Shown here in pieces: positions 1 to 64,000 of a DNA stretch of 64,000 bases (position 1 is its first letter; each line of letters begins with the position of its first letter). Origin of the DNA: Anaerohalosphaeraceae bacterium (GTDB lineage: Bacteria; Planctomycetota; Phycisphaerae; Sedimentisphaerales; Anaerohalosphaeraceae); assembly GCA_037479115.1 (NCBI GenBank), contig JBBFLK010000009.1:1-64000 (forward strand). Reading direction: 5' to 3'. Under the pieces are notes generated by a model. It made no database searches and was not told the origin of the DNA. It saw only the letters and a list, made by a program, of their open reading frames with translations. Made by a program: the position numbers and the translations under genes.

Positions 1-36
1 GTTGTGAATTGACAGCAGGTCGGGATCAATTACACT
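1..36 (+). promoter_or_regulatory. Promoter embedded in every CRISPR repeat (first copy shown)
   Basis: Repeat bases 9-14 are TTGACA, a perfect sigma-70 -35 box. Bases 31-36 are TACACT, a good -10 box, 16 bases downstream. The same pair occurs in all 19 repeats. Transcription would start about seven bases into each spacer, giving a crRNA with roughly 23 spacer bases. Repeat-borne promoters of this general design are known from Neisseria type II-C arrays, where the -10 also sits at the 3' end of the repeat. Use here is inferred, not shown. Confidence 0.7.
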
Positions 37-1220
37 AGTAGTCAATGAGCCGATTTTTAACAGCCAGTTGTGAATTGACAGCAGGTCGGGATCAATTACA
101 CTAGTAGTCAATGAGCCGATTTTTAACAGCCAGTTGTGAATTGACAGCAGGTCGGGATCAATTACACTTCCCTCGTGCGTATACACAAGATTTGCAGCGT
201 TGTGAATTGACAGCAGGTCGGGATCAATTACACTGTCTGAATCGGCAGATACTCATCGGCCCTCGTTGTGAATTGACAGCAGGTCGGGATCAATTACACT
301 AGTAGTCAATGAGCCGATTTTTAACAGCCAGTTGTGAATTGACAGCAGGTCGGGATCAATTACACTTCCCTCGTGCGTATACACAAGATTTGCAGCGTTG
401 TGAATTGACAGCAGGTCGGGATCAATTACACTCCTGCTTGGTGTATTCGACTTAACGAAATGTTGTGAATTGACAGCAGGTCGGGATCAATTACACTTAA
501 AAAAAATAAGGAGGACCATACCAGACAGTTGTGAATTGACAGCAGGTCGGGATCAATTACACTGACTACCACATGCGAAAGAACAAAGCAGCCGTTGTGA
601 ATTGACAGCAGGTCGGGATCAATTACACTTTTTCTCCTTTTTTCAGGGGGGCTGGATCGGTTGTGAATTGACAGCAGGTCGGGATCAATTACACTTTAAT
701 TCCACAGACCAAATGACATTCTCAGTTGTGAATTGACAGCAGGTCGGGATCAATTACACTTCATCAGCGGATTAATCCTGATGCTGCTGAGTTGTGAATT
801 GACAGCAGGTCGGGATCAATTACACTGGGTGGACAGAAACACTCACCGTTGGTATCGTTGTGAATTGACAGCAGGTCGGGATCAATTACACTACAAGTCA
901 AACTGGCTTCTGATGCCGAATCGTTGTGAATTGACAGCAGGTCGGGATCAATTACACTATGTTCTATGACATGCTGGGGAATCTGCCGGTTGTGAATTGA
1001 CAGCAGGTCGGGATCAATTACACTACAAGATTATTGCGGGCCTGCTCATAGTTTGTTGTGAATTGACAGCAGGTCGGGATCAATTACACTTTCTGCGTCT
1101 CGTCAAGGAGCAGCGATGTGTTGTGAATTGACAGCAGGTCGGGATCAATTACACTGGATCGGATGTCTGCCGAGACGGCTCGGAGTTGTGAATTGACAGC
1201 AGGTCGGGATCAATTACACT
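1..1220 (+). CRISPR. Type II-C CRISPR array, 19 repeats, truncated by window start
   Basis: Nineteen identical 36-base repeats start at 1, 67, 133, 199, 265, 331, 397, 462, 528, 594, 660, 725, 791, 857, 923, 989, 1055, 1120 and 1185. Each begins GTTGTGAATTGACAGC and ends ATCAATTACACT. The 18 spacers are 29 or 30 bases long. The spacers at 103 and 301 repeat the one at 37, and the spacer at 367 repeats the one at 169, leaving 15 different spacers. The plus strand is the crRNA sense strand, because the 5' part of the repeat pairs with the 3' part of the tracrRNA anti-repeat at 5803-5836. The last repeat at 1185-1220 is not degenerate. The window opens exactly on a repeat, so the array probably continues to the left. 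Confidence 0.98.
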
Positions 1221-1229
1221 AGTCCGTTT

Positions 1230-1256
1230 GCAAGTCTTTTATATAAAAAGGCTTGC
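1230..1256. terminator. Hairpin at the edge of the CRISPR array
   Basis: GCAAG at 1230-1234 pairs with CTTGC at 1252-1256, and the stem continues through a T-G pair and CTTTT with AAAAG, giving about 11 pairs around a five-base loop. It starts ten bases after the last repeat. There is no U-run on the plus side, so it may be a weak or factor-assisted stop for array transcription, or an acquisition-end structure. Confidence 0.45.
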
Positions 1257-1259
1257 GAG

Positions 1260-1286
1260 AAAAACAGCTCAAAATAATTCGAGCTG
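1260..1286 (-). terminator. Intrinsic terminator of the cas operon
   Basis: Read on the minus strand, CAGCTC and GAGCTG form a six-base-pair stem around a ten-base loop that contains the end of cas2, followed by TTTTT (plus-strand A-run 1260-1264). It ends the cas9-cas1-cas2 transcript as it converges on the array. Confidence 0.55.
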
Positions 1287-1598
1287 AGCGGGGGGCGGAG
1301 GGGTGGGTTTGCGCCGTTTTCCGAAAAAAATTTGCATTTTTTCAAATTGTTTTTCCGTAACGTGTATAATACGGACTTCTCCTTCAGGAGGCAAAAAAGA
1401 ACAGACTCGCTTACAGTGCACGTGTGCATTTTCTTCACTGGCACAATGCCTTGCATATACAGAATATTGTAACATCGTAAACCCATCCTGTACAAGGTTT
1501 TTCCGAAAATCGGCATAATCTTTTCGCGCCTTTTTCGTATCAACCGGCAAATCAAACATCACCAAAATCCACACGGTTCTATACCCGCTTACATACAT
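1269..1598 (-). CDS. cas2: CRISPR-associated endonuclease Cas2
   Basis: The 109-residue product has the Cas2 ferredoxin-like core near the N-terminus: WILVMFDLPV, with the conserved Asp after the first strand, then KARKDYADFRKNLVQDGF. Cas2 dimers bridge Cas1 dimers during spacer integration. An ATG at 1598 was chosen because it overlaps the cas1 stop by ten bases (ATGTATGTAA). A longer frame to 1640 would overlap cas1 by 52 bases and add 14 unconserved residues. The C-terminus is proline-rich (KPTPPPPAQLELF). Hand counts of two 60-base stretches give 30 and 38% G+C, much lower than cas1 next door. Confidence 0.92.
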   Translation of the reverse strand: MYVSGYRTVWILVMFDLPVDTKKARKDYADFRKNLVQDGFTMLQYSVYARHCASEENAHVHCKRVCSFLPPEGEVRIIHVTEKQFEKMQIFFGKRRKPTPPPPAQLELF

Positions 1599-2488
1599 AA
1601 CTGAGGCAAATCCAAGTATTTCTGTTCTCCAGCGAAACATCGGACCAGGGAGGCGGCAGTGCGGTGAAGGGCAACCATCAGGGGACCTTTGAAACCGCCG
1701 ACCGTGACGGAGCGGTAAAGGACTTCCAGAAGAGCGGCCTTGGTTTCTTTGGTCAGCTGGCCGTCGGAGGGGCCGCAGCGAGTGTACATGTCCCGGACCT
1801 TTTCTTCAACAAAACCGCGGAAGGGCTCAATGAGGTCATCGGCCAGGGCAAAGGCGTTGTACCGATTGCGGTGATGAATGCCGAGGGTCGGCAGCAGCCC
1901 CGCACTGCACAGGGCCCGGGCAACGGCGGAACGCAGGACGATATAGCCGTAATTGAGCAGGTGATTGGGCGGAGGACCTTCTCGGTGCCTGCGAAAGGAG
2001 GGGTCCTGCAGAAAGGCGGGCCAGAACCGGGCAGAGGCCTGGGCCTCCACATTTTCGGGGTCGCCGGAGCGGACGCGTCGGCGGAGGGCCATCAGGACCC
2101 GATATGTCTGTTGGTCCGAGCGGACCAGATGGGCCTGATGGGCGATTTTGGCCTGGACAATCTGCTTCCAGAGGCGTTTTTTGAGGGATTCGCCGGCGGC
2201 AATCTGGTCCCGAAAGCGTTCGGCCTGAACGGCGTTGGACTCGAGGGGCAACAGGAGTCCGGCGGGCAGGTGTCTGCCGTTGCAGACGACCACGGCGGCC
2301 CCCTGCTCTAATAGAACGGTCAGGACGGAATGGGTATAGGTGACGGCGGGATTGTCAATCAGCAGGACGCCGATATCCTCACAGGGAATCCGGCCTTTGA
2401 CCTGTCCGTCCTGCCGGACAAGCAGCTGTCCCAGATGGACCGATAAAAACGTCCCTGCTGTGGAGCATTCGACAACCCGTTTAATCAC
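1589..2488 (-). CDS. cas1: CRISPR-associated integrase Cas1 (type II)
   Basis: This is the metal-dependent integrase that inserts new spacers together with Cas2. The N-terminal beta domain reads RVVECSTAGTFLSVHLGQLL. The helical catalytic domain has the Glu in DPENVEAQASARFW and the His and acidic residues in HHRNRYNAFALADDLIEPF, all in the expected order. A GTG at 2488 was chosen: it has GAGGG seven bases upstream and gives the usual type II Cas1 start (VIKRVVECS). A TTG at 2527 would add 13 residues. It lies 63 bases after the cas9 stop and overlaps cas2. The gene is GC-rich (two hand-counted stretches 63 and 73%), in sharp contrast to cas9 and cas2. Confidence 0.93.
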   Translation of the reverse strand: MIKRVVECSTAGTFLSVHLGQLLVRQDGQVKGRIPCEDIGVLLIDNPAVTYTHSVLTVLLEQGAAVVVCNGRHLPAGLLLPLESNAVQAERFRDQIAAGESLKKRLWKQIVQAKIAHQAHLVRSDQQTYRVLMALRRRVRSGDPENVEAQASARFWPAFLQDPSFRRHREGPPPNHLLNYGYIVLRSAVARALCSAGLLPTLGIHHRNRYNAFALADDLIEPFRGFVEEKVRDMYTRCGPSDGQLTKETKAALLEVLYRSVTVGGFKGPLMVALHRTAASLVRCFAGEQKYLDLPQLCM

Positions 2489-2551
2489 GACCCAGCCCTC
2501 GCAGTTCTGCGAGGACTGTATCGGCAACTGCAGCAGTGTTCTTAATCTGCA

Positions 2552-5500
2552 CTAATCATTGGCACGGCGGATTCTGCCTAACGGGTCTATCGTAACTTTT
2601 TGAAGGATACGTTCTGGAAAACGCTGGAGGTCGGTCAGTCTCCACTCCCTTCGCAGAGCATTTTTTTGCTCTCCTTCGAGCCGGACATCCGCCAAATGAA
2701 TCGGTTTGGCTTCCATATCAATCTTTTTGGGATTTTCGGGGTCTCCGGATATTCCGGTAACACGCACCAAACATACCTGTCCGCTTTTGCCTTTCATCCA
2801 AACTGTTTCCCCTTTTGAGAGAGACATAATAAATTCAGCATTCTGATAGTCGGATGACAGAAAGCGTTTCAGGATGATCGGCTGTTTATTTTTAATCCTT
2901 TGAGCAGCCTGCCACATCGAACAGGGAAGACACAGAAAAACCGTTTTCCCTCCGGCATTTTTTGCCTTATAAAATTCGATATGATGATTCTCTTCTGATT
3001 TAACCCAGACTTTGTTGGTAAAGGGGCGGAGCGTTTCTCCCGATGACTCTCGAATCAGAATCGGATTTGAAAGCGTGTTCCAGATTCTGACACTGTAAAT
3101 CGGAATATCCGGATTTCGCCGGAGCAGCAGAGGAGTTTCGAAAGCCTTGGCGGCATCTCCGTCATATTCATAAAGCCGCTGCCGAACAAGACCGCGGATG
3201 TGAGGGTCACAAATCCTTTCTGCTTCCTCCTGTGTTATTTTGGCAAGTTGTCTTCGCGTTATATATTTGCCTTTCCAGAGACCGTTCTCTTCGAGAAAAT
3301 AATTGGTTTCCTGATGGAGCGCACCTTTCACTTTCCGCTGGACACGATGAGAGATATTAACACTCTGTACAGCCTGCTTTAGCTGGTTCCGAAAATCTTC
3401 CCAAGGCTCAGCAATCGGGGCTAAAGATGGTCTTTGGGGCCAGTTTTGCTGAAGGGTCTTCGTTATTTTCTGGATAAGGGCTGGTTTCGTGAGAGCCACG
3501 ACGGCGGCATCAACGGCATGATGCCGCAGATCTTCTCTGTTTTTGGGACCGGCGCCGCCATCTCGCAAAACCGCATTCAACCCCCACAGATTTCTTAACT
3601 CCGCCGTGATGCCGCCTTTTGTAGTACGAACCCTGTATTCGGCTTCCTGTGGAGGATACAGTTGCTGAAGATAGGACCGAATCACACGCGCGGCATAGGC
3701 TGTATCCTGAAGAAGACGTTTATTTTGGTATTTCTCCGCAATTTCTTCATTGCGTGTGCAAAATCGATCCCACTTCTCATCTGTGAAGCCAAATGCGTTA
3801 TGAAAATGAAACTCACAGATTTGCTCCCAGCGTTCACTATGCTCTCCAAGCCAGGAAATCGGCGTATTTTGCTTCTTGTCCTGATTGGCAGAAGCAAAAC
3901 ACACTACTTTATTTTCCAACGAGTTATCCAGACTCATCGAATACGGTAAAATATGATCAATTTCCACCTCTCTTGTGAACAAGATGTATGAAGGAATTTT
4001 TCTGCACGTGTAAGGACAGTATTCTTTTTGGGATTTCCAGAGACGGTATTTCAAAACATCTGTTTCGGAAATATCAACATCCGGTTCCCAACCCATCATT
4101 TCACGAATTGCCTGTCTTGCTTTGTCCCGCTCCTGCTGATTTTTGGCTTGGTTTTCAAGAATTTCCTGACGCTGTAGTTTTGATGCTTTCATTGGCGCTG
4201 CTGTTTCGACCACGATTTCCGTCGGCACTCCTTTTTCCTTGATCAGCAAATTGATCACTTTGCGAAGCTGAACCAGCACAGAACGCACCACAGGATTTGG
4301 TATCGAAAACCCATTTTCTTTGACCGGCAAGGGAAGAAAATTCAATTGCCTCATTTTCCGTGAGAAACCGGCCTGCTGAACAGCTTCATAAAGATTTTTG
4401 CCTTGTTCCAAAGCCGGCAGTATTTTCTCTAACGCTTCTCTGCTGTAAGCGCAGTATCCCTCAGGCTCCTTCAGTTTTTCGGGCCATTCATCTCTCTTAA
4501 AATGCAAGCCATACTGATTGGCAAGCACCGCCTCTACTTGCTGCTTGGTTCGCTTCTCATCAAGAAATTCCCGCAATATCCGCCAGACTTCGTCTTTGTG
4601 GGATTCCTCCAGATTAAGCCACCGATTCTTGTCAAAAAAAGCAGCGCTCACAAGCAGAGAGTCAATTTCATTGCCAAGCATTTTGTCATTTGTTTTGTAT
4701 TGAAGATTAAATTTCTTTTTTGCTCCTTCCGGTCCCCATAATTTTTCTCTGATCTGGTCAAAGGAAAGTTCTTTTTTCACCGTTAATAGTTCAATAAGAA
4801 CTTTTCTTTCCCGAGGAGACAGAGGATATCCATCTACAAGCAGGTCGTTTACTTTTTGTAAAAGGCGGAATTTCTGTGCTGCACGTTCCGCCCACGGGCA
4901 TCGCGGTTTGCCGGTGATCAGTTCACAGGTGCCTATAATTTTTTTCTTTTTCCGATTGCTGAGTTCAAAAGGAATTTGAGCAAATAACACCAAAGTCAAT
5001 TCATCATAAAATTCCTTCGTTAAAACAGCAGGGTAATACGGAGCCTGAATAGTCCAGATTCGAGTCAGTTCGTCTATATAGTGCTTCCGCTGTGCAATCC
5101 AACGATACTGGTCTCTTCGATTTCGGATTGCAGTGCGGGGATTTTCGGTTCTTCTTTCATACCAAAATTGTCCCAGTGTTTTTCCGTCTAACTCGCGATC
5201 CAGCCGCTCAATAGCCTCCTTCATCTCTGACGAGTTCTTTTCTTTAGTTAAAGGCTGCCTGCGGTTGCTTTTGAAGCCTCTGCGTTTGGCAAAATGTAAA
5301 AAGATTCGTGCAATTTCGAACAATTCTACTTTCGAGGAAGCTGCCCTTGCACGAATTTCGTAAGGATCAACTTGTTGGATAGTTTCAACATGTTGCAGGT
5401 CTTTTAACAAACCGTACTTTATCAAGAGTTCTACAACAGCTTTCCGTCTTGCCTTGGCCCGCCGTAATCTTCTCCGGAGAGATCGTTTTAATCTTCTGTT

Positions 5501-5713
5501 TAAATTTTTTGGGCTTTCCTGTTTCCCTTTCCCGAGGTTGTCTACACCGGCTGGAAAAACACGAGCCCCCAAAGCTGGGCATTTTATCCAGTTCCCTTTT
5601 TCATCTTTATCAAGAATAGTTGATATTGTTACGGGTTCATTGTTTTCATCCAAATCAAAAGCCGCCCAGCCAATTGAAGTAGGTCCCAAATCTATACCCA
5701 ATATATAGCCCAT
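2552..5713 (-). CDS. cas9: Type II-C Cas9 RNA-guided DNA endonuclease
   Basis: The 1053-residue protein is in the compact size range of II-C Cas9. RuvC-I is ILGIDLGPTSIGWA with Asp8. An arginine-rich bridge helix covers about residues 73-91. RuvC-II (EIVVETAAP) lies near residue 500. The HNH nuclease lies near 585 (EIDHILPYS, then NSLENKVVCFASANQDK). RuvC-III (HHAVDAAVVAL) lies near 730. All catalytic residues appear present. The rest should be the wedge and PAM-interacting domain; the PAM cannot be read from the sequence. The ATG at 5713 follows TAAGGAGG, an excellent ribosome site. cas9 is first in the operon, and no csn2 or cas4 is present, which fits subtype II-C. The tracrRNA gene is divergent, 89 bases upstream. 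Confidence 0.97.
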   Translation of the reverse strand: MGYILGIDLGPTSIGWAAFDLDENNEPVTISTILDKDEKGNWIKCPALGARVFPAGVDNLGKGKQESPKNLNRRLKRSLRRRLRRAKARRKAVVELLIKYGLLKDLQHVETIQQVDPYEIRARAASSKVELFEIARIFLHFAKRRGFKSNRRQPLTKEKNSSEMKEAIERLDRELDGKTLGQFWYERRTENPRTAIRNRRDQYRWIAQRKHYIDELTRIWTIQAPYYPAVLTKEFYDELTLVLFAQIPFELSNRKKKKIIGTCELITGKPRCPWAERAAQKFRLLQKVNDLLVDGYPLSPRERKVLIELLTVKKELSFDQIREKLWGPEGAKKKFNLQYKTNDKMLGNEIDSLLVSAAFFDKNRWLNLEESHKDEVWRILREFLDEKRTKQQVEAVLANQYGLHFKRDEWPEKLKEPEGYCAYSREALEKILPALEQGKNLYEAVQQAGFSRKMRQLNFLPLPVKENGFSIPNPVVRSVLVQLRKVINLLIKEKGVPTEIVVETAAPMKASKLQRQEILENQAKNQQERDKARQAIREMMGWEPDVDISETDVLKYRLWKSQKEYCPYTCRKIPSYILFTREVEIDHILPYSMSLDNSLENKVVCFASANQDKKQNTPISWLGEHSERWEQICEFHFHNAFGFTDEKWDRFCTRNEEIAEKYQNKRLLQDTAYAARVIRSYLQQLYPPQEAEYRVRTTKGGITAELRNLWGLNAVLRDGGAGPKNREDLRHHAVDAAVVALTKPALIQKITKTLQQNWPQRPSLAPIAEPWEDFRNQLKQAVQSVNISHRVQRKVKGALHQETNYFLEENGLWKGKYITRRQLAKITQEEAERICDPHIRGLVRQRLYEYDGDAAKAFETPLLLRRNPDIPIYSVRIWNTLSNPILIRESSGETLRPFTNKVWVKSEENHHIEFYKAKNAGGKTVFLCLPCSMWQAAQRIKNKQPIILKRFLSSDYQNAEFIMSLSKGETVWMKGKSGQVCLVRVTGISGDPENPKKIDMEAKPIHLADVRLEGEQKNALRREWRLTDLQRFPERILQKVTIDPLGRIRRAND

Positions 5714-5766
5714 TTGTATGTTCCTCCTTAACTTTCCTTTTTTAGCGGAATTTTACAAAAAAAGGC

Positions 5767-5796
5767 TTGATTTGTCTATTCTTGCCGATTTAAAAT
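5767..5796 (+). promoter_or_regulatory. Promoter of the tracrRNA
   Basis: TTGATT (5767-5772) and TAAAAT (5791-5796) are 18 bases apart. The expected start is seven bases downstream at about 5803, exactly where complementarity to the CRISPR repeat begins. Confidence 0.6.
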
Positions 5797-5802
5797 ACCT
5801 TC

Positions 5803-5918
5803 AGTGTAATTGATCCCGGCCCGCGCTTTTCACAATAAGAGAAGAGTCGTGGGCAAGCCCGAAAGGGCTGGCTCTGCGGAGCCTACCCAACGCGCCATCG
5901 AAAGAGGGCGCGTTTTTT
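5803..5918 (+). ncRNA. tracrRNA of the type II-C system
   Basis: The first 16 bases, AGTGTAATTGATCCCG, are a perfect reverse complement of the 3' end of the repeat. After an internal loop, TTCACAAT pairs with the repeat's first eight bases (one G-U pair). The anti-repeat runs into CAATAAG, the junction motif also seen in Neisseria tracrRNA. Downstream are a hairpin AGCCC-GAAA-GGGCT, a hairpin GGCTC-TGCG-GAGCC, flanking GGG and CCC that can close them into a junction, and a final stem CGCGCC/GGCGCG (5891-5912) followed by TTTTTT (5913-5918), an intrinsic terminator. The predicted length is about 116 bases. Confidence 0.9.
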
Positions 5919-6042
5919 GTTCCCTTACCCTGGGGCAAACCTTTTTTAAACCCTTCCTGCAGCGGCATTTCGGGATTTTTTTCGGGAATTCAGAGGCGTC
6001 CCGGGGTGTTTTTCGGCCGGGTTCGTGGTAGAGTATCCGTCC

Positions 6043-8403
6043 ATGAAACGCCCAGAAAGCGACAGTTTGTTTGAGCATCAGGAGCCGAATGCGGAGGGCC
6101 GGGTCATTCGCGCGGCCTTCAATACCGGGGCCGATGCGCTGTTTGATTATCTGCTGCCCAGCGGGCTGGGCTCTGTGCGCCCGGGCCAGCGGGTGCGCGT
6201 GCCCTTCGGACGCACCAATCGGCTTCTGGAGGCGTTTGTCGTGGAGGTCGAGCCCGCCGACGCCGGAGCCGATTCCGATTGGCAGAAGGCGCGGGCCTTT
6301 GACCTGAAAACGGTTCGGGAGATTCTCGATGAAGAACCGCTGCTGGATGAGCAGCTGATGGAGCTGGCCCGGTGGATGAGTGCCTACTACGTCTGTCCGC
6401 TGGGGCAGGTGCTGGCGGCGATGGTGCCGGCAGCAGTCAAAAAAGAAGCGGGCGTTCGCAAGGAAGTGCGGGTGTATCTGACCGGCGAGCCCCCGGAAGA
6501 CTCAAAACTTGGCAGCGGGCCGCAGCAGACGATTGTCCGTCTTCTGCAGGAAGAGGGGGCCGTCAGCGAAGAGACGGCCGTCGAAAAAACGATGCTGCTG
6601 GAGCGGGCGGGCTGTACGGAGGGGCCGCTGAAGAAACTGCTGCGCAGCGGTGTGGCGGCCTGTGCGGTTCGATACGGCGTGCGGCCGCTGCCGATGGTGC
6701 CGCAGGGGCTGCGGGAGCAGGCGGAGGCCATCGTGCTCACAGAAGACCAGCAGCGGGCGCTGACTCATCTGGAACAGCAGCTGCAGGCGGGACGGTTTTC
6801 CGTGACGCTGCTGCACGGCGTGACCGACAGCGGCAAGACGGAGGTGTATATTCGGGCAATCGAGAAGACCCTGTCGATGGGCCGGCAGGCGATTGTGATG
6901 CTGCCGGAGATTGCCCTGACAGCCCAGACAGTCCAGCGGTTCGGGGCGCGGTTCCAGCGGCTGGCGGTGATGCATTCGGGCCTGTCGGGCCCGCAGCGAA
7001 ACGCGCAGTGGCAGGCGATTCGCCGCGGGCAGGCGGATGTGGTCATCGGCGCCCGCTCGGCCGTCTTTGCGCCCCTGCAGCGGCTGGGGCTGATTGTGGT
7101 CGATGAGGAGCACGAACCGAGCTACAAGCAGGATATGGTGCCGCGCTATCACGGGCGCGATGCGGCAATCAAGCGGGCACAGCTGGCCGGGGCCGTGTGT
7201 CTGCTGGGCTCAGCAACACCGTCGCTGGAGACGCTGCACAACTGCCAGACACGAGCCAACTATACGCGGATTGTGATGAGCCGGCGCGTGCGCAATCTGC
7301 CGATGCCGAGGATGGACGTTATCAACATGCTCACGGCCTTTGAGGGCAGAGCCGTCCGGCAGCCGCAGCTGCTCAGCCCGGCGCTCGAAGAGGCCCTGCA
7401 TGAAGTGCTTGCTCGCGGCGAGCAGGCGATTCTGCTGCTCAACCGCCGCGGCTACAGCCATTTTATTTACTGCCCCTCCTGCCGCCATACACTGCACTGC
7501 CGCAACTGTGATGTGACGCTCACTTACCACAAACGCCCGCACCGGGAAGATGCGGCGGAAACAGTCCTCGGACGGCATATGACGGGCGGCTATGCGATTT
7601 GTCATTACTGCCTGGCCAAGACGCTCGTGCCGAAGGCCTGTCCGCTTTGCGGCCAGGCGATGACGATGATTGGGCTGGGGGCCCAGCGGCTGGAGGAAGA
7701 GGTGCAGCACAAACTGCCGCACGCCCGCCTGCGCCGCATCGACAGCGATGCCATGGCAGGCAGGGATTATTACGGCCTGCTGGAGGATTTCGCCGCCGGA
7801 CGGATTGATATTCTGGTCGGCACGCAGATGCTCGCCAAGGGTCTGCACTTTCCCAACGTAACGCTGGTGGGCATCGTCAGCGCCGACACGGCTCTTTCGC
7901 TGCCGGATTTTCGCGCCAACGAGCGGACGTTTCAGCTGATTTGTCAGGCGGCCGGCCGCGCCGGTCGCAGCGAAAAAGGCGGACGCGTGCTCATCCAGAC
8001 TTTTCTGCCCGGCCAGCCCGCTATCGACTTTGCCTGCCGATACGACTGGGAGGGCTTCGTGCAGGAGGAAATGAAGCATCGGCGGGCCTGTCATCTGCCG
8101 CCGGTCTGGCGGATGGCGATGGTGCTGATGCGCGACGGCCGCTATGAACGGCTCACCGCCGCCGCCAAAGCCGTCAATGCACGGCTGGAGCAGATTATCG
8201 ACCGGGAGAAACTGCCGATTCTCCTTCGCGGGCCGATGGAGGCGCCCATCAGCCGCATCAGCGGACAGCACCGAATGCACCTGATTGTCCAGGCCCCGCA
8301 GCCGCAGCCCATTCAGCAGTTGTTCGCCCGTTTCCGCGCTTCTTCCCCGATTCGCCCGTCCGTTCAGATTCAGATTGATGTGGACCCGGTGAGTGTTTTG
8401 TAG
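6043..8403 (+). CDS. priA: Primosomal replication restart helicase PriA
   Basis: PriA is the 3'-to-5' superfamily 2 helicase that recognises stalled forks and reloads the replisome. The N-terminal DNA-binding domain is followed by Walker A in GVTDSGKTEVYIRAI, the DEEH box in IVVDEEHEPSYKQD, and the GSATPSLE motif. Zinc-binding cysteines lie in CPSCRHTLHCRNCDVTL and then CHYC and CPLC. The helicase C motifs include VGTQMLAKGLHFPNVTLVG and QAAGRAGRS. About 25 residues separate the two zinc-cysteine groups, longer than usual. The product is 786 residues from the ATG at 6043. An in-frame GTG at 6025 would add six residues, and no clear ribosome site decides between them. It is unrelated to the CRISPR locus beside it. 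Confidence 0.96.
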   Translation: MKRPESDSLFEHQEPNAEGRVIRAAFNTGADALFDYLLPSGLGSVRPGQRVRVPFGRTNRLLEAFVVEVEPADAGADSDWQKARAFDLKTVREILDEEPLLDEQLMELARWMSAYYVCPLGQVLAAMVPAAVKKEAGVRKEVRVYLTGEPPEDSKLGSGPQQTIVRLLQEEGAVSEETAVEKTMLLERAGCTEGPLKKLLRSGVAACAVRYGVRPLPMVPQGLREQAEAIVLTEDQQRALTHLEQQLQAGRFSVTLLHGVTDSGKTEVYIRAIEKTLSMGRQAIVMLPEIALTAQTVQRFGARFQRLAVMHSGLSGPQRNAQWQAIRRGQADVVIGARSAVFAPLQRLGLIVVDEEHEPSYKQDMVPRYHGRDAAIKRAQLAGAVCLLGSATPSLETLHNCQTRANYTRIVMSRRVRNLPMPRMDVINMLTAFEGRAVRQPQLLSPALEEALHEVLARGEQAILLLNRRGYSHFIYCPSCRHTLHCRNCDVTLTYHKRPHREDAAETVLGRHMTGGYAICHYCLAKTLVPKACPLCGQAMTMIGLGAQRLEEEVQHKLPHARLRRIDSDAMAGRDYYGLLEDFAAGRIDILVGTQMLAKGLHFPNVTLVGIVSADTALSLPDFRANERTFQLICQAAGRAGRSEKGGRVLIQTFLPGQPAIDFACRYDWEGFVQEEMKHRRACHLPPVWRMAMVLMRDGRYERLTAAAKAVNARLEQIIDREKLPILLRGPMEAPISRISGQHRMHLIVQAPQPQPIQQLFARFRASSPIRPSVQIQIDVDPVSVL

Positions 8404-8410
8404 AAGCGGC

Positions 8411-8444
8411 GATGCGGATTTGCCCCGGGCGGCAAATCCGCATC
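8411..8444 (+). terminator. Strong hairpin after priA
   Basis: GATGCGGATTTGCC (8411-8424) and its exact complement (8431-8444) form a perfect 14-pair stem around CCGGGC. Only a weak T-rich tail follows, so it may be an imperfect intrinsic terminator or a 3' end stabiliser. Confidence 0.55.
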
Positions 8445-8474
8445 AGCAAATCCTATTTTCTGACTGAGTTTTGT

Positions 8475-8503
8475 TTGGAAAAACACGTCAGCCCGGCTAC
8501 AAT
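8475..8503 (+). promoter_or_regulatory. Putative promoter of argJ
   Basis: TTGGAA (8475-8480) and TACAAT (8498-8503) are 17 bases apart, 55 bases before the argJ ATG. A short inverted repeat CTGATT/AATCAG lies in the leader. Confidence 0.5.
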
Positions 8504-8558
8504 ACCTTGCTGATTTGCGTCAATCAGAAACATCAACTGTCATAAAGGAATCACAGCG

Positions 8559-9761
8559 ATGAAAAACCAAACAATAACGGCCCCGAAGGGGTTCTTGGCG
8601 GCCGGGCTGCATTGCGGCATCAAGGCCAGCGGAAAACCGGACCTGGCTTTGCTGTACTGCCCGAACGGTGCAGCAGCGGCGGCTGTCTTTACCACCAACA
8701 AAATTGTGTCGGCGGCGGTGACGGTTTGCCGCGAGCACGTGCGCAGCGGACGCACCTTTGCCGCCGTCATCAACAGCGGCAATGCCAACGCCTGCACCGG
8801 CCAGAAAGGAATCGCCGATGCCGAGACCATGTGTCAAACCAGCGCGGAGCTGCTGGGGATTCGACCGGAACAGGTTCTGATTGCCTCGACGGGAATTATT
8901 GGACACCCCCTGCCGATTCAAACCGTCTGCGAAGGCATCCGCAAAGCCGCCGCCCGCCTCGGGGAAGGGGCTTCCGCGGGAATGAATTTTGCCAAGGCCA
9001 TTCTGACAACGGACACAAAAGTCAAAAACGCCGTCCGAACCGTCAAACTGAACGGCAAAACCGTCACGCTGGCCGGAACAGTCAAAGGGGCCGGAATGAT
9101 TGGGCCGAACATGGCCACGACGCTTTGCATCCTGACAACGGATGCGGCCATCCGCAAACCCCTCCTGCAGAAAGCCCTCCGTACGGCCGTGGACCAGTCA
9201 CTGAACCGGCTGACGGTGGACGGGCACCAAAGCACCAACGATACGGCGATGATTCTGGCCTCCGGTCTGGCAGGCAATCGAATGATTCAGAAACAGGACG
9301 GGGCCTATCAACGTTTCGAAGCGGCCCTGACGGAGCTGTGTCTGGACCTGGCCCGGCAGATGGCCCTGGATGCAGAGGGAGCAACCCGGATGTTTACCGT
9401 TGTCATTGAAGGAGCGGCGTCGGCGGCTCAGGCCCGTCAGGCCGCCCGAGCGGTTGCCAATTATGACCTGGTGAAATGTGCCGTTCACGGAGCGGACCCG
9501 AACTGGGGACGGATTATCTGTGCGGTCGGCTCCAGCGGTGTTTTGTTAAACCCGGAAAAACTCACTTGTAAAATTGGGCAAATTACGGTATTCAAAAACG
9601 GTCAGCCGGCCGAATTTGACCCCAAAAAGGTTTCCCGAATTATCGCCCAGAAAGCCCACACGATTACCGTGTATCTGGGCGTCGGCAAACACCGGGATTT
9701 CTGTATAGGCTGCGACTTAAGTCGAGAATATATAACGATTAATGCGGACTACCATACGTAA
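8559..9761 (+). CDS. argJ: Bifunctional ornithine acetyltransferase / N-acetylglutamate synthase ArgJ
   Basis: ArgJ moves the acetyl group from N-acetylornithine to glutamate, recycling it in arginine synthesis; some members also use acetyl-CoA. The 400-residue length is normal. The Thr nucleophile and autocleavage site lie in KGAGMIGPNMATTL, about residue 186. NSGNANACTG, ASTGIIG, VDGHQSTNDT and GADPNWGRI are other family signatures. The C-terminus ITINADYHT is typical. AAAGGA lies ten bases before the ATG. The Gly in MIGPNMAT is usually Ala. It stands alone, with no other arginine gene beside it. Confidence 0.95.
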   Translation: MKNQTITAPKGFLAAGLHCGIKASGKPDLALLYCPNGAAAAAVFTTNKIVSAAVTVCREHVRSGRTFAAVINSGNANACTGQKGIADAETMCQTSAELLGIRPEQVLIASTGIIGHPLPIQTVCEGIRKAAARLGEGASAGMNFAKAILTTDTKVKNAVRTVKLNGKTVTLAGTVKGAGMIGPNMATTLCILTTDAAIRKPLLQKALRTAVDQSLNRLTVDGHQSTNDTAMILASGLAGNRMIQKQDGAYQRFEAALTELCLDLARQMALDAEGATRMFTVVIEGAASAAQARQAARAVANYDLVKCAVHGADPNWGRIICAVGSSGVLLNPEKLTCKIGQITVFKNGQPAEFDPKKVSRIIAQKAHTITVYLGVGKHRDFCIGCDLSREYITINADYHT

Positions 9762-9816
9762 AGTCCAACGGGAGTTTTTCCCTGGAAGAAACCGATTTTC
9801 AAACGGCATTTTGAGG

Positions 9817-9844
9817 TTGAAAAAACCATCAAAATGAGTACACT
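9817..9844 (+). promoter_or_regulatory. Putative promoter of hppA
   Basis: TTGAAA (9817-9822) and TACACT (9839-9844) are 16 bases apart, 62 bases before the GTG start. The -10 hexamer and spacing match those inside the CRISPR repeats. Confidence 0.45.
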
Positions 9845-9906
9845 TGTTGCAATTTTCGAGGAAGAAAACATCTAAAAGACAAGGATTTTCTGGAAAGGAT
9901 GAACCG

Positions 9907-12324
9907 GTGAAAACACAAAGTACAATCTGCACAGTTGGTGCAATGCTGATGCTGTCAGCCCCGGTTTGGGCTGCGGGAGAGGTTCCTGAAGCTGGGGTGG
10001 GTCTGCAATGGTTTGCGCCGTTGAGCGCCCTGGTCTGTTCTATTTTGGCCTTGGCCTTTGCTGTCTATTTTTACAAGAAGGTAATGGCTGCCCCGGCAGG
10101 CAACCCAAGGATGATTGAAATCGCTACGTACGTTCAGGAAGGCGCTTACGCTTATCTGAAACGGCAGTACAAAGTGGTGGCGGTTGTGTTTGCCGTCCTG
10201 TTTGTCATTTTCAGTGTGCTCTCTTACTATGGTGTGCAGAACCCGTTTGTGCCGGTGGCCTTTCTGACGGGCGGCTTCTTCAGCGGCCTGTGCGGCTTTC
10301 TGGGAATGAAGACGGCAACCAACGCCTCGTCCCGGACAGCCCAGGGAGCCGTGGAAAGCTTAAACCGCGGACTGCAGGTGGCCTTCCGCAGCGGTGCCGT
10401 CATGGGTCTGGTGGTGGTCGGCTTCGGCCTGCTGGATATTACGCTGTGGTATCTGATTCTGGACAAGCTGGTCTATACCGCCGCCCATATGAAGGAAGGG
10501 CTCAAGCTGTTCGGCAACTTCTATCTGGTACATCCGGGAATGGACCCGAGCCAGAAGCTGATTGAAATCACCACGACGATGATTACGTTCGGAATGGGCG
10601 CTTCGACCCAGGCGCTGTTTGCCCGTGTCGGCGGCGGCATTTATACCAAGGCGGCTGACGTGGGAGCCGACCTGGTAGGCAAGGTCGAGGCGGGCATTCC
10701 GGAAGATGACCCGCGCAACCCGGCGACGATTGCCGACAATGTCGGTGATAACGTCGGCGACGTGGCGGGAATGGGCGCCGACCTGTACGAAAGCTACTGC
10801 GGCTCGATTCTGGCGACGGCGGCTCTGGGGGCAGCCCTGCCGGCCGCGGCCCTGCAGATCAAGGGCGTCTCGCAGCTGATGGCCGTGCTGGCTCCGATGA
10901 TTGTGGCGGGCATCGGCATCGTGCTGTCTATCATCGGCATCTTTATGGTACGGTGCAAAGAAGGGGCTTCCCAGAAGAACCTGCTGCGGGCACTGCTTTT
11001 GGGAACCGGCAGCAGTTCCGTGCTGATTCTGATTGCTCTGATTATTATGGCCCTGCTGGGGATGATTACATGGGGCATTTTCGGTTCCGTCGTGGCGGGG
11101 CTGCTTGCAGGCGTGATTATCGGGCAGGTTACAGAGTACTACACGTCGGATGAATACAAGCCCACCCGGGGAATCGCCGGTCAGGCGCCGATGGGGCCGG
11201 CTACAGTGATTATTGACGGATTTGCCGTGGGAATGTTTTCGACGGGCTGGTGTGTGGTGACGATTGTCATCGGGATTATTCTGGCGTTCACCAGTGCCGG
11301 CGGCTTTACAAACTTCTCAATGGGGCTGTATGGGATTGGATTTGCCGCCGTCGGAATGCTGTCCACGCTGGGAATTACGCTGGCCACGGACGCCTACGGA
11401 CCGATTGCGGACAATGCAGGCGGAAATGCCGAGATGAGCGGTTTGGGCGAAGAAGTGCGGAAACGGACGGACGCTCTGGATGCGCTGGGCAATACGACGG
11501 CGGCCACGGGCAAGGGCTTTGCCATCGGTTCGGCGGCCCTGACGGCCATGGCCCTGCTGGCGGCGTACATCGAAGAAATCCGCATCTGGATAAAGAAACT
11601 TTCGATTTCCAACGGCGGTACATTCCGGGTCGGAGATGTGATTTTTACAACAGAATCGGTAAAAGTCGCTTCGGTTCTGGATTTTGTTCATGCCTACGAT
11701 TTGACGATTATGAATCCGAAACTGATTTGCGGCCTGTTCATCGGCGGAATGATGGCGTTTGTCTTCTGTGCAATGACGATGAAGGCCGTCGGCCGTGCGG
11801 CGGGAGCGATGGTCAATGAAGTCCGCCGGCAGTTTAAGGAAAAACCGGGCATTATGAAGGGAACGGAGAAGCCGGATTATGCCCGGTGCGTGTCGATTTC
11901 CACCGCCGGAGCTCAGAAAGAAATGCTGGTGCCGTCCCTGATGGCGATTATTGTGCCGGTTCTGACGGGACTGCTGCTGGGAGTGCCGGGGGTAATGGGA
12001 CTTCTGGCGGGCGGCCTGACTACAGGTTTTGTGCTGGCGATTACCCTCAACAACGCCGGCGGTGCCTGGGATAACGCCAAGAAGTACATTGAAAAGGGTG
12101 CCTACGGCGGCAAGAAGCTGCCGGACGGCACAAAGAACCCCGTGCACGGAGCAGCGGTTATCGGCGACACGGTCGGCGACCCGTTCAAGGACACCTCCGG
12201 ACCGAGTCTGAACATCCTGATTAAGCTGATGACCATGGCCAGCGTAGTGTTCAGCGGCGTCGTGGTGAAAGTTTCGCCGATGATTGGCGAATGGCTTAGC
12301 CGAACCTTCGGGGTTGGAAATTAA
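9907..12324 (+). CDS. hppA: Membrane-bound ion-pumping pyrophosphatase, K+-dependent type
   Basis: This integral membrane enzyme hydrolyses pyrophosphate and pumps H+ or Na+. The product is 805 residues from a GTG preceded by GGAAAGGATG; a longer frame from TTG at 9844 lacks such a site. An N-terminal signal-like helix ends in VWAAGE. Roughly 16 membrane helices are expected. The pyrophosphate-binding Asp motifs are in [19 protein letters not shown] and [16 protein letters not shown], with a second set in [34 protein letters not shown] has Ala and Gly at the two positions that separate K+-dependent enzymes from K+-independent ones (Lys and Thr). The pumped ion cannot be decided by eye. It appears to be a single-gene unit with its own promoter and terminator. 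Confidence 0.95.
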
Positions 12325-12334
12325 CGCGGCATCC

Positions 12335-12363
12335 TTGACGAATTCTTTCCGAAAACGTATCCT
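12335..12363 (+). promoter_or_regulatory. Putative promoter for rsfS-argS
   Basis: TTGACG (12335-12340) and TATCCT (12358-12363) are 17 bases apart, between the hppA stop and its terminator. The predicted start lies inside the terminator stem, so the new transcript would not fold the whole stem. Confidence 0.4.
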
Positions 12364-12364
12364 G

Positions 12365-12396
12365 CAGGGGCGGCCTGATGGTCGCCCCTGTTTTTT
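12365..12396 (+). terminator. Intrinsic terminator of hppA
   Basis: CAGGGGCG (12365-12372) pairs with CGCCCCTG (12383-12390), followed by TTTTTT (12391-12396). Confidence 0.8.
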
Positions 12397-12427
12397 GAAG
12401 GAAGCATAAACGCACGAGGAATCTGCT

Positions 12428-12862
12428 TTGGCAGCCAAAAAAACGACAAAAAAGAAGCCGGCCGAGAAAACACCGACCCGGCGAAAAACCAAAAAGGAAC
12501 CCATCGCACCGGACCGGCAGTTTGCGATGGCGGCGGCGGCGATTGCGCGGGACCGTCACTGCAGCGATATTGTAATTCTGGACCTGCGGAAAATCAGTCC
12601 GGCAACGAATTATTTTGTGATTGCCACCAGCACCAGCGACCGGCAGGCCCGCAGCGTCGCCGATGAGATTTCGGACGCAGGCGAGCGGTTCAATTACCCG
12701 CGGTTCGGGCGGGCCGGCTATGAACAGGGACGGTGGATTCTGCTGGATTTTGTGGATGTGGTGGTGCACCTGTTCAACGCGGAAACGCGGGCGTATTACA
12801 ATCTGGAGATGCTCTGGGGAGATGCCCAGCGGCTGGAGCTGGAGGAGCCGGGCAAGCGATGA
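12428..12862 (+). CDS. rsfS: Ribosomal silencing factor RsfS (Iojap family)
   Basis: RsfS binds ribosomal protein L14 and blocks subunit joining under starvation. The 144-residue product has a lysine-rich N-terminal tail of about 30 residues (KKTTKKKPAEKTPTRRKTKK), longer than in most members. The family core follows: DIVILDLRKISPATNYFVIATSTSDRQ, then WILLDFVDVVVHLFNAETRAYYNLEMLW. The TTG start is preceded by GAGGA at suitable spacing. It overlaps argS by four bases (ATGA), so the two are translationally coupled. Confidence 0.93.
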   Translation: MAAKKTTKKKPAEKTPTRRKTKKEPIAPDRQFAMAAAAIARDRHCSDIVILDLRKISPATNYFVIATSTSDRQARSVADEISDAGERFNYPRFGRAGYEQGRWILLDFVDVVVHLFNAETRAYYNLEMLWGDAQRLELEEPGKR

Positions 12863-14886
12863 AGAACCTGCTGACGATTCTGGAGGGGCGGATTTCGGAA
12901 GCCCTGCGGCAGGCAAGCGGGCTGAACGAGGCGGCGGCACTGGTGAGCCCGTCAAAAAACCCGGCCTTTGGAGATTACCAGGCCAATGGGGTAATGGCCG
13001 CCGCCAAGCAGCTCAAAACAAATCCGAGACAGTTAGCCGAGCAGGTCGTCCGTCTTCTGCAAATAGACGACTTGTGCGAAACCGTCGAGATTGCCGGCCC
13101 GGGATTTATCAATCTGCGGCTGAAATCTTCTCTGTTGGAGCAGCGGCTGCTGGGGATGTTCGCCGACCCGGTTCGACTGGGGATGGAACCGGCGGAAAAA
13201 CCGCAAACCATCGTGGTGGATTATTCCGGGCCGAACATCGCTAAGGAAATGCACGTCGGCCATCTGCGAAGCACCATCATCGGCGACTGGATTGCCCGTG
13301 TCCACGACTTTGAAGGCCATCACGTCATCCGCCAGAATCATATCGGCGACTGGGGGACGCAGTTCGGGAAAGTAATCCTTGCACTTTGGCATATATGCAT
13401 GGGAGAGAAAGTTCACAAGAAAGAATACTATGTTGAAGAACTAAAAGAGCTTAAAGAAAACAAAGATAATCCTTATACATTGCTTAGTATTTGCACAAGA
13501 ATTCGTGATCGACACAATGCCGATTATGAAAATGACCAAACAGAGGAATATGGAAATGGTGAAAAGGTTTTTGGACCTTTCCTGTCAGAACTCCCCAATC
13601 GCAATAAAAATGAAATCTGGCCCAAACTTTTATATGCTTACCAATACGTAAATTTTCTTGATGACGTTCTGGAAAAAATGAACCTAACAATATACACTCG
13701 AGAAATTATCAACAACAAAGCTCAAAAAAAAGAAATACCATACCAAGACCTTACTCGTTATGTAACAGTAATGTTACAACGAAGCAACGAGATGACAGAC
13801 AAACAAGAATATGACGCATGGAAGTTCGTTACAAAGACCACTCTTCGTCACTGCAATGAAATTTATCAGCAGCTTAATATCACATTAAAAGACGACGATG
13901 TTAGAGGAGAAAGTTTTTACGCCTCGATGCTGCCGGAGGTAGTCAGGGAGCTGCGGCAGAAAGGGCTGGCCGTCGAGTCAGAGGGGGCGGTGTGCGTATT
14001 TCCAAAGGGGTTTGTCGGCAAGGACGGCTCTCCCCTGCCGTTTATTATTCAGAAATCCGACGGTGCCTATCTGTATGCAACGACGGATTTGGCGGCCCTG
14101 CGGTTTCGGATTCAGCAGCTGGGAGCAGACAAGATTGTCTATGTGACGGACGCACGGCAGACGCTCCATTTTCAAATGCTGTTCGAGACAGCTCGTGCGG
14201 CGGGCTGGACGGACAGCCGGGTGGAGCTGGTGCACGTGACGTTCGGCACGATGCTCGGGCCGGACGGGCGGCCGTTTAAGACACGCGAAGGCGGCACGGT
14301 CAAACTGAAGGACCTGCTCGAGGAGGCCGTGGAAAAGGCGCGGGCGGTCGTCGAGGAAAAGAATCCTTCTCTCCCTGCCGAACAAAAGGCGGCCATCGCG
14401 CGGGCGGTAGGAATCGGGGCGGTCAAATACGCCGATTACGCCAACAATCGCGATACGGACTACGTGTTCAGCTTCGACAAGATGCTGGCAATGGACGGCA
14501 ATACGGCCCCGTATATGCAGTATGCCTACGCCCGCATCCGCTCCATCGAGCGCAAGGCGGCGGGCAAAGAAGTGGATGTGGAGCGGGAACTGGCGGGAAT
14601 CGAGCGGGTTGTCCTGTCGGATGCGGCGGAAATCGAGCTGGCCAAGAAACTTATCAGCTATGAGCAGGCGATTGAATCGGCGGCGGCCTCGTACCGGCCG
14701 AATCTGCTGACGGCCTACCTGTACGACCTGTCGCAGTCGTTCAGCCGGTTTTACAATGCCTGTCCGGTGCTGGGGGCGCCGGCAGATGTGCGTCCGAGCC
14801 GCCTGCTCCTGTGCGAACTGACTGCACGGGTCATTCGGCACGGAATGCAGGACCTTTTGGGGATAGAAACTCCCGAACAGATGTAG
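12859..14886 (+). CDS. argS: Arginyl-tRNA synthetase with an AT-rich mosaic segment
   Basis: This class I synthetase charges tRNA-Arg. The 675-residue product starts at the ATG overlapping the rsfS stop. The N-terminal additional domain is followed by the HIGH-type motif in GPNIAKEMHVGHLRSTIIGD, then GDWGTQFGK, a KMSK-equivalent (RPFKTREGGTVKL), and the anticodon-binding DALR domain starting near NTAPYMQYAYARI. Residues of about 170-355 (13370-13920) come from a block of very low G+C, and this stretch is about 100 residues longer than the matching part of E. coli ArgS, although its end (YQQLNITLKDDDVRGESFY) still aligns. The frame is intact, so the enzyme is probably functional. Foreign recombination is the likely cause. 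Confidence 0.95.
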   Translation: MKNLLTILEGRISEALRQASGLNEAAALVSPSKNPAFGDYQANGVMAAAKQLKTNPRQLAEQVVRLLQIDDLCETVEIAGPGFINLRLKSSLLEQRLLGMFADPVRLGMEPAEKPQTIVVDYSGPNIAKEMHVGHLRSTIIGDWIARVHDFEGHHVIRQNHIGDWGTQFGKVILALWHICMGEKVHKKEYYVEELKELKENKDNPYTLLSICTRIRDRHNADYENDQTEEYGNGEKVFGPFLSELPNRNKNEIWPKLLYAYQYVNFLDDVLEKMNLTIYTREIINNKAQKKEIPYQDLTRYVTVMLQRSNEMTDKQEYDAWKFVTKTTLRHCNEIYQQLNITLKDDDVRGESFYASMLPEVVRELRQKGLAVESEGAVCVFPKGFVGKDGSPLPFIIQKSDGAYLYATTDLAALRFRIQQLGADKIVYVTDARQTLHFQMLFETARAAGWTDSRVELVHVTFGTMLGPDGRPFKTREGGTVKLKDLLEEAVEKARAVVEEKNPSLPAEQKAAIARAVGIGAVKYADYANNRDTDYVFSFDKMLAMDGNTAPYMQYAYARIRSIERKAAGKEVDVERELAGIERVVLSDAAEIELAKKLISYEQAIESAAASYRPNLLTAYLYDLSQSFSRFYNACPVLGAPADVRPSRLLLCELTARVIRHGMQDLLGIETPEQM

Positions 14887-14898
14887 CCGGCGGCCCTA

Positions 14899-15312
14899 TT
14901 AAGCCCCTGTGGCCGACATAATATTCACACGGCTCAATTTGACCCCCTTCAGACTGGTCATCCGGTCGGCCAGCGACTGGATTTCCTTTACTTTCCCTTT
15001 GAGGATAATGACCTCCAGACAATTGTGATGGTCCAGATGGACGTGGGTTGTGGTGATAATATGGAGAAGGTGGCTGTGCTGAAGATGGGTAAGTTTTGCA
15101 GTCAAGCCGGTCAGATGATGGTCATAAATTAACAGAATCGCCGCCACGGCATCCGCCGAGGGGTCGGCCAATTGCTGCTGCTCCAGCCGCGCCCGAATCA
15201 GGTCACGCACGGCCTCGGAGCGGTTCGGATACCCCTGCTTTTCAATCAGGCCGTCAAATTTGGCAAGAAGCTCCTGCTCCAGCGAGATTCCCACGCGTTC
15301 AATTTTGCTCAT
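14899..15312 (-). CDS. nikR: Nickel-responsive transcriptional regulator NikR
   Basis: The 137-residue length matches NikR. A ribbon-helix-helix DNA-binding domain occupies about residues 1-50 (RVGISLEQELLAKFDGLI, NRSEAVRDLIRARL). The C-terminal ACT-like domain has the nickel ligands HVH and Cys in THVHLDHHNCLEVIIL, plus the upstream His cluster. NikR represses or activates nickel genes when Ni2+ is bound. The gene is divergent from the transporter run starting at 15464, so that run is its likely target. It converges with argS. A TACAAT -10 box for nikR is visible at 15343-15348 on the minus strand. Confidence 0.93.
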   Translation of the reverse strand: MSKIERVGISLEQELLAKFDGLIEKQGYPNRSEAVRDLIRARLEQQQLADPSADAVAAILLIYDHHLTGLTAKLTHLQHSHLLHIITTTHVHLDHHNCLEVIILKGKVKEIQSLADRMTSLKGVKLSRVNIMSATGA

Positions 15313-15377
15313 ATTTCAACACTCCAAACCCGTTTTCAACAGATTGTAATACAGCCGGCAAAAAAACAAATTTTTAT

Positions 15378-15406
15378 TTGACACAGTAGCACGAAATCTA
15401 TATTTT
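15378..15406 (+). promoter_or_regulatory. Putative promoter of the metal-uptake run
   Basis: TTGACA (15378-15383) is followed after 17 bases by TATTTT (15401-15406). Two direct GTAGCA copies (15386 and 15418) flank the -10. A classical GTATGA-N16-TCATAC NikR operator is not visible. Confidence 0.5.
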
Positions 15407-15463
15407 TATGCACTCTGGTAGCAAAAATATGTAAATAGTATGCGCTTTTTCAGGAGAAGGGTT

Positions 15464-16480
15464 ATGAAGCCATGTCTGGGTGTTCTTCTTTTCGTTTCCG
15501 CCGCGGTGTGCGTGCGGGCCGATGAACCGACTGTCGCCGTGATTACACACCGTCAGCTGCAAGCCGTAAACCAATATGGAGTCGGCACTTACAATGCAAC
15601 CGACAAGGTGGTTCTGGAGGGGATTGTTTTGAATGCCCCCGAAATGATCCTCAATCCCGCCCCGGGAACCGGATTTATGGGCGGGCAATGGCAGATATAC
15701 TTTCAGGGGGAGGGGGATGACCATGCCGGCACGGCCGTCTGGCTGGGGCAATACTATCACAAGGTCACCACAGGCAATCCCAATGACAGTTATACCCATG
15801 AAGAGCTGCTGGCGGAGCTGTGCCGGATTAATGCGGACCCCGTCACGCGGTATTTTTTTGCTCCGGGCGATCGAATCCGTGTGACGGGCTGGTACAAATT
15901 TTACGGAGGGAAAACCAATATCAACGAGCAGCACCAAAAAAATCCGTTCTTTGATTTTCAAATTGAGCTGGTCAAACCGGCCGTCGGTCTGCCCGAGCCG
16001 GAAGCCATTACCCTGGCCGACCTGAAAGATGCTCAGAACCAGTTCATCTTTGACCCCAACCGCAACAGCGGTCCGGAATATTATCAGGGACGGCTTGTCC
16101 GTATAGAAAATGTTCGGATTATCAATCCGGCAAACTGGGGGCCTGATATGACCCTGACCGTTGAAGACGGACTGGGACGCACGTTCCCGGTAAAACTGGG
16201 AATCGGAAAAGGGTTTCTGAAATATCCCGCTCCGGAGGGATGGATAGATATAATCGGGATTCTGGACCAGGAAGCACCGGGATGCACCCTTTGCAATTAC
16301 GGGTATCGTCTGTGGGTGCCGAACTATGACGGCAACGGTCTGGTGCTGACCGATCGGGGACATCGACGAGGAAATCTGCCGGGCGACCTGAATTCGGATT
16401 ATTCGGTCGATTTGTATGACCTAGCCGAACTGGCCGGACAATGGCTGACGATGGTGCCGGGCTTGTGCGGATGTCCGTAA
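15464..16480 (+). CDS. Secreted OB-fold-like protein with dockerin-like tail
   Basis: The ATG at 15464 follows GGAGAAGGG; an upstream frame start at 15440 lacks a ribosome site. The 338-residue product has a signal peptide (KPCLGVLLFVSAAVCVRA). Its middle has strand-rich blocks such as DKVVLEGIVLNAPE, GDRIRVTGWYKFYGG and YYQGRLVRIENVRI, which read like two OB-fold repeats; this is a pattern impression, not a firm assignment. The C-terminus GDLNSDYSVDLYDLAELAGQ resembles the single calcium-binding dockerin repeat of planctomycete exported proteins. It overlaps the next gene by ten bases. Its role beside a metal transporter is unknown. Confidence 0.8.
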   Translation: MKPCLGVLLFVSAAVCVRADEPTVAVITHRQLQAVNQYGVGTYNATDKVVLEGIVLNAPEMILNPAPGTGFMGGQWQIYFQGEGDDHAGTAVWLGQYYHKVTTGNPNDSYTHEELLAELCRINADPVTRYFFAPGDRIRVTGWYKFYGGKTNINEQHQKNPFFDFQIELVKPAVGLPEPEAITLADLKDAQNQFIFDPNRNSGPEYYQGRLVRIENVRIINPANWGPDMTLTVEDGLGRTFPVKLGIGKGFLKYPAPEGWIDIIGILDQEAPGCTLCNYGYRLWVPNYDGNGLVLTDRGHRRGNLPGDLNSDYSVDLYDLAELAGQWLTMVPGLCGCP

Positions 16481-17160
16481 GATTCTTTCATCAAAAAGGG
16501 GTTACCCTGCTTGAGCTGCTGAGCGTTCTGGCCGCAGCGGGGATGCTGATTGCCCTTCTGGTTCCCTCGCTGCGTCGGGCTCGGCTTCAGGCCAAAATTC
16601 TGGCGGTTCATTCTGACCTTCGGCAGGTCAGTGCGGCCTTGACCTGTTATTTCAGCGACCGGCGGAAATACCCGCCGACGCGGGAGGACTGTAGCGCCGG
16701 TTCCCTGCGGGCTCATTTGTACCAATTGCCGCGAGAATTAGCGGAGGGCGATTACCTGCCCGGCGTTTCGCTCGGAGAAGCAAAAGCCGTGCAGATGGAA
16801 GACAAATTTCATCCGGGATATACCTATAAATACCGCAGCGTCGGGGAATGCATCCGAGACCGCAATCAGATTTCCCGCTGGATTCGGAGCCGATTGTGGG
16901 TGCCGGACGGTTTTCCGGCCGAAAGCAGTCTTCAGGAGGAGCAAGGACAATGGTATTCCGAACCGGAAAAGTCGCCGGTGGAATGGGTTGTGTTCAGTCT
17001 GGGGCCGAATTTTGATGAAGAACAGCTCTGGACGGAAACCGGGGGACGCTATCCGGTCCCCCGCCAGACCTGGCTGAGCGGCGATTTGCAAAAAGGTTTT
17101 CTGGTTCGTCTGCGGATGAAAAACGGATGGGAACTGGGAACATTGGAGAGCCGGCCGTGA
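16471..17160 (+). CDS. Prepilin-like protein with type IV N-methylation motif
   Basis: The 229-residue product has a short basic leader, then KGVTLLELLSVLAAAGMLIA: the prepilin peptidase site after Gly, the +5 Glu and the hydrophobic helix of type IV pilins and pseudopilins. The ATG at 16471 was chosen because it overlaps the previous stop and places the leader at the normal length. The remainder is a soluble domain with no family I recognise. Such prepilin-like proteins are very numerous in planctomycetes. It lies in the metal-uptake run and overlaps the lipoprotein gene that follows. Confidence 0.8.
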   Translation: MSVRFFHQKGVTLLELLSVLAAAGMLIALLVPSLRRARLQAKILAVHSDLRQVSAALTCYFSDRRKYPPTREDCSAGSLRAHLYQLPRELAEGDYLPGVSLGEAKAVQMEDKFHPGYTYKYRSVGECIRDRNQISRWIRSRLWVPDGFPAESSLQEEQGQWYSEPEKSPVEWVVFSLGPNFDEEQLWTETGGRYPVPRQTWLSGDLQKGFLVRLRMKNGWELGTLESRP

Positions 17161-17972
17161 ATTCGAAAAATATTCTGCTGGTTTTGGGCCTTATTCTTTT
17201 GCCGATTGTCGGATGCCGACAAGGGCGGGAAGACAAGACATCAGGGGCTTCTATTGCTGTCACCAACACATATCTGCTCTCAGCCGTAAGGGACCTGACG
17301 GACGGAATGGTTCCGGTCTTTTGTCTGAGTGAGCCGGGGATGTGTCCGGGCCATTTCGACCTGTCGCCGGATTGCCTTCAGCAGCTTCGAAACAGCCGCG
17401 TTCTGCTTCGATTTGATTTTCAGTCAGGGCTGGAAAAACAGCTTCAGCGAATGAATCTGCCGATCAGACCGATTGAGGCGCCGCCGGGGCTTTGTATTCC
17501 GCAGACTTATCTTCAGGTGTGCCGACAGGTTTGTGAGGCCCTTGAAGCTTCTTTTCCTGAACACAAAGCCCTCCTGACTCGGCGGATGGCCGAGCTGGAG
17601 CTTCAGGTACATCAAGCCGCAGAACAAATCCAAATGCGGATGGAGCAAGCCGGCCTTCGGAATCAGCCGGTTCTGGCGTCCCGTCATCAGGCCGAGTTCG
17701 CCCGATGGCTGGGTCTGAACGTCGTCGGGATGTTTCGGTCGGCTGACCAGATGAATCCCGCAGAAATTGCCGACTGTCTGGAAATCGGCCGACGGCATCA
17801 GGTGCGTCTGCTGCTTGCCAACCGGCAGGAAGGCACGGGGCCGGCGGAGCGAATGGCCGCTGTACTGGGGGCACGCGCCGCCGTCCTGAGCAACTTTCCT
17901 TCCGCAAACAGCGGCGCAAAAAGCCCGTTTTTTCAGATGCTGGAAACGAATCTTGAAACCCTTTTGCCGTAA
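17157..17972 (+). CDS. Metal ABC transporter substrate-binding lipoprotein (cluster A-1, ZnuA-like)
   Basis: The GTG at 17157 overlaps the previous TGA and follows GGAGAG. The 271-residue product has a lipoprotein signal ending LILLPIVGC. GHFDLSPDCLQQL matches the first metal-ligand motif (usually DPHxxxPxP), and LASRHQAEFARWLGL matches the third His motif. The usual second motif NPHxWLD and the late Asp in a VLDP-type motif (here AVLSNFP) are missing. No His-rich loop is present. The ATPase and permease follow directly, so a transport role is well supported, but the metal is uncertain; nikR upstream points to nickel. Confidence 0.85.
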   Translation: MNSKNILLVLGLILLPIVGCRQGREDKTSGASIAVTNTYLLSAVRDLTDGMVPVFCLSEPGMCPGHFDLSPDCLQQLRNSRVLLRFDFQSGLEKQLQRMNLPIRPIEAPPGLCIPQTYLQVCRQVCEALEASFPEHKALLTRRMAELELQVHQAAEQIQMRMEQAGLRNQPVLASRHQAEFARWLGLNVVGMFRSADQMNPAEIADCLEIGRRHQVRLLLANRQEGTGPAERMAAVLGARAAVLSNFPSANSGAKSPFFQMLETNLETLLP

Positions 17973-17984
17973 AAGCGGTGCAGG

Positions 17985-18725
17985 ATGGCGATTTCGATTT
18001 CTCTGTCCGATATTCAGGTCCGCCGCGGCGGGCGGACGATTTTGTCGGTGGAACAGCTGACCATTCCGGCAGGCGGTTTTACCGTGCTGGCGGGTCACAA
18101 CGGAGCCGGCAAGACAACCCTGCTGAAGGTCTGCTGCGGTCTGATTCGCCCCACACGGGGAATCGTGCGGCTCAACGGACAGGAGATTTTCCGCGGCTGG
18201 AAAGGACGATTCGGACCGTACCGCAATCCAATCGGCTATGTTCCTCAGCAGACGGAAACCAACGCCCATCTGCCGTTTACCGTGCAGGAGGTGGTCTCGA
18301 TGGGACTGCCGGGCCGCCTGTTCGGCCGGCAAACGGCCCAGGACCGGCAGACCGTCCTGCAGCGACTGGATGAGATGGGGCTGGCTGAACAAAGCGGGCA
18401 GACATTCCGTTCCTTGTCCGGCGGACAGCAGCAGAAGGTCCTGATTGCCCGGGCCATGGCCGCCAACCCCCGACTGCTGCTGCTGGATGAGCCGGGAACT
18501 TATCTGGACCCGTTCTGGAAAAAACAGCTCGGCGAGATTCTGCAGCGGCTGCACTCCACATATTCGCTGACGATTGTAATGATTTCCCATGACTGGGACT
18601 GGATTCCGGAGTGCTGCCGGCAGGTTGTTCTTCTGGAGTGCGGACGGGTGCGGTTTGCCGGAAGCCGTCAGGATTTCTCGGACCGCACGACGGAACTGTA
18701 TCGAATCGGACCGGCCGACAGATGA
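17985..18725 (+). CDS. Metal ABC transporter ATP-binding protein
   Basis: The 246-residue ATPase shows Walker A GHNGAGKTTLLK, the Q-loop in IGYVPQQTETN, signature LSGGQQQKV, Walker B LLLLDEPGTYLD, and the switch His in VMISHDWDW. Its length and Q-loop context match ZnuC/MntB-type proteins. It starts 13 bases after the lipoprotein gene and lies 13 bases before the permease, so the three form one importer. Confidence 0.93.
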   Translation: MAISISLSDIQVRRGGRTILSVEQLTIPAGGFTVLAGHNGAGKTTLLKVCCGLIRPTRGIVRLNGQEIFRGWKGRFGPYRNPIGYVPQQTETNAHLPFTVQEVVSMGLPGRLFGRQTAQDRQTVLQRLDEMGLAEQSGQTFRSLSGGQQQKVLIARAMAANPRLLLLDEPGTYLDPFWKKQLGEILQRLHSTYSLTIVMISHDWDWIPECCRQVVLLECGRVRFAGSRQDFSDRTTELYRIGPADR

Positions 18726-18738
18726 CAAGGAACAAAAA

Positions 18739-19575
18739 ATGGATGCCTATTTTCTGCCCATTATCCTGACGGCCCTTTTCTGCGGAATGGGAATCAGTCT
18801 GCTGGGGGTCTTTATCGTCGGGATGCGGATGCCGTTCATCGGAAGCTGTCTGTCCCACGCGGCGATGGTCGGAGCGGTTGCGGCGGCTCTTGTGAATCAG
18901 AATCCGATAATCGGAGCCGTGCTGCTGTCGACGGCGGCTTCGGGATGGGCGGCCTTTCTGCCCGCTCATCAAAACCGGCTGGACGCCAATACCGGCCAAG
19001 CGGTTCTGCTGGCCTTTCTGATGGGGCTTGTGTTTTTGGGAGTGGGTATCGAACAGAACCGGCGCAGCGAAATGCTGGCCCTGCTGTGGGGTAATGTCCT
19101 GTTTGCAGGCTGGGATACGGCAGCGCTGAGCGGCCTTCTGTTCGGACTGCTGATTTTGTTTCTCACCGCTTTTGACGGAGAAATGAAAGCCATTCTCTTC
19201 AGCCGTTCTCTGGCAGCCGCCACGCGCCCGTATTCAACGCTGATTTATTTTCTTTTCCTGTGTTTGACCGGGCTGATGATTTCCGTGACGCTCCAGACCG
19301 TCGGGGGGCTGCTGCTGTTCAGTCTGCTGGTTTGTCCGGCGGCAGCGGCCTATCTGCTCGGACGGGGCTATCGAGCGGTTGTTTTTCTGGCGATGCTGTT
19401 CGGCGTGCTGTCCGCCGGATTCGGCCTTGTGATCTCCTATTTTCTCCGTCTGCCGACCGGCGCATGCATTGTTCTGGTCGGCACACTGTTTTTTTTGCTT
19501 GCCGCCGGACTGAAAATGCTCTTTCATATTCGGGAATGCGGGAATGAGTGTTGTATTGAACACAAAGCAGGATAA
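18739..19575 (+). CDS. Metal ABC transporter permease (ABC-3 family)
   Basis: The 278-residue product has eight or nine hydrophobic segments. The N-terminal GVFIVGMRMPFIGSCLSHAA includes the conserved SH of the ABC-3 zinc/manganese permeases, and TVGGLLLFSLLVCPAAAAYL is the family's late helix. The ATG at 18739 follows AAGGAAC and lies 13 bases after the ATPase stop. The C-terminus ends HIRECGNECCIEHKAG, with three Cys and two His, which could bind metal. The ATPase and lipoprotein upstream complete the importer. Confidence 0.92.
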   Translation: MDAYFLPIILTALFCGMGISLLGVFIVGMRMPFIGSCLSHAAMVGAVAAALVNQNPIIGAVLLSTAASGWAAFLPAHQNRLDANTGQAVLLAFLMGLVFLGVGIEQNRRSEMLALLWGNVLFAGWDTAALSGLLFGLLILFLTAFDGEMKAILFSRSLAAATRPYSTLIYFLFLCLTGLMISVTLQTVGGLLLFSLLVCPAAAAYLLGRGYRAVVFLAMLFGVLSAGFGLVISYFLRLPTGACIVLVGTLFFLLAAGLKMLFHIRECGNECCIEHKAG

Positions 19576-19633
19576 TCAGACCAGTTTTGTGAAATGTGAG
19601 AAGAGAACGCTTTTTATCAAAGAAAGGAACAAA

Positions 19634-20890
19634 ATGAAAAATCTTCTTTTGATGGCTGTCATCGTGTCGGCGGTTCAAGGGGTCTGCCGTGCAGAAGGAA
19701 ACGAGAATTTTTGGCAGCGGGAGTCGCTGACCAATGGATTTGCGGGTCTGAATGAACTCTGGGAACCGTCGGGGGTTCAGCTCGGGCTGAGTCTGACAAG
19801 CATTTACCAGCAGAATGCCCGCGGGGGAATCAGTACGCATCGGCATCAGGGGCGCTGGTCGGGCAGTTATGACCTCGAACTGGATACGGATATGGAGCGG
19901 CTGGCCGGTCTGACAGGCGGCACGCTGTATCTGCATGCCGAAGGAACATGGCCCCGGCGCGATATTGACGCAACCTCCGTTCAGTCATTATTCGGCGTCA
20001 ACGGGGATTTTGCCCCGCGCGAGGCCTTCAATCTGATTGAACTGTGGTACGAGCAGAGTCTTTGGGACGATACGCTTCGGGTGCGGTTTGGGAAAATTGA
20101 TATGACCGGCGGGTTTGAATGCCGGGGCTGTCCGGTCTCGTTTGACTGCAGCCGATATGCCAACGATGAAAACACCCAGTTTCTCAATTCGGCCCTCGTG
20201 AACAACCCGACGATTCCGTTTCCGGATTACGGGATTGGAGCAATCGTCCTGTGGGCGCCTTCTGATCTGTGGTATATCTCCTTCGGAGCGGCGGACGCTC
20301 AGGCGGACAAGCGGGAAACAGGGCTGAACACCGCCTTTCATCAGGAGGACTACTTTGTGTATATGGCCGAGACGGGGCTGACGCCTGTCTTTTCCTCCGC
20401 CAAGGGGGCCCTGCCGGGAACGTATCGCGTTGGTGTCTGGTACGACCCGCAGCCGAAACCCGCTCTGGATGAAAGCCGATTCTATCGGGACGACACAGGC
20501 TTTTATCTGAGCTTTGACCAGATGCTCTGCAAAGAAAACAGCAATCCGGACGACAGCCAGGGGCTCGGAACCTTTTTCCGCTACGGCTATGCGAATGGGC
20601 GGTCGAACGCCGTCAGCCGGTTTTACAGCGGCGGCATCCAGTATGAAGGGCTTTTCGAGGGACGCGATGCGGATGTGCTGGGCGTCGGCTATGCACACGG
20701 GGTATTAAGCGACCACAGCGGAAGCCCGTTTACGGAAGATTTTGAAAGTGTGCTGGAGGCGTACTACGCCTGGAAGGCGGCCGGCTGGATGACCATTACA
20801 CCGTCGATTCAGTATGTGACCAATCCGGGCGGGATGGGCGGGTCGAAAGATGCCGTCGTGGCGGGCGTGCGGACGGTGATTACGTTCTGA
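19634..20890 (+). CDS. OprB-family outer-membrane porin
   Basis: The 418-residue product has a signal peptide (NLLLMAVIVSAVQGVCRAEG) and alternating beta strands. GLQLGL-like strands, LYLHAEGTW, LRVRFGKIDMTGGFEC, YGIGAIVLWAP and the ending VVAGVRTVITF with C-terminal Phe are typical of the OprB carbohydrate-selective porin family. The ATG at 19634 follows AAAGGAAC. It lies 58 bases after the permease and is probably co-transcribed. Here it may let metal chelates through the outer membrane rather than sugars; that is inference from its neighbours. Confidence 0.85.
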   Translation: MKNLLLMAVIVSAVQGVCRAEGNENFWQRESLTNGFAGLNELWEPSGVQLGLSLTSIYQQNARGGISTHRHQGRWSGSYDLELDTDMERLAGLTGGTLYLHAEGTWPRRDIDATSVQSLFGVNGDFAPREAFNLIELWYEQSLWDDTLRVRFGKIDMTGGFECRGCPVSFDCSRYANDENTQFLNSALVNNPTIPFPDYGIGAIVLWAPSDLWYISFGAADAQADKRETGLNTAFHQEDYFVYMAETGLTPVFSSAKGALPGTYRVGVWYDPQPKPALDESRFYRDDTGFYLSFDQMLCKENSNPDDSQGLGTFFRYGYANGRSNAVSRFYSGGIQYEGLFEGRDADVLGVGYAHGVLSDHSGSPFTEDFESVLEAYYAWKAAGWMTITPSIQYVTNPGGMGGSKDAVVAGVRTVITF

Positions 20891-20922
20891 ACACGGAAAA
20901 GACAGCGGGGTTGAACGATTGG

Positions 20923-20972
20923 ATTCCCGCCTTCCTTCTTCGCTAAAGCTTCGAAGGACAGGTCGCGGGAAT
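20923..20972. repeat. Palindromic intergenic element (REP-like)
   Basis: ATTCCCGC (20923-20930) and GCGGGAAT (20965-20972) form an outer stem, with CCTTC/GAAGG inside. There is no U-run. Elements with ATTCCCGC...GCGGGAATGAC ends are scattered in many bacterial genomes; only one copy is visible here. Confidence 0.4.
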
Positions 20973-21040
20973 GACCGTATAAGACAGGGATAATTTAATT
21001 TAAGACAAGAATGACATTTTTCTAAAACAGGGAGCTTTGT

Positions 21041-22075
21041 ATGCATATGGCGGATGCGTTGCTGTCGCCGGCGGTCGGCGGGACGATGTGGGCTGTCAGC
21101 GCCGGTCTGCTGGGCTATTCGTGCAGAAAAATCCGGCAGGAGTTTCAGGAAAGCAAAATCCCGCTGATGGGGGTAGCCGGGGCGTTTGTGTTTGCGGCCC
21201 AGATGCTCAACTTTACGATTCCGGGTACCGGTTCCAGCGGGCACCTGGGCGGCGGGCTGCTGCTGGCTGTTCTGTTGGGACCCTGGGCGGGGTTCGTGAC
21301 AATGGCCTCAATTCTGGTTATCCAGGCCTTGTTTTTTGCCGACGGCGGATTGCTGGCTCTCGGGTGCAACATCTTTAATCTGGGTTTTTGGACCTGTTTT
21401 GTTGCCTATCCGTTAATTTACCAGCCGATTGCCGGAAAAAATCCGACTCGAAAACGCGTTGTTTGGGGCTCGATGCTGGCAGCAGTTGTCGGTCTTCAGC
21501 TGGGGGCCTTTTCTGTCGTGATGGAAACGGTTTTGTCCGGCATCACCGAGCTTCCGTTTGGGCTGTTTGTGCTGGCGATGCAGCCGATTCATCTGGCGAT
21601 CGGAATCGTGGAAGGGATGGCTACAGCGGCGGTCGTCCTGTTTGTTCTGCAAAACAAGCCGCAAATCATCCTTTCGCCGCAAACCGCCCTGCCCGGCTCC
21701 TCTATTCGCAGGACGGCGTTGGTGTTTTTGACAGCGGCCCTTGTGCTGGGCGGAGCGGCCAGCTGGTTTGCCTCGACTCATCCGGATGGACTGGAATGGT
21801 CGATGGCGCGGGTATCGGGCAAAGAAGAACTGGAATCGCCGGAAAAAGGCATTCATTCCTCTCTGGCTCAAATCCAGGAGAAAACAGCGATTCTGCCGGA
21901 TTACAGCTTCAAGACGGCCCACGCGGAAGAATCCGACAGCGAACACTGGCCCGCCGTGGATGTCGGGACAAGCGTATCCGGGATTGCCGGCGGTCTATTG
22001 ACTTTGGTGCTGACGGCGGGAATTGCCGCGGCAATTAAAACGGCTCATCAAAAGCCGAATACCCGGGCCTCATAA
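21041..22075 (+). CDS. NikMN-type energy-coupling factor permease with PDGLE domain
   Basis: The 344-residue product begins MHMADALLSP, with the His2 needed for metal binding in CbiM/NikM substrate components. Several membrane segments follow, with conserved SGHLGGGLLLAVLLGPWAGF and LGCNIFNLGF. The C-terminal part carries the PDGLEWS motif of CbiN/NikN, plus a last helix, so the two components are fused as in NikMN proteins. Such proteins load Ni2+ or Co2+. The EcfT (NikQ) and EcfA (NikO) partners are absent from the window. The gene ends 14 bases from the convergent Sel1 gene. Confidence 0.92.
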   Translation: MHMADALLSPAVGGTMWAVSAGLLGYSCRKIRQEFQESKIPLMGVAGAFVFAAQMLNFTIPGTGSSGHLGGGLLLAVLLGPWAGFVTMASILVIQALFFADGGLLALGCNIFNLGFWTCFVAYPLIYQPIAGKNPTRKRVVWGSMLAAVVGLQLGAFSVVMETVLSGITELPFGLFVLAMQPIHLAIGIVEGMATAAVVLFVLQNKPQIILSPQTALPGSSIRRTALVFLTAALVLGGAASWFASTHPDGLEWSMARVSGKEELESPEKGIHSSLAQIQEKTAILPDYSFKTAHAEESDSEHWPAVDVGTSVSGIAGGLLTLVLTAGIAAAIKTAHQKPNTRAS

Positions 22076-22089
22076 GTCCCAGCGCCGCA

Positions 22090-23529
22090 TCACCTTGATT
22101 CGGCCTTTGCATAAGCCCAGGCACCCGCGCGGGTGTCGGGCTCCTTTTGTGTTGACGCTGACCGCTGGGCTTCCTGGAGCCATTTTTGGGCTTCGGATGA
22201 ATTCTTCGGTACGGCCTGTCCTTTTAGGTACATCTTGCCCAAAGCAGCTTGCGCCCGAGGGAATCCGTTTTCGGCCGCACGCCGAAACCATTCGACAGCT
22301 TCGTGGAGATTCTGTTCAACTCCCCAGCCCCTGTAATACAGCCATCCGAGGGCATATTGGGCGGGGGCGGCATTCTGCTGAGCAGCTTTTCGGAACCACT
22401 CGGCCGCCTGCTGATAATCCTGTTCCACACCCAAACCCTGATAATACATCAGGGCCAGATTGTTTTGAGAAGGAGCAAATCCTTTTTCGGCGGCGCCGCG
22501 ATACCATTTTTCGGCCTGTTCATAATCCTGCGGGACACCCTGGCCGTTGGCATACATCAGCCCCAGTGCATGACAGGCGGCGGAAACGCCCTGCTCGGCG
22601 GCGGGCCGAAGCCATGAAAGCGCCTGGGCATAATCCGGCGATTCCTGTTCCAGATACAGAATACCCAATCCGGCCTGAGCCTGAGGAATTCCGGCTTCCG
22701 CCAGCGGGCGAAGCAGGTCGAGGGCTTTCTGCGAATCGGGTTTGACGCCGCGGCCTTTCAGATACATACGGGCCAGATTGTTGGCCGCAGCGGGCAGATT
22801 GCGTTTCTGGGCCTGTTCATACCAATAGACCGCCCGCGGATAGGACTGAATGACCCCTTGTCCGTCCTCATACAGAAGGCCGAGCATATTCTGAGCCGGC
22901 GCATAGCCCTGATTGGCGGCCTGTTTCATCCATTTGGCGGCCTTTCGAACATCCTGTTTGGTGCCCAGGCCTTCCCGATACATCATCCCCAGCGTGTACT
23001 GGGCCTGCGGATTTCCATCCAGAGCGGCCCTGCGAACCAGCCCAAAGGCCCGGACGGGGTCCTGGACCGTTCCCTCGCCCCGCAACGACAGCAGACCGTA
23101 ATTCTGCAGGGCCCAGGGATGCCCCTTCTCCGCGGCGGCCGCAAACAGTTCCGCCGCACGGTCGGGATTCCGCTCGACTCCCTGTCCGTTCCAGTAGCAG
23201 AGGCCGAGATTGTTTTGTGCAGGAGAAAACCCCTGTTCGGCAGACAACCCATACCAGTAGGCGGCCTTTTGGGGGTCCTGTCCAACACCGAGTCCCTCTT
23301 CGTACATCAGGCCCAGATAAAATTGAGCCCGCTTATCTCCGGATTCAGCCGATTGACTCCAAATCTCCGCCGCCGCATCATACTCCTTGCGCTGATACGC
23401 ACTCCATCCCTTTTCGAATGAACCGCTGCAGCCGGCGGTAAAGACCGATAAAAACACCCCTATCAGCATCCCGCTGAATCGATTGGTGCCGTTTTCCGCC
23501 CTGCAGCTGAATCCCATGATGTCCGCCAT
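22090..23529 (-). CDS. Sel1-repeat lipoprotein
   Basis: The 479-residue product is made almost wholly of 11 Sel1 repeats of about 36 residues, for example ALGLMYANGQGVPQDYEQA. These alpha-solenoid repeats mediate protein contacts. A membrane lipoprotein signal (LSVFTAGC) precedes them, so it should sit at the periplasmic face of a membrane. The ATG at 23529 has CAGGAG eight bases upstream; a frame start at 23565 lacks a site. It is last in the TonB-associated run. The exact partner is unknown. Confidence 0.88.
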   Translation of the reverse strand: MADIMGFSCRAENGTNRFSGMLIGVFLSVFTAGCSGSFEKGWSAYQRKEYDAAAEIWSQSAESGDKRAQFYLGLMYEEGLGVGQDPQKAAYWYGLSAEQGFSPAQNNLGLCYWNGQGVERNPDRAAELFAAAAEKGHPWALQNYGLLSLRGEGTVQDPVRAFGLVRRAALDGNPQAQYTLGMMYREGLGTKQDVRKAAKWMKQAANQGYAPAQNMLGLLYEDGQGVIQSYPRAVYWYEQAQKRNLPAAANNLARMYLKGRGVKPDSQKALDLLRPLAEAGIPQAQAGLGILYLEQESPDYAQALSWLRPAAEQGVSAACHALGLMYANGQGVPQDYEQAEKWYRGAAEKGFAPSQNNLALMYYQGLGVEQDYQQAAEWFRKAAQQNAAPAQYALGWLYYRGWGVEQNLHEAVEWFRRAAENGFPRAQAALGKMYLKGQAVPKNSSEAQKWLQEAQRSASTQKEPDTRAGAWAYAKAESR

Positions 23530-23655
23530 ATTTTGTGCTCCTGAAAAAGATTGTTTCCGGAGCAAGCCATCGGCGAGCGGGCCGGGGCGGTTAAGTTAAA
23601 TTTTCATAAAGAGCCGTCTTCCAGACCCGATGAATGCACCAAGTGCGGGCCCGGC

Positions 23656-24696
23656 TTACAGCACCGGGCCGCAGCCGATTTGCGGGAAATCGAGAGAGTT
23701 GACAAAGAACGGGAAATCCGGAGGCGGGGCCGTTTCCGGAAAGACGCAGGTCAGGACGAGAAAGGTCCGTCCGGCAAAAACAAGAAGGCCCTGGTGAATG
23801 CTTCGGCCTTCGGCGGCCGGGACGGTGTGTTTAAACAGAACGGCTGGATGTCCGAAATACAGCGTCGTCTGGCGGACAAGCCGGCCGTCCGAGGAAAGAC
23901 GGGCCCGGGCAGCCAGATAATCCTGAATAAAGCCCTGCTGAAAAGAGGGACGGTCGGCCGAATCAGACAAAAACCGCCGGACAGTCAGATGATAGGCGGT
24001 GCGGCCGTCCGCCGCAGCGGCCTGACAGGAAACGGTATAACTGTTCGGGTCCTGCTCAAGCCGGTGCTGAACGGGAGGCGAAGGAAACAAGACGGAAAAT
24101 CCCTCATCTTCTGAAACATATCGGACCTGCCCTGAAATGCGTTCCGTCAGATACGGATGTCGCCGGACAAGTTCACCCAGACGGACTTGTGCATCAACAA
24201 GCAGGTCCTGTTCTTTCTTAGCCAACAGATTTTTTTTCTGCTCGGAAGCATCAACCCCGTTCAGCTCCGCCAGCAGGGCCCACACATAGGAGGAAACGGG
24301 CTGGGTTTCCGCCAGTCGAAGACTGAGGAACAGCTGTGCCCAGCCGTTGGCCGACAGAGCCGCCTGCCGATACCAGAACAGGGCTTGTTCAGGATTGTGC
24401 GGTACTCCCCTGCCTTCTTCGTACAGAGCCGCCAGAGCAATTTGAGCATCCGCATCCCCGGCAAGGGCCGCCGCCCGATACCAGTAAGCGGCCTGAGACC
24501 AATCCTGAGGAAGCTGACGGCCTTCGGCATACAGGAAGCCGAGCAGATACTGGGCCCCGGCATCTCCCGATTGGGCCTGCTGAAGGAGTACGGCCGTTTC
24601 CGGATTGTCCGCAGCGCTCTGGGCCAAAGCACACAGACCGGCTCCAAAGAGCCATTCGGTGGCAAGCAGAATTCCGCAAATCCGGATACAATTCAT
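23656..24696 (-). CDS. Exported protein with Sel1 repeats and an unrecognised C-terminal domain
   Basis: The 346-residue product has a signal peptide (ending LCALAQS) and about three N-terminal Sel1 repeats (GDAGAQYLLGFLYAEGRQLP and the next two). A helical stretch follows (residues about 130-190), then a beta-rich C-terminal half starting near YVSEDEGFSVLFPSPP that I do not recognise. It lies 11 bases after the TPR gene of the TonB cassette, so it is likely co-transcribed with it. Confidence 0.82.
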   Translation of the reverse strand: MNCIRICGILLATEWLFGAGLCALAQSAADNPETAVLLQQAQSGDAGAQYLLGFLYAEGRQLPQDWSQAAYWYRAAALAGDADAQIALAALYEEGRGVPHNPEQALFWYRQAALSANGWAQLFLSLRLAETQPVSSYVWALLAELNGVDASEQKKNLLAKKEQDLLVDAQVRLGELVRRHPYLTERISGQVRYVSEDEGFSVLFPSPPVQHRLEQDPNSYTVSCQAAAADGRTAYHLTVRRFLSDSADRPSFQQGFIQDYLAARARLSSDGRLVRQTTLYFGHPAVLFKHTVPAAEGRSIHQGLLVFAGRTFLVLTCVFPETAPPPDFPFFVNSLDFPQIGCGPVL

Positions 24697-24707
24697 CGGA
24701 GCAGCAA

Positions 24708-26111
24708 TCAGCGGGATTTGGCGGCCCGTTCCACCTGCTCGAGGTATTCGCGGACATTGTCGCGCGGGTCAATCTGCTGAGCCCGCCGAAGCAGCGGAAT
24801 GGCCTCTTCATACTTGCCCTGCTGTACCAGCAGCTGGGCATGGCGGATTCGGGCCTGGGCTTCGTATTTCTCGATGGCCGCCGCCCGCTCGAAGTAAAAG
24901 ACCGCCTTTTCCGAATTATTCATCTTGCCCCAGTGCTGTCCGAGCAGGATGAGGGCCTCTCCGTCCAGCGGGTCAATCGCGATAATTTCCTCCAGCAGGC
25001 GAATCTGCTCTTCACTGCCGGCGCCTTCGGCCACAGCAATCCGGGCCTGGAGCTTGAGCATTTCCACCTTCAGAGCATCAGTGAACTGTCCTTCAAAGGC
25101 CTGCTGCATCCGCTCGAGCAGCTGCCGGCTTTCCGCCAGCGCTCCGCGGGCCATCAGGGCTCTGGAGGCCCGAAGAAGCCGTTCGGCGGGCACAGACAGT
25201 TTCTGCTCGAGGGCCCGGGTATAGGCCCTGACCGCGGATTCATACAGTTCTTCATTGATGTAAATATCGCCCAGAAGCAGCAGACTTTCGGCGGTCGAAC
25301 GGCCCAGGGTGTCCAGCCACTCAAAAATCTCGGCGGCTTTGAGCGGTTTGTTCATTCCGAGAGAGGCGTTGGCAAGAAGAAGCCACAAATCCGCTCGGTC
25401 GGGGGTCTGCCGGAGCAGTGATTCACAGAGGGCGGCGGCTTCCGGGTACCGCTCCTGCCGGAACAGACTTCGTGCCAGCCCCATTTTCCAGTCCATTGTA
25501 GCCGGGTCCAGCAAAACCGCCATCCGGTAGGACGACTCGGCCGCCAGATGGTCATCCAGCGAGGCATAGGCGAACCCGAGCAGACCGTAGGTGACGGCAT
25601 CGGAACCGCCCAGCTCCATCACTTTGGTGAATGCGGCGGCGGCACCGGCAAAATCGCTGTTCCGGATGCAAATCAGGCCTAAATTGCGCCATGCCCGCCG
25701 AAATTTGGGAAACTTCTGCACGGCCTGCCGATAAGCAGCGGCCGCCTCATTCAGTTTCTCCTGCTGAAAATAAATGTTGGCCAGCGTAAAATCAAAAACG
25801 GCGCTGGCAGCGGCGTTTCGAGTCAGCTCTTTTTGAATAGCAGAAGCCGCCTCGTTCATTTTATCCGACGATATCAGATTCAGGATTTTCAGAAGCCGCT
25901 CGCGTTCTTCGGCAGTCAGGCGGGGCTCAATATCCGTCTCCGCCAGATAGCTTTCCGCCAGACGCTGCTGGAAGGACGGCTGATTCCAGAAGGACAAAAA
26001 AGACTCCGGCAGCGGCCGTGCCGATTCCTCCGCCCGGCACAGAACCCCGCTAAACGGAGATACACTCACCATCAGAGCCAGAATCGCAGAACGACGAATC
26101 ATAGAAACCAT
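24708..26111 (-). CDS. Periplasmic TPR protein of the TonB cassette
   Basis: The 467-residue product has a signal peptide (ILALMVSVSPFSGVLCRAEE) and a long series of TPR units, for example AWRNLGLICIRNSDFAGAAA and EALILLGQHWGKMNNSEKAV. An exported TPR protein follows tonB2 in the Vibrio-type TtpC-ExbB-ExbD-TonB clusters, and the same order is seen here. It starts five bases after the TonB stop. It probably assists TonB energy transfer in the periplasm. The ATG follows AAAGGAT. Confidence 0.88.
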   Translation of the reverse strand: MVSMIRRSAILALMVSVSPFSGVLCRAEESARPLPESFLSFWNQPSFQQRLAESYLAETDIEPRLTAEERERLLKILNLISSDKMNEAASAIQKELTRNAAASAVFDFTLANIYFQQEKLNEAAAAYRQAVQKFPKFRRAWRNLGLICIRNSDFAGAAAAFTKVMELGGSDAVTYGLLGFAYASLDDHLAAESSYRMAVLLDPATMDWKMGLARSLFRQERYPEAAALCESLLRQTPDRADLWLLLANASLGMNKPLKAAEIFEWLDTLGRSTAESLLLLGDIYINEELYESAVRAYTRALEQKLSVPAERLLRASRALMARGALAESRQLLERMQQAFEGQFTDALKVEMLKLQARIAVAEGAGSEEQIRLLEEIIAIDPLDGEALILLGQHWGKMNNSEKAVFYFERAAAIEKYEAQARIRHAQLLVQQGKYEEAIPLLRRAQQIDPRDNVREYLEQVERAAKSR

Positions 26112-26116
26112 GCTTT

Positions 26117-26776
26117 TTATCCTTTCGGAAACGTAATCGGTACCCGCATACGAAACTTCACCGGCTGACCGTTTCGCCGGCCGGGTTCAAATTTCCACTG
26201 TTTGACGGCATTCAGAGCGGGCTTTTCGAAAATCGGGTCGGTACTGGACTGGACGGTCGGATTTTCGACCCGTCCCTGTTCATCGACGACAAAAATAATA
26301 TAGACCGTTCCGGGCGTTTTCTTCCGGAGCTCTTTGGTCATCAGCGGACTGGGCTGATAAATCACCCGCGGCTTCTGGTCGAGGTCCGCAATCGAAAAAA
26401 GGGCCTCGGCGTTTTTGGTTTCCGCCGCAACATTCTGCAGGGAGACGGCAAAATCTCCCTCCATCCAGCTTCCGCTGAGCGTCGGATTCAGCGCCAGCGT
26501 CAGCTGCTCGAGCGTCAGCGGCGGCGCCTCTTCGGTCAGCTCCGGCGGACTGTCTTCGGGCTCCGGTTCCTGCGGCGGCTTTTCCTCCGGCGGCGGAGGC
26601 GGAGCATCCAGTCTGGCTGTATCAACAGGACGCAGAATCAAATCCGCCGCAGGGGGCTTGGCCAGGGTCTGCATCAGCGGCAGAATCAGGAAAAACAGCA
26701 GGGTCAACCCGATGCCGCCCAGCAGAACCGCCAGACGTTGAAACACTCTCCAGAACCAGCGAAACAGTGCACGCAT
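26117..26776 (-). CDS. tonB: TonB energy transducer
   Basis: The 219-residue product has a single N-terminal membrane anchor (about residues 14-38), a proline-rich spacer (APPPPPEEKPPQEPEPEDSP), and a C-terminal TonB domain with GTVYIIFVVDEQGRVENPTV and ALNAVKQWKFEPGRRNGQPV. TonB spans the periplasm and pulls on receptor plugs using proton motive force from ExbB/ExbD. It lies 20 bases after exbD. The length of the spacer is modest, in line with TonB2-type proteins. Confidence 0.93.
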   Translation of the reverse strand: MRALFRWFWRVFQRLAVLLGGIGLTLLFFLILPLMQTLAKPPAADLILRPVDTARLDAPPPPPEEKPPQEPEPEDSPPELTEEAPPLTLEQLTLALNPTLSGSWMEGDFAVSLQNVAAETKNAEALFSIADLDQKPRVIYQPSPLMTKELRKKTPGTVYIIFVVDEQGRVENPTVQSSTDPIFEKPALNAVKQWKFEPGRRNGQPVKFRMRVPITFPKG

Positions 26777-26796
26777 ATGCCGCCAATCCCACCTGC

Positions 26797-27210
26797 TTAC
26801 GGGCTGCCTTGTCGAGACGCGACACTCACTTTGACCGCGCCGGCCAGTTTGGCCTCATCAATGACCCGAACCAGCTGGCCGGACGGAGCCCCCTGATCGG
26901 CCTGAATAATGACGGGCACCTGTTCTTTCTGCAGCATGCGCTTCACAAGGGGCTGGATGCCGCTAAAGCCGATCTCGCGTCCCCCGTACACCACCTGTCC
27001 CTTGTCGGTCAGCGCTATCAGGATGCTGTTTTTCTCCAGACGCACCGAGGAGGCCGCCTGCGGTTTGTCCACTTCGATTCCGGTCTCCTCCACAAACGTG
27101 GTCGTCACAATAAAGAAAATCAGCAGAATAAAGACGCAGTCCATCAGCGGGGAAATGTCAATCCCGACATCCTGATTGTCATCGGATGCGATTGAACGAA
27201 AACGTCCCAT
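26797..27210 (-). CDS. exbD: ExbD-family biopolymer transport protein
   Basis: The 137-residue product has one N-terminal membrane helix with the essential Asp in [20 protein letters not shown], followed by a periplasmic domain ([20 protein letters not shown]). ExbD forms the proton channel with ExbB and powers TonB. Its start codon abuts the exbB stop (one base shared). Confidence 0.94.
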
Positions 27211-27887
27211 CAGTTGTCTCCTTTTGACCGGAGGATTTGTTTATAAAGATGCTGGGTACAGACGGTTTCCAAATGAGCCAGAAAGGCCCTGTATCGGTTC
27301 TGCTTTCGAACCAGCTGATAATGAAAAAACAGACCCGGCAAAGCAATAATCAGACCGGTTTCCGTCGTGATAAGGGCTTCGGAAATGCCGCCGGCCACCA
27401 TCGCCATGGTTTTTTCTCCGCCGCTGCCGGTCGCCAGCGCCGAAAACGTCGCCAGCATCCCGGTAACGGTTCCCAGCAGACCGAGCAGTGGCGCCAGTCC
27501 GACGCAGATTTTCATCACCCGCAGGTCTCTTTCAAACGGTCCCAGCTCGGCGGTTTTGAGTTCTTCAAAGAACAAAACACAGTCTTTCAGTGTGGAAAAA
27601 CCGCTTACTTCGTTCAGAATTCGTCCGACGGTACCCCGGCGCAGATTCGGCTGTTCGAGCCACTGGCGCCAGGTTTTTTCGCGGATTCGGGTAAATCCCT
27701 TTTCCGCAAATCGGAGCCACAGATGAACCCCCAGCCCGAACATCACAATACCCACGGCGGCGATGGCCGTCATGGCCCACCCGCCGGACAGCCAGATGCT
27801 CCAGGCCTCCCCCAGAAACCTCTGCATCGGTTCGGGCAGAAACCGAAGCATCTCGGAAATCTGATTGGGAAGATTCAGTTCGCTCAC
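27210..27887 (-). CDS. exbB: ExbB/TolQ-family proton channel protein
   Basis: The 225-residue product has three membrane segments. The conserved core is [22 protein letters not shown] and [20 protein letters not shown]. It is the second MotA/TolQ/ExbB-domain protein in the cassette and lacks the extra domains of its upstream neighbour. It overlaps that gene by four bases. It corresponds to ExbB2 of Vibrio-type clusters. Confidence 0.94.
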
Positions 27888-29737
27888 TGGACCTCCTGAC
27901 GACTTGATGCATTTCGGCTCATCTGGCCGACCAGACGGTCCTGGTGGTCCAAAATCGGCAGATGAGCATCTCTGTGCTGCTCAAAGGCCTTCTGGACCTG
28001 TCGGGGATGCGCATCAATTCGGATAAAGGAGTCTTTGCGGTCGAGCAGGAGCTCCAGAGGCGTATTGGCAGGCCGGGCCAGCAGCTCCTGGACCTGCACG
28101 GAACCCAGGTATTTGCCGGCCTTGTCCACGACAAAAATCCGCTCGAGAGAATCCTCGTTTTCGAGGGCCAGAATCTGTACAAGGATTTCGGCGATTTTGG
28201 TCTGCGGTTCCGCCTGCACAAACGGCGGAATCTGGACAGACGGCTGGACGGCCGGCTGTTCCTGCACCGGTTCAGCGGCGGCCGCCGGAGCCGACGAAAC
28301 CGACGGGGCATGGGCGGCGGCTTTGGCCAGTTCGTTCAGAAACGCAAAGGCCGTCTTTTCCATCTGGTTGAGAATCCCTTTGGATTTGCGGGACAGAAAA
28401 GCATGAATCAGCAGCGAAGGAATCGCCACAATCAGACCGAATTCCGTTGTAATGAGAGCCTCAGAGATGCCGCCGGAAAGGGTTTTGACATCTCCGGAGC
28501 CGAACACGGTAATCAATTTAAAGGTGTTGATGATGCCGGTCACCGTTCCCAGAAGCCCCAGCAGCGGTGCACAGGCGGCGCTGACAGCAATAAAGGGAAG
28601 GAACCGCTCCAGTTTCAGACGAACCGCCAGGATTTTTTCATACAGAATCTCCTCGACGAGCTCCCGCGGCTCGTTCATGTGCTCGACACCGACCCGGAGC
28701 ATCTGTCCAATCGGGCCCCGGATGGCGCGGGCTTTTTCCTTCGCCTCGGCGGAATCCATTTTCGAGACCGCTTTAAGAAAGGCGTTGATTTTTCTGGCGG
28801 AGGGCATTCGTATCCAGAGCATGCTGAACCACTTGAACAAGGCCACCAGAAACGCCGCACCCGCCAGGGCGAAAATCGGTATCATCACCGGGCCGCCCTT
28901 CTGAATATGCTCCAGAAGGGATTCACGAGTCTGTTCAATTTTGCGGGCATTGCCGAGGGTCGGGTCCAGCGGAAACAGCCCCTGAGATGTTTCAATCAGT
29001 TCGGCGGCGGCCTGGGCAATCTGCGGATTTTCAAACGGCAGAACGGTCGGCTCCAGAGAGCCGAGCTGCTGTTCTACGGTGCCCACAACTCGCCCGTCAT
29101 GAGAACGGAACAAAGCAATCGGCCCCAGCAGGACAAATGTCCCTTTCTGCACCAGACCGGTGGAATCTACGGCGGTGCCTTCGAAGCGGGCCCCGCCGAG
29201 CGCTTCTTCCAGACGGTCCAGAGCCGTCAGGAGCAGACGGCCCTGCGCTTCATAGATTTCCATCGGACTGAGGGTTCGGTTTTCCGCCGCCAGTTTGGCC
29301 TCTTCGAGCACTGACCGATACCGCTGAAGTTCGGCAATATGAAGGCGAGATTCGAAATTGCGGATGTATTCTCCCAGCAGGCCGGACAAATAAGACGCCT
29401 CCTCCTGACGGGCCTTGATTTCATTGCGGAGGGTGCTCAGGTCCAGCGTGCGTCCGTCGAGCAGGCGGGAAGTCTGCTGGTACTGCCGGCGGACTTCGAG
29501 CAGCCGGTTTTCCAGCTCGTTGATTCGCCGGTTCAGAGGCAGCAGCTCCTCGGCCATCTGCTGCCGGAAGGCAGCCAGTTCGGCCAGACTGTCATCCAGT
29601 TTCTGCTGAATTTTCTGAACGGAGGCATTGACATCCGCCGTCTGGTTCTGACCGTATCCGACGGAAACAAGCCCCAGAGCCGGGAGAATGACGGCCAGAG
29701 TTCGATGCAGAATGATTGTTCGAAAAGACCGTATCAT
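27884..29737 (-). CDS. TtpC-like ExbB protein fused to C-terminal CBS-like domains
   Basis: The 617-residue product has a signal peptide (residues 1-29), a long periplasmic coiled coil (about 35-180), and an ExbB/TolQ domain (about 280-475) with [19 protein letters not shown] and [20 protein letters not shown]. An Ala/Pro-rich linker follows. The last 90 residues (SLERIFVVDKAGKYLGSVQV, then FIRIDAHPRQVQKAFEQHRD and HLPILDHQDRLVGQM) look like a CBS pair of the MgtE type. The first part matches TtpC, which is needed for TonB2 function in Vibrio. The CBS extension is unusual and should lie in the cytoplasm. It sits 13 bases after the DUF3450 gene. Confidence 0.9.
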   Translation of the reverse strand: MIRSFRTIILHRTLAVILPALGLVSVGYGQNQTADVNASVQKIQQKLDDSLAELAAFRQQMAEELLPLNRRINELENRLLEVRRQYQQTSRLLDGRTLDLSTLRNEIKARQEEASYLSGLLGEYIRNFESRLHIAELQRYRSVLEEAKLAAENRTLSPMEIYEAQGRLLLTALDRLEEALGGARFEGTAVDSTGLVQKGTFVLLGPIALFRSHDGRVVGTVEQQLGSLEPTVLPFENPQIAQAAAELIETSQGLFPLDPTLGNARKIEQTRESLLEHIQKGGPVMIPIFALAGAAFLVALFKWFSMLWIRMPSARKINAFLKAVSKMDSAEAKEKARAIRGPIGQMLRVGVEHMNEPRELVEEILYEKILAVRLKLERFLPFIAVSAACAPLLGLLGTVTGIINTFKLITVFGSGDVKTLSGGISEALITTEFGLIVAIPSLLIHAFLSRKSKGILNQMEKTAFAFLNELAKAAAHAPSVSSAPAAAAEPVQEQPAVQPSVQIPPFVQAEPQTKIAEILVQILALENEDSLERIFVVDKAGKYLGSVQVQELLARPANTPLELLLDRKDSFIRIDAHPRQVQKAFEQHRDAHLPILDHQDRLVGQMSRNASSRQEVQ

Positions 29738-29750
29738 GCTGATTCCTTAT

Positions 29751-30581
29751 TTACTGAATGGTTAAAGGCAGAAGAACATAAGAAGCGGTTTTCTCATTTT
29801 TCAATATGGCGATTAAATCGCTGACAGAGCCGGCGATCTCCGGTTTCACGGTCCAGTTCCACCGGTTTTCATCCGGAAATCCGAAACCGCCTGCGGTCTG
29901 GGCCGGATTGCTGAAATATCCGCAGCTGATGCCGACATAGACGGCGGCAACTTCCTGCGAGGTGCCGTCCGGAAGCGTGCGGATTTCGCTGACGGCCGTA
30001 ATTTCCTTGTGAAACTTATCCACTTCATTCAGAATGCCCACCACATTCTGGAAGCGTTCGGACAGAGACTGGCGGGACGAATCCGATTTCGCGGCAATCC
30101 GCTGACTGAGGGGCTTGACGTGCTGACGAAGCGGTTCGGGCAGACGTTCCAGCAGAGCACAAACCCGCTCCTCCATCCGGCTGACGAGCTTTTTCAGCAC
30201 AGAAGAGGCATCCAGCAGCCGCTCTTTTTCTTCGAGCATTTCATCGCGTTTGCGGTCGGCTTCGGCAATGCTGGCATCCGCTTCGCGGATTTTATTTTCA
30301 ACCGATTCTATCTCCCGCTCCAGCAGGGCTATCCGTTCGGCCAGCAGCTCCTTGGCCAGGGCAAAATCCCGTTTTTCTTTCGACAGAATCCGCTGCGTTT
30401 CCACCCATTTTTCTGTGGCCGTGCGGATGGTTTCGAGTGTCTCGGCGGTCTCCGAGGCCCGAGCCGCGGAGAAGAAAAGGCCGACGGCAGCCAGCCCGAA
30501 CAGCCATCGACGCATGCCGGACGGCCTAAACACCGGATGCCTTTTTCCGCAACCTGCTTTTTCTGAAAGACTTCTGTTCAT
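29751..30581 (-). CDS. DUF3450 family periplasmic coiled-coil protein
   Basis: The 276-residue product has a hydrophobic export signal at about residues 25-42 (WLFGLAAVGLFFSAARASE), then a coiled coil (KRDFALAKELLAERIALLER onward). The C-terminal half contains TLPDGTSQEVAAVYVGISCG and FPDENRWNWTVKPEIAGSVS. DUF3450 genes stand just upstream of ttpC in gamma-proteobacterial TonB2 clusters, as here. The ATG at 30581 follows GGAAGGATG; a later ATG at 30515 would give a shorter signal but has no ribosome site. Function unknown. Confidence 0.85.
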   Translation of the reverse strand: MNRSLSEKAGCGKRHPVFRPSGMRRWLFGLAAVGLFFSAARASETAETLETIRTATEKWVETQRILSKEKRDFALAKELLAERIALLEREIESVENKIREADASIAEADRKRDEMLEEKERLLDASSVLKKLVSRMEERVCALLERLPEPLRQHVKPLSQRIAAKSDSSRQSLSERFQNVVGILNEVDKFHKEITAVSEIRTLPDGTSQEVAAVYVGISCGYFSNPAQTAGGFGFPDENRWNWTVKPEIAGSVSDLIAILKNEKTASYVLLPLTIQ

Positions 30582-30712
30582 TTATGAACATCCTTCCTGA
30601 ATCGGTTTCGGTTTCTTTCTGCTTTCCCGGAACAAGAGGACTCTACCCTTATCCTGTTAGGGATTTATTAAAATCCTGTTTGGTTCCGGTAAGTTTGCGG
30701 TTCTGCTGCGTC

Positions 30713-33700
30713 CTAAAAAGATGCGCTTAGACTCAGGGAAAACTCCATTCCCTTCCGATACGAGCTTTTGGTTACATCCTCTCCGATATATTTGGAGCGG
30801 TACACGGTTTTGATTTCCGGGTCGAGCAGGTTCTTGGCCTGAAACTTCAGTTTCCAGATAGACCCGAGGGGCTGGGTCAGACTGAAATTGAGCGTGCCGT
30901 ACTCGGTTTCATAGAGACTGGGAATCAGCACGCGGGTCTGACCGGCACCCGGACTGGCACCAGCCACGAGGGTATCGCCTCGCACCGTATAAAACAGGGC
31001 CAGCTGCGTTTTGACTTCAGGTACGTCGTAGGTCAGGTAAAGATTATACAGATACTTGGGAGCGTTAGTCATATCTCGCTTGGTCATCGGCGCACGAACA
31101 TTGGGATGATTGAATCGCTCGGCCTCATCGGATGGAAGAGTTACCTCAGAATCAATCAGGGTGGCGTTGCCTCCGACAGAAACCCCCTGCAGATTCTCCC
31201 AAAAACGAGCCAGGTCCTGACGAATTTCCAGTTCATAGCCGCTCATTTGGCCTTCGGGATAATTGACAGCGGTCGTGAAGTCAAAAGAGGCAGTGACCCG
31301 CTGAACGTACTCGATGGGGTTCTTGATTTTTTTATGAAACCAGGAGAGGGAAAAGAGACTGCCCGCATACGGGGTATAATCCAGCCGCAGGTCATAGTTT
31401 TTCAGGGAGCTGGTCTGCAGGTCCGGATTCCCGATAAAGACATCGCCGCCTAAGTATTCACTCTGCATAATCGGGGTCAATTCTTTGAGGGTCTGGCGGG
31501 CGATGGTTTCGCTGTAGGAGCCGCGAAGCGTAATCGGGTCCCACGGACGATACTGAAATCCGATAGAAGGCAGGACATCGGTCTGCTGCGTCGAGACATC
31601 CGCATCACCGGGGTTGAGTTTTACGGCAGTGTACGAACCTTTGGGATACCAGAAAACCTGGGATTCCGGCTCATTGATGATTTCGAGGGTGGTTTTTTCG
31701 ACTCGGCTGCCGCCAATCAGGTTAAACTGGGAAGTCAGGGGCATATCCATCATATAATACCAGGCAGAGATTTTTTGCAGACCTTTATAGTCCACATCAA
31801 CCTGTCCGGCCGTAATGGGGTGATTTTCGGTCGGAAATGTACTGCTCCAATAGAACTCCCACGGCCTTTTGGGGCCCATTAGATTGTCGGCAAAATTCGC
31901 AAACGACTCCTGCTCGTACCGACGGGTAACGGTGTCTTCAAAGAACCCGAATTTCAGATATCCTTCCTGACCGCCCCACTGTTCAAACGGAAGTTTCAGA
32001 TTAATCTGATATTGCTCGCTGTCTTCCGTAATCTCTTTCCAGACTCTCTGGAGATAGCCCATCGTAAAGTTGGCGGAGGGTTTAAAGGGCTGATGCTGTC
32101 CAACCACTCGGCCGCCTTCAATCAGCGGATACCATTTGGTGCCGAGCATCCGCTTGTCGGGCTGAACCATCCCGGCGGAGCTGTAGGCGATTTTCCAGTC
32201 CACCTCCGGCGGCAGAGTCCGCAGCCAGCGGCCCAGACTCAGGTCCAAATCAAACAATGTATGACGCCCGCTGAACTGAAGGGTGCGGGTAGTCCGTTCG
32301 GTATATTCGAGTGTTTCCGAACGCAGATACGGGGAAGCATCCGGTGATTCGGAGTTGCCGGGATGGTCCGGGTCATACGGGTCATAATTGTCATATTCAG
32401 GCCCGAAAAAGTTCGGCCAGTATCGATGCAGATTTTTCTTGCCCCGTGTATTTTCGGCCAGCGTGGCGGTGTCTTCGGCAACCCGTGTATAAAGATACAA
32501 AATAGAAAACCGGTGATCTTCCAGCTCAATGCCGGCCGTGCCTAAGGTGCCCCACTGAACAGATTGAGTGCTTTCCCGAATGTCCCAGAGCGAGGTCTTA
32601 AAGGCATCCCATCCCTCAATTTGCGACTGACGCGGCGTCATCGGCTGACCGGGACTGCGGACCCAGTAGGTATCATCCCGTCCCTCCTTATAGGAGCTGT
32701 CCTTTTCGTAGAAGAAGCTGCCGAATCCCCCGATTCGGGTTCCGTCGGCCAAATCAAACTTATCCCCGCCGGACAGAGACCATTTGTAATCGCGCGGTTC
32801 GTCCACGGGACTGACGCCGACCGCCCCGGTCCAGTTCATTCCCAGTCGGTCATACTGAATATCCCGTTCTCCTTCATCTTTGCCCCACCGGTTGACGCCA
32901 CCGCCTCGATACCCTAAAAAGCGGCTTCCGGCAGAAGGATAATCCCAGCTGGTTGAATAATCGGCCTTGAGCGTTCGTTCATTGGGCACTCCCTTCAGAA
33001 CAATATTGACCGCTCCTCCGGAGGCATCGCCCTGCTGGTCGGGCGTAAAGGTCTTGCTGACCTGGATGCTCTCGATGGCGGCGGCCGGAAACTGGTCCAG
33101 TTGGACGGCTCGTTTGTCGGCGTCGGCCGTGGGCAGACGCACGCCGTTCATCTGGGAATTGACGTATCGGTCGGGAAGACCGCGAATGACGGCGTATTTC
33201 CCATCCTGAACGGTGGCTCCGGCAACCAGACGCAGGGCGCTGGCCGCATCCGAGGCGCCGGCCCGGCTCATCAAATCGGCGCTGATGGAATCCATCAGAG
33301 CCGGACTTTCCATCCGCAGGTCCAGCAGCGCCGCTTCTGTGCCCGCCCCCATCTGCAGGTCTTCCACCACAAACTCTTCAATATCCGTGAAATCGCCCGT
33401 TAATGATACATTCAGGTCGGTCATCTGGCCGGCCTGCACCAGCACGTTAGAGCGAACCAGACGGGTATAACCGGATTTGGAAACAATCAGGGTATAGGTT
33501 CCGGGCGCCACTTCCGGAAACAGAAACTGGCCGTCCTGATTGGTCTGGACGGAAGCGTCGAGCTCTGCAATCACAACCGAGGCCGCCCCGAGGGGCATCC
33601 CGAAATCGCTGTCATAGACCGTTCCGCGAATGCTCCCGATGCCCTCAGCAGCCTGAGCCGGCTGTCCTACAGCCAGCACCAGCAGCCAGACCAGAGCCCC

Positions 33701-33721
33701 GCACGCCGTCTGTTTTACCAT
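30713..33721 (-). CDS. TonB-dependent outer-membrane receptor
   Basis: The 1002-residue product has a signal peptide (ending QPAQAAEG), a carboxypeptidase-regulatory-like beta sandwich (about residues 28-110; IRGTVYDSDFGMPLGAASVV, DGQFLFPEVAPGTYTLIVSK), a plug domain (ALRLVAGATVQDGKYAVIRG, DRYVNSQMNGVRLP) and a 22-strand barrel ending in FSLSLSASF with C-terminal Phe. The substrate is not evident. The start overlaps the TPR stop by seven bases, and the DUF3450-TtpC-ExbB-ExbD-TonB cassette follows 131 bases later, so this receptor and its motor are likely made together. Confidence 0.95.
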   Translation of the reverse strand: MVKQTACGALVWLLVLAVGQPAQAAEGIGSIRGTVYDSDFGMPLGAASVVIAELDASVQTNQDGQFLFPEVAPGTYTLIVSKSGYTRLVRSNVLVQAGQMTDLNVSLTGDFTDIEEFVVEDLQMGAGTEAALLDLRMESPALMDSISADLMSRAGASDAASALRLVAGATVQDGKYAVIRGLPDRYVNSQMNGVRLPTADADKRAVQLDQFPAAAIESIQVSKTFTPDQQGDASGGAVNIVLKGVPNERTLKADYSTSWDYPSAGSRFLGYRGGGVNRWGKDEGERDIQYDRLGMNWTGAVGVSPVDEPRDYKWSLSGGDKFDLADGTRIGGFGSFFYEKDSSYKEGRDDTYWVRSPGQPMTPRQSQIEGWDAFKTSLWDIRESTQSVQWGTLGTAGIELEDHRFSILYLYTRVAEDTATLAENTRGKKNLHRYWPNFFGPEYDNYDPYDPDHPGNSESPDASPYLRSETLEYTERTTRTLQFSGRHTLFDLDLSLGRWLRTLPPEVDWKIAYSSAGMVQPDKRMLGTKWYPLIEGGRVVGQHQPFKPSANFTMGYLQRVWKEITEDSEQYQINLKLPFEQWGGQEGYLKFGFFEDTVTRRYEQESFANFADNLMGPKRPWEFYWSSTFPTENHPITAGQVDVDYKGLQKISAWYYMMDMPLTSQFNLIGGSRVEKTTLEIINEPESQVFWYPKGSYTAVKLNPGDADVSTQQTDVLPSIGFQYRPWDPITLRGSYSETIARQTLKELTPIMQSEYLGGDVFIGNPDLQTSSLKNYDLRLDYTPYAGSLFSLSWFHKKIKNPIEYVQRVTASFDFTTAVNYPEGQMSGYELEIRQDLARFWENLQGVSVGGNATLIDSEVTLPSDEAERFNHPNVRAPMTKRDMTNAPKYLYNLYLTYDVPEVKTQLALFYTVRGDTLVAGASPGAGQTRVLIPSLYETEYGTLNFSLTQPLGSIWKLKFQAKNLLDPEIKTVYRSKYIGEDVTKSSYRKGMEFSLSLSASF

Positions 33722-34974
33722 GGCTGGCCTAATCCTTTGTGAATCTGACGAATCCGTTCCCGCAATTCCGCATCCGGTTCCACCGCAGACAGGACCATCG
33801 AACAGCAGGTGGCCGCCAAATCCTCCGCCCGAGGACGGGAATTGGGATTTTCGACCCCCTCTTCAACCGCTCTCTTGTAGAGAGCCAGCGCGGCGTCCTT
33901 GTCCTCCATTTTCGCATAGGCCTCTGCCAGCGGCCGCAGAGCGGCGGCTCGATAGATATTAAAGATGGCCTGTCTTCTGGCTTCGTAGGTTTTCAGAAGC
34001 TCCTGGGCTTCTTTTTGGGCCTGCTCGCGCTGTCCGGCCCGGTATCGAAGAGCCGCCAGGGGAGCCCCGAGGGCAAACAGCGTCTCATCCGGCCACTGAT
34101 ATTTGTCCAAAAGCTGCCGGGCCTCTTCGAGCAGTTCGAGGGCTTTGGCGGAATCGGTATGCTCCAGAGCGGCCTCCGTCAGCTGCGTGAGCAGCCGAAT
34201 TCGAAGAAAGGCAGGCAGCGGCGACCAGGAGTTCCTGATTTTCTCTTCCAGTTCAGTCCGCTGCTCTTTTTGGTCATACACCATATCGTACATCTGTGCA
34301 TACGAAAAAAGAACGTTGTTGCGGACGTCTTCATTGTTCCGCTTCAATTCCGATTCAAGCCGCTGTACTTCCTTGTCGAACAGGTCCTTCTGCTGCAGCT
34401 GCGCCTTGCCGAGCAACATCTTTCCCCGCTGAGAGGGTTCCAGCCCCTCCTGAGCTTTGAGGGCGGTTTCGAGCTGCCCGAGCTGAGCATAAACCTGAGC
34501 GATTTTGGACTTAATCAGGTCCTGACGCCATTCCTGAACGGGCTCCGGAGAGGCATTGGGCAGGCCTTTTTCGGCAATTTCCCGGGCCAGTCGGAGATAC
34601 TGCTCCGCCAGCGGTGCTTTCCCGCGACGGGCTGCATACACGGCCAAATCCGCCAGACAGGCCCCGCGTCTCCAGTTGTCAATTCTCTGCAGGTATCGAA
34701 GCGCCCGTCCGGGCTGGTCCAGTTTCAGTGCGGTTTCGACTACCATAGCCTGCGCGCGGCTTCGGTCCTTCAAATGCGGCTTGACCGGTATTTTCGCGGC
34801 GGTTTCGAATGCCAAATCGAGCAGTTCAAGCCGCCAGGGTTCCAGGGGCTGATCCTGCAATTCCTGCGCCTCCGGTTCGCTCGGAGCCGAAGAAGGGAGG
34901 CTCTTCTTTTCCGCCGCTGCACAAACGGCGGCGGTCAGAATGCCAATCCACAGCAAACGAATCATCGTCTTCAT
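33715..34974 (-). CDS. Exported TPR-like helical repeat protein
   Basis: The 419-residue product has a signal peptide (MIRLLWIGILTAAVCAAAEK) and helical repeats, for example ALRYLQRIDNWRRGACLADL and LRPLAEAYAKMEDKDAALAL, that read as degenerate TPRs. The ATG at 34974 has GGAAAG five bases upstream and gives a proper signal peptide; the frame can start seven codons earlier. It overlaps the receptor gene, which implies coupled translation. Confidence 0.82.
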   Translation of the reverse strand: MKTMIRLLWIGILTAAVCAAAEKKSLPSSAPSEPEAQELQDQPLEPWRLELLDLAFETAAKIPVKPHLKDRSRAQAMVVETALKLDQPGRALRYLQRIDNWRRGACLADLAVYAARRGKAPLAEQYLRLAREIAEKGLPNASPEPVQEWRQDLIKSKIAQVYAQLGQLETALKAQEGLEPSQRGKMLLGKAQLQQKDLFDKEVQRLESELKRNNEDVRNNVLFSYAQMYDMVYDQKEQRTELEEKIRNSWSPLPAFLRIRLLTQLTEAALEHTDSAKALELLEEARQLLDKYQWPDETLFALGAPLAALRYRAGQREQAQKEAQELLKTYEARRQAIFNIYRAAALRPLAEAYAKMEDKDAALALYKRAVEEGVENPNSRPRAEDLAATCCSMVLSAVEPDAELRERIRQIHKGLGQPW

Positions 34975-35104
34975 AGGTCTTTCCTTTTCCGACAAGCCGG
35001 GCTTGTCTAACTGATTTTGAGTATTTCGCGGGACTTTATACGGATTTTGTGTTCGGTATATTTGGAAACAATTAGGTTTCGGTTAGACCCGACCGGACTG
35101 AAAC

Positions 35105-35138
35105 AAAAAAGGATGGCAGAAGCCGTCTTCTGCCATCC
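35105..35138 (-). terminator. Intrinsic terminator after the secreted repeat protein
   Basis: A perfect 12-pair stem, GGATGGCAGAAG (35111-35122) with its complement (35127-35138) around a four-base loop, is followed on the minus strand by TTTTTT (plus A-run 35105-35110). Confidence 0.88.
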
Positions 35139-35173
35139 CCATTCCTTACTTCCAGTCTGGTGCGAAGTTCAAT

Positions 35174-36790
35174 TTACAGACTCAGGAGCCAGTTCTCGCT
35201 GAGAACGGAGATGTCATCCAGATTCACCTGGTCATCGCCGGTGACATCGCCCTTCAGGCCGGTCATGCCGTACTGATAAGCGGCCGTCCAGCCGATAAGC
35301 CAGTTGTCATATGCGCTGAAGGCGCCGCGATAGGTGACCGGAGTAAAGAACCCGTCCGCCGGAGCCGCCGGAGCCGGTGTTAAAGCATCGTTGGCCGCCC
35401 GGGGGTCAATGAACACAACCGGCTTGAGGGTCTTGCCGCCGGCCGTTACATCCGCGCCGCGAACCAGGGCCCGAATCGGGCTCTGCGTGGCGAAAATATT
35501 TCCGACGCAGTTGCTGCCGCTCAGACCGGCCACATAGTTATAACCGTTAGAGTTGGAATACGCCTGTGAGTGATTATTGTTGTAGAAGACGCAGTAGTTA
35601 ATTTCAGCCAGCTTACCGGAGGTCTGGGCCTGGTACATCTTCTGAAGATCGGCAGCCGTAGCACAACTGACATTCGGATGTCCGCCGGTCTTGGGGTTGG
35701 ACTTATTCCAGGCCTCATCGTAGTTGGTGGTCCAAGTCTCCGCCCACGTGAGGGTGCCGTTGTAAGCATAGCCGTTATCGTTGTCGCTGGCGTTGTCAAA
35801 CCGGACCAGGTTCGTGCCGAGGTCCATAAAGATGCTGTTATGGAACTGGACGCGGGCATTGCCTCTCCAGGCGGTTCCGGCCCGACCGGCCAGAGGCTGT
35901 CCGATAGCCGTAAAGTTGTAGATGTTCGCAGTCGTAACCGGCTGGGCGTCGGAGTTTTCGGCGCCGTCCATCTCAAAGCAGTGGTCGCAGACACCGGAAC
36001 CCTGGGCCGCATCCGCACTGTATCCCTGAACAATCAAGCCAAACTGGGCCTTGCCTCTCCAGCCCTGGTCGATGTCAAAATAATCATCGCCGACGTTCCA
36101 GATGCTCACATACTTCAGATTGACGGTTCCGCCCCAGATTTCGATGCCGTCATCCACGTTATTCATAATTTCGAGATAAGCAATATCCGTTTCGCGACCG
36201 ACACCGCCGAGCGAAAGCCCATTGAGCTCATTGGCCAAACCGACCACGCGGCCGCCGTAGCGAATCGAAACATACATCAGCGAGCCGCTGTCATCGTCGT
36301 CATCGTTGCCGCCGTAAAGAACCCGCGTATCACCCGGAAACTCTTCCACGAGCCCTTCCATCGGAGAGACGTTAGACCCGAGCGGGCAGGACTGCTGATT
36401 GAGAATGTTGGTGTTGGAAATCATGGCCCTGCCCATAATGGTCAGGTTGCCCCACTCATTGCAGACCGGACGCCAGGTTTTGAAATCATCATTCTTCGAG
36501 GTGAAGATAATGGGCTTCAGAGCCGTTCCGACGGCATAGATTTTGGCTCCGCGGCAGACCGCCAGAGACCCGGCACCGTTGGCTGACGGCGTGCTGGCGA
36601 TAATCGTTCCCGGTTCAATCGTCAGAGTTGCACCGGGCAGAACATAAATCTGCGTTTGCAGATTGTAGGTATTGTCGGCTGTCCAGGTTGTCGAAGTGGT
36701 AATATCGCTGGTGACCAAAATCTCGGCCCCCTGCGCCATGCCGACCACCAGAAGCCCACATACCAAAAGACTTGCTGTGATTCTCTTCAT
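35174..36790 (-). CDS. Secreted beta-helix-like protein with dockerin-like tail
   Basis: The 538-residue product has a signal peptide (ITASLLVCGLLVVGMAQGAE). The body has repeated strand-turn units (YVLPGATLTIEPGTIIAS, LEIMNNVDDGIEIWGGTVNL, LKYVSIWNVGDDYFDIDQGW), which suggest a right-handed parallel beta helix. An acidic run GGNDDDDDSGSL lies near residue 160. The C-terminus GLKGDVTGDDQVNLDDISVL resembles one dockerin repeat. It has its own strong terminator, so it is a separate transcript upstream of the TPR-receptor-TonB run and may be the cargo capture protein for that receptor. Confidence 0.85.
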   Translation of the reverse strand: MKRITASLLVCGLLVVGMAQGAEILVTSDITTSTTWTADNTYNLQTQIYVLPGATLTIEPGTIIASTPSANGAGSLAVCRGAKIYAVGTALKPIIFTSKNDDFKTWRPVCNEWGNLTIMGRAMISNTNILNQQSCPLGSNVSPMEGLVEEFPGDTRVLYGGNDDDDDSGSLMYVSIRYGGRVVGLANELNGLSLGGVGRETDIAYLEIMNNVDDGIEIWGGTVNLKYVSIWNVGDDYFDIDQGWRGKAQFGLIVQGYSADAAQGSGVCDHCFEMDGAENSDAQPVTTANIYNFTAIGQPLAGRAGTAWRGNARVQFHNSIFMDLGTNLVRFDNASDNDNGYAYNGTLTWAETWTTNYDEAWNKSNPKTGGHPNVSCATAADLQKMYQAQTSGKLAEINYCVFYNNNHSQAYSNSNGYNYVAGLSGSNCVGNIFATQSPIRALVRGADVTAGGKTLKPVVFIDPRAANDALTPAPAAPADGFFTPVTYRGAFSAYDNWLIGWTAAYQYGMTGLKGDVTGDDQVNLDDISVLSENWLLSL

Positions 36791-37133
36791 AATACTTTTC
36801 CCTTTCTTTCCTGAAACGTTCCCTGCTTTTCATACACACACCGGTTTGGACACACTTCACACACGACACCTGCGGCGCACACCGCAGCAGCACGGGGAAA
36901 TTTGTAATGAGACGCTGTTAGGCAAGAATGAACCAACTGTTAAAAAAGCATAAAAGAAAAGAAGAAAATGGCGATATTGTCTATGCGATATGGCATATAT
37001 AAGCCGAAAAATTTTTCCGTAGTGAACATTCAGCCCCTTTTCCTTTAACCGGACAGAAAAACCCTCATTCCTGATTGCAAAAACCAGCTGAAGTTGATAT
37101 GGTAAAGGGCGTGAAGGCCCAACGGCCGGATAT
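36791..37133. other. Intergenic region between divergent units
   Basis: These 343 bases separate the minus-strand secreted-protein gene from the plus-strand tRNA. The middle (36900-37020) is AT-rich. AAAGGGAAAAG before 36790 is the ribosome site of the secreted-protein gene. The tRNA promoter lies at 37075-37103. No other gene or clear repeat is seen, and no strong minus-strand promoter could be singled out. Confidence 0.6.
37075..37103 (+). promoter_or_regulatory. Putative promoter of tRNA-Ser
   Basis: TTGCAA (37075-37080) and TATGGT (37098-37103) are 17 bases apart, about 30 bases before the mature tRNA. Confidence 0.5.
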
Positions 37134-37220
37134 GGAGAGGTGTCGGAGCGGCTGATCGAGCTGGTTTCGAAAACCAGTGTGCCCTTTTGGGTACCGCGGG
37201 TTCGAATCCCGCCCTCTCCG
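37134..37220 (+). tRNA. tRNA-Ser (anticodon CGA)
   Basis: This is an 87-base class II tRNA. The acceptor stem GGAGAGG pairs with CCTCTCC, followed by discriminator G. The anticodon arm is CTGGT-TTCGAAA-ACCAG, giving anticodon CGA for UCG codons. A long variable arm (TGTGCCCTTTTGGGTACC) and the T arm GCGGGTTCGAATCCCGC are present. CCA is not encoded. Confidence 0.96.
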
Positions 37221-37296
37221 TTTGCTGTTTCTCTTCAGGACTGCCCCTGAGGATTCACTTTGGGAGCCATTCTTTTCTTCTTGGCGGTTTCGGGAA

Positions 37297-37917
37297 ATGC
37301 TGGTGATTATTGATTACGGTGTGGGGAATGTGCGGAGTGTCATTAATGCATTCCGGTACATTGGGGCCCCGATTGAGGTTTCGTGCAAACCGGCCGACAT
37401 CCGCCGGGCCCGCGGGCTGATTCTGCCCGGGGTCGGGGCCAGCGGCTATGCGATGCAGAATGTCGCCCCCATTGCCGAGGTCATTCAAGAACAAGCCGCA
37501 GCCGGCAAGCCCCTGCTGGGCATCTGCGTGGGCTATCAAATCCTGTTTGAGGAAACCTATGAGATGGGCGTGCATCGGTGCCTGGGACTTATCCGCGGCA
37601 AGGTGGTGCCGATTCCCAAAAATCTGGGGCTGACGATTCCGCATATGGGGTGGAATTATGTGGAAATCCCGGAAGGGATGGCCCTGCTGGAGGAGATGCG
37701 GCCGGGAAGGCATTTTGCATTCGCACATTCGTTCTATGCAGAGATTTCCGACCCGGAAACCCTGATTGCCTCCACACAATATGGAATCAAAATCCCCGCC
37801 GCCGTGCAGAAAAAAAACATCTTCGGCTGTCAGTTTCATCCGGAAAAAAGTGCGGCCGACGGGCTGCGGTTTTTGAAAAACTTTGTACGGTTCTGTGAGA
37901 AGCAGACGGTATGCTGA
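37297..37917 (+). CDS. hisH: Imidazole glycerol phosphate synthase glutaminase subunit HisH
   Basis: HisH releases ammonia from glutamine and channels it to HisF in histidine synthesis. The 206-residue product shows [12 protein letters not shown], the oxyanion motif [11 protein letters not shown], the nucleophile Cys in [13 protein letters not shown], and the catalytic His and Glu in CQFHPEKS. The ATG at 37297 gives the normal start; the open frame extends upstream into the tRNA and is not coding there. It overlaps hisF by seven bases. Confidence 0.96.
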
Positions 37918-38678
37918 CCAAACGAATCATCCCCTGTCTGGATGTCAAAGACAACCGGGTTGTCAAAGGGGTGAACTTTGTCAATCTGCGGGATGCAGGC
38001 GACCCGGTGGAACTGGGGGCCCGCTACAGCGAAGAAGGGGCGGATGAGCTGGTCTTTCTGGATATTACGGCGACGATTCGCTCTCGCAAAACTATCGTGG
38101 AGATGGTGGAAAAGGTGGCCGAGCGGGTGTTTATTCCTTTTACGGTCGGCGGCGGAATCTCCAGTGCCGATGAAATCGGGCTCCTGCTGCGAAGCGGTGC
38201 GGACAAATGCTCCATCAATACGGCGGCGGTGCGCAATCCCCACTTGATTTCAGAAGCGGCGTACCGGTTCGGCAGCCAGTGCGTCGTGCTGGCGATTGAC
38301 GCCCGACGCACTCCCGGGCAAACAAACCGCTGGCATGTGTGTGTCAAGGCCGGTTCGGAGCCGACAGAGTTGGATGCGGTGGAATGGGCCGTACGGGCTC
38401 AGGAGCTGGGGGCGGGAGAAATCCTGCTGACCAGCATGGACGCCGACGGCACGCAGGCGGGATATGATGTGGCCCTGACACGGGCGATTGCAGAGGCGGT
38501 GGAAATTCCGGTGATTGCCTCCGGCGGGGCCGGCACACTCGAAAGCATGGCGGAGGTGATTGAAGCAGGCCGAGCCGATGCCGTCCTGGCTGCCTCAATT
38601 TTCCATTACGGAACCTATTCCATCCGACAGGTGAAAGACTATCTGGCCCAACGGGGGATTCCCATCCGGCCGGTCTGA
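37911..38678 (+). CDS. hisF: Imidazole glycerol phosphate synthase cyclase subunit HisF
   Basis: The 255-residue TIM barrel begins [19 protein letters not shown] with the catalytic Asp11. [15 protein letters not shown] and the second catalytic Asp in [15 protein letters not shown] follow, then phosphate-binding VIASGGAG. It turns PRFAR plus ammonia into IGP and AICAR. It overlaps hisH (ATGCTGA), so the partners are made in equal amounts. It converges with the kamA-family gene 37 bases away. No other his genes are in the window. Confidence 0.97.
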
Positions 38679-38715
38679 AACTCCTTTTGTCGTCCGCCGT
38701 AAATCAGACCTAAGA

Positions 38716-39852
38716 TTACTCCGGCCCGTAGAAATGATACGGACGCTCCGGCGGGTAATCGCGAATGACTTCTTCATAGTCATCCAGCCAGCAGGCTTTT
38801 GGATTGGAACGGCAGACCAGCACGCGGCTGCTGTCGGCGTCATCGGCCGCCCGATGATATTTGAAATAGGTGTATTCTTCCGTTTTGGCAATAATTTCAA
38901 GCTTGCCGGTTGAATGGGACATCACAAAGCGAAGCCGTTTGGCCAGGCCGGAAACCATCGACTTGGCCTGACGAAGAATGTCGTAGCCCTCTTCAATCGG
39001 CACGGTGTAGGCGTGATTGCCCAGAGCAGGTCGGCACTGGAACAGATAATACGGCACAATCCCCGCAAAGGAACACTTCCGCATCAGAAGAGCCAGAGTT
39101 TGGGGGTTGTCATTGACGCCGCGAATCAGCGGACACTGGTTGCACAGAACGGCCCCGGCCTTCTGGAGACGATGAGCGGCCTCGAGGGCCTCCGGGGTTA
39201 ATTCGCGCGGATGACAGAAATGAGTCATGATGTAGATTTTCCTGTCCGGCAGCGAATGCTTTTCAATCAGCGTGATCAGCTCGTTATCATCCAGAATTCG
39301 AAACGGATTGAAAACGGGGATGCGCGTTCCGATGCGGATAATCTGCACATGGGGAATCTGTCGCAGCGGAGCGATAATCTGTTCCAGCCTGCGTGTGGAC
39401 AGGACGAACGGGTCGCCGCCGGTCAGCAGCACATTGGTAATCTCGGTGTGAGAACGGATATAATCGAGAGCGGCCGGCAAATCGCGAAGAACCTCCTGCT
39501 TTTGGCGGGCAAAAAGCCGCTTGCGGAAACAGTAGCGGCAGATGCCGTCGCAGACCTCGCTGACCAGCAGGAGCACCGTCGTGTTGTATTTGTGTTCGAC
39601 GCCCTGCATCACCGTATAGGCGCTTTCATCGGACGGGTCAGGCCGGCCCCACGGCTCCAGTTCATCGGCACTGGGCACAATAATCCGTCGAATGGGGTCG
39701 GCCGGGTCATTCCAGTCAATCAGGGAAAGATAGTAGTCATTGGACCGGAAAGGAAAACGCTCGACCACCGGTCCCAGGAGAGCTTTTTCCTTTTCTGTCA
39801 GAGCGGAAATCTGCCGGATGTCTGTGCAGTATCGGATGTTTCCTGTATTCAT
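38716..39852 (-). CDS. KamA-family radical SAM protein (lysine 2,3-aminomutase-like)
   Basis: The 378-residue product has the radical SAM cluster motif CDGICRYCFRKRLF (CxxxCxxC), then LLTGGDPFVLS and CNQCPLIRGVNDN, as in lysine and glutamate 2,3-aminomutases. A Lys in MSHSTGKLEI lies where the PLP lysine is expected. Substrate could be lysine, glutamate or an EF-P lysine; the sequence alone does not decide. The ATG at 39852 follows GGGAG; a start nine codons earlier lacks a site. It stands alone between hisF and the polysaccharide locus. Confidence 0.88.
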   Translation of the reverse strand: MNTGNIRYCTDIRQISALTEKEKALLGPVVERFPFRSNDYYLSLIDWNDPADPIRRIIVPSADELEPWGRPDPSDESAYTVMQGVEHKYNTTVLLLVSEVCDGICRYCFRKRLFARQKQEVLRDLPAALDYIRSHTEITNVLLTGGDPFVLSTRRLEQIIAPLRQIPHVQIIRIGTRIPVFNPFRILDDNELITLIEKHSLPDRKIYIMTHFCHPRELTPEALEAAHRLQKAGAVLCNQCPLIRGVNDNPQTLALLMRKCSFAGIVPYYLFQCRPALGNHAYTVPIEEGYDILRQAKSMVSGLAKRLRFVMSHSTGKLEIIAKTEEYTYFKYHRAADDADSSRVLVCRSNPKACWLDDYEEVIRDYPPERPYHFYGPE

Positions 39853-39959
39853 ACAAACTCCCTCTGGAACACTTCTCATTGGTACTCTTTTTGCATAGAA
39901 TACTCCAAACGGATGACTCCGGCAAGGAGGAAAAAAGGAATGTTTCTCAAAAAATCAAA

Positions 39960-40988
39960 TCAGACTTTTTTGAGAAAGTCTTTTTTCCAGATGACAAGGA
40001 AGGTGATGAGAAGAGTGAGAAAGTAAAGTGGAAGGGCCGGGCCAAGACCGAGCCGAAAGCCGAGCAGACCGACGGCGGAAAACAGAACCGTCAGGAGATA
40101 ACACGCCCAGACGGATTGGGTTTTTGTAAAGCCCCGATCGACCAGCTGGTCGTAAATATGCCCTCGGTCTGAAACAAAGAGCGGCTTTTTGTTCAGGAAC
40201 CGGCGGAGAATGGCCACCGACGTATCTAAAATCGGCAGACCAAAAATAAACAGGGATGCCAGAAAAACCGCCGGGCCCTGCAGCAGAAACAGAATCATCT
40301 GACAGGCCAGCAGAAACCCAATCAGAAGCGAGCCGGCATCGCCCATAAAAATCGAAGCGGGCGGATAATTCAACACCAAAAACCCGGCACAGGCGGCGGC
40401 CAGAGACAATGCGAGCGTCTGCTGAAACGAACTGAAGGCCGAGCGGCTCATCGACGCCAGCAGAAAAAATCCGATGCAAATCAAAAATGTCACCCCTCCG
40501 CACAGGCCGTCCAGCCCATCGAGCAGATTGACGGAGTTGGAGGCCCCGAGAACAAAAAAGACAAGCAGGCCGAATGAAAGCACCGCTGCAGCAGGGGCCG
40601 ACAGCTGCGGAAAAACACCCTTTAAATGAGAGTTCAGGAAAAATACAGCCAGGGCCGCCGTCAAAATCTGTCCGGCGATTTTGCGGGACGGCGACAAGGC
40701 AAAGATGTCATCCGCCAGACCGACCAGACAAATCAGGACGGAAGCAGCCAGAAACCACACAAGGCCGGCAAATTGTTCCCCTGCAAAAAGCGAAAACATT
40801 CCGACGGCAAACCCGACCCAGATGCCCAGCCCGCCGAGATAAGCAATCGGCCGGCCGTGCGTTTTGACGGTATTGTCCGGCCGGTCCACAATATTGAATC
40901 GAAGGGCCAGCCGCCGGCTCAGCCACGTGGCGGCCAGCCCAGCAGCCAAACTCACAACGAAAATCAAAAACCCATCCATCCAGCGCAT
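39960..40988 (-). CDS. Undecaprenyl-phosphate sugar-1-phosphate transferase (WecA/TagO-like)
   Basis: The 342-residue polytopic protein of the MraY/WecA family has the catalytic Asp pair in GLADDIFALSP, the Asn and Asp cluster in NSVNLLDGLDGLCGG, the MGDAGS motif in SIFMGDAGSLLIGF, and the His-containing loop SDRGHIYDQLVDRGFT. It would move GlcNAc-1-P or a related sugar phosphate onto the lipid carrier, the first step of polysaccharide assembly. The ATG at 40988 was preferred over TTG at 40994. It lies 12 bases after the ATP-grasp fusion gene. Confidence 0.92.
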   Translation of the reverse strand: MRWMDGFLIFVVSLAAGLAATWLSRRLALRFNIVDRPDNTVKTHGRPIAYLGGLGIWVGFAVGMFSLFAGEQFAGLVWFLAASVLICLVGLADDIFALSPSRKIAGQILTAALAVFFLNSHLKGVFPQLSAPAAAVLSFGLLVFFVLGASNSVNLLDGLDGLCGGVTFLICIGFFLLASMSRSAFSSFQQTLALSLAAACAGFLVLNYPPASIFMGDAGSLLIGFLLACQMILFLLQGPAVFLASLFIFGLPILDTSVAILRRFLNKKPLFVSDRGHIYDQLVDRGFTKTQSVWACYLLTVLFSAVGLLGFRLGLGPALPLYFLTLLITFLVIWKKDFLKKV

Positions 40989-41000
40989 CTTCAAAAAAAC

Positions 41001-43508
41001 TTAACGAACCATATTTTTCGTGGCGGGATTCAAACTGCCGCCCGATTTGATGAACTTTACAAAATAATCCAGATGCTGAAAAACAAACGGAAGCGGGTCC
41101 GCCAGCAGAAAATCATCGTGGCGGCAGTTTCGGCAAGGCAGAAAGACCCGCCCGGCCTCCGAAAAACGCCCTCTTTTAAGCAGTTCCACAAACGCAAAAA
41201 AATCCCCCAAAATCCACCGGCAGAAAAGGGACTGCGGTTTGACATCCGCAAAGGATAGTTCATCCCCCTTGGCCAGACGATACCACAGCCAGGGGAAATC
41301 CACACCGGCGTACAGCGCCAGCGCCATCGCCCCCCACGGACGAGGATTCAGTTCAATCAGCCGCCAGGTTCCCGCTGCATCCTGGATAAAATCCAGGTGA
41401 GCCAGGCCGTGCCATCCCAAACCGCCGAGAACTTTTTGAGCAAAGTCCACAAGAACCGGGGCCTCGAGTGTTTTTCTCATCGTCGAGGTCCCGAATCGAT
41501 TCGGTTCCTTGCAGCGAAGATATTCTTCCGCAAAAAAGGCTAGCGGTCTGCCGCGGTCATAGAGGGCACAGACACCGGCCGCCCTTCCGGGCAGATACTC
41601 CTGCAAAAACGGCCAGCGGTCCTGTTCGAGTTCATACGTATCAATCAGATATCGAAACTGCCGTTTCAGCTCCTCCCAACTGCGCGGAACGGTTACCCCC
41701 TTGGCACTGTTGCCGATACGGGTTTTGAGAATCACCGGCCAGGTAAAATCTCGTACGGCCTTCTCCAGTTCTTGTTCCGACTGAATGGGGCGGGTTTGCG
41801 GGACCGGTACGCCAAAGTCTGCAGCCCGCCGCATCAGCTCCAGCTTGTCCTCCGCCGTTTGATAGGTTTGCCAGTCCGGCACGGCAATCCGAATATGGCT
41901 GGGAAACCGGTCTCGAAAGCGGCTGACCAGCCCAATGTCTTCGTGACAGGGCAGAAGGACTTCCGCCTCTGTCCGCTCAAGAGCCCCCAGAAGGGCGTCG
42001 ATATAGCGTTCGGGTTCCAGAAAGAAATCCGGCAGGCGCTCAAACGAACGGCTGTACCGGGAAAAACGGCACATGGCCAAAGGAGAAGCGTCTCCGACGT
42101 GGACCTTTATGCCTTTTTGTCCCAACGAAAAAAGGACCGCATAAGAGGAACGGCACCAGCCGTAAGTAATAAATGCCGCCGGCATCTGAGCGGAAAAAGA
42201 AAGCGGCGCGGGCGGAGTAATCGTCTGCTGTTGGAGTTCCTCCGCCGCCGGTCTGTCAACCCAGACGGCGACCGATTCATTTTCAAGAACAATGGAATTC
42301 CAGCCGAGTTTTTCCACAAACAGTCTGCGGCTGGCAAGGTTGTTTATGTCGATTTTGTTGCCGCGGATTCGGACCACTCCCCGTTTGAAGAATTCATCCA
42401 TCAACGCCCGAGCCAGACGAACGGCGTTGCCTCCGCCCCGATAATCCGGATGCAGTGCGATCGGCATAAAATACCCCACCGGACCGGCGGGCGGCGTATT
42501 CTCAAACCGTTCAGGATGCCGGCGGTATTCTTCGAACAGCTCCCGACGGCCCATCGAGCGAACCAATCGAGAAAGCAGAGAGGGCTGAGAAACCAAAGCC
42601 CAGAAAAGATGCCAGCCGACCAAAAACCAGTGCCGTCTGAAAAACCGCTTCTGGAAGCCCGGACGGAGTGTTCCGGCGGCATATCCGGCCACAAGCCCCG
42701 TCGCCGTATCAAACAGCACCACCGCCAGGCTGTCCGGCTCCTCGACATACTGCGCATACAGATGCCGGGCAACCTGCGGGTTTAAAACAGAAAACAGCGA
42801 CACGGAAGGCGGAAAACAAAACCGATGAATTGTAACCACCTGGTCCACATCAGACAGCTGCATGGAACGGAAGACCAGCCTCTGTTCCTCGGAAACAACC
42901 GGACGGACAGGCGCCACATAAACATTGCTGACAACACCGTGGTTGACAATCTGAGTCGCCAGGCGAAAGCCGGTTTTCCGGTAAAGACGATTCGCCGGTT
43001 CATTGAAATCCGCCACCAGCACTTTGACCCGCTCAATCCCCCGTGCCGCGCATTCCTGAAATCCGCGCTCAATCAGACGATTGCCCAGTTTTTGTCCGCG
43101 GCAGTCTGCGGCCACCCCGATGGAAAGCAGCTCTGCATCCGGAAGGCGAAGGCGGCCGATTCGGCGGGGATACAGCAGCGTTTCGAGAATCCGGCGAAGC
43201 ACCGAAAAAGAGAAAACTTTTCGAAGCAGAAGGCCGACAAATTTCAGCCCGCGCCGGCGAAGCACGGAATGATAAACTTTTCTTAAATTGGTTGTAAACG
43301 AAGCGAACCCTACAACCCTGCCGTCCGCAATGGCTACATATCCGAAACTCTCGGCACTTTCCGCCAGGGTTTCGTACAGCGCCGTGACAAATTCCTCCCC
43401 CAGTGAACTGATAAAGCCCTGATGAATTCCTTCAATATGAAGGCGTGCCACTTCCCGGGCATGCTCGGCCTTCATCGGCACAATCTGTATTCCTTGTTCG
43501 TCCGTCAT
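41001..43508 (-). CDS. Tandem GNAT acetyltransferase - ATP-grasp ligase fusion
   Basis: The product is 835 residues. A first GNAT domain (about residues 5-200) contains LSIGVAADCRGQKLGNRLI and NEPANRLYRKTGF. A second (about 210-425) contains YFMPIALHPDYRGGGNAVRL and NLASRRLFVEKLGW. The C-terminal half is an ATP-grasp enzyme: ITYGWCRSSYAVLFSLGQKG, WPVILKTRIGNSAKGVTVPR and LAHLDFIQDAAGTWRLIELN with its metal-binding Glu and Asn. Such ligases join a carboxylate to an amine. A sugar amide or peptide-like substituent on the polysaccharide is a reasonable guess. The ATG at 43508 has no good ribosome site; a TTG at 43550 overlaps the thiolase gene. Confidence 0.88.
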   Translation of the reverse strand: MTDEQGIQIVPMKAEHAREVARLHIEGIHQGFISSLGEEFVTALYETLAESAESFGYVAIADGRVVGFASFTTNLRKVYHSVLRRRGLKFVGLLLRKVFSFSVLRRILETLLYPRRIGRLRLPDAELLSIGVAADCRGQKLGNRLIERGFQECAARGIERVKVLVADFNEPANRLYRKTGFRLATQIVNHGVVSNVYVAPVRPVVSEEQRLVFRSMQLSDVDQVVTIHRFCFPPSVSLFSVLNPQVARHLYAQYVEEPDSLAVVLFDTATGLVAGYAAGTLRPGFQKRFFRRHWFLVGWHLFWALVSQPSLLSRLVRSMGRRELFEEYRRHPERFENTPPAGPVGYFMPIALHPDYRGGGNAVRLARALMDEFFKRGVVRIRGNKIDINNLASRRLFVEKLGWNSIVLENESVAVWVDRPAAEELQQQTITPPAPLSFSAQMPAAFITYGWCRSSYAVLFSLGQKGIKVHVGDASPLAMCRFSRYSRSFERLPDFFLEPERYIDALLGALERTEAEVLLPCHEDIGLVSRFRDRFPSHIRIAVPDWQTYQTAEDKLELMRRAADFGVPVPQTRPIQSEQELEKAVRDFTWPVILKTRIGNSAKGVTVPRSWEELKRQFRYLIDTYELEQDRWPFLQEYLPGRAAGVCALYDRGRPLAFFAEEYLRCKEPNRFGTSTMRKTLEAPVLVDFAQKVLGGLGWHGLAHLDFIQDAAGTWRLIELNPRPWGAMALALYAGVDFPWLWYRLAKGDELSFADVKPQSLFCRWILGDFFAFVELLKRGRFSEAGRVFLPCRNCRHDDFLLADPLPFVFQHLDYFVKFIKSGGSLNPATKNMVR

Positions 43509-43527
43509 AGAGCAGAAATCCGAAAAC

Positions 43528-44760
43528 TCATCGTCCGATGATAAACACAACGTTGGTCGTCGCGGAGCCGCCGATATTCAGCGTGGCAACGCGGCGGGCG
43601 CCGGGCACCTGATAATCGCCGGCGGTTTCGGTCACCTGTTTATAGGCATCCAGCAGCTGGCGGGCGCCGGTGGCCCCGACGGGATGGCCGCAGCCGATGA
43701 GCCCGCCGGACGGATTAATCGGCAGCCGCCCGCCCATTTCTATGACCCCCTCCTCAATCGCCTTCCAGGACTGCCCCGGCTCCGTCAGTCCAAAGTGGTC
43801 AATCGCCATATACTCAGACGTTGTAAAGCAGTCGTGCGTCTCAATGGCATCCAAATCCCAGCAGTCCTTCAGTCCGGCCCGCCGGTAGGCATCCGTAATC
43901 GCCTTGCGGGTCCAGGGCAGGACATAGGGCTGCCCCTCGGATTCGGCGACTTTGGCGGCAAACTCCATCGGGGCCGTCGTATGGCCCCAGCCCAAAATCC
44001 GCGGCAGCGCCTCCAGGGGTTTGCCCAGTCGGCGGGCATACGCGGCGGCAAAATGCTCCGAGGCCAAATAGATGCAAACAGCCCCGTCGGTCACCTGGGA
44101 ACAGTCCGTCACTTTGATTCGCCCGACGATGGCGGTATTGTACTGCCCTGTTCGGCAGGCATGGTCATAATTCATAAACCAGTCGCGGGTCTGAGCATTC
44201 GGATTGCGTTTGGCGTTGGCATAGTTAATCGCGGCAATCCGGGCCAGATGCCGATTGTCCAGACCATAGCGGGCCTCATACACATCGCCGAGTTTTCCGA
44301 ACAGTTTGGGGAAGGGAAACTCAATGCCGGCCGATTCCCGCTCGTACCAGGCCGCCGTCCCCAGATAGTCGCCGCCCTTGGCCGGCGAGACGGTCTTCAT
44401 CTGTTCCACTCCGACGACGGCAATGCAGTCATACAGGCCCGCCTGGATGTGAGCCATTGCCGACAGGGCCGCCAGAGCACTGGAGGCACAGGCCCCTTCA
44501 AATCGGCAGGTCGGCAGCCCGCGAAAGGCCGGGTCGAAATCGACAAAAAAGGCCCCCAAATGCCCCTGCATACAGTACAGTTCCGCGGCGAAGTTGCCGA
44601 TAAAGGCCGCCTGAATATCCCGCGGCTCGATGCGGGTCACGGCCAGCGAGCCCTCGTACGCCTCCCGCATCATCGCGCTGATGTGCTTGTTTTCCCGTGC
44701 CCAGTTGCGGGCAAAATCGGTCTGATAACCGCCCAGAAGGTAAACGTTTTGTCCGCTCAT
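43528..44760 (-). CDS. Thiolase-family acetyl-CoA acetyltransferase
   Basis: The 410-residue product is a thiolase-fold enzyme of the non-canonical SCP-x-like group. The nucleophile Cys lies in CRFEGACASSALAAL. The His pair is in IETHDCFTTSEY and NPSGGLIGCGHPVGATGARQ, and the ending LNIGGSATTNVVFIIGR is family-like. It could make or cleave beta-ketoacyl-CoA. The ATG at 44760 follows GAAGAGG. A 3-hydroxyacyl-CoA dehydrogenase gene lies upstream, separated only by the four-helix cassette, so the two probably act in one pathway. Confidence 0.9.
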   Translation of the reverse strand: MSGQNVYLLGGYQTDFARNWARENKHISAMMREAYEGSLAVTRIEPRDIQAAFIGNFAAELYCMQGHLGAFFVDFDPAFRGLPTCRFEGACASSALAALSAMAHIQAGLYDCIAVVGVEQMKTVSPAKGGDYLGTAAWYERESAGIEFPFPKLFGKLGDVYEARYGLDNRHLARIAAINYANAKRNPNAQTRDWFMNYDHACRTGQYNTAIVGRIKVTDCSQVTDGAVCIYLASEHFAAAYARRLGKPLEALPRILGWGHTTAPMEFAAKVAESEGQPYVLPWTRKAITDAYRRAGLKDCWDLDAIETHDCFTTSEYMAIDHFGLTEPGQSWKAIEEGVIEMGGRLPINPSGGLIGCGHPVGATGARQLLDAYKQVTETAGDYQVPGARRVATLNIGGSATTNVVFIIGR

Positions 44761-44776
44761 TTTATCCTCTTCAGAT

Positions 44777-45234
44777 TCCAGTATCCAGCAGCCGGATTCC
44801 AGCAAGGGATTCGACCGCTCTTTGACAATTTGCTACTCGCTGCTCTTGCGAATAGTCCGTGCAAAAGCTGTAAGCATTTTTCTGATTTCCGCAACTTCCG
44901 CAGAAATCTGCAAAAAGTCCTTTTCCTCTACATACTTGAGTTCTGTGCTCAAAAAAAAGAAGATATTCCACTTCATTCAGAGAGCCCAGCGAAATATCCA
45001 CGAATCGCGTCAACTCCGTTCCGGTAGTCCGCCCGCAGCCTTCTGCAATATTCGTCGGAATCGAAACAGCAGAGCGTCTCAGCTGCGAACACAGTCCATA
45101 CATTTCTTTTGCAGGAAATGTTTCTGTCAATTCATAAACCTGCAAAACCAGTTTATGAGAACGATGCCAAGCGTGAATTTTCCGATAATCTTTCATTCGT
45201 TTTCATTTCTGGCTGCTGTATGCTGGAAACTGGA
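44777..45234. mobile_element. Putative four-helix-bundle cassette with inverted-repeat ends
   Basis: TCCAGTATCCAGCA (44777-44790) and TGCTGGAAACTGGA (45221-45234) are inverted copies matching at 13 of 14 positions, and both ends also carry AGCAGCC or its complement. They enclose one gene and fill almost exactly the space between the dehydrogenase stop and the thiolase ribosome site. The unit recalls intervening sequences in 23S rRNA genes, which carry the same protein family. Confidence 0.45.
44833..45196 (-). pseudogene. Four-helix-bundle (S23/IVS-type) protein, frameshifted
   Basis: The N-terminal 80 residues match the family well (KIHAWHRSHKLVLQVYELTE, QLRRSAVSIPTNIAEGCGR, SLGSLNEVEYLLFF). 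At an eight-base homopolymer (A8 on the plus strand, 44951-44958) the frame changes and reads a Cys-rich nonsense tail to 44771. Removing one base restores a normal family ending, LSTELKYVEEKDFLQISAEV then EIRKMLTAFARTIRKSSE, with a stop at 44833-44835. Either the gene is broken, it varies by slippage, or the base is a sequencing error. These proteins form pentameric rings and are often found in 23S rRNA insertions. Confidence 0.8.
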
Positions 45235-45237
45235 CGC

Positions 45238-46527
45238 TCACTTTGCAGGAAAATACCGCCCTGCATTGAAGGGGTACCGTTCACAAATCGTATCCTCCAG
45301 CAGTGAAGCAGGCACCGGCAGCCCTTTGGAGGCCAGCAGCTCGGCCGCTTTTTCTTTTCCCCCGAACATATAAACCAGCAGACTCGGAGACGCCCAGTTA
45401 AAGCCGGTCATCATCACCCGGTCGATGCCCTCGATGCCGTACTTCTTCTCTGTGACCTCCCCGACAAGCATATACGAATAGGCAATATAGGTCGCAAGAA
45501 TCTCCTGAACGAGCTCCGCTTCAGTCCCTTTTGCAGTCCGTATATGCTCAAAGGCATCCCGATAGCGTCCGATATGAATCAGCTGCTTGGCTTCTTCGAC
45601 AAAGCGGACATGCGGCTCGAAAGCCTGGATATAGGTCAGACTTTTCGGGTCGATATACTCGTATTGGCCGCTCTCGAGGCGCTTGTAAAACCCGCCATTG
45701 TCCCGCGTCTTTCTGCCCAAATGCCCCTGCTCAATCATTTTTTCCAGATAGTCCGGAAGCACCAGTTTGGAATGCAGAGCATCACGGGTATGAGCCTGAA
45801 GACTCTGGATAATGGCCTTATGAATATCCAGGCCGACCAGGTCAATCGTCGCCAGCGGAGCCATCACCCGTCCGGTATAGGGGCCGATGAGATAATCCAT
45901 CATCTCCACGCCATACTCGGCGGCCAGTTCCGTAATCCGGGCAAACAGGAGAAAGGCGATGCGGTTTCCGGCAAATCCGGCGGTCGGCCGAACCGGAATC
46001 ACCGCGCGCCGCAGCCGGCGATGCAGAAAGTCCGCCATAAACTCCACCAGAGCCGGGTCAGTCTTCGATTGACCGCAGATTTCACAGGCAGACATCTTTC
46101 CCGGCGGATTGTAGAAGTGGGTCGAGAGAAAATGCTTTTGAAAATCCTCCGAGCGGCCCTTCGGCAGCTCCTCGAGCACCAGACTGCTGGTGACAGAGCT
46201 GACAATCGTGCCCGGCCGGCGAAGCGGTTCCAGCCGCTCATACATCGCCTGCTTGACCGACAGGTCCTCCGCTACACACTCCAGAATCCAGTCCGCTTTG
46301 GGGACGGCTTCCGAAAGCATCGAATCATAATCCCCGCAGACGATATTTTCTGCGATGACTTCCGAGCGGGCCTGAGCAACCGCCTTTTCGAGCCCTTTCC
46401 GAGAGCCCTCCCGTGTGCGGCTCAGAAAATACACCCGCAAACCGTTTTGGGCCAGAAGTCCGCCCGTCAGCGACCCGACGGTCCCGCTGGCTCCGAGCAC
46501 TGCGACTGTCTGAATCGTTCGTTCCAC
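45238..46527 (-). CDS. 3-hydroxyacyl-CoA dehydrogenase family protein
   Basis: The 429-residue product has an N-terminal NAD-binding fold (VAVLGASGTVGSLTGGLLAQ), the catalytic region STHFYNPPGKMSACEI with the expected His, and the C-terminal dimerisation domain (RPTAGFAGNRIAFLLFARIT, VGLDIHKAI). It oxidises 3-hydroxyacyl-CoA or runs in reverse. A C-terminal stretch of about 100 residues after QAFEPHVRF extends beyond the short 3-hydroxybutyryl-CoA enzymes and resembles a second half-domain. It is followed by the thiolase gene after the four-helix cassette. Confidence 0.9.
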   Translation of the reverse strand: MERTIQTVAVLGASGTVGSLTGGLLAQNGLRVYFLSRTREGSRKGLEKAVAQARSEVIAENIVCGDYDSMLSEAVPKADWILECVAEDLSVKQAMYERLEPLRRPGTIVSSVTSSLVLEELPKGRSEDFQKHFLSTHFYNPPGKMSACEICGQSKTDPALVEFMADFLHRRLRRAVIPVRPTAGFAGNRIAFLLFARITELAAEYGVEMMDYLIGPYTGRVMAPLATIDLVGLDIHKAIIQSLQAHTRDALHSKLVLPDYLEKMIEQGHLGRKTRDNGGFYKRLESGQYEYIDPKSLTYIQAFEPHVRFVEEAKQLIHIGRYRDAFEHIRTAKGTEAELVQEILATYIAYSYMLVGEVTEKKYGIEGIDRVMMTGFNWASPSLLVYMFGGKEKAAELLASKGLPVPASLLEDTICERYPFNAGRYFPAK

Positions 46528-46554
46528 GTTTGTTCCCTAAAAAAGACTCTGCTG

Positions 46555-47577
46555 TTATTTTGACAAATCAAATATCTCAATAATCCCGCTGCCGCGGATA
46601 TCCGATGTGGCAAGATATCGGCCGTCCGGCGAAAAGGCCATCCCGCTGATAATTTTATGCGAGACGCCCGTTTTCCTTCGCAGCTGCCATGTCTGGACAT
46701 CAATCAGATAAAACGACGGGTCGCACGAGGCCGCCAAAGTTTTTCGGTCGGGGCTGAGCACCACCCGCTGAATGGTCCGCAGCTTGGTTTGTCCGGCCTG
46801 CAGGGGAACCAGCGGAAGGGTCTCGAGAAGCCGGCCGTCTGCGGCGTCAATCCGGCTGACCGCTCCATCCCGCGAGCCCGCAAAAATCAGCGGCGGATTG
46901 TCCAGAAAACAGACGGAATAAAATTCCATCTCCTCCGGATAGATTTTTTCCCAAACCACTCGGCCGCCGGGGATTTCTATCAGGGCCAAATAGGCCTTTT
47001 TGTCTTTGGTGCCGGCCAAAATCAGTTTGTCCTGTGTATCGGATACACAAAGCCGTCGTATGAGAAAATCACGCCCGCCCTGAAGCTCTGCCAGATTCAG
47101 GAGAATCTCCTGCTGCAAATCCACTCTTTGGAAACGATATTCGCTGCGCTGGTCGCTAAGATATTGACAGGCCAGAATGATGGTCGAACAGGCGGCATCC
47201 GAGACCAAAAGCACTTCGGCGGGCTGTCCGGACAGAGGAATCCAGAGTGAACGGCCGGGCGAGTTTTCCAGCACCAGACCGCGTTTTTCCTTGACGGAAA
47301 GAATCCGCTCATCCGGCAGGAGAAGCGATGGGTAAAAGGCCGCCGGCAAATCGCGTCGGGCCGCCTGAAGATTGGACCAGTCGAACAGATGAAACCCGCG
47401 GCCCATTTCGGAGGCAATCAGATGATTGTCCCGCGTCCAGAGCTCCTCAATGCCCTGATTGTCGGGAATCTTCAGGATAATCTGCTCCTGCCGGCGATAG
47501 TTCAGAACCAGAACCAGCACTTGAACCAGTACGATGACAGCCAGCACGTGAAGAATCTTATTTTTCAGAAAAGCCAT
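46555..47577 (-). CDS. Membrane-anchored WD40-like beta-propeller protein
   Basis: The 340-residue product has an N-terminal membrane helix (ILHVLAVIVLVQVLVLVLNY) and strand repeats of WD40 type, clearest at the end (VVLSPDRKTLAASCDPSFYL, MAFSPDGRYLATSDIRGSGI). The ATG at 47577 lies two bases after the GT4 stop, with GAGAGG upstream. It may be a scaffold for polysaccharide assembly on the outer face of the inner membrane. No catalytic residues are recognised. Confidence 0.8.
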   Translation of the reverse strand: MAFLKNKILHVLAVIVLVQVLVLVLNYRRQEQIILKIPDNQGIEELWTRDNHLIASEMGRGFHLFDWSNLQAARRDLPAAFYPSLLLPDERILSVKEKRGLVLENSPGRSLWIPLSGQPAEVLLVSDAACSTIILACQYLSDQRSEYRFQRVDLQQEILLNLAELQGGRDFLIRRLCVSDTQDKLILAGTKDKKAYLALIEIPGGRVVWEKIYPEEMEFYSVCFLDNPPLIFAGSRDGAVSRIDAADGRLLETLPLVPLQAGQTKLRTIQRVVLSPDRKTLAASCDPSFYLIDVQTWQLRRKTGVSHKIISGMAFSPDGRYLATSDIRGSGIIEIFDLSK

Positions 47578-47579
47578 TT

Positions 47580-48752
47580 TTAACAACCTCTCCGGGCAAG
47601 CAGACGTTCATACAACTGTAGATGCTCCTGCACAAGCAGGCGGGAGGAAAAACGTTCCCGCACCCAGCGGGCACCCTCCTGCCCCATCCTTCTCCGCAGC
47701 TGCGGATCATCAATCAGCCGGGTCAGACATCGAATCAAATCCTGAGGGTCATCTCTTTGAAAAAGCAGACCCGTAACATTCTCCTGTATGGAATCCACAC
47801 ATCCTGTAATGCGGGAAGCAGCGACCGGCACCTCCATCGCCGCCGCTTCGATGTTGCACATACCGAACCCTTCGCGTCGGGACGGCATCACAAAAATATC
47901 CATCGCCGCATAATACGCAGCAGGAAAGGGGATATGACCCGCCCAGTGAATCCGCGGATGTTCGCGAATCATCGACAGGGAGCGGGCATCCAGTTTTTCG
48001 CGGTCTTCATCCATTCTGCCGACCAGCAGCAGATGAAGCAGCGGATTTTTCTGAGCCAGATTCCCGAAGACCTCCAGCAGCATCGGAATCCCTTTTTCGG
48101 GCGTGAGCCGTCCGACAAAGCCGAGGACAACCGCCTCGGGAGGGATTTGAAATTGCTCTCGAATCCGCCGTGCTTCCTGTCGAACCGCTTCCGTCGGAGA
48201 GTAAAGGCCGTCCACATCAATCCCGCAGGCGCTGCCGTCCCGAAGGACCGATACTTTCTCCGCCGGACAAAGACCTTCATCCACAATCCGTTTCCGGAGA
48301 CTGGGACTGACGGCCAGAACCTGATGTGCATGCCGACAGGCCTGTTTTTCACAAAAAGAAAAAAGTTTTCTCTTCCAGAAAACGGCTGTATCGCCCACCA
48401 GACCGTGAATGGTATAAAGCCGAACCGGCACGGATGCCGCCGCGGAGGCCTTCATCGACAGAAAACCGGCCTTGGGCGTATGGGCGTGAACCAGGTCATA
48501 ACCATTCCTCCGAAAAAGTCCGGTGAGTCCGCGAAGGGTCCGCCAATCCTGAACCGGCGAAAGAGAGCGGGAAAACGGCACGCGCTCAGCCTGGCAATCC
48601 AGCTGCGCAGTCAATTTCTCTAAAAACGGATTTTCCGACGTGATCAGTGTCAGCCGAGCCCCTGCGTTTTGAAGAGCCTTGAGCAGTTCAATGTAGAAAA
48701 AAAGGGTATTAGGAATTGTGGAAATAAAGGCGATTTTTGTCTTTTCCAACAT
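47580..48752 (-). CDS. Glycosyltransferase family 4 protein
   Basis: The 390-residue GT-B fold enzyme has an N-terminal half ending in HAHTPKAGFLS and LYTIHGL, and a C-terminal GT4 domain with VVLGFVGRLTPEKGIPMLLE and the sugar-nucleotide binding EX7E motif in SRREGFGMCNIEAAAMEVPV. It transfers a sugar from a nucleotide donor during repeat-unit assembly; donor and acceptor are not known. It resembles the next gene upstream (both have GSACGxDxxxxY/FSP), so the two may be paralogues. Confidence 0.93.
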   Translation of the reverse strand: MLEKTKIAFISTIPNTLFFYIELLKALQNAGARLTLITSENPFLEKLTAQLDCQAERVPFSRSLSPVQDWRTLRGLTGLFRRNGYDLVHAHTPKAGFLSMKASAAASVPVRLYTIHGLVGDTAVFWKRKLFSFCEKQACRHAHQVLAVSPSLRKRIVDEGLCPAEKVSVLRDGSACGIDVDGLYSPTEAVRQEARRIREQFQIPPEAVVLGFVGRLTPEKGIPMLLEVFGNLAQKNPLLHLLLVGRMDEDREKLDARSLSMIREHPRIHWAGHIPFPAAYYAAMDIFVMPSRREGFGMCNIEAAAMEVPVAASRITGCVDSIQENVTGLLFQRDDPQDLIRCLTRLIDDPQLRRRMGQEGARWVRERFSSRLLVQEHLQLYERLLARRGC

Positions 48753-48765
48753 TGGAAAGGAGGAT

Positions 48766-49941
48766 TCAGCAAGGACGGTTTATCTGTTTCAGGCAGCTCA
48801 GACGATGACGGACCATTTCCTCAATCCACTGTTTGCGGTCAAACATCTGCTCAACCCTTCGGCGCCCGGCCTGTCCCATTCGGCTCCGAAGGGAGGCATC
48901 CTGAACCAGTTTCGTCAGGGCCTCTTTCAAAGCAGGAACCTCTCTGGGCGGAACCAGAAAACCCGTCACGCCGTTCTGAACGGATTCACGGGGGCCGATG
49001 ACATCGGTGGAAACCACCGGCAAAGCCATGGCCTGGGCTTCGAGATTGACCTCGCCGAATCCCTCCCGATAAGTCGGCAGACAGAAAATATCCATCGCGG
49101 TATAAAAAGGAACGGGGTCCTGCTGCCAGCCGGTGCATCGAATCGCCGGATGAGAACGAATAAGTTCTTCAGCTTGCGGACGCAATCTGTCCTTTTCCTC
49201 CTGCTGGCCGACCAGAAGCAGATAAACCGCAGGGTTTTCCTGATGAATTTGCTCAAAAGCCGCCAGCAGCTCATGAATCCCCTTATCTCCGGTTAACCGG
49301 GCAACCGTCCCGATGACGACAGCATCGTCGGGGATTTGGTATCGTTCTCGAATCTGCTTCCGGTATAGTCCGGTTAAGTCAGGGCTGAAACGCTCTAAAT
49401 CGACGCCGCAGGCGCTGCCGTTCAGAATCACTGTGCATTTCTGACGGCGGGTGATTCGCTCCTGCTCCAGAAAACCGACCATTTCGTGAGAAATCGGCAG
49501 AACCTGATGACTGAGGGCACAGATTACTTTTTCAAAGGTTTTCAACAGAAGCCGGCGGGCCCCGGTTTGACCCATATAATACAGCCCCCAGAGCAGATAA
49601 AGCCGGCACGGCACACCCGTCAGAAAAGACGCAATCGAGCCGAGCAGCGAGGCCTTGGGCGTGCTGTACTGGACAACGGCAAACCGATGGGTTCGAAAAA
49701 TCCTGACCAGCCGCCGCAAAGCCCGAAGGTCCTGCCAGGGTGTAATCAATCGTGAGAACTCGGCCGGCAGATATCGAACGCTCGGCGGCAATTCGGCTGG
49801 AAGGGTTTCGTCATAGGCGCAAATCACCGTGACATCAAAGCCGGCTTTCAGAAGCGCATCAATCTGCCCTTTGTAAAAAAAACGAATCGACTCCGAAACC
49901 GTGGTCAGGATGCAGAGGGCCGGCTTGGGTGTCTGGTTCAC
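48766..49941 (-). CDS. Glycosyltransferase family 4 protein
   Basis: The 391-residue GT-B enzyme shows YSTPKASLLGSIASFL, VVIGTVARLTGDKGIHELLA, ILNGSACGVDLERFSPDLTG and the EX7E motif in YREGFGEVNLEAQAMALPVV. It is probably a paralogue of the GT4 enzyme downstream. It overlaps the acyltransferase gene by four bases and lies 13 bases before the next GT4. Donor and linkage are unknown. Confidence 0.93.
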   Translation of the reverse strand: MNQTPKPALCILTTVSESIRFFYKGQIDALLKAGFDVTVICAYDETLPAELPPSVRYLPAEFSRLITPWQDLRALRRLVRIFRTHRFAVVQYSTPKASLLGSIASFLTGVPCRLYLLWGLYYMGQTGARRLLLKTFEKVICALSHQVLPISHEMVGFLEQERITRRQKCTVILNGSACGVDLERFSPDLTGLYRKQIRERYQIPDDAVVIGTVARLTGDKGIHELLAAFEQIHQENPAVYLLLVGQQEEKDRLRPQAEELIRSHPAIRCTGWQQDPVPFYTAMDIFCLPTYREGFGEVNLEAQAMALPVVSTDVIGPRESVQNGVTGFLVPPREVPALKEALTKLVQDASLRSRMGQAGRRRVEQMFDRKQWIEEMVRHRLSCLKQINRPC

Positions 49942-50528
49942 GCTTGTTGTTCCTTCAGGATATCGTCTCGTGAAAATATGTTGGGAGTCTGGTCAACCCG
50001 AGGGCCGATGATGCGAGCCGGAACACCGGCCGCAAAAACGTTGTCCGGGATATCTCTGGTTACTACAGCGTTGGCGCCGACAATCACGCCGGAGCCGACG
50101 GAGACGCCGCTGACCACAACCGCATGAGAGGCCAGCCAGGAACCCCGGCCGATTCGCACGGGGGCGGTTCGGGAGCCGCCGCCGCAGACGGAATTGTCCT
50201 TAAAACAGTGGGAGCTGGTGGTAATCACCACGTAGGGGCTGAGTTTCACCTCGTCTTCGATGGTCAAACCGCCGATGCCGTCAATCCAGCAGCCGGTCGA
50301 CAGATAGACATCTCGGCCGATGCGAATGCCGTGCGGATTGAGAAACGTCACACGGCGGGCCGGCTGAAACCCCCGGCCGCATCGGCCCAGAAACGGACGC
50401 AGCATCGCCCCGCGAAGACGGAGTGTAATGCGGTTGTCCGGCAGCCAGTCCGTCAGCAGCTGCACCAGCCAAATCGGGAGCAAATAACGAACCTGATAAA
50501 AAAGGTGAAAAAATATTTTTTTCAACAT
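49938..50528 (-). CDS. Left-handed beta-helix acyltransferase (WcaF/MAT type)
   Basis: The 196-residue product has hexapeptide repeats (IRIGRDVYLSTGCWIDGIGG, VRIGRGSWLASHAVVVSGVS, VIVGANAVVTRDIPDNVFAA) and the catalytic His in TTSSHCFKD. It most likely O-acetylates a sugar of the surface polysaccharide. It lies one base after the GT2 gene and overlaps the GT4 gene. Confidence 0.92.
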   Translation of the reverse strand: MLKKIFFHLFYQVRYLLPIWLVQLLTDWLPDNRITLRLRGAMLRPFLGRCGRGFQPARRVTFLNPHGIRIGRDVYLSTGCWIDGIGGLTIEDEVKLSPYVVITTSSHCFKDNSVCGGGSRTAPVRIGRGSWLASHAVVVSGVSVGSGVIVGANAVVTRDIPDNVFAAGVPARIIGPRVDQTPNIFSRDDILKEQQA

Positions 50529-50529
50529 G

Positions 50530-51417
50530 CTATTCCCCCACTCCCGGCAGCGGACAATTTTTTATTCGACGGAGTTCTTCCAGAAAATACTCTTTTTCCG
50601 CCTCGCTCATCTTCCCAAATCGCCTTTGCATCAATTTGCCGCGAAGCCCTGTATAAAACATACCCACCGTAACTGCGAACTTGAAATACTGGCTTAGTAA
50701 ACTTGACACAGCACGAATGTACTTTTGTTCCTGCCAATTGTAACGGAAAAGAAACCCCGCCCCAACCCTCCTTGCCGTCCATTGTTTTCTCAGATTAAAA
50801 GACTTATCAAACCGATAATAATACAAAGGCTCCGGCACATTATCAAAGACACTGGCTTTATACGAACGGAAAAACAGATTGAAATCTATTGCCAAAGGCA
50901 ACCGTTCATCATAGCGAAATTTCTGAAACCATGTCTTTTTGCCGAGAAGGGTCCCATGAGCAATATGAAAAGTACGGTTCGGATGCGCACATATTTTGTC
51001 GTGGCCCTGGACGGCCCGGCCGTAACCGAGCGGTTGGTCACCTTCACCCAGATAGCACATTCCGGTTCCGACAACATCAATTTTAGGGTCGCTTTCAATC
51101 AGTTCCACCTGTTTTTGAATCCGATTCGGCGAGCATAAATCATCCGAATCCAGCCGGGCAATATATTTGCCGCGGGCCAGCTCCGTAATCCGATTCAAAC
51201 TGGCCGCCCGTCCCAGATTGCGGCCGTTGCTGTACACCCGCACACGCGGGTCCCGCACCGAGCGGGCAATCTGAAGACTGTCATCCGTCGAACCGTCATC
51301 CACCAAAACCAACTCCCAGTCCGTAAAGGTCTGGGAAAAGACCGACCGAACCATATCCAGCAGCATCGGCCCCGTATTGTAAAAAGCGCTGGAAATTGTC
51401 ACCAGCGGAGCGTTCAT
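50530..51417 (-). CDS. Glycosyltransferase family 2 protein
   Basis: The 295-residue GT-A enzyme begins VTISSAFYNTGPMLLDMVRS, with ELVLVDDGSTDDS and the DXD-type site YIARLDSDDLCSPNRI. The C-terminal basic stretch may contact the membrane. It overlaps the GT4 gene upstream by four bases (ATGA). Donor sugar unknown. It is one of four sugar transferases here besides the initiating enzyme. Confidence 0.93.
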   Translation of the reverse strand: MNAPLVTISSAFYNTGPMLLDMVRSVFSQTFTDWELVLVDDGSTDDSLQIARSVRDPRVRVYSNGRNLGRAASLNRITELARGKYIARLDSDDLCSPNRIQKQVELIESDPKIDVVGTGMCYLGEGDQPLGYGRAVQGHDKICAHPNRTFHIAHGTLLGKKTWFQKFRYDERLPLAIDFNLFFRSYKASVFDNVPEPLYYYRFDKSFNLRKQWTARRVGAGFLFRYNWQEQKYIRAVSSLLSQYFKFAVTVGMFYTGLRGKLMQRRFGKMSEAEKEYFLEELRRIKNCPLPGVGE

Positions 51418-52598
51418 TTAACCTCTCCTGTTTTCACAAGACGTTCGAGCCCTTCCATCACACGAGCCGTATGGTTCTCCGGTGTAAATCGTTCTGTGAC
51501 GGTTTGGTAGCCGCGCTCAATCAGACGCTCCCGCAGGGCAGAATCCTGATGCAGTCGCTGAATCTGTTCCGCCAGCCGTTTTTCATCTCCAACAGGAAAA
51601 ACAAGACCGTTCTCCTCATCCTGCACAGAATCCCGAATTCCTCCAACAGGCGTAACTACAACCGGACACTTCAGAAGCATCGCTTCCAGGACGACATGTC
51701 CAAACCCCTCTTCATGGGTCGGAAGCACCATGATATCCGCCTGTTTGAGAATCGTCGGCACATCATTCCGCCAGCCGAGAAAGAAAACATGCTCCGTTAC
51801 CTTCAGCTGCTCTGCCAAGTCCCTAAGATATCGTGCATAGGAATCATCATCTCCTACAATATCCCCCGCCAGCCAGAGAACAGGATTGAGCCCTTGTTCT
51901 TTCAGGACAGCCGCAGCCCGAATGGCCGTATCCTGTCCTTTTTTGGGAATCAGGGTAGCCGGCACAAGAACAGCCGGATGCTTGCCCAGACCCGGCAGCG
52001 GAGCTTCCAGCGGCTGCATAGATTTCTGAATGGTCTCCTCAAAATCGATGGTATCATAGACCACATGTACCTTCTCCGGAGCGAATCCGGCCGCCGTCAG
52101 CTGCCTGGCCGTCTCCGTGGAGATAGCCATAACCAAAGACAGCCGTTTCTGCATCTGCCTGCCGACGGAATCCCGGTAATAAGACGCCGGCAGGCAGCCG
52201 ATAACTTCCATCACCATAGGAATCTTCCGAAGAGCCCTGCCGATATTTAAAAAGCGGAAAGCCACTTTGCCGTTCGTCCAAAGCAGGTCCGGCTGAATCC
52301 GCCGGATTGTTTGAATCAAACGGCGGCGAAGACGAACATAATGCGGAACGGCACACAGAAACCGCCACAGCCGCTGCCAGGGCTTCCGCGGAGAACCGAG
52401 AAAAATAAACCTTGCCCCCGACATCAGAATATGGACTTTCACCCCATGGTTTGTCAATTTCTGAATATAGGGCTGACTTTGTCCATACGGGTCGATCACT
52501 TCTACCTGATGATGCCGCGAAAGACGAATCATCGTATCCGCCGCCAGCTGAGGACCGCCGCCGAATCGATAAATAAAATCAAAAAAAACAATCTTCAT
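51414..52598 (-). CDS. Glycosyltransferase family 4 protein
   Basis: The 394-residue GT-B enzyme begins KIVFFDFIYRFGGGPQLAAD. The C-terminal domain has VLVPATLIPKKGQDTAIRAA, VLWLAGDIVGDDDSYARYL and the EX7E region THEEGFGHVVLEAMLLKCPV. It is overlapped by four bases at both ends by its neighbours, so translation through this stretch is tightly coupled. Confidence 0.93.
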   Translation of the reverse strand: MKIVFFDFIYRFGGGPQLAADTMIRLSRHHQVEVIDPYGQSQPYIQKLTNHGVKVHILMSGARFIFLGSPRKPWQRLWRFLCAVPHYVRLRRRLIQTIRRIQPDLLWTNGKVAFRFLNIGRALRKIPMVMEVIGCLPASYYRDSVGRQMQKRLSLVMAISTETARQLTAAGFAPEKVHVVYDTIDFEETIQKSMQPLEAPLPGLGKHPAVLVPATLIPKKGQDTAIRAAAVLKEQGLNPVLWLAGDIVGDDDSYARYLRDLAEQLKVTEHVFFLGWRNDVPTILKQADIMVLPTHEEGFGHVVLEAMLLKCPVVVTPVGGIRDSVQDEENGLVFPVGDEKRLAEQIQRLHQDSALRERLIERGYQTVTERFTPENHTARVMEGLERLVKTGEVK

Positions 52599-53311
52599 TC
52601 TTTTTTTCCGGATGAATCCGTAAACCGCTCTTTAATCCGAACAGCCGGATTGCCGGCCGCAATGGAATTGGACTCAATTCGTCCTCGGGCTACAGAACCA
52701 ATCGCCAGAAAACTGTCCTTTTCCATCGTCAACCCCGGCAGCAAAACACACTGAGACGCCACGCCGGCGTTTTCCTGAAGAACAATCGGACCGTATAAAA
52801 AGCAGGCATTTTCCTTGGGAACACTAATGGTAAAATACACATTGCGGCGGTGAGGTTCCGAGAAACTGCGGTAATGATTGGTCAGCGACAGCACCCGCGT
52901 CCCGGCCGCCAATCCGCTGTAATCGCCGATATCGACCCCTCCATGCCCCAGGATATAACAGCCGACTGACACGTGAACCTTGCGGCCGATGCGGACCTCC
53001 CCTTCTCCGAGGTGAAAATCAGGATTGGGCACATAGCGCTTTTCATACGGAGAAGACGAAAAGGGTCCGGCGCATATCATACAGTTGACATCCACAATGC
53101 AGCCATCCTGAAGGGTAATATAGCGGTGGCCCACAAACCGAACCCCTGCCTTTATCACCACTCCCTTTCCGACATATTTCAGGCGGCACCGGTAATAACA
53201 CCAGCGGAGAAAAACCCCGATTCGCCCGGGCCATGAACGAAGAATCGCCTCAACCAACTCCAGAATTTCAGCAAAAATGCCTTTGAAACAATGTTTATAC
53301 ATATCCCTCAT
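52595..53311 (-). CDS. Left-handed beta-helix acyltransferase
   Basis: The 238-residue product has hexapeptide repeats (GEVRIGRKVHVSVGCYILGH, GVDIGDYSGLAAGTRVLSLT) and the catalytic His in SLTNHYRSFSEPHRRN. The C-terminus FLAIGSVARGRIESNSIAAG is typical of O-acetyltransferases such as WcaB or NodL relatives. It overlaps the polymerase gene by 17 bases. Confidence 0.9.
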   Translation of the reverse strand: MRDMYKHCFKGIFAEILELVEAILRSWPGRIGVFLRWCYYRCRLKYVGKGVVIKAGVRFVGHRYITLQDGCIVDVNCMICAGPFSSSPYEKRYVPNPDFHLGEGEVRIGRKVHVSVGCYILGHGGVDIGDYSGLAAGTRVLSLTNHYRSFSEPHRRNVYFTISVPKENACFLYGPIVLQENAGVASQCVLLPGLTMEKDSFLAIGSVARGRIESNSIAAGNPAVRIKERFTDSSGKKE

Positions 53312-54692
53312 TCACTTCCCAATCAGATATTCTGTATGAATCCAAATAATTCAAATATCCATCTGCAGCCACGAGTTCCTGCCGTCGGCATAATTCGAAC
53401 GCTCTATCCACTAGGACTACCAGAAAGAACAAAAGATATCGTGGATAATTTGAACTGAGCGCATCAGATGTGCCGGCATAAACGCCCCAAGAAAAGATTG
53501 CCCATAAACAAATAGTAGCAACTTGCCAAAGCAACAGACTTCTTGAATAACATCGTACGAAAACAGCACGTTTCACAAAGCCATATAAAGAACTCAAAGC
53601 CCATATCAGCCCTGGAAGGCCATAAACGGTAATTAATGAGACATACATACTGTGGCTTTCCGTTTCATTTCGAATAATCCCTGCCGTACTCCCCTGGCCC
53701 AACACAAAAATTTTGAGGTTCATTGTTGAAAAGTACCGTTTCCATAATTCTACACGTCCGAGAACGTTTCCGCTGACTTCTTTGCTGGCGGGATTATAAA
53801 CCTCCGACAATCGTTCAAAAAACGCCTTTCTTGTGCCGGCAAACAAAAACAAAACAACAATAAATGTCCCTATAGCAAGCCAGGAAAGTCTTTTATTTTG
53901 CCCCCAAAAAGCCATTAAAAAAAGAACGGCTGCAAGCATAAGAAAACCTGAGCGGGATTTGGTTACTAAGGCCGCCACCAGCAGTAGAAAGGCAAAAATA
54001 TAATATATGAAACGCTTCCAAATATTCTTCTGAAGTTTTAAGGAACCCAACAAAAGAATAAATGAGCAGACTAAGACACAGGCAGCGCCATTCGCATTCA
54101 TAAAAGCACCGTAAGCCCTTCTTAATTCTTCTTCTTCACCGATAGTTCCAGATATTGTCTGGCCTCCCAATCCGGTAGTTTCAGGAAGCTGCCAAGGCCA
54201 CGCCAAAGACGGAACAAAATATTGAAAAATGACCAATCCTGCACCCAAGACAGCCGCTGCTGAAAACATAATAAGTTGTGTTTGCAGGTCCTTTTCATCA
54301 TCCACACAATGAACTACTGCATAGAACAAACACCAGAAAACCCAAACTTTCAATATTTCCTTCAAAATAACAAATCGGTAAGCCGGCCAATCCATTGCAC
54401 CGGAAAAACCGGCAAGCGTCACGACCCCAATAAAAGCGGTTATAACCCAGAAACCGTACCCCAAACGGAGAGGAATGCCGCCCATTAAATTTCTTCTCAC
54501 AAAAACAACCAAAAACAAGGTGATACAAAACAGGTCATCATATCCAATATTAAGAGGCAGGAAACCCTGGTGATACCACCAGCCGTGCGGATAAGTAAAC
54601 AATATCGGCCAGATTAGAAAAGTACCTAATTGGGGGTTAAGAAAGATTATCGTTAAAAATGCAATGATAAAGAATGCAAATGCTATTGTCAT
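53295..54692 (-). CDS. O-antigen polymerase / ligase family membrane protein (Wzy-like)
   Basis: The 465-residue product has about 11 or 12 hydrophobic segments and a large loop before the last helices. That loop holds GRVELWKRYFSTMNLKIFVL and GIIRNETESHSMYVSLITVY, with the His seen in Wzy/WaaL (PF04932) proteins. It would join repeat units on the periplasmic side. Its G+C is lower than that of neighbouring genes (two hand-counted 60-base stretches gave 37 and 45%), common for wzy genes and a sign of exchange. Confidence 0.88.
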   Translation of the reverse strand: MTIAFAFFIIAFLTIIFLNPQLGTFLIWPILFTYPHGWWYHQGFLPLNIGYDDLFCITLFLVVFVRRNLMGGIPLRLGYGFWVITAFIGVVTLAGFSGAMDWPAYRFVILKEILKVWVFWCLFYAVVHCVDDEKDLQTQLIMFSAAAVLGAGLVIFQYFVPSLAWPWQLPETTGLGGQTISGTIGEEEELRRAYGAFMNANGAACVLVCSFILLLGSLKLQKNIWKRFIYYIFAFLLLVAALVTKSRSGFLMLAAVLFLMAFWGQNKRLSWLAIGTFIVVLFLFAGTRKAFFERLSEVYNPASKEVSGNVLGRVELWKRYFSTMNLKIFVLGQGSTAGIIRNETESHSMYVSLITVYGLPGLIWALSSLYGFVKRAVFVRCYSRSLLLWQVATICLWAIFSWGVYAGTSDALSSNYPRYLLFFLVVLVDRAFELCRRQELVAADGYLNYLDSYRISDWEVNEGYV

Positions 54693-54698
54693 TTTTCA

Positions 54699-55949
54699 TC
54701 AACCAACATGATTCTTTCGAATTGCCTTCATCACAAACACAATACAAATCAGAGCCCCGAACATATAACTGCAGAAAAACGCATAAGCCCCGCCCATAAT
54801 CCCAAAGCGGGGAATCAGCAGAACAGAACAGACGCCGCTGACAACCGCCGTGCCGATATAGATAGGCATCTGCACAACAAACTGACGCGTGGCATTCAGC
54901 CCCCAGTTGGAGACGCTGAAAACAGCCAACACAGAACTGGCGACCGCCAGCATCACCAGAACATCGTTGTAGCGGGCATACTCCGCTGTAAACAGAAATG
55001 TCAGCAGGGGTTTCCCGACGAAGTAAACCCCCGCCACAAAAACCAGCCCCACCGCAAGCATCAGAACAATCAGCTGAACAAACAGACGGACAAAAGAGCG
55101 TATGCTTTCTTTAAAATATATCGACAGACGCGGCAGAGCTGCATTGCCGAGGGCCGAATGAATCATCGTATAAACCACCAGCAGCATCGACAAAGCGGTA
55201 AAATACCCGACGGCGTCGCGACCGAGGGTTTTATCCATCACCAGACGAGGAACATGCTGTGATATATTCATAACAGCTCCCACTACTGCCAGCGGAGACG
55301 CATACTTAAAAAGACTCCAAATCTTCGGCCAGTGCCATCGCGGCCGATACCCGCCGAATCCTTCCGGCTGATGAGCCGAAAGAACCCGTGCCGAGACCGG
55401 CATATCATAAAAACACAGCACACTCAGGCGGGCGAGAATAATCCCGCCGATTGCCAGCAGAAGATTCCGAGTCGGCCAATACAGCAGCAGGAACAAAAGC
55501 AGGGCGAGAACCCCTTCTGCAACCTGAGATCCGGTCGCTAGATTCAGCCGTTCATATTTTTGAAAATTGGACAGAAAATAAGCCCGGATTTCCGCTATGG
55601 CCTGGCTGATACCCATAAAACTGATAACCAGGGCCGTCTGAAGGGGATAAAACACAAAACCGATGACGGCTGAAATCACAACGGAAGCCAGCGAGGCCAA
55701 AAGCCGGACCGCTATGTAATCGCCGGTCTGATAGGCATTTCGAATATCCGTGATATTGACCGTGCACAGTTTCAGGCTGAAAAACGTGGCCACCGGAAGC
55801 GTAACGGCCTGGCCGATTCCCCAAAGTCCCACAGTTTCGACCGGCGACGTCTTCGCCAATATGGTCAGAAGCAGATAGCCGCAGAGGGCATAAAAGGAGT
55901 TTCCTGCAAACGCCCATAAAAAATTAATTTTCAAGGATGGACGATGCAT
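54699..55949 (-). CDS. Polysaccharide flippase (Wzx-like, MOP superfamily)
   Basis: The 416-residue product has about 12 hydrophobic helices. LKINFLWAFAGNSFYALCGY and YTMIHSALGNAALPRLSIYF resemble polysaccharide exporters of the PST/Wzx family. It should move lipid-linked repeat units across the inner membrane. It lies six bases from the polymerase gene and 11 bases from the glycosidase-like gene. Confidence 0.9.
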   Translation of the reverse strand: MHRPSLKINFLWAFAGNSFYALCGYLLLTILAKTSPVETVGLWGIGQAVTLPVATFFSLKLCTVNITDIRNAYQTGDYIAVRLLASLASVVISAVIGFVFYPLQTALVISFMGISQAIAEIRAYFLSNFQKYERLNLATGSQVAEGVLALLLFLLLYWPTRNLLLAIGGIILARLSVLCFYDMPVSARVLSAHQPEGFGGYRPRWHWPKIWSLFKYASPLAVVGAVMNISQHVPRLVMDKTLGRDAVGYFTALSMLLVVYTMIHSALGNAALPRLSIYFKESIRSFVRLFVQLIVLMLAVGLVFVAGVYFVGKPLLTFLFTAEYARYNDVLVMLAVASSVLAVFSVSNWGLNATRQFVVQMPIYIGTAVVSGVCSVLLIPRFGIMGGAYAFFCSYMFGALICIVFVMKAIRKNHVG

Positions 55950-55960
55950 AAACTCCGGTG

Positions 55961-57616
55961 CTAAGGTCTTTGAATTGCCGCATTGGCTGCCCGAACAGCC
56001 TGTTGATAATCCGCTCGGCTTCCCTCCAGAAGTTTTTCGGAAGAGGGAATATTCTCATCAACCAGCTGAGGAATTCGATATAGCCAATACCCATGGGCCC
56101 GCTGGGCCGACTTGACCAGATGGTCCCTCAATTCAGAACTTTTGTACGCCCGCAGAAGATACCCCGCCGCATAGAGTCCCCGAATATTATACTTCTGGAA
56201 ATACGCATCCAGATCATTGGGAATCCGATCCGCACCCCAAGGTTCTTGATAATATCCGTAAGTATCTGTCGTAAAAGAAATAACGGGGTAGGAATCCTCA
56301 CAAAGCCCTCTCATCAGCGCCTGCAGAACCCAATTCGTTTCCGTTAAAGCCGGATACACGCCAAACAGCAGGTTCGGATTTACCGCATGGATTTTCCTCC
56401 TCAGCTCGGTGGCCTTCGCCTGAACCTCCGAACTCAGATAAGCAAAATAATTTTCAAGCAGACCCCTTTGAGAAAGCCATTGTTTCCTCGCTTCCTTTTC
56501 GACAGGGGGAAGCGTTGAACCGGTGTACCCTTGCGTAAAAAGAAAAGAAGAGAAACAAAAATCACAAAAACAGGTGTTGTAGGAATACTGCTTGTGTTCT
56601 TCCGGCAGCTCTTCCGTTCGGTATTGCTCCATATCAATGAAAAAACCGTCAAAGGACAAAAGGGGGGATTCTACTGAAACCCTGGCAAGCCGATTCGCCA
56701 TATCCTCCGTCAAATATTGTTTCCAGAGTTTTGAATCCAGAGGACAGGGGAAAAGCCCTTCTGTCCCATCTGCAAAAACAACTTTGCGGCAGGCATTGCC
56801 CGCGGGCGGCTGCCATGGATAGAATGCAAAAATATGAAGTTCCGCCTGATTGCAAAGTCGAAACCACTCACGATAATAATTCAGGTGTTTGGAAGTTTCT
56901 GCAAAAGAACACCCATAAACAATCACAGTATTCAGGCCGAGAGATTTTGCCAGATTTACATACCGGGGGATTTTCGAAAGATTCCCTTGGGTTGAGGACA
57001 TAAAACCCCCGCGGATACCCTCCTTGAGAATCCAGTCCGTTGGATCCTTTTTTTCCTCCACCAAAGGAGACCCCGTACCGTTTCTAACCGAAGATGTCTG
57101 TGGGGAAGAGCTGGTATTTGAAGCGGCTGATGCAGAAGCGTCTTGTTTCTTTCCGGCACCGGCGGGTGAGGCGGAAGAAGAGGAAGAATCGGAAGAAGAA
57201 GAAGAAGATGATGATGATGATGATGATGAGACTGAAGAACCCGTACTGCCCGAGCTGTGTAAATTATTGTCATCAGCGGCGGATGCCGCCAGCGGACGGG
57301 ATGAGCTTTCGAGAACCTGAGCGGCTTCCGGCGAACGGATATAAAAAACATCCGATTCACTTTCGCTCCGGCCCAAAAGGGGCTCGACGGGTTCCGAAAC
57401 AGCCTCCGCAAAAACAGGAGTTTCAGGATTGAATTCCTCTGCAGACTCCATTGAGAGCGTCAAAGCAGACGGAGCCGCAGAAAAAGTCGGCTCTTCAGCC
57501 GCAACGGTTTTCTCCGGCACCGCTGCTTCCGGATGGAAATAGACATACCCCGCATAGCCCAAAAAAGCAGCAACCATCAAAACGGCTGCTATATCAATAA
57601 TTTTGTAAGTTTTCAT
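55961..57616 (-). CDS. Membrane-anchored glycoside-hydrolase-like protein with poly-Ser linker
   Basis: The 551-residue product has an N-terminal anchor helix (IIDIAAVLMVAAFLGYAGYV) and a low-complexity Ser-rich linker (about residues 120-150). After residue 195 comes a TIM-barrel-like domain: YVNLAKSLGLNTVIVYGCSF, LHIFAFYPWQPPAG, FDGFFIDMEQYRTEELPEEH, NTCFCDFCFSSFLF and NPNLLFGVYPALT. The acidic pair in FIDMEQYR is a plausible catalytic site, by likeness to families of putative glycosidases. A CxCxxC motif near residue 350 could bind metal. It may trim or release the polysaccharide. GAGGTGAGG precedes the ATG. Confidence 0.8.
   Translation of the reverse strand: MKTYKIIDIAAVLMVAAFLGYAGYVYFHPEAAVPEKTVAAEEPTFSAAPSALTLSMESAEEFNPETPVFAEAVSEPVEPLLGRSESESDVFYIRSPEAAQVLESSSRPLAASAADDNNLHSSGSTGSSVSSSSSSSSSSSSSDSSSSSASPAGAGKKQDASASAASNTSSSPQTSSVRNGTGSPLVEEKKDPTDWILKEGIRGGFMSSTQGNLSKIPRYVNLAKSLGLNTVIVYGCSFAETSKHLNYYREWFRLCNQAELHIFAFYPWQPPAGNACRKVVFADGTEGLFPCPLDSKLWKQYLTEDMANRLARVSVESPLLSFDGFFIDMEQYRTEELPEEHKQYSYNTCFCDFCFSSFLFTQGYTGSTLPPVEKEARKQWLSQRGLLENYFAYLSSEVQAKATELRRKIHAVNPNLLFGVYPALTETNWVLQALMRGLCEDSYPVISFTTDTYGYYQEPWGADRIPNDLDAYFQKYNIRGLYAAGYLLRAYKSSELRDHLVKSAQRAHGYWLYRIPQLVDENIPSSEKLLEGSRADYQQAVRAANAAIQRP
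57171..57232. repeat. Trinucleotide microsatellite in coding sequence
   Basis: Runs of GAA/GAG and then six or more GAT units on the plus strand encode the serine run of the glycosidase-like protein on the minus strand. Length changes by units would stay in frame. Confidence 0.8.
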
Positions 57617-57630
57617 ATCGGCCTCACCTC

Positions 57631-57693
57631 AAAAAATGTGCCGCAAATCTTTCCACACTTAAAATATACGTAATATTCCCCCCTCGCGGCACA
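57631..57693 (-). terminator. Possible terminator or attenuator before the glycosidase-like gene
   Basis: On the minus strand TGTGCCGC (57686-57693) pairs with GCGGCACA (57637-57644) around a 41-base loop with a small inner AATAT/ATATT hairpin, followed by TTTTTT (57631-57636). It ends 14 bases before the next start codon. Confidence 0.45.
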
Positions 57694-57758
57694 CCGGCCA
57701 ATCAACAAATCCGTAGAAATACCGAGTCCGATAATCTCTTCTTCTTGTGTCCGCTTTT

Positions 57759-59072
57759 TCAGGCCTTGACGATTTTGCTGCGGCCGGATTTGACCGCGGC
57801 CGTGGCGTTGCGGGTATCCACGACCAGCTTGGCGTGTTTGACAATCCACGCATAATCATAGCAGCTGTGGTTGGTGGAAATCAGCACGCAGTCATACGAA
57901 CGGAGCATCGCCGCTGACAGCGGCCGGCTGGTCATCTTCAAATCATATTCCCGCATCTTGTGGGTTTTCGGTACATACGGGTCGTTATAGTCCACTTTCG
58001 CCCCCCGCTCCTGCAGCAGTTCAATCAGCTCCAGCGAAGGTGATTCCCGCACATCATCGATATCCGGCTTATAGGCCAGCCCGAGTACGAGGATTTTGGA
58101 GCCCTTTAAGCTCTTCTTTCGCTCGTTGAGGGCCTCCATCACCTTGTGAACGACATAATGGGGCATACCCGTATTAATCTCACCGGCCAATTCGATAAAC
58201 CGCGTGGCCATCCCGTACTGGCGGGCCTTCCAGGTCAGATAGAACGGGTCTATCGGGATGCAGTGGCCGCCCAGCCCGGGCCCGGGATAAAACGGATGAT
58301 AGCCGAACGGCTTGGTGCTGGCCGCTCGGATAACCTCCCAGACGTCGATGCCCATCCGGTCGAAAACCATCTTCAGTTCGTTGACCATCGCAATATTGAT
58401 GCACCGATAGACATTCTCGAGAATCTTGGTCGCCTCCGCCGCCTCCACCGAGGAAACCGGCACCATTTTCTGAATAGCCAGCGAATACAATTGGTACGCC
58501 AGCTGCCGGCACTTCGGGGTCAGCCCGCCGACGACTTTGGGAATCGTGCGGGTGGTGTACTGTTTGTTGCCCGGGTCCTCCCGTTCGGGCGAAAAGGCCA
58601 GATAGAAATCCTTACCCGCTTTCAGACCCGTGGCCTCCAGAATCGGCTTCATCAGTTCCCGCGTCGTACCCGGATAGGTCGTGCTTTCCAGAGAAATCAG
58701 ATGGCCTTTTCGCAGATATTTTGCAATGGTGCGGCAGCTGCCTTCGACATACTGCATGTCCGGCTCGCGGTTGGGCGTCAGCGGCGTCGGCACGCAAATC
58801 AGAACCGCGTCGGCCTTGCGAATCTGGGACATATCCGATGTGGCGGTGAATTTTCCGCTTTTGACCATCTTGCGGACAACTTCGTGCGGGACATTTTTAA
58901 TAATGCTTCGGCCGGAATTGAGAATCTTGACTTTCTTGTCGTCAATATCAAATCCGAGCACCCTCACGCCCGCCAACGCAAATTCCCGAGCCAAAGGCAG
59001 TCCCACATAGCCCAAGCCAAGAACGCCAACCACAACCTTTTTACTCGCAATTTTTTTCTCGAGATTGTCCAT
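57759..59072 (-). CDS. UDP-sugar 6-dehydrogenase (UDP-GlcNAc/UDP-ManNAc dehydrogenase type)
   Basis: The 437-residue product shows the NAD-binding GVLGLGYVGLPLAREFALAG, ESTTYPGTTREL, the catalytic Cys in GPGLGGHCIPIDPFYLTWKA, and the C-terminal domain starting KILVLGLAYKPDIDDVRESP. The GHCIPIDPFYL version of the active site is that of WbpA/WecC-type enzymes acting on N-acetylated sugars rather than UDP-glucose. It would supply a uronic acid. The ATG at 59072 has GAGGAAGG at good spacing; the ATG at 59078 is too close to it. Confidence 0.93.
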   Translation of the reverse strand: MDNLEKKIASKKVVVGVLGLGYVGLPLAREFALAGVRVLGFDIDDKKVKILNSGRSIIKNVPHEVVRKMVKSGKFTATSDMSQIRKADAVLICVPTPLTPNREPDMQYVEGSCRTIAKYLRKGHLISLESTTYPGTTRELMKPILEATGLKAGKDFYLAFSPEREDPGNKQYTTRTIPKVVGGLTPKCRQLAYQLYSLAIQKMVPVSSVEAAEATKILENVYRCINIAMVNELKMVFDRMGIDVWEVIRAASTKPFGYHPFYPGPGLGGHCIPIDPFYLTWKARQYGMATRFIELAGEINTGMPHYVVHKVMEALNERKKSLKGSKILVLGLAYKPDIDDVRESPSLELIELLQERGAKVDYNDPYVPKTHKMREYDLKMTSRPLSAAMLRSYDCVLISTNHSCYDYAWIVKHAKLVVDTRNATAAVKSGRSKIVKA

Positions 59073-59100
59073 ATTCATCCTTCCTCATTGAACCTTATTG

Positions 59101-59133
59101 CAAACACCACTGCGGGTCATACGGGTTGCCGCA
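59101..59133. repeat. Direct repeat copy 1: remnant of a dockerin gene end
   Basis: These 33 bases match 59982-60014 at 32 of 33 positions. Read on the minus strand they encode CGNPYDPQWCL followed by Gln and a stop, the tail of a dockerin-type secreted protein, directly after the MNT stop codon with no gene body in front. Confidence 0.85.
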
Positions 59134-59145
59134 ATGGGCGTTTTT

Positions 59146-59463
59146 TCAGCCGTATACTACCTCTCCGTCACGGGCATAATCGGCAATAAGTGATTTCCCG
59201 GATTGCCACTCCTGCGGAGTCATCGCTACCGCTTCAATCGGTTTAAATACCTTATAAATTGCGGAAGACAATAATTCGATTCGCTCCCAGTATCCCTTTC
59301 CCTCAAAATCCTCCGAAATAACCACCAAATCAATATCACTGTCTTCCCGCTGCCGTCCGGACGCATAGGATCCGAACAAAATAATTTTTTGGGGTTTTAT
59401 TCCGACCTCCTGCAGGGCTTTTTGAAAATCAGAAATGACGGCTAAAACTGCTTTTTTATCCAT
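59146..59463 (-). CDS. MNT-type nucleotidyltransferase domain protein (HEPN/MNT pair)
   Basis: The 105-residue product has the minimal nucleotidyltransferase motif ILFGSYASGRQREDSDIDLV, with the GS and DxD residues intact. In HEPN/MNT pairs the MNT protein acts as antitoxin, in some systems by AMPylating the HEPN protein. It overlaps the HEPN gene by 22 bases. After its TGA the same frame reads KNAHCGNPYDPQWCLQ, a dockerin remnant. Confidence 0.92.
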   Translation of the reverse strand: MDKKAVLAVISDFQKALQEVGIKPQKIILFGSYASGRQREDSDIDLVVISEDFEGKGYWERIELLSSAIYKVFKPIEAVAMTPQEWQSGKSLIADYARDGEVVYG

Positions 59464-59822
59464 TGGAGAATTTCCTTAGCCTGAATAATCAACTGCTTCG
59501 AGATCGCCTCCGTATAATGGATTTGCAATTGTTCAATATCTTCGGGGTACCTTGTCGCAATATGGGCTTCATTAAGCCGAGCAATAATTGTCCCTGTTTT
59601 CTCTTCTGGTTTGATTCCCATCTTATCCAGCAAATAAATCAGATTATGCGTTTTGGGCGGAATCTCTCGCAGCTTCGCCTGGTAAAGGCCTTTCAGTGCC
59701 TTTTCAAGAGACAGATGGCACAGAAAAACCGCGTAAAAATATCTCCCGCCGCTGTGCATAAACTCTGCGGTTTCCATATCATAGTCAGCCTGTTTCATCC
59801 ATTCCACGGCTTTTTTGTCCAT
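59442..59822 (-). CDS. HEPN-domain protein (HEPN/MNT pair)
   Basis: The 126-residue all-helical product has the HEPN core (WMKQADYDMETAEFMHSGGR, LCHLSLEKALKGLYQ, KTHNLIYLLDKMG, ARLNEAHIATRYPEDIEQLQ). HEPN proteins are RNases or nucleotide-binding partners. An RLNEAH string fits the RX4-6H RNase pattern but lies in the region where this family usually has Tyr before ARYP, so toxin activity is unsure. It comes first in the pair, and the MNT start lies inside its 3' end. Confidence 0.9.
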   Translation of the reverse strand: MDKKAVEWMKQADYDMETAEFMHSGGRYFYAVFLCHLSLEKALKGLYQAKLREIPPKTHNLIYLLDKMGIKPEEKTGTIIARLNEAHIATRYPEDIEQLQIHYTEAISKQLIIQAKEILQWIKKQF

Positions 59823-59969
59823 CTTTCGCCGTTTTTCCTATCTCGTTTTCCAATCAGCCTCAATGACCAAACCGTTTCCCGTGCAAGAACCCTATAACCA
59901 ACGGTCTATTGTTTTTTCAAATCGGATTGACCGCTTTCGGTCCTGAAAGGTTTTCACATTTCCTCTGCC

Positions 59970-61349
59970 TTAAAAATGATTCAAACACCACTGCGGGTCA
60001 TACGGATTGCCGCAGCGGAGCCATTGGCTCGCCAGCACGGAGAAATCAGACAGACCTACAAAGCAGTCTCCATCCAAATCCGCCGTCAGTGCCCTTTCAC
60101 ACTGAAAAATGGTAAACGCCGCATCGCTCATATCCGTTTTCAACGGGTCAGCCGAATCACTGATGCGAATCCAGCATTCCGTCGAATCCGCATCCGGCAG
60201 GGGTTTCCAAAGGAAATCGCCCGTATTGGGAACGCCGGGAGTAATCAGATTCCAGGTGTTTCCATTATCCGTCGAATAGACAATCTTGATATAGTCCGGC
60301 GAAGGCCCTTCGGTCTGCCAGCGGATAGGGACTTCTGTGCCTGCCAAAAACATCTCCCCGCCGTTTGGAGAAAGAATCGTCAGAACCGTCGGCACCGGCA
60401 CATCAGCATAAAAAAGGTCATCTCCGCTTCGCCAGATTATCCGGCTGCCCCAGACGACGGGGCGCAGCTGTGGACCCGACCGCGTATCCACCTCCAGAAA
60501 AGCCCCGGTCGCCAGATTGCAGGCATAGATATCCGAATTGGCAGAGCCGTTTCGATAGTCCTCCCAGACAACCATCGAACCCTGAATAACCGGCAGAATC
60601 TGGTCACCGGCCGCCTGACAAACGGCGAATTCCGGTCCATCCGGAAGCCGGCGGGCATACAAATCCACACCGGTTTCATTCTTGTTTCGCTCATCCTGCC
60701 AGACAACAAGCCCCCCGCTGACGGAGGGACGAAATTGAAGTGCAGACTGCGTACAGACGGCCGTCTCCTGGCCGGTCTGAAGATTTTTGGCATAAATATC
60801 CCAGTTGCCGCTGTTGCGCAGGTCCACCCAAACTACCCACGGTCCGTCAATCGCCGGATACCCTTCAAACGCCGAACCGTTGGAAATCACAAACTCCTCG
60901 CCGGTTTCCAGATTGTATCCGTACACATCCCAATTGCCGGCTCGATAGTCCTGCCAGACCACAATCGAACCGCTCACGCGGGGATTCATTTGAGCGGCAC
61001 TGTTTGTGCAAATCGCAAACTCCTGACGAGTCCGCAAATCAAAACCGTAAATGTCATAATTGCCGCTGCGCATATCCTGCCAGACGACAATCGGACCGCT
61101 GACGGAGGGCGCCGACTGCTCCTGAAGAGCCGTACAAATCACCAGCTCATTCGGCTCAGAAAAATGGAAGCCGTAAATATCCATGTTCAGCATCCCGCTG
61201 CGTTCGTCCTGCCAGACAACCACCGGTCCGTCAATCGCCGGATAATCCTGAACTCCGCCGGCCGTACACAAAGGAAACCTTGTCAAATCCGCTGCTGCCG
61301 ATACTGCCAACATTCCTACCCCTACCACCGCCATCCAAAACCGCTTCAT
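59970..61349 (-). CDS. Secreted beta-propeller protein with dockerin-like tail
   Basis: The 459-residue product has a signal peptide (FWMAVVGVGMLAVSAAADLT). About six repeats of the form SGxIVVWQDxRxGNxDIYGxxLxTG form a TolB/BNR-like propeller. A domain starting SPNGGEMFLAGTEVPIRW, of the Ig-like type common before dockerins, follows. The tail LTADLDGDCFVGLSDFSVLA resembles a dockerin repeat and ends CGNPYDPQWCLNHF. The ATG at 61349 follows AAAGGAGG; the frame extends 23 codons further without a site. Its role in the polysaccharide locus is unknown. Confidence 0.9.
   Translation of the reverse strand: MKRFWMAVVGVGMLAVSAAADLTRFPLCTAGGVQDYPAIDGPVVVWQDERSGMLNMDIYGFHFSEPNELVICTALQEQSAPSVSGPIVVWQDMRSGNYDIYGFDLRTRQEFAICTNSAAQMNPRVSGSIVVWQDYRAGNWDVYGYNLETGEEFVISNGSAFEGYPAIDGPWVVWVDLRNSGNWDIYAKNLQTGQETAVCTQSALQFRPSVSGGLVVWQDERNKNETGVDLYARRLPDGPEFAVCQAAGDQILPVIQGSMVVWEDYRNGSANSDIYACNLATGAFLEVDTRSGPQLRPVVWGSRIIWRSGDDLFYADVPVPTVLTILSPNGGEMFLAGTEVPIRWQTEGPSPDYIKIVYSTDNGNTWNLITPGVPNTGDFLWKPLPDADSTECWIRISDSADPLKTDMSDAAFTIFQCERALTADLDGDCFVGLSDFSVLASQWLRCGNPYDPQWCLNHF
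59982..60014. repeat. Direct repeat copy 2: end of the beta-propeller gene
   Basis: These 33 bases encode CGNPYDPQWCL near the end of the propeller protein and match 59101-59133 except for one base. The two copies bracket the HEPN/MNT pair. Confidence 0.85.
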
Positions 61350-61453
61350 CACGACCTCCTTTCTTTTGAAATCCTTCCTAAAAGCCCTTCGTGAGCAACC
61401 AAGCAACAGCTTCAGCAAATCACCGGGGCATTACACACCCTGCGGAAGAAATT

Positions 61454-62554
61454 TCAGCTGTAAAACGCAAGAATAGTCTGGACAACATATTCTTTCATCT
61501 CATCTGTCAGTTCCGGATAAATCGGCAGGGCCAGGACCTCTTTGGCGGCCTTTTCGGCCTCGGGGCAGTCCCCCTCACGGCCGCCCAGATAGGCAAAGCA
61601 TTCCTGCAGATGCAGCGGCACCGGATAATAAATCTCGCAGCCGATCTGCTTTTCCTTCAGATAAGCAACCAGCTCATCCCGCCGCGGCACCCGGATGACA
61701 TACTGATTGAAAATGGAAACACAATCCTCTGAAATAACCGGTGTGCGGACGGGGCTCCCTTGGAAACGTTTGGTGTAATACGCCGCATTCATCCGCCGGG
61801 CCTGCGACCACTGGTTCAGATACGGCAGTTTGACCAGCAGGGCCGCCGCCTGAATCGGGTCCAGCCGGAAATTGCCGCCGACGTATTTGTGATAATATTT
61901 GGGCTGGCTGCCGTGATTGCGCAGAATCATCAGACGCTGGTACAGGGCCTCGTCGTTGGTGACAACCATCCCGCCGTCGCCGATGCCGCCCAGATTCTTG
62001 CTCGGAAAGAAGGAAAAGCAGCCGCAGGTGCCGAGACTGCCCGCCCGCCGTCCTTTGTAGGTTGCGGAAATCGCCTGAGCCGCATCTTCAATCACCGCCA
62101 GCCGGTGCCGCTCGGCAATCTGCAGAATCGGGTCCATATCCGCCATCTGCCCAAAGAGATGCACCGGCATAACGGCTTTGGTGCGGGAGGTAATCGCCCG
62201 CTCAATCAAGGCCGGATTGATGTTGAAGGTAACCGGGTCAATATCGACAAAAACGGGCTTGGCGCCGACCCGGGCGATGCAGCCGGCCGTTGCAAAAAAG
62301 GTAAAGGGAGTGGTGATAACCTCATCCCCCGGACCGATTTCCAGACTCATCAGACTGTTTAAGATGGCATCCGTGCCGCTGGAAACCCCTACGGCATATC
62401 GGCAGCCGCACAGCTGAGCAATCTCTTTTTCGAGCTGCTCTACCTTCGGGCCGCCGATACAGACCTGCGAATCGAGCACTTCATTAATCTGAGCCAGCAC
62501 CTGCTGGCGAATTGTGCGGTACTGGGCTTTTAAATCCAGCAAAGGAACCTGCAT
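61454..62554 (-). CDS. DegT/DnrJ/EryC1 sugar aminotransferase
   Basis: The 366-residue PLP enzyme begins QVPLLDLKAQYRTIRQQVLA. VGVSSGTDAILNSLMSLEIG binds the cofactor phosphate, DAAQAISATYKGRRAGSLGT and the Schiff-base Lys in FFPSKNLGGIGDGGMVVT follow. It transaminates a keto nucleotide sugar. The ATG at 62554 has GAGGTG upstream; a start six codons earlier also exists. It lies 14 bases after fcl. Its substrate could be a 4-keto product of Gmd or of another dehydratase outside the window. Confidence 0.94.
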   Translation of the reverse strand: MQVPLLDLKAQYRTIRQQVLAQINEVLDSQVCIGGPKVEQLEKEIAQLCGCRYAVGVSSGTDAILNSLMSLEIGPGDEVITTPFTFFATAGCIARVGAKPVFVDIDPVTFNINPALIERAITSRTKAVMPVHLFGQMADMDPILQIAERHRLAVIEDAAQAISATYKGRRAGSLGTCGCFSFFPSKNLGGIGDGGMVVTNDEALYQRLMILRNHGSQPKYYHKYVGGNFRLDPIQAAALLVKLPYLNQWSQARRMNAAYYTKRFQGSPVRTPVISEDCVSIFNQYVIRVPRRDELVAYLKEKQIGCEIYYPVPLHLQECFAYLGGREGDCPEAEKAAKEVLALPIYPELTDEMKEYVVQTILAFYS

Positions 62555-62568
62555 GTTCACCTCAAGCT

Positions 62569-64000
<1,432 letters not shown>

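What the first reader, a model, noticed from the sequence alone, without database searches (positions are those of the whole stretch)
1..1220. Every CRISPR repeat carries a near-consensus sigma-70 promoter
Repeat bases 9-14 (TTGACA) and 31-36 (TACACT) are 16 bases apart in all 19 copies. Neisseria type II-C repeats are known to hold a -10 element at the 3' end; here both boxes are inside the repeat and the -35 is perfect. Each spacer would be transcribed on its own, starting about seven bases in, so the array would need no leader promoter and perhaps no RNase III. hppA also has a TACACT -10 box at the same spacing, so the host polymerase may favour this form.
Basis: partly seen in the sequence, partly recalled or inferred. 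Interest (0 to 1): 0.7.

Follow-up and report, generated by a model that had tools for sequence, protein, structure and literature searches.

The report
CRISPR array with promoter-bearing repeats
Each repeat of this Planctomycetota type II-C CRISPR array contains a promoter-like sequence, so every stored spacer can probably be transcribed on its own; this is already known from Neisseria and Campylobacter, and the one slightly unusual feature here is that the upstream (-35) box is also present and perfect.

Summary
All 19 copies of the 36-nt repeat (window 1-1220, + strand) read TTGACA-N16-TACACT, and 4 more identical copies lie at the end of another contig. A tracrRNA gene at 5803-5918 fixes the crRNA strand as +, the strand on which the boxes read. 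The array converges on cas2-cas1-cas9, the standard II-C layout. No promoter-like site precedes the array in the C19 flank or in the closest relative (G103), and the host has a canonical RpoD and TTGACA/TAnnnT promoters. Repeat-driven crRNA transcription is therefore the best explanation, but it is a known II-C trait (C. jejuni, N. meningitidis; -10 surveyed in 2015).

I tested whether the internal -35 is special. In 86 distinct non-Bacteroidota II-C repeats that carry the -10, TTG lies 16 or 17 nt upstream of it in 57. However, TTG at 9-11 is equally conserved in 24 of 27 Bacteroidota/Balneolota repeats that lack the -10, so its conservation does not show -35 selection. Perfect TTGACA occurs in only 5 of 89 non-Bacteroidota repeats. 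RNase III is present in the host, so its dispensability is untested. The idea that the host polymerase favours TACACT is not supported.

The parts
1..1220 (+). Type II-C CRISPR array, 19 identical 36-nt repeats, 18 spacers of 29-30 nt; truncated at the contig end (position 1)
9..36 (+). Putative sigma-70 promoter of the first repeat copy: -35 TTGACA 9-14, N16, -10 TACACT 31-36; the same in each repeat (copies start at 1, 67, 133, 199, 265, 331, 397, 462, 528, 594, 660, 725, 791, 857, 923, 989, 1055, 1120, 1185). Predicted start near spacer base 7 (inferred)
1221..1268 (.). Flank between last repeat and cas2 stop; probable adaptation-side flank (AGTCCGTTTGC...; the C19 array is followed by AGTGCCGTTTCC...)
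   Evidence: role inferred from the known 3'-end acquisition of II-C (PMC12638026, PMC12080349)
1269..1640 (-). cas2 (TIGR01573)
1589..2527 (-). cas1 (TIGR03639, type II Cas1)
2552..5713 (-). cas9, 1053 aa (TIGR01865, 608.6 bits)
5750..5778 (-). Putative promoter of the cas9-cas1-cas2 operon (TAGACA-N17-TAAAAT)
5767..5796 (+). Putative tracrRNA promoter (TTGATT-N18-TAAAAT); predicted start about 5803, the first base of the anti-repeat
5803..5918 (+). tracrRNA gene: anti-repeat 5803-5836, hairpins, terminator hairpin 5889-5913 with T run 5913-5918
   Evidence: fold z = -4.66

Best explanation
This is a type II-C CRISPR-Cas9 locus (tracrRNA, cas9-cas1-cas2, convergent array) in which every repeat carries a sigma-70 promoter on the crRNA strand. 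RNA polymerase probably starts about seven bases into each spacer, runs through the following repeat, and the tracrRNA pairs with that repeat; RNase III or another nuclease then sets the 3' end. The array does not depend on an upstream leader promoter, and spacers near cas2 also receive read-through from upstream repeats. Shown: sequence of the boxes, strand, layout, tracrRNA, no upstream promoter-like site, host promoter type. Inferred: that the repeats are transcribed, the start position, and that the -35 contributes. The TTG part of the -35 is most likely an older feature shared by II-C repeats in general that happens to lie at -35 spacing; ACA completes it in this lineage.
For: Boxes in all 19 copies plus 4 on C19. 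Strand fixed by the anti-repeat AGTGTAATTGATCCCGG.. followed by hairpins and a terminator. The relative G103 (Cas9 55% identical) keeps TTGACA-N16-TACACT in all 6 repeats and has no promoter-like site upstream of its array. 86 of 89 distinct non-Bacteroidota II-C repeats keep T31, A32 and T36. Host: 137 non-array TTGACA-N15-19-TAnnnT sites against 69 for the reversed pattern, spacing peak 16-17; RpoD 2.4 and 4.2 motifs are canonical. Upstream flanks of II-C arrays show essentially no excess of promoter-like sites. Direct precedent: TEX-enriched crRNA starts at spacer position 5 in C. jejuni (PMC3656092); 5' RACE and a -10 survey (PMC4607530).
Against: No transcript data for this organism. TACACT is a weak -10 and rare in the host. 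N16 is one short of the most common host spacing. TTG conservation is explained without a promoter. In the host array the far upstream flank is known only if C19 is the other end of the same array.
Confidence: 0.78

Rival explanations
1. The TTG of the -35 (and part of its surroundings) is conserved because of the crRNA or the repeat DNA itself (crRNA:tracrRNA internal loop read by Cas9, or the Cas1-Cas2 integration site), and the -35 resemblance is incidental; the repeat is transcribed from its -10 alone, as in Neisseria and Campylobacter, or with help of the incidental -35.
For: TTG at 9-11 is kept in 24 of 27 Bacteroidota/Balneolota repeats without a TAnnnT end. T9 and T10 are the usual unpaired positions of the repeat:anti-repeat duplex, mostly facing tracrRNA UU (about 40 of 60 distinct repeats). 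Positions 12-14 are not biased to ACA across II-C (C12 50 of 89, C14 44 of 89). No correlation between -35 and -10 quality (Spearman 0.06).
Against: In about 14 of 60 repeats the same TT faces AA and is paired, so the repeat side is kept while its RNA partner changes. When position 10 is G, TTG reappears at 8-10 (N17) and never downstream (N15 or shorter). Perfect TTGACA@9 occurs 4 times against 0.54 expected from columns, although three are from one order.
Confidence: 0.5
2. The array is transcribed mainly as one long precursor from a promoter further upstream (beyond the contig end or beyond the flank read here), and all crRNAs are made by tracrRNA/RNase III processing.
For: RNase III gene present; the tracrRNA pairs with nearly the whole repeat; the 5' end of the C9 array is not in the assembly. 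Riemerella II-C was predicted to use leader promoters (PMC5006608).
Against: No promoter-like site upstream of the C19 array part or the G103 array; across 103 II-C arrays only 4 upstream flanks have a 10/12 site against 2.1 expected, and two of the 4 are script artefacts at contig edges. Convergent II-C arrays elsewhere start in each repeat (PMC3656092, PMC4607530).
Confidence: 0.15
3. The promoter likeness is chance in an AT-rich-ended repeat and has no function.
For: Under II-C column composition a 10/12 match arises in 5.5% of repeats.
Against: T31/A32/T36 kept in 86 of 89 non-Bacteroidota repeats, the -10 positions that matter most; no 9/12 or better match on the reverse strand of any of the 89; experimental precedent in two genera.
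Confidence: 0.05

Closest known systems
Campylobacter jejuni type II-C array (Dugar 2013, PMC3656092; 5' RACE in PMC4607530)
   Same: 36-nt repeats with a -10 box at the 3' end, convergent on cas genes, individual crRNA starts in spacers, tracrRNA
   Different: C. jejuni has an extended -10 (GGTAAAAT) and no TTG -35 in its repeat; here TTGACA is present and TGn is absent. Transcription here is not shown
Neisseria meningitidis / N. lactamica type II-C array (Zhang 2013, not held; repeat in PMC4607530 Table 1)
   Same: 36-nt repeat, -10 at bases 31-36 (TACAAT), leaderless repeat-driven transcription; RNase III reported dispensable (via PMC5006608 and PMC8616872)
   Different: Neisseria repeat has TGCTACAAT (extended -10) and no TTG at the -35 position
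Type II-C repeat survey of Pearson et al. 2015 (PMC4607530), 58 II-C species including Planctomycetes
   Same: General -10 (gnTAnaaT) at the 3' end of II-C repeats and a convergent array
   Different: In the main text read, only the -10 is discussed; no -35 inside the repeat is described
Flavobacterium columnare and F. psychrophilum II-C arrays (PMC8092290, PMC10309648)
   Same: A TTG motif in the repeat proposed as the upstream (-33) promoter element; transcription toward the acquisition end
   Different: Those repeats lack the sigma-70 -10 and the host uses Bacteroidota promoters

Membership tests
Type II-C CRISPR-Cas | cas9, cas1, cas2 only; no csn2 or cas4 in the operon | tested here: met
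   TIGR01865, TIGR03639, TIGR01573 over cut-off; the next genes are priA, argJ-like and hppA. A gene beyond the truncated array end is not excluded
Type II-C CRISPR-Cas | tracrRNA complementary to the repeat | tested here: met
   anti-repeat 5803-5836, terminator, fold z = -4.66
Type II-C CRISPR-Cas | array transcribed convergently to the cas operon | tested here: met
   array +, cas genes -, strand from the tracrRNA
II-C arrays with repeat-borne promoters (Campylobacter/Neisseria kind) | -10 box at the 3' end of every repeat on the crRNA strand | tested here: met
   TACACT 31-36 in 19 + 4 copies
II-C arrays with repeat-borne promoters (Campylobacter/Neisseria kind) | no external promoter upstream of the array | tested here: inconclusive
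   none found upstream of the C19 part or in G103, but the C9 end is truncated and the scan is by consensus only
II-C arrays with repeat-borne promoters (Campylobacter/Neisseria kind) | crRNA primary 5' ends (triphosphate) at spacer bases 5-8 | not testable with these tools
   no RNA data
II-C arrays with repeat-borne promoters (Campylobacter/Neisseria kind) | interference without RNase III | not testable with these tools
   RNase III gene present; needs a mutant
II-C arrays with repeat-borne promoters (Campylobacter/Neisseria kind) | extended -10 (TGn), seen in 6 of the 7 published repeats with a 3' -10 (not a defining feature of the kind) | tested here: not met
   bases 28-30 are AAT; a full -35 is present instead (PMC4607530 Table 1)

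The most novel reading that the evidence does not exclude
In a large branch of type II-C systems (Planctomycetota and neighbours) the repeat holds a complete, -35-dependent sigma-70 promoter whose TTG is at the same time the internal-loop element of the crRNA:tracrRNA duplex, in contrast to the -35-free extended -10 promoters of Neisseria and Campylobacter; one set of bases would serve both the promoter DNA and the guide RNA.
Probability: 0.3. Interest if true: 0.5.

Novelty: new member of a known kind. Interest (0 to 1): 0.3.

Why it matters
If transcribed as predicted, the locus extends repeat-driven, leaderless crRNA production to Planctomycetota and offers a repeat with a full -35/-10 promoter, useful for testing how much of a II-C repeat is shaped by transcription and how much by guide-RNA structure. 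It does not change the known picture of II-C crRNA biogenesis.

Tried and rejected
(1) TTG at 9-11 as a selected -35: rejected as the main cause of its conservation, because repeats without the -10 keep it. (2) Two exclusive architectures (extended -10 versus -35): in my own 86 repeats TGn occurs in 7 of 57 with TTG and 8 of 29 without (p = 0.13); adding seven published repeats gives p = 0.005, but without correction for relatedness; kept only as a lead. (3) Compensation between -35 and -10 strength: no correlation. (4) Host preference for TACACT: not supported. (5) Protospacer matches of three cas2-side spacers in viral contigs: none, so no PAM or target. (6) A leader promoter upstream: none found. 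(8) In the flank test two of the four positives (L061, L263) have impossible positions caused by a script error at contig edges and should be ignored.

Full report
What is there. The window starts at the end of contig C9 of a 3.0-Mb, 52-contig genome. Bases 1-1220 hold 19 identical copies of GTTGTGAATTGACAGCAGGTCGGGATCAATTACACT with 29-30 nt spacers. TTGACA (9-14) and TACACT (31-36) are 16 nt apart in each. Four more copies lie at the end of contig C19; one spacer is shared between C19 and C9, so C19 is probably the upstream end of the same array or a second copy of it. On the - strand follow cas2, cas1 and a 1053-aa cas9.

Strand. Upstream of cas9, at 5803-5836 on the + strand, lies AGTGTAATTGATCCCGGCCCGCGCTTTTCACAAT, a degenerate reverse complement of the repeat, preceded by TTGATT-N18-TAAAAT and followed by hairpins and a terminator (fold z = -4.66). 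This tracrRNA fixes the crRNA strand as +, the strand of the promoter boxes. The array therefore runs toward cas2, against the cas operon, as in other II-C loci (PMC3936727, PMC4607530).

Is it a promoter? The host RpoD has canonical region 2.4 and 4.2 motifs (RQAITR, TRERVRQ; comparison with E. coli from memory). Its genome has 160 TTGACA-N15-19-TAnnnT sites, 23 of them in the array, against 69 for the reversed pattern, and among 81 listed non-array sites the spacing peaks at 16-17. No promoter-like site precedes the array on C19 or in the relative G103, whose six repeats keep TTGACA-N16-TACACT exactly. With the experimental precedent in C. jejuni, where primary crRNA 5' ends lie at spacer position 5 (PMC3656092), repeat-driven transcription is the best explanation. 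It is a prediction; no RNA was examined.

Is the internal -35 special? I collected Cas9 loci from the same order, 80 named II-C loci, and loci from the classes or phyla of three further genomes, extracted arrays and oriented repeats by anti-repeat and terminator; eight were re-oriented and two dropped by hand. This gave 127 distinct repeats of at least 36 nt. Of 89 outside Bacteroidota/Balneolota, 86 have T31, A32 and T36. In these 86, TTG lies at 9-11 (N16) in 45 and at 8-10 (N17) in 12; no repeat lacking these has TTG at 10 or 11, and the mean -35 score peaks at position 9. That looks like a -35. But of 27 Bacteroidota/Balneolota repeats that lack the TAnnnT end, 24 also have TTG at 9-11. 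TTG is thus a general feature of these repeats. T9 and T10 are the usual mismatched pair positions in the repeat:anti-repeat duplex, which suggests a guide-RNA role, though in about a quarter of repeats they are paired, so the RNA account is not complete either. The ACA that completes TTGACA is found, with TAnnnT, in five of the 89: this genome, G103, G154, a Zixibacteria MAG and G159 (shifted by one base). In 392 phylum genomes only this one and G103 have the pattern in an array. The Cas9 tree puts the window with G103 and G153 (TTGACT).

Prior art. Repeat promoters in II-C: PMC3656092, PMC4607530 (-10 in 58 II-C species), PMC8616872, PMC12080349. Acquisition at the 3' end: PMC12638026, PMC12080349. 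TTG in the repeat as an upstream promoter element: PMC8092290 and PMC10309648 for Flavobacterium. I found no paper that reports a perfect -35 inside a II-C repeat, but the library holds only open-licence papers and the key Neisseria paper is not in it.

The other claims. RNase III is encoded and the tracrRNA pairs with nearly the whole repeat, so processing is likely and independence from RNase III is untested. TACACT is not favoured by the host: one of 81 sites, C at position 5 in five. The hppA boxes exist.

Limits. The survey is seeded from this Cas9 branch and from a few groups, repeats are related, and counts are not corrected for phylogeny. Consensus scans are not proof of promoter activity.

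Noticed in passing
window 37-66, 103-132, 301-330; 169-198, 367-396; 235-264 and L010 11140-11169: The same spacer occurs three times and another twice near the contig end, and one spacer is shared with the C19 array: array duplication, strain mixture or an assembly artefact.
   Followed up: partly
L010 10972-11255 (contig C19 end): The C19 array has 4 repeats and is followed by AGTGCCGTTTCC..., similar to the flank after the last C9 repeat (AGTCCGTTTGC...); just before its first repeat stands GTTGTGGCTTGCCAAGT, like the start of relatives' repeats.
   Followed up: partly
Bacteroidota repeats, e.g. L263, L265, L268, L269, L240, L243, L247, L248, L254: 9 of 35 Bacteroidota II-C repeats contain TAnnTTTG, the Bacteroidota-specific -7 promoter box, against 1.8 expected in shuffles (maximum 8 in 300), 0 of 89 other II-C repeats and 0 on the reverse strand: repeat promoters may be matched to the host sigma factor. 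Related repeats, not corrected for phylogeny.
   Followed up: partly
L128, L129, L131, L136, L143, L244: Flavobacterial II-C arrays lie in the same direction as cas9 and end in GATATT instead of TAnnnT, unlike the convergent arrays.
   Followed up: partly
L059 (G154:C71): A repeat with TTGACA/TACACT close to that of G153 is paired with a Cas9 (1199 aa) from a different branch, which suggests repeat exchange or convergence between II-C loci of one order.
   Followed up: no
window 1341-1370, +: A good promoter-like site (TTCAAA-N18-TATAAT) lies inside cas2, antisense to it.
   Followed up: no
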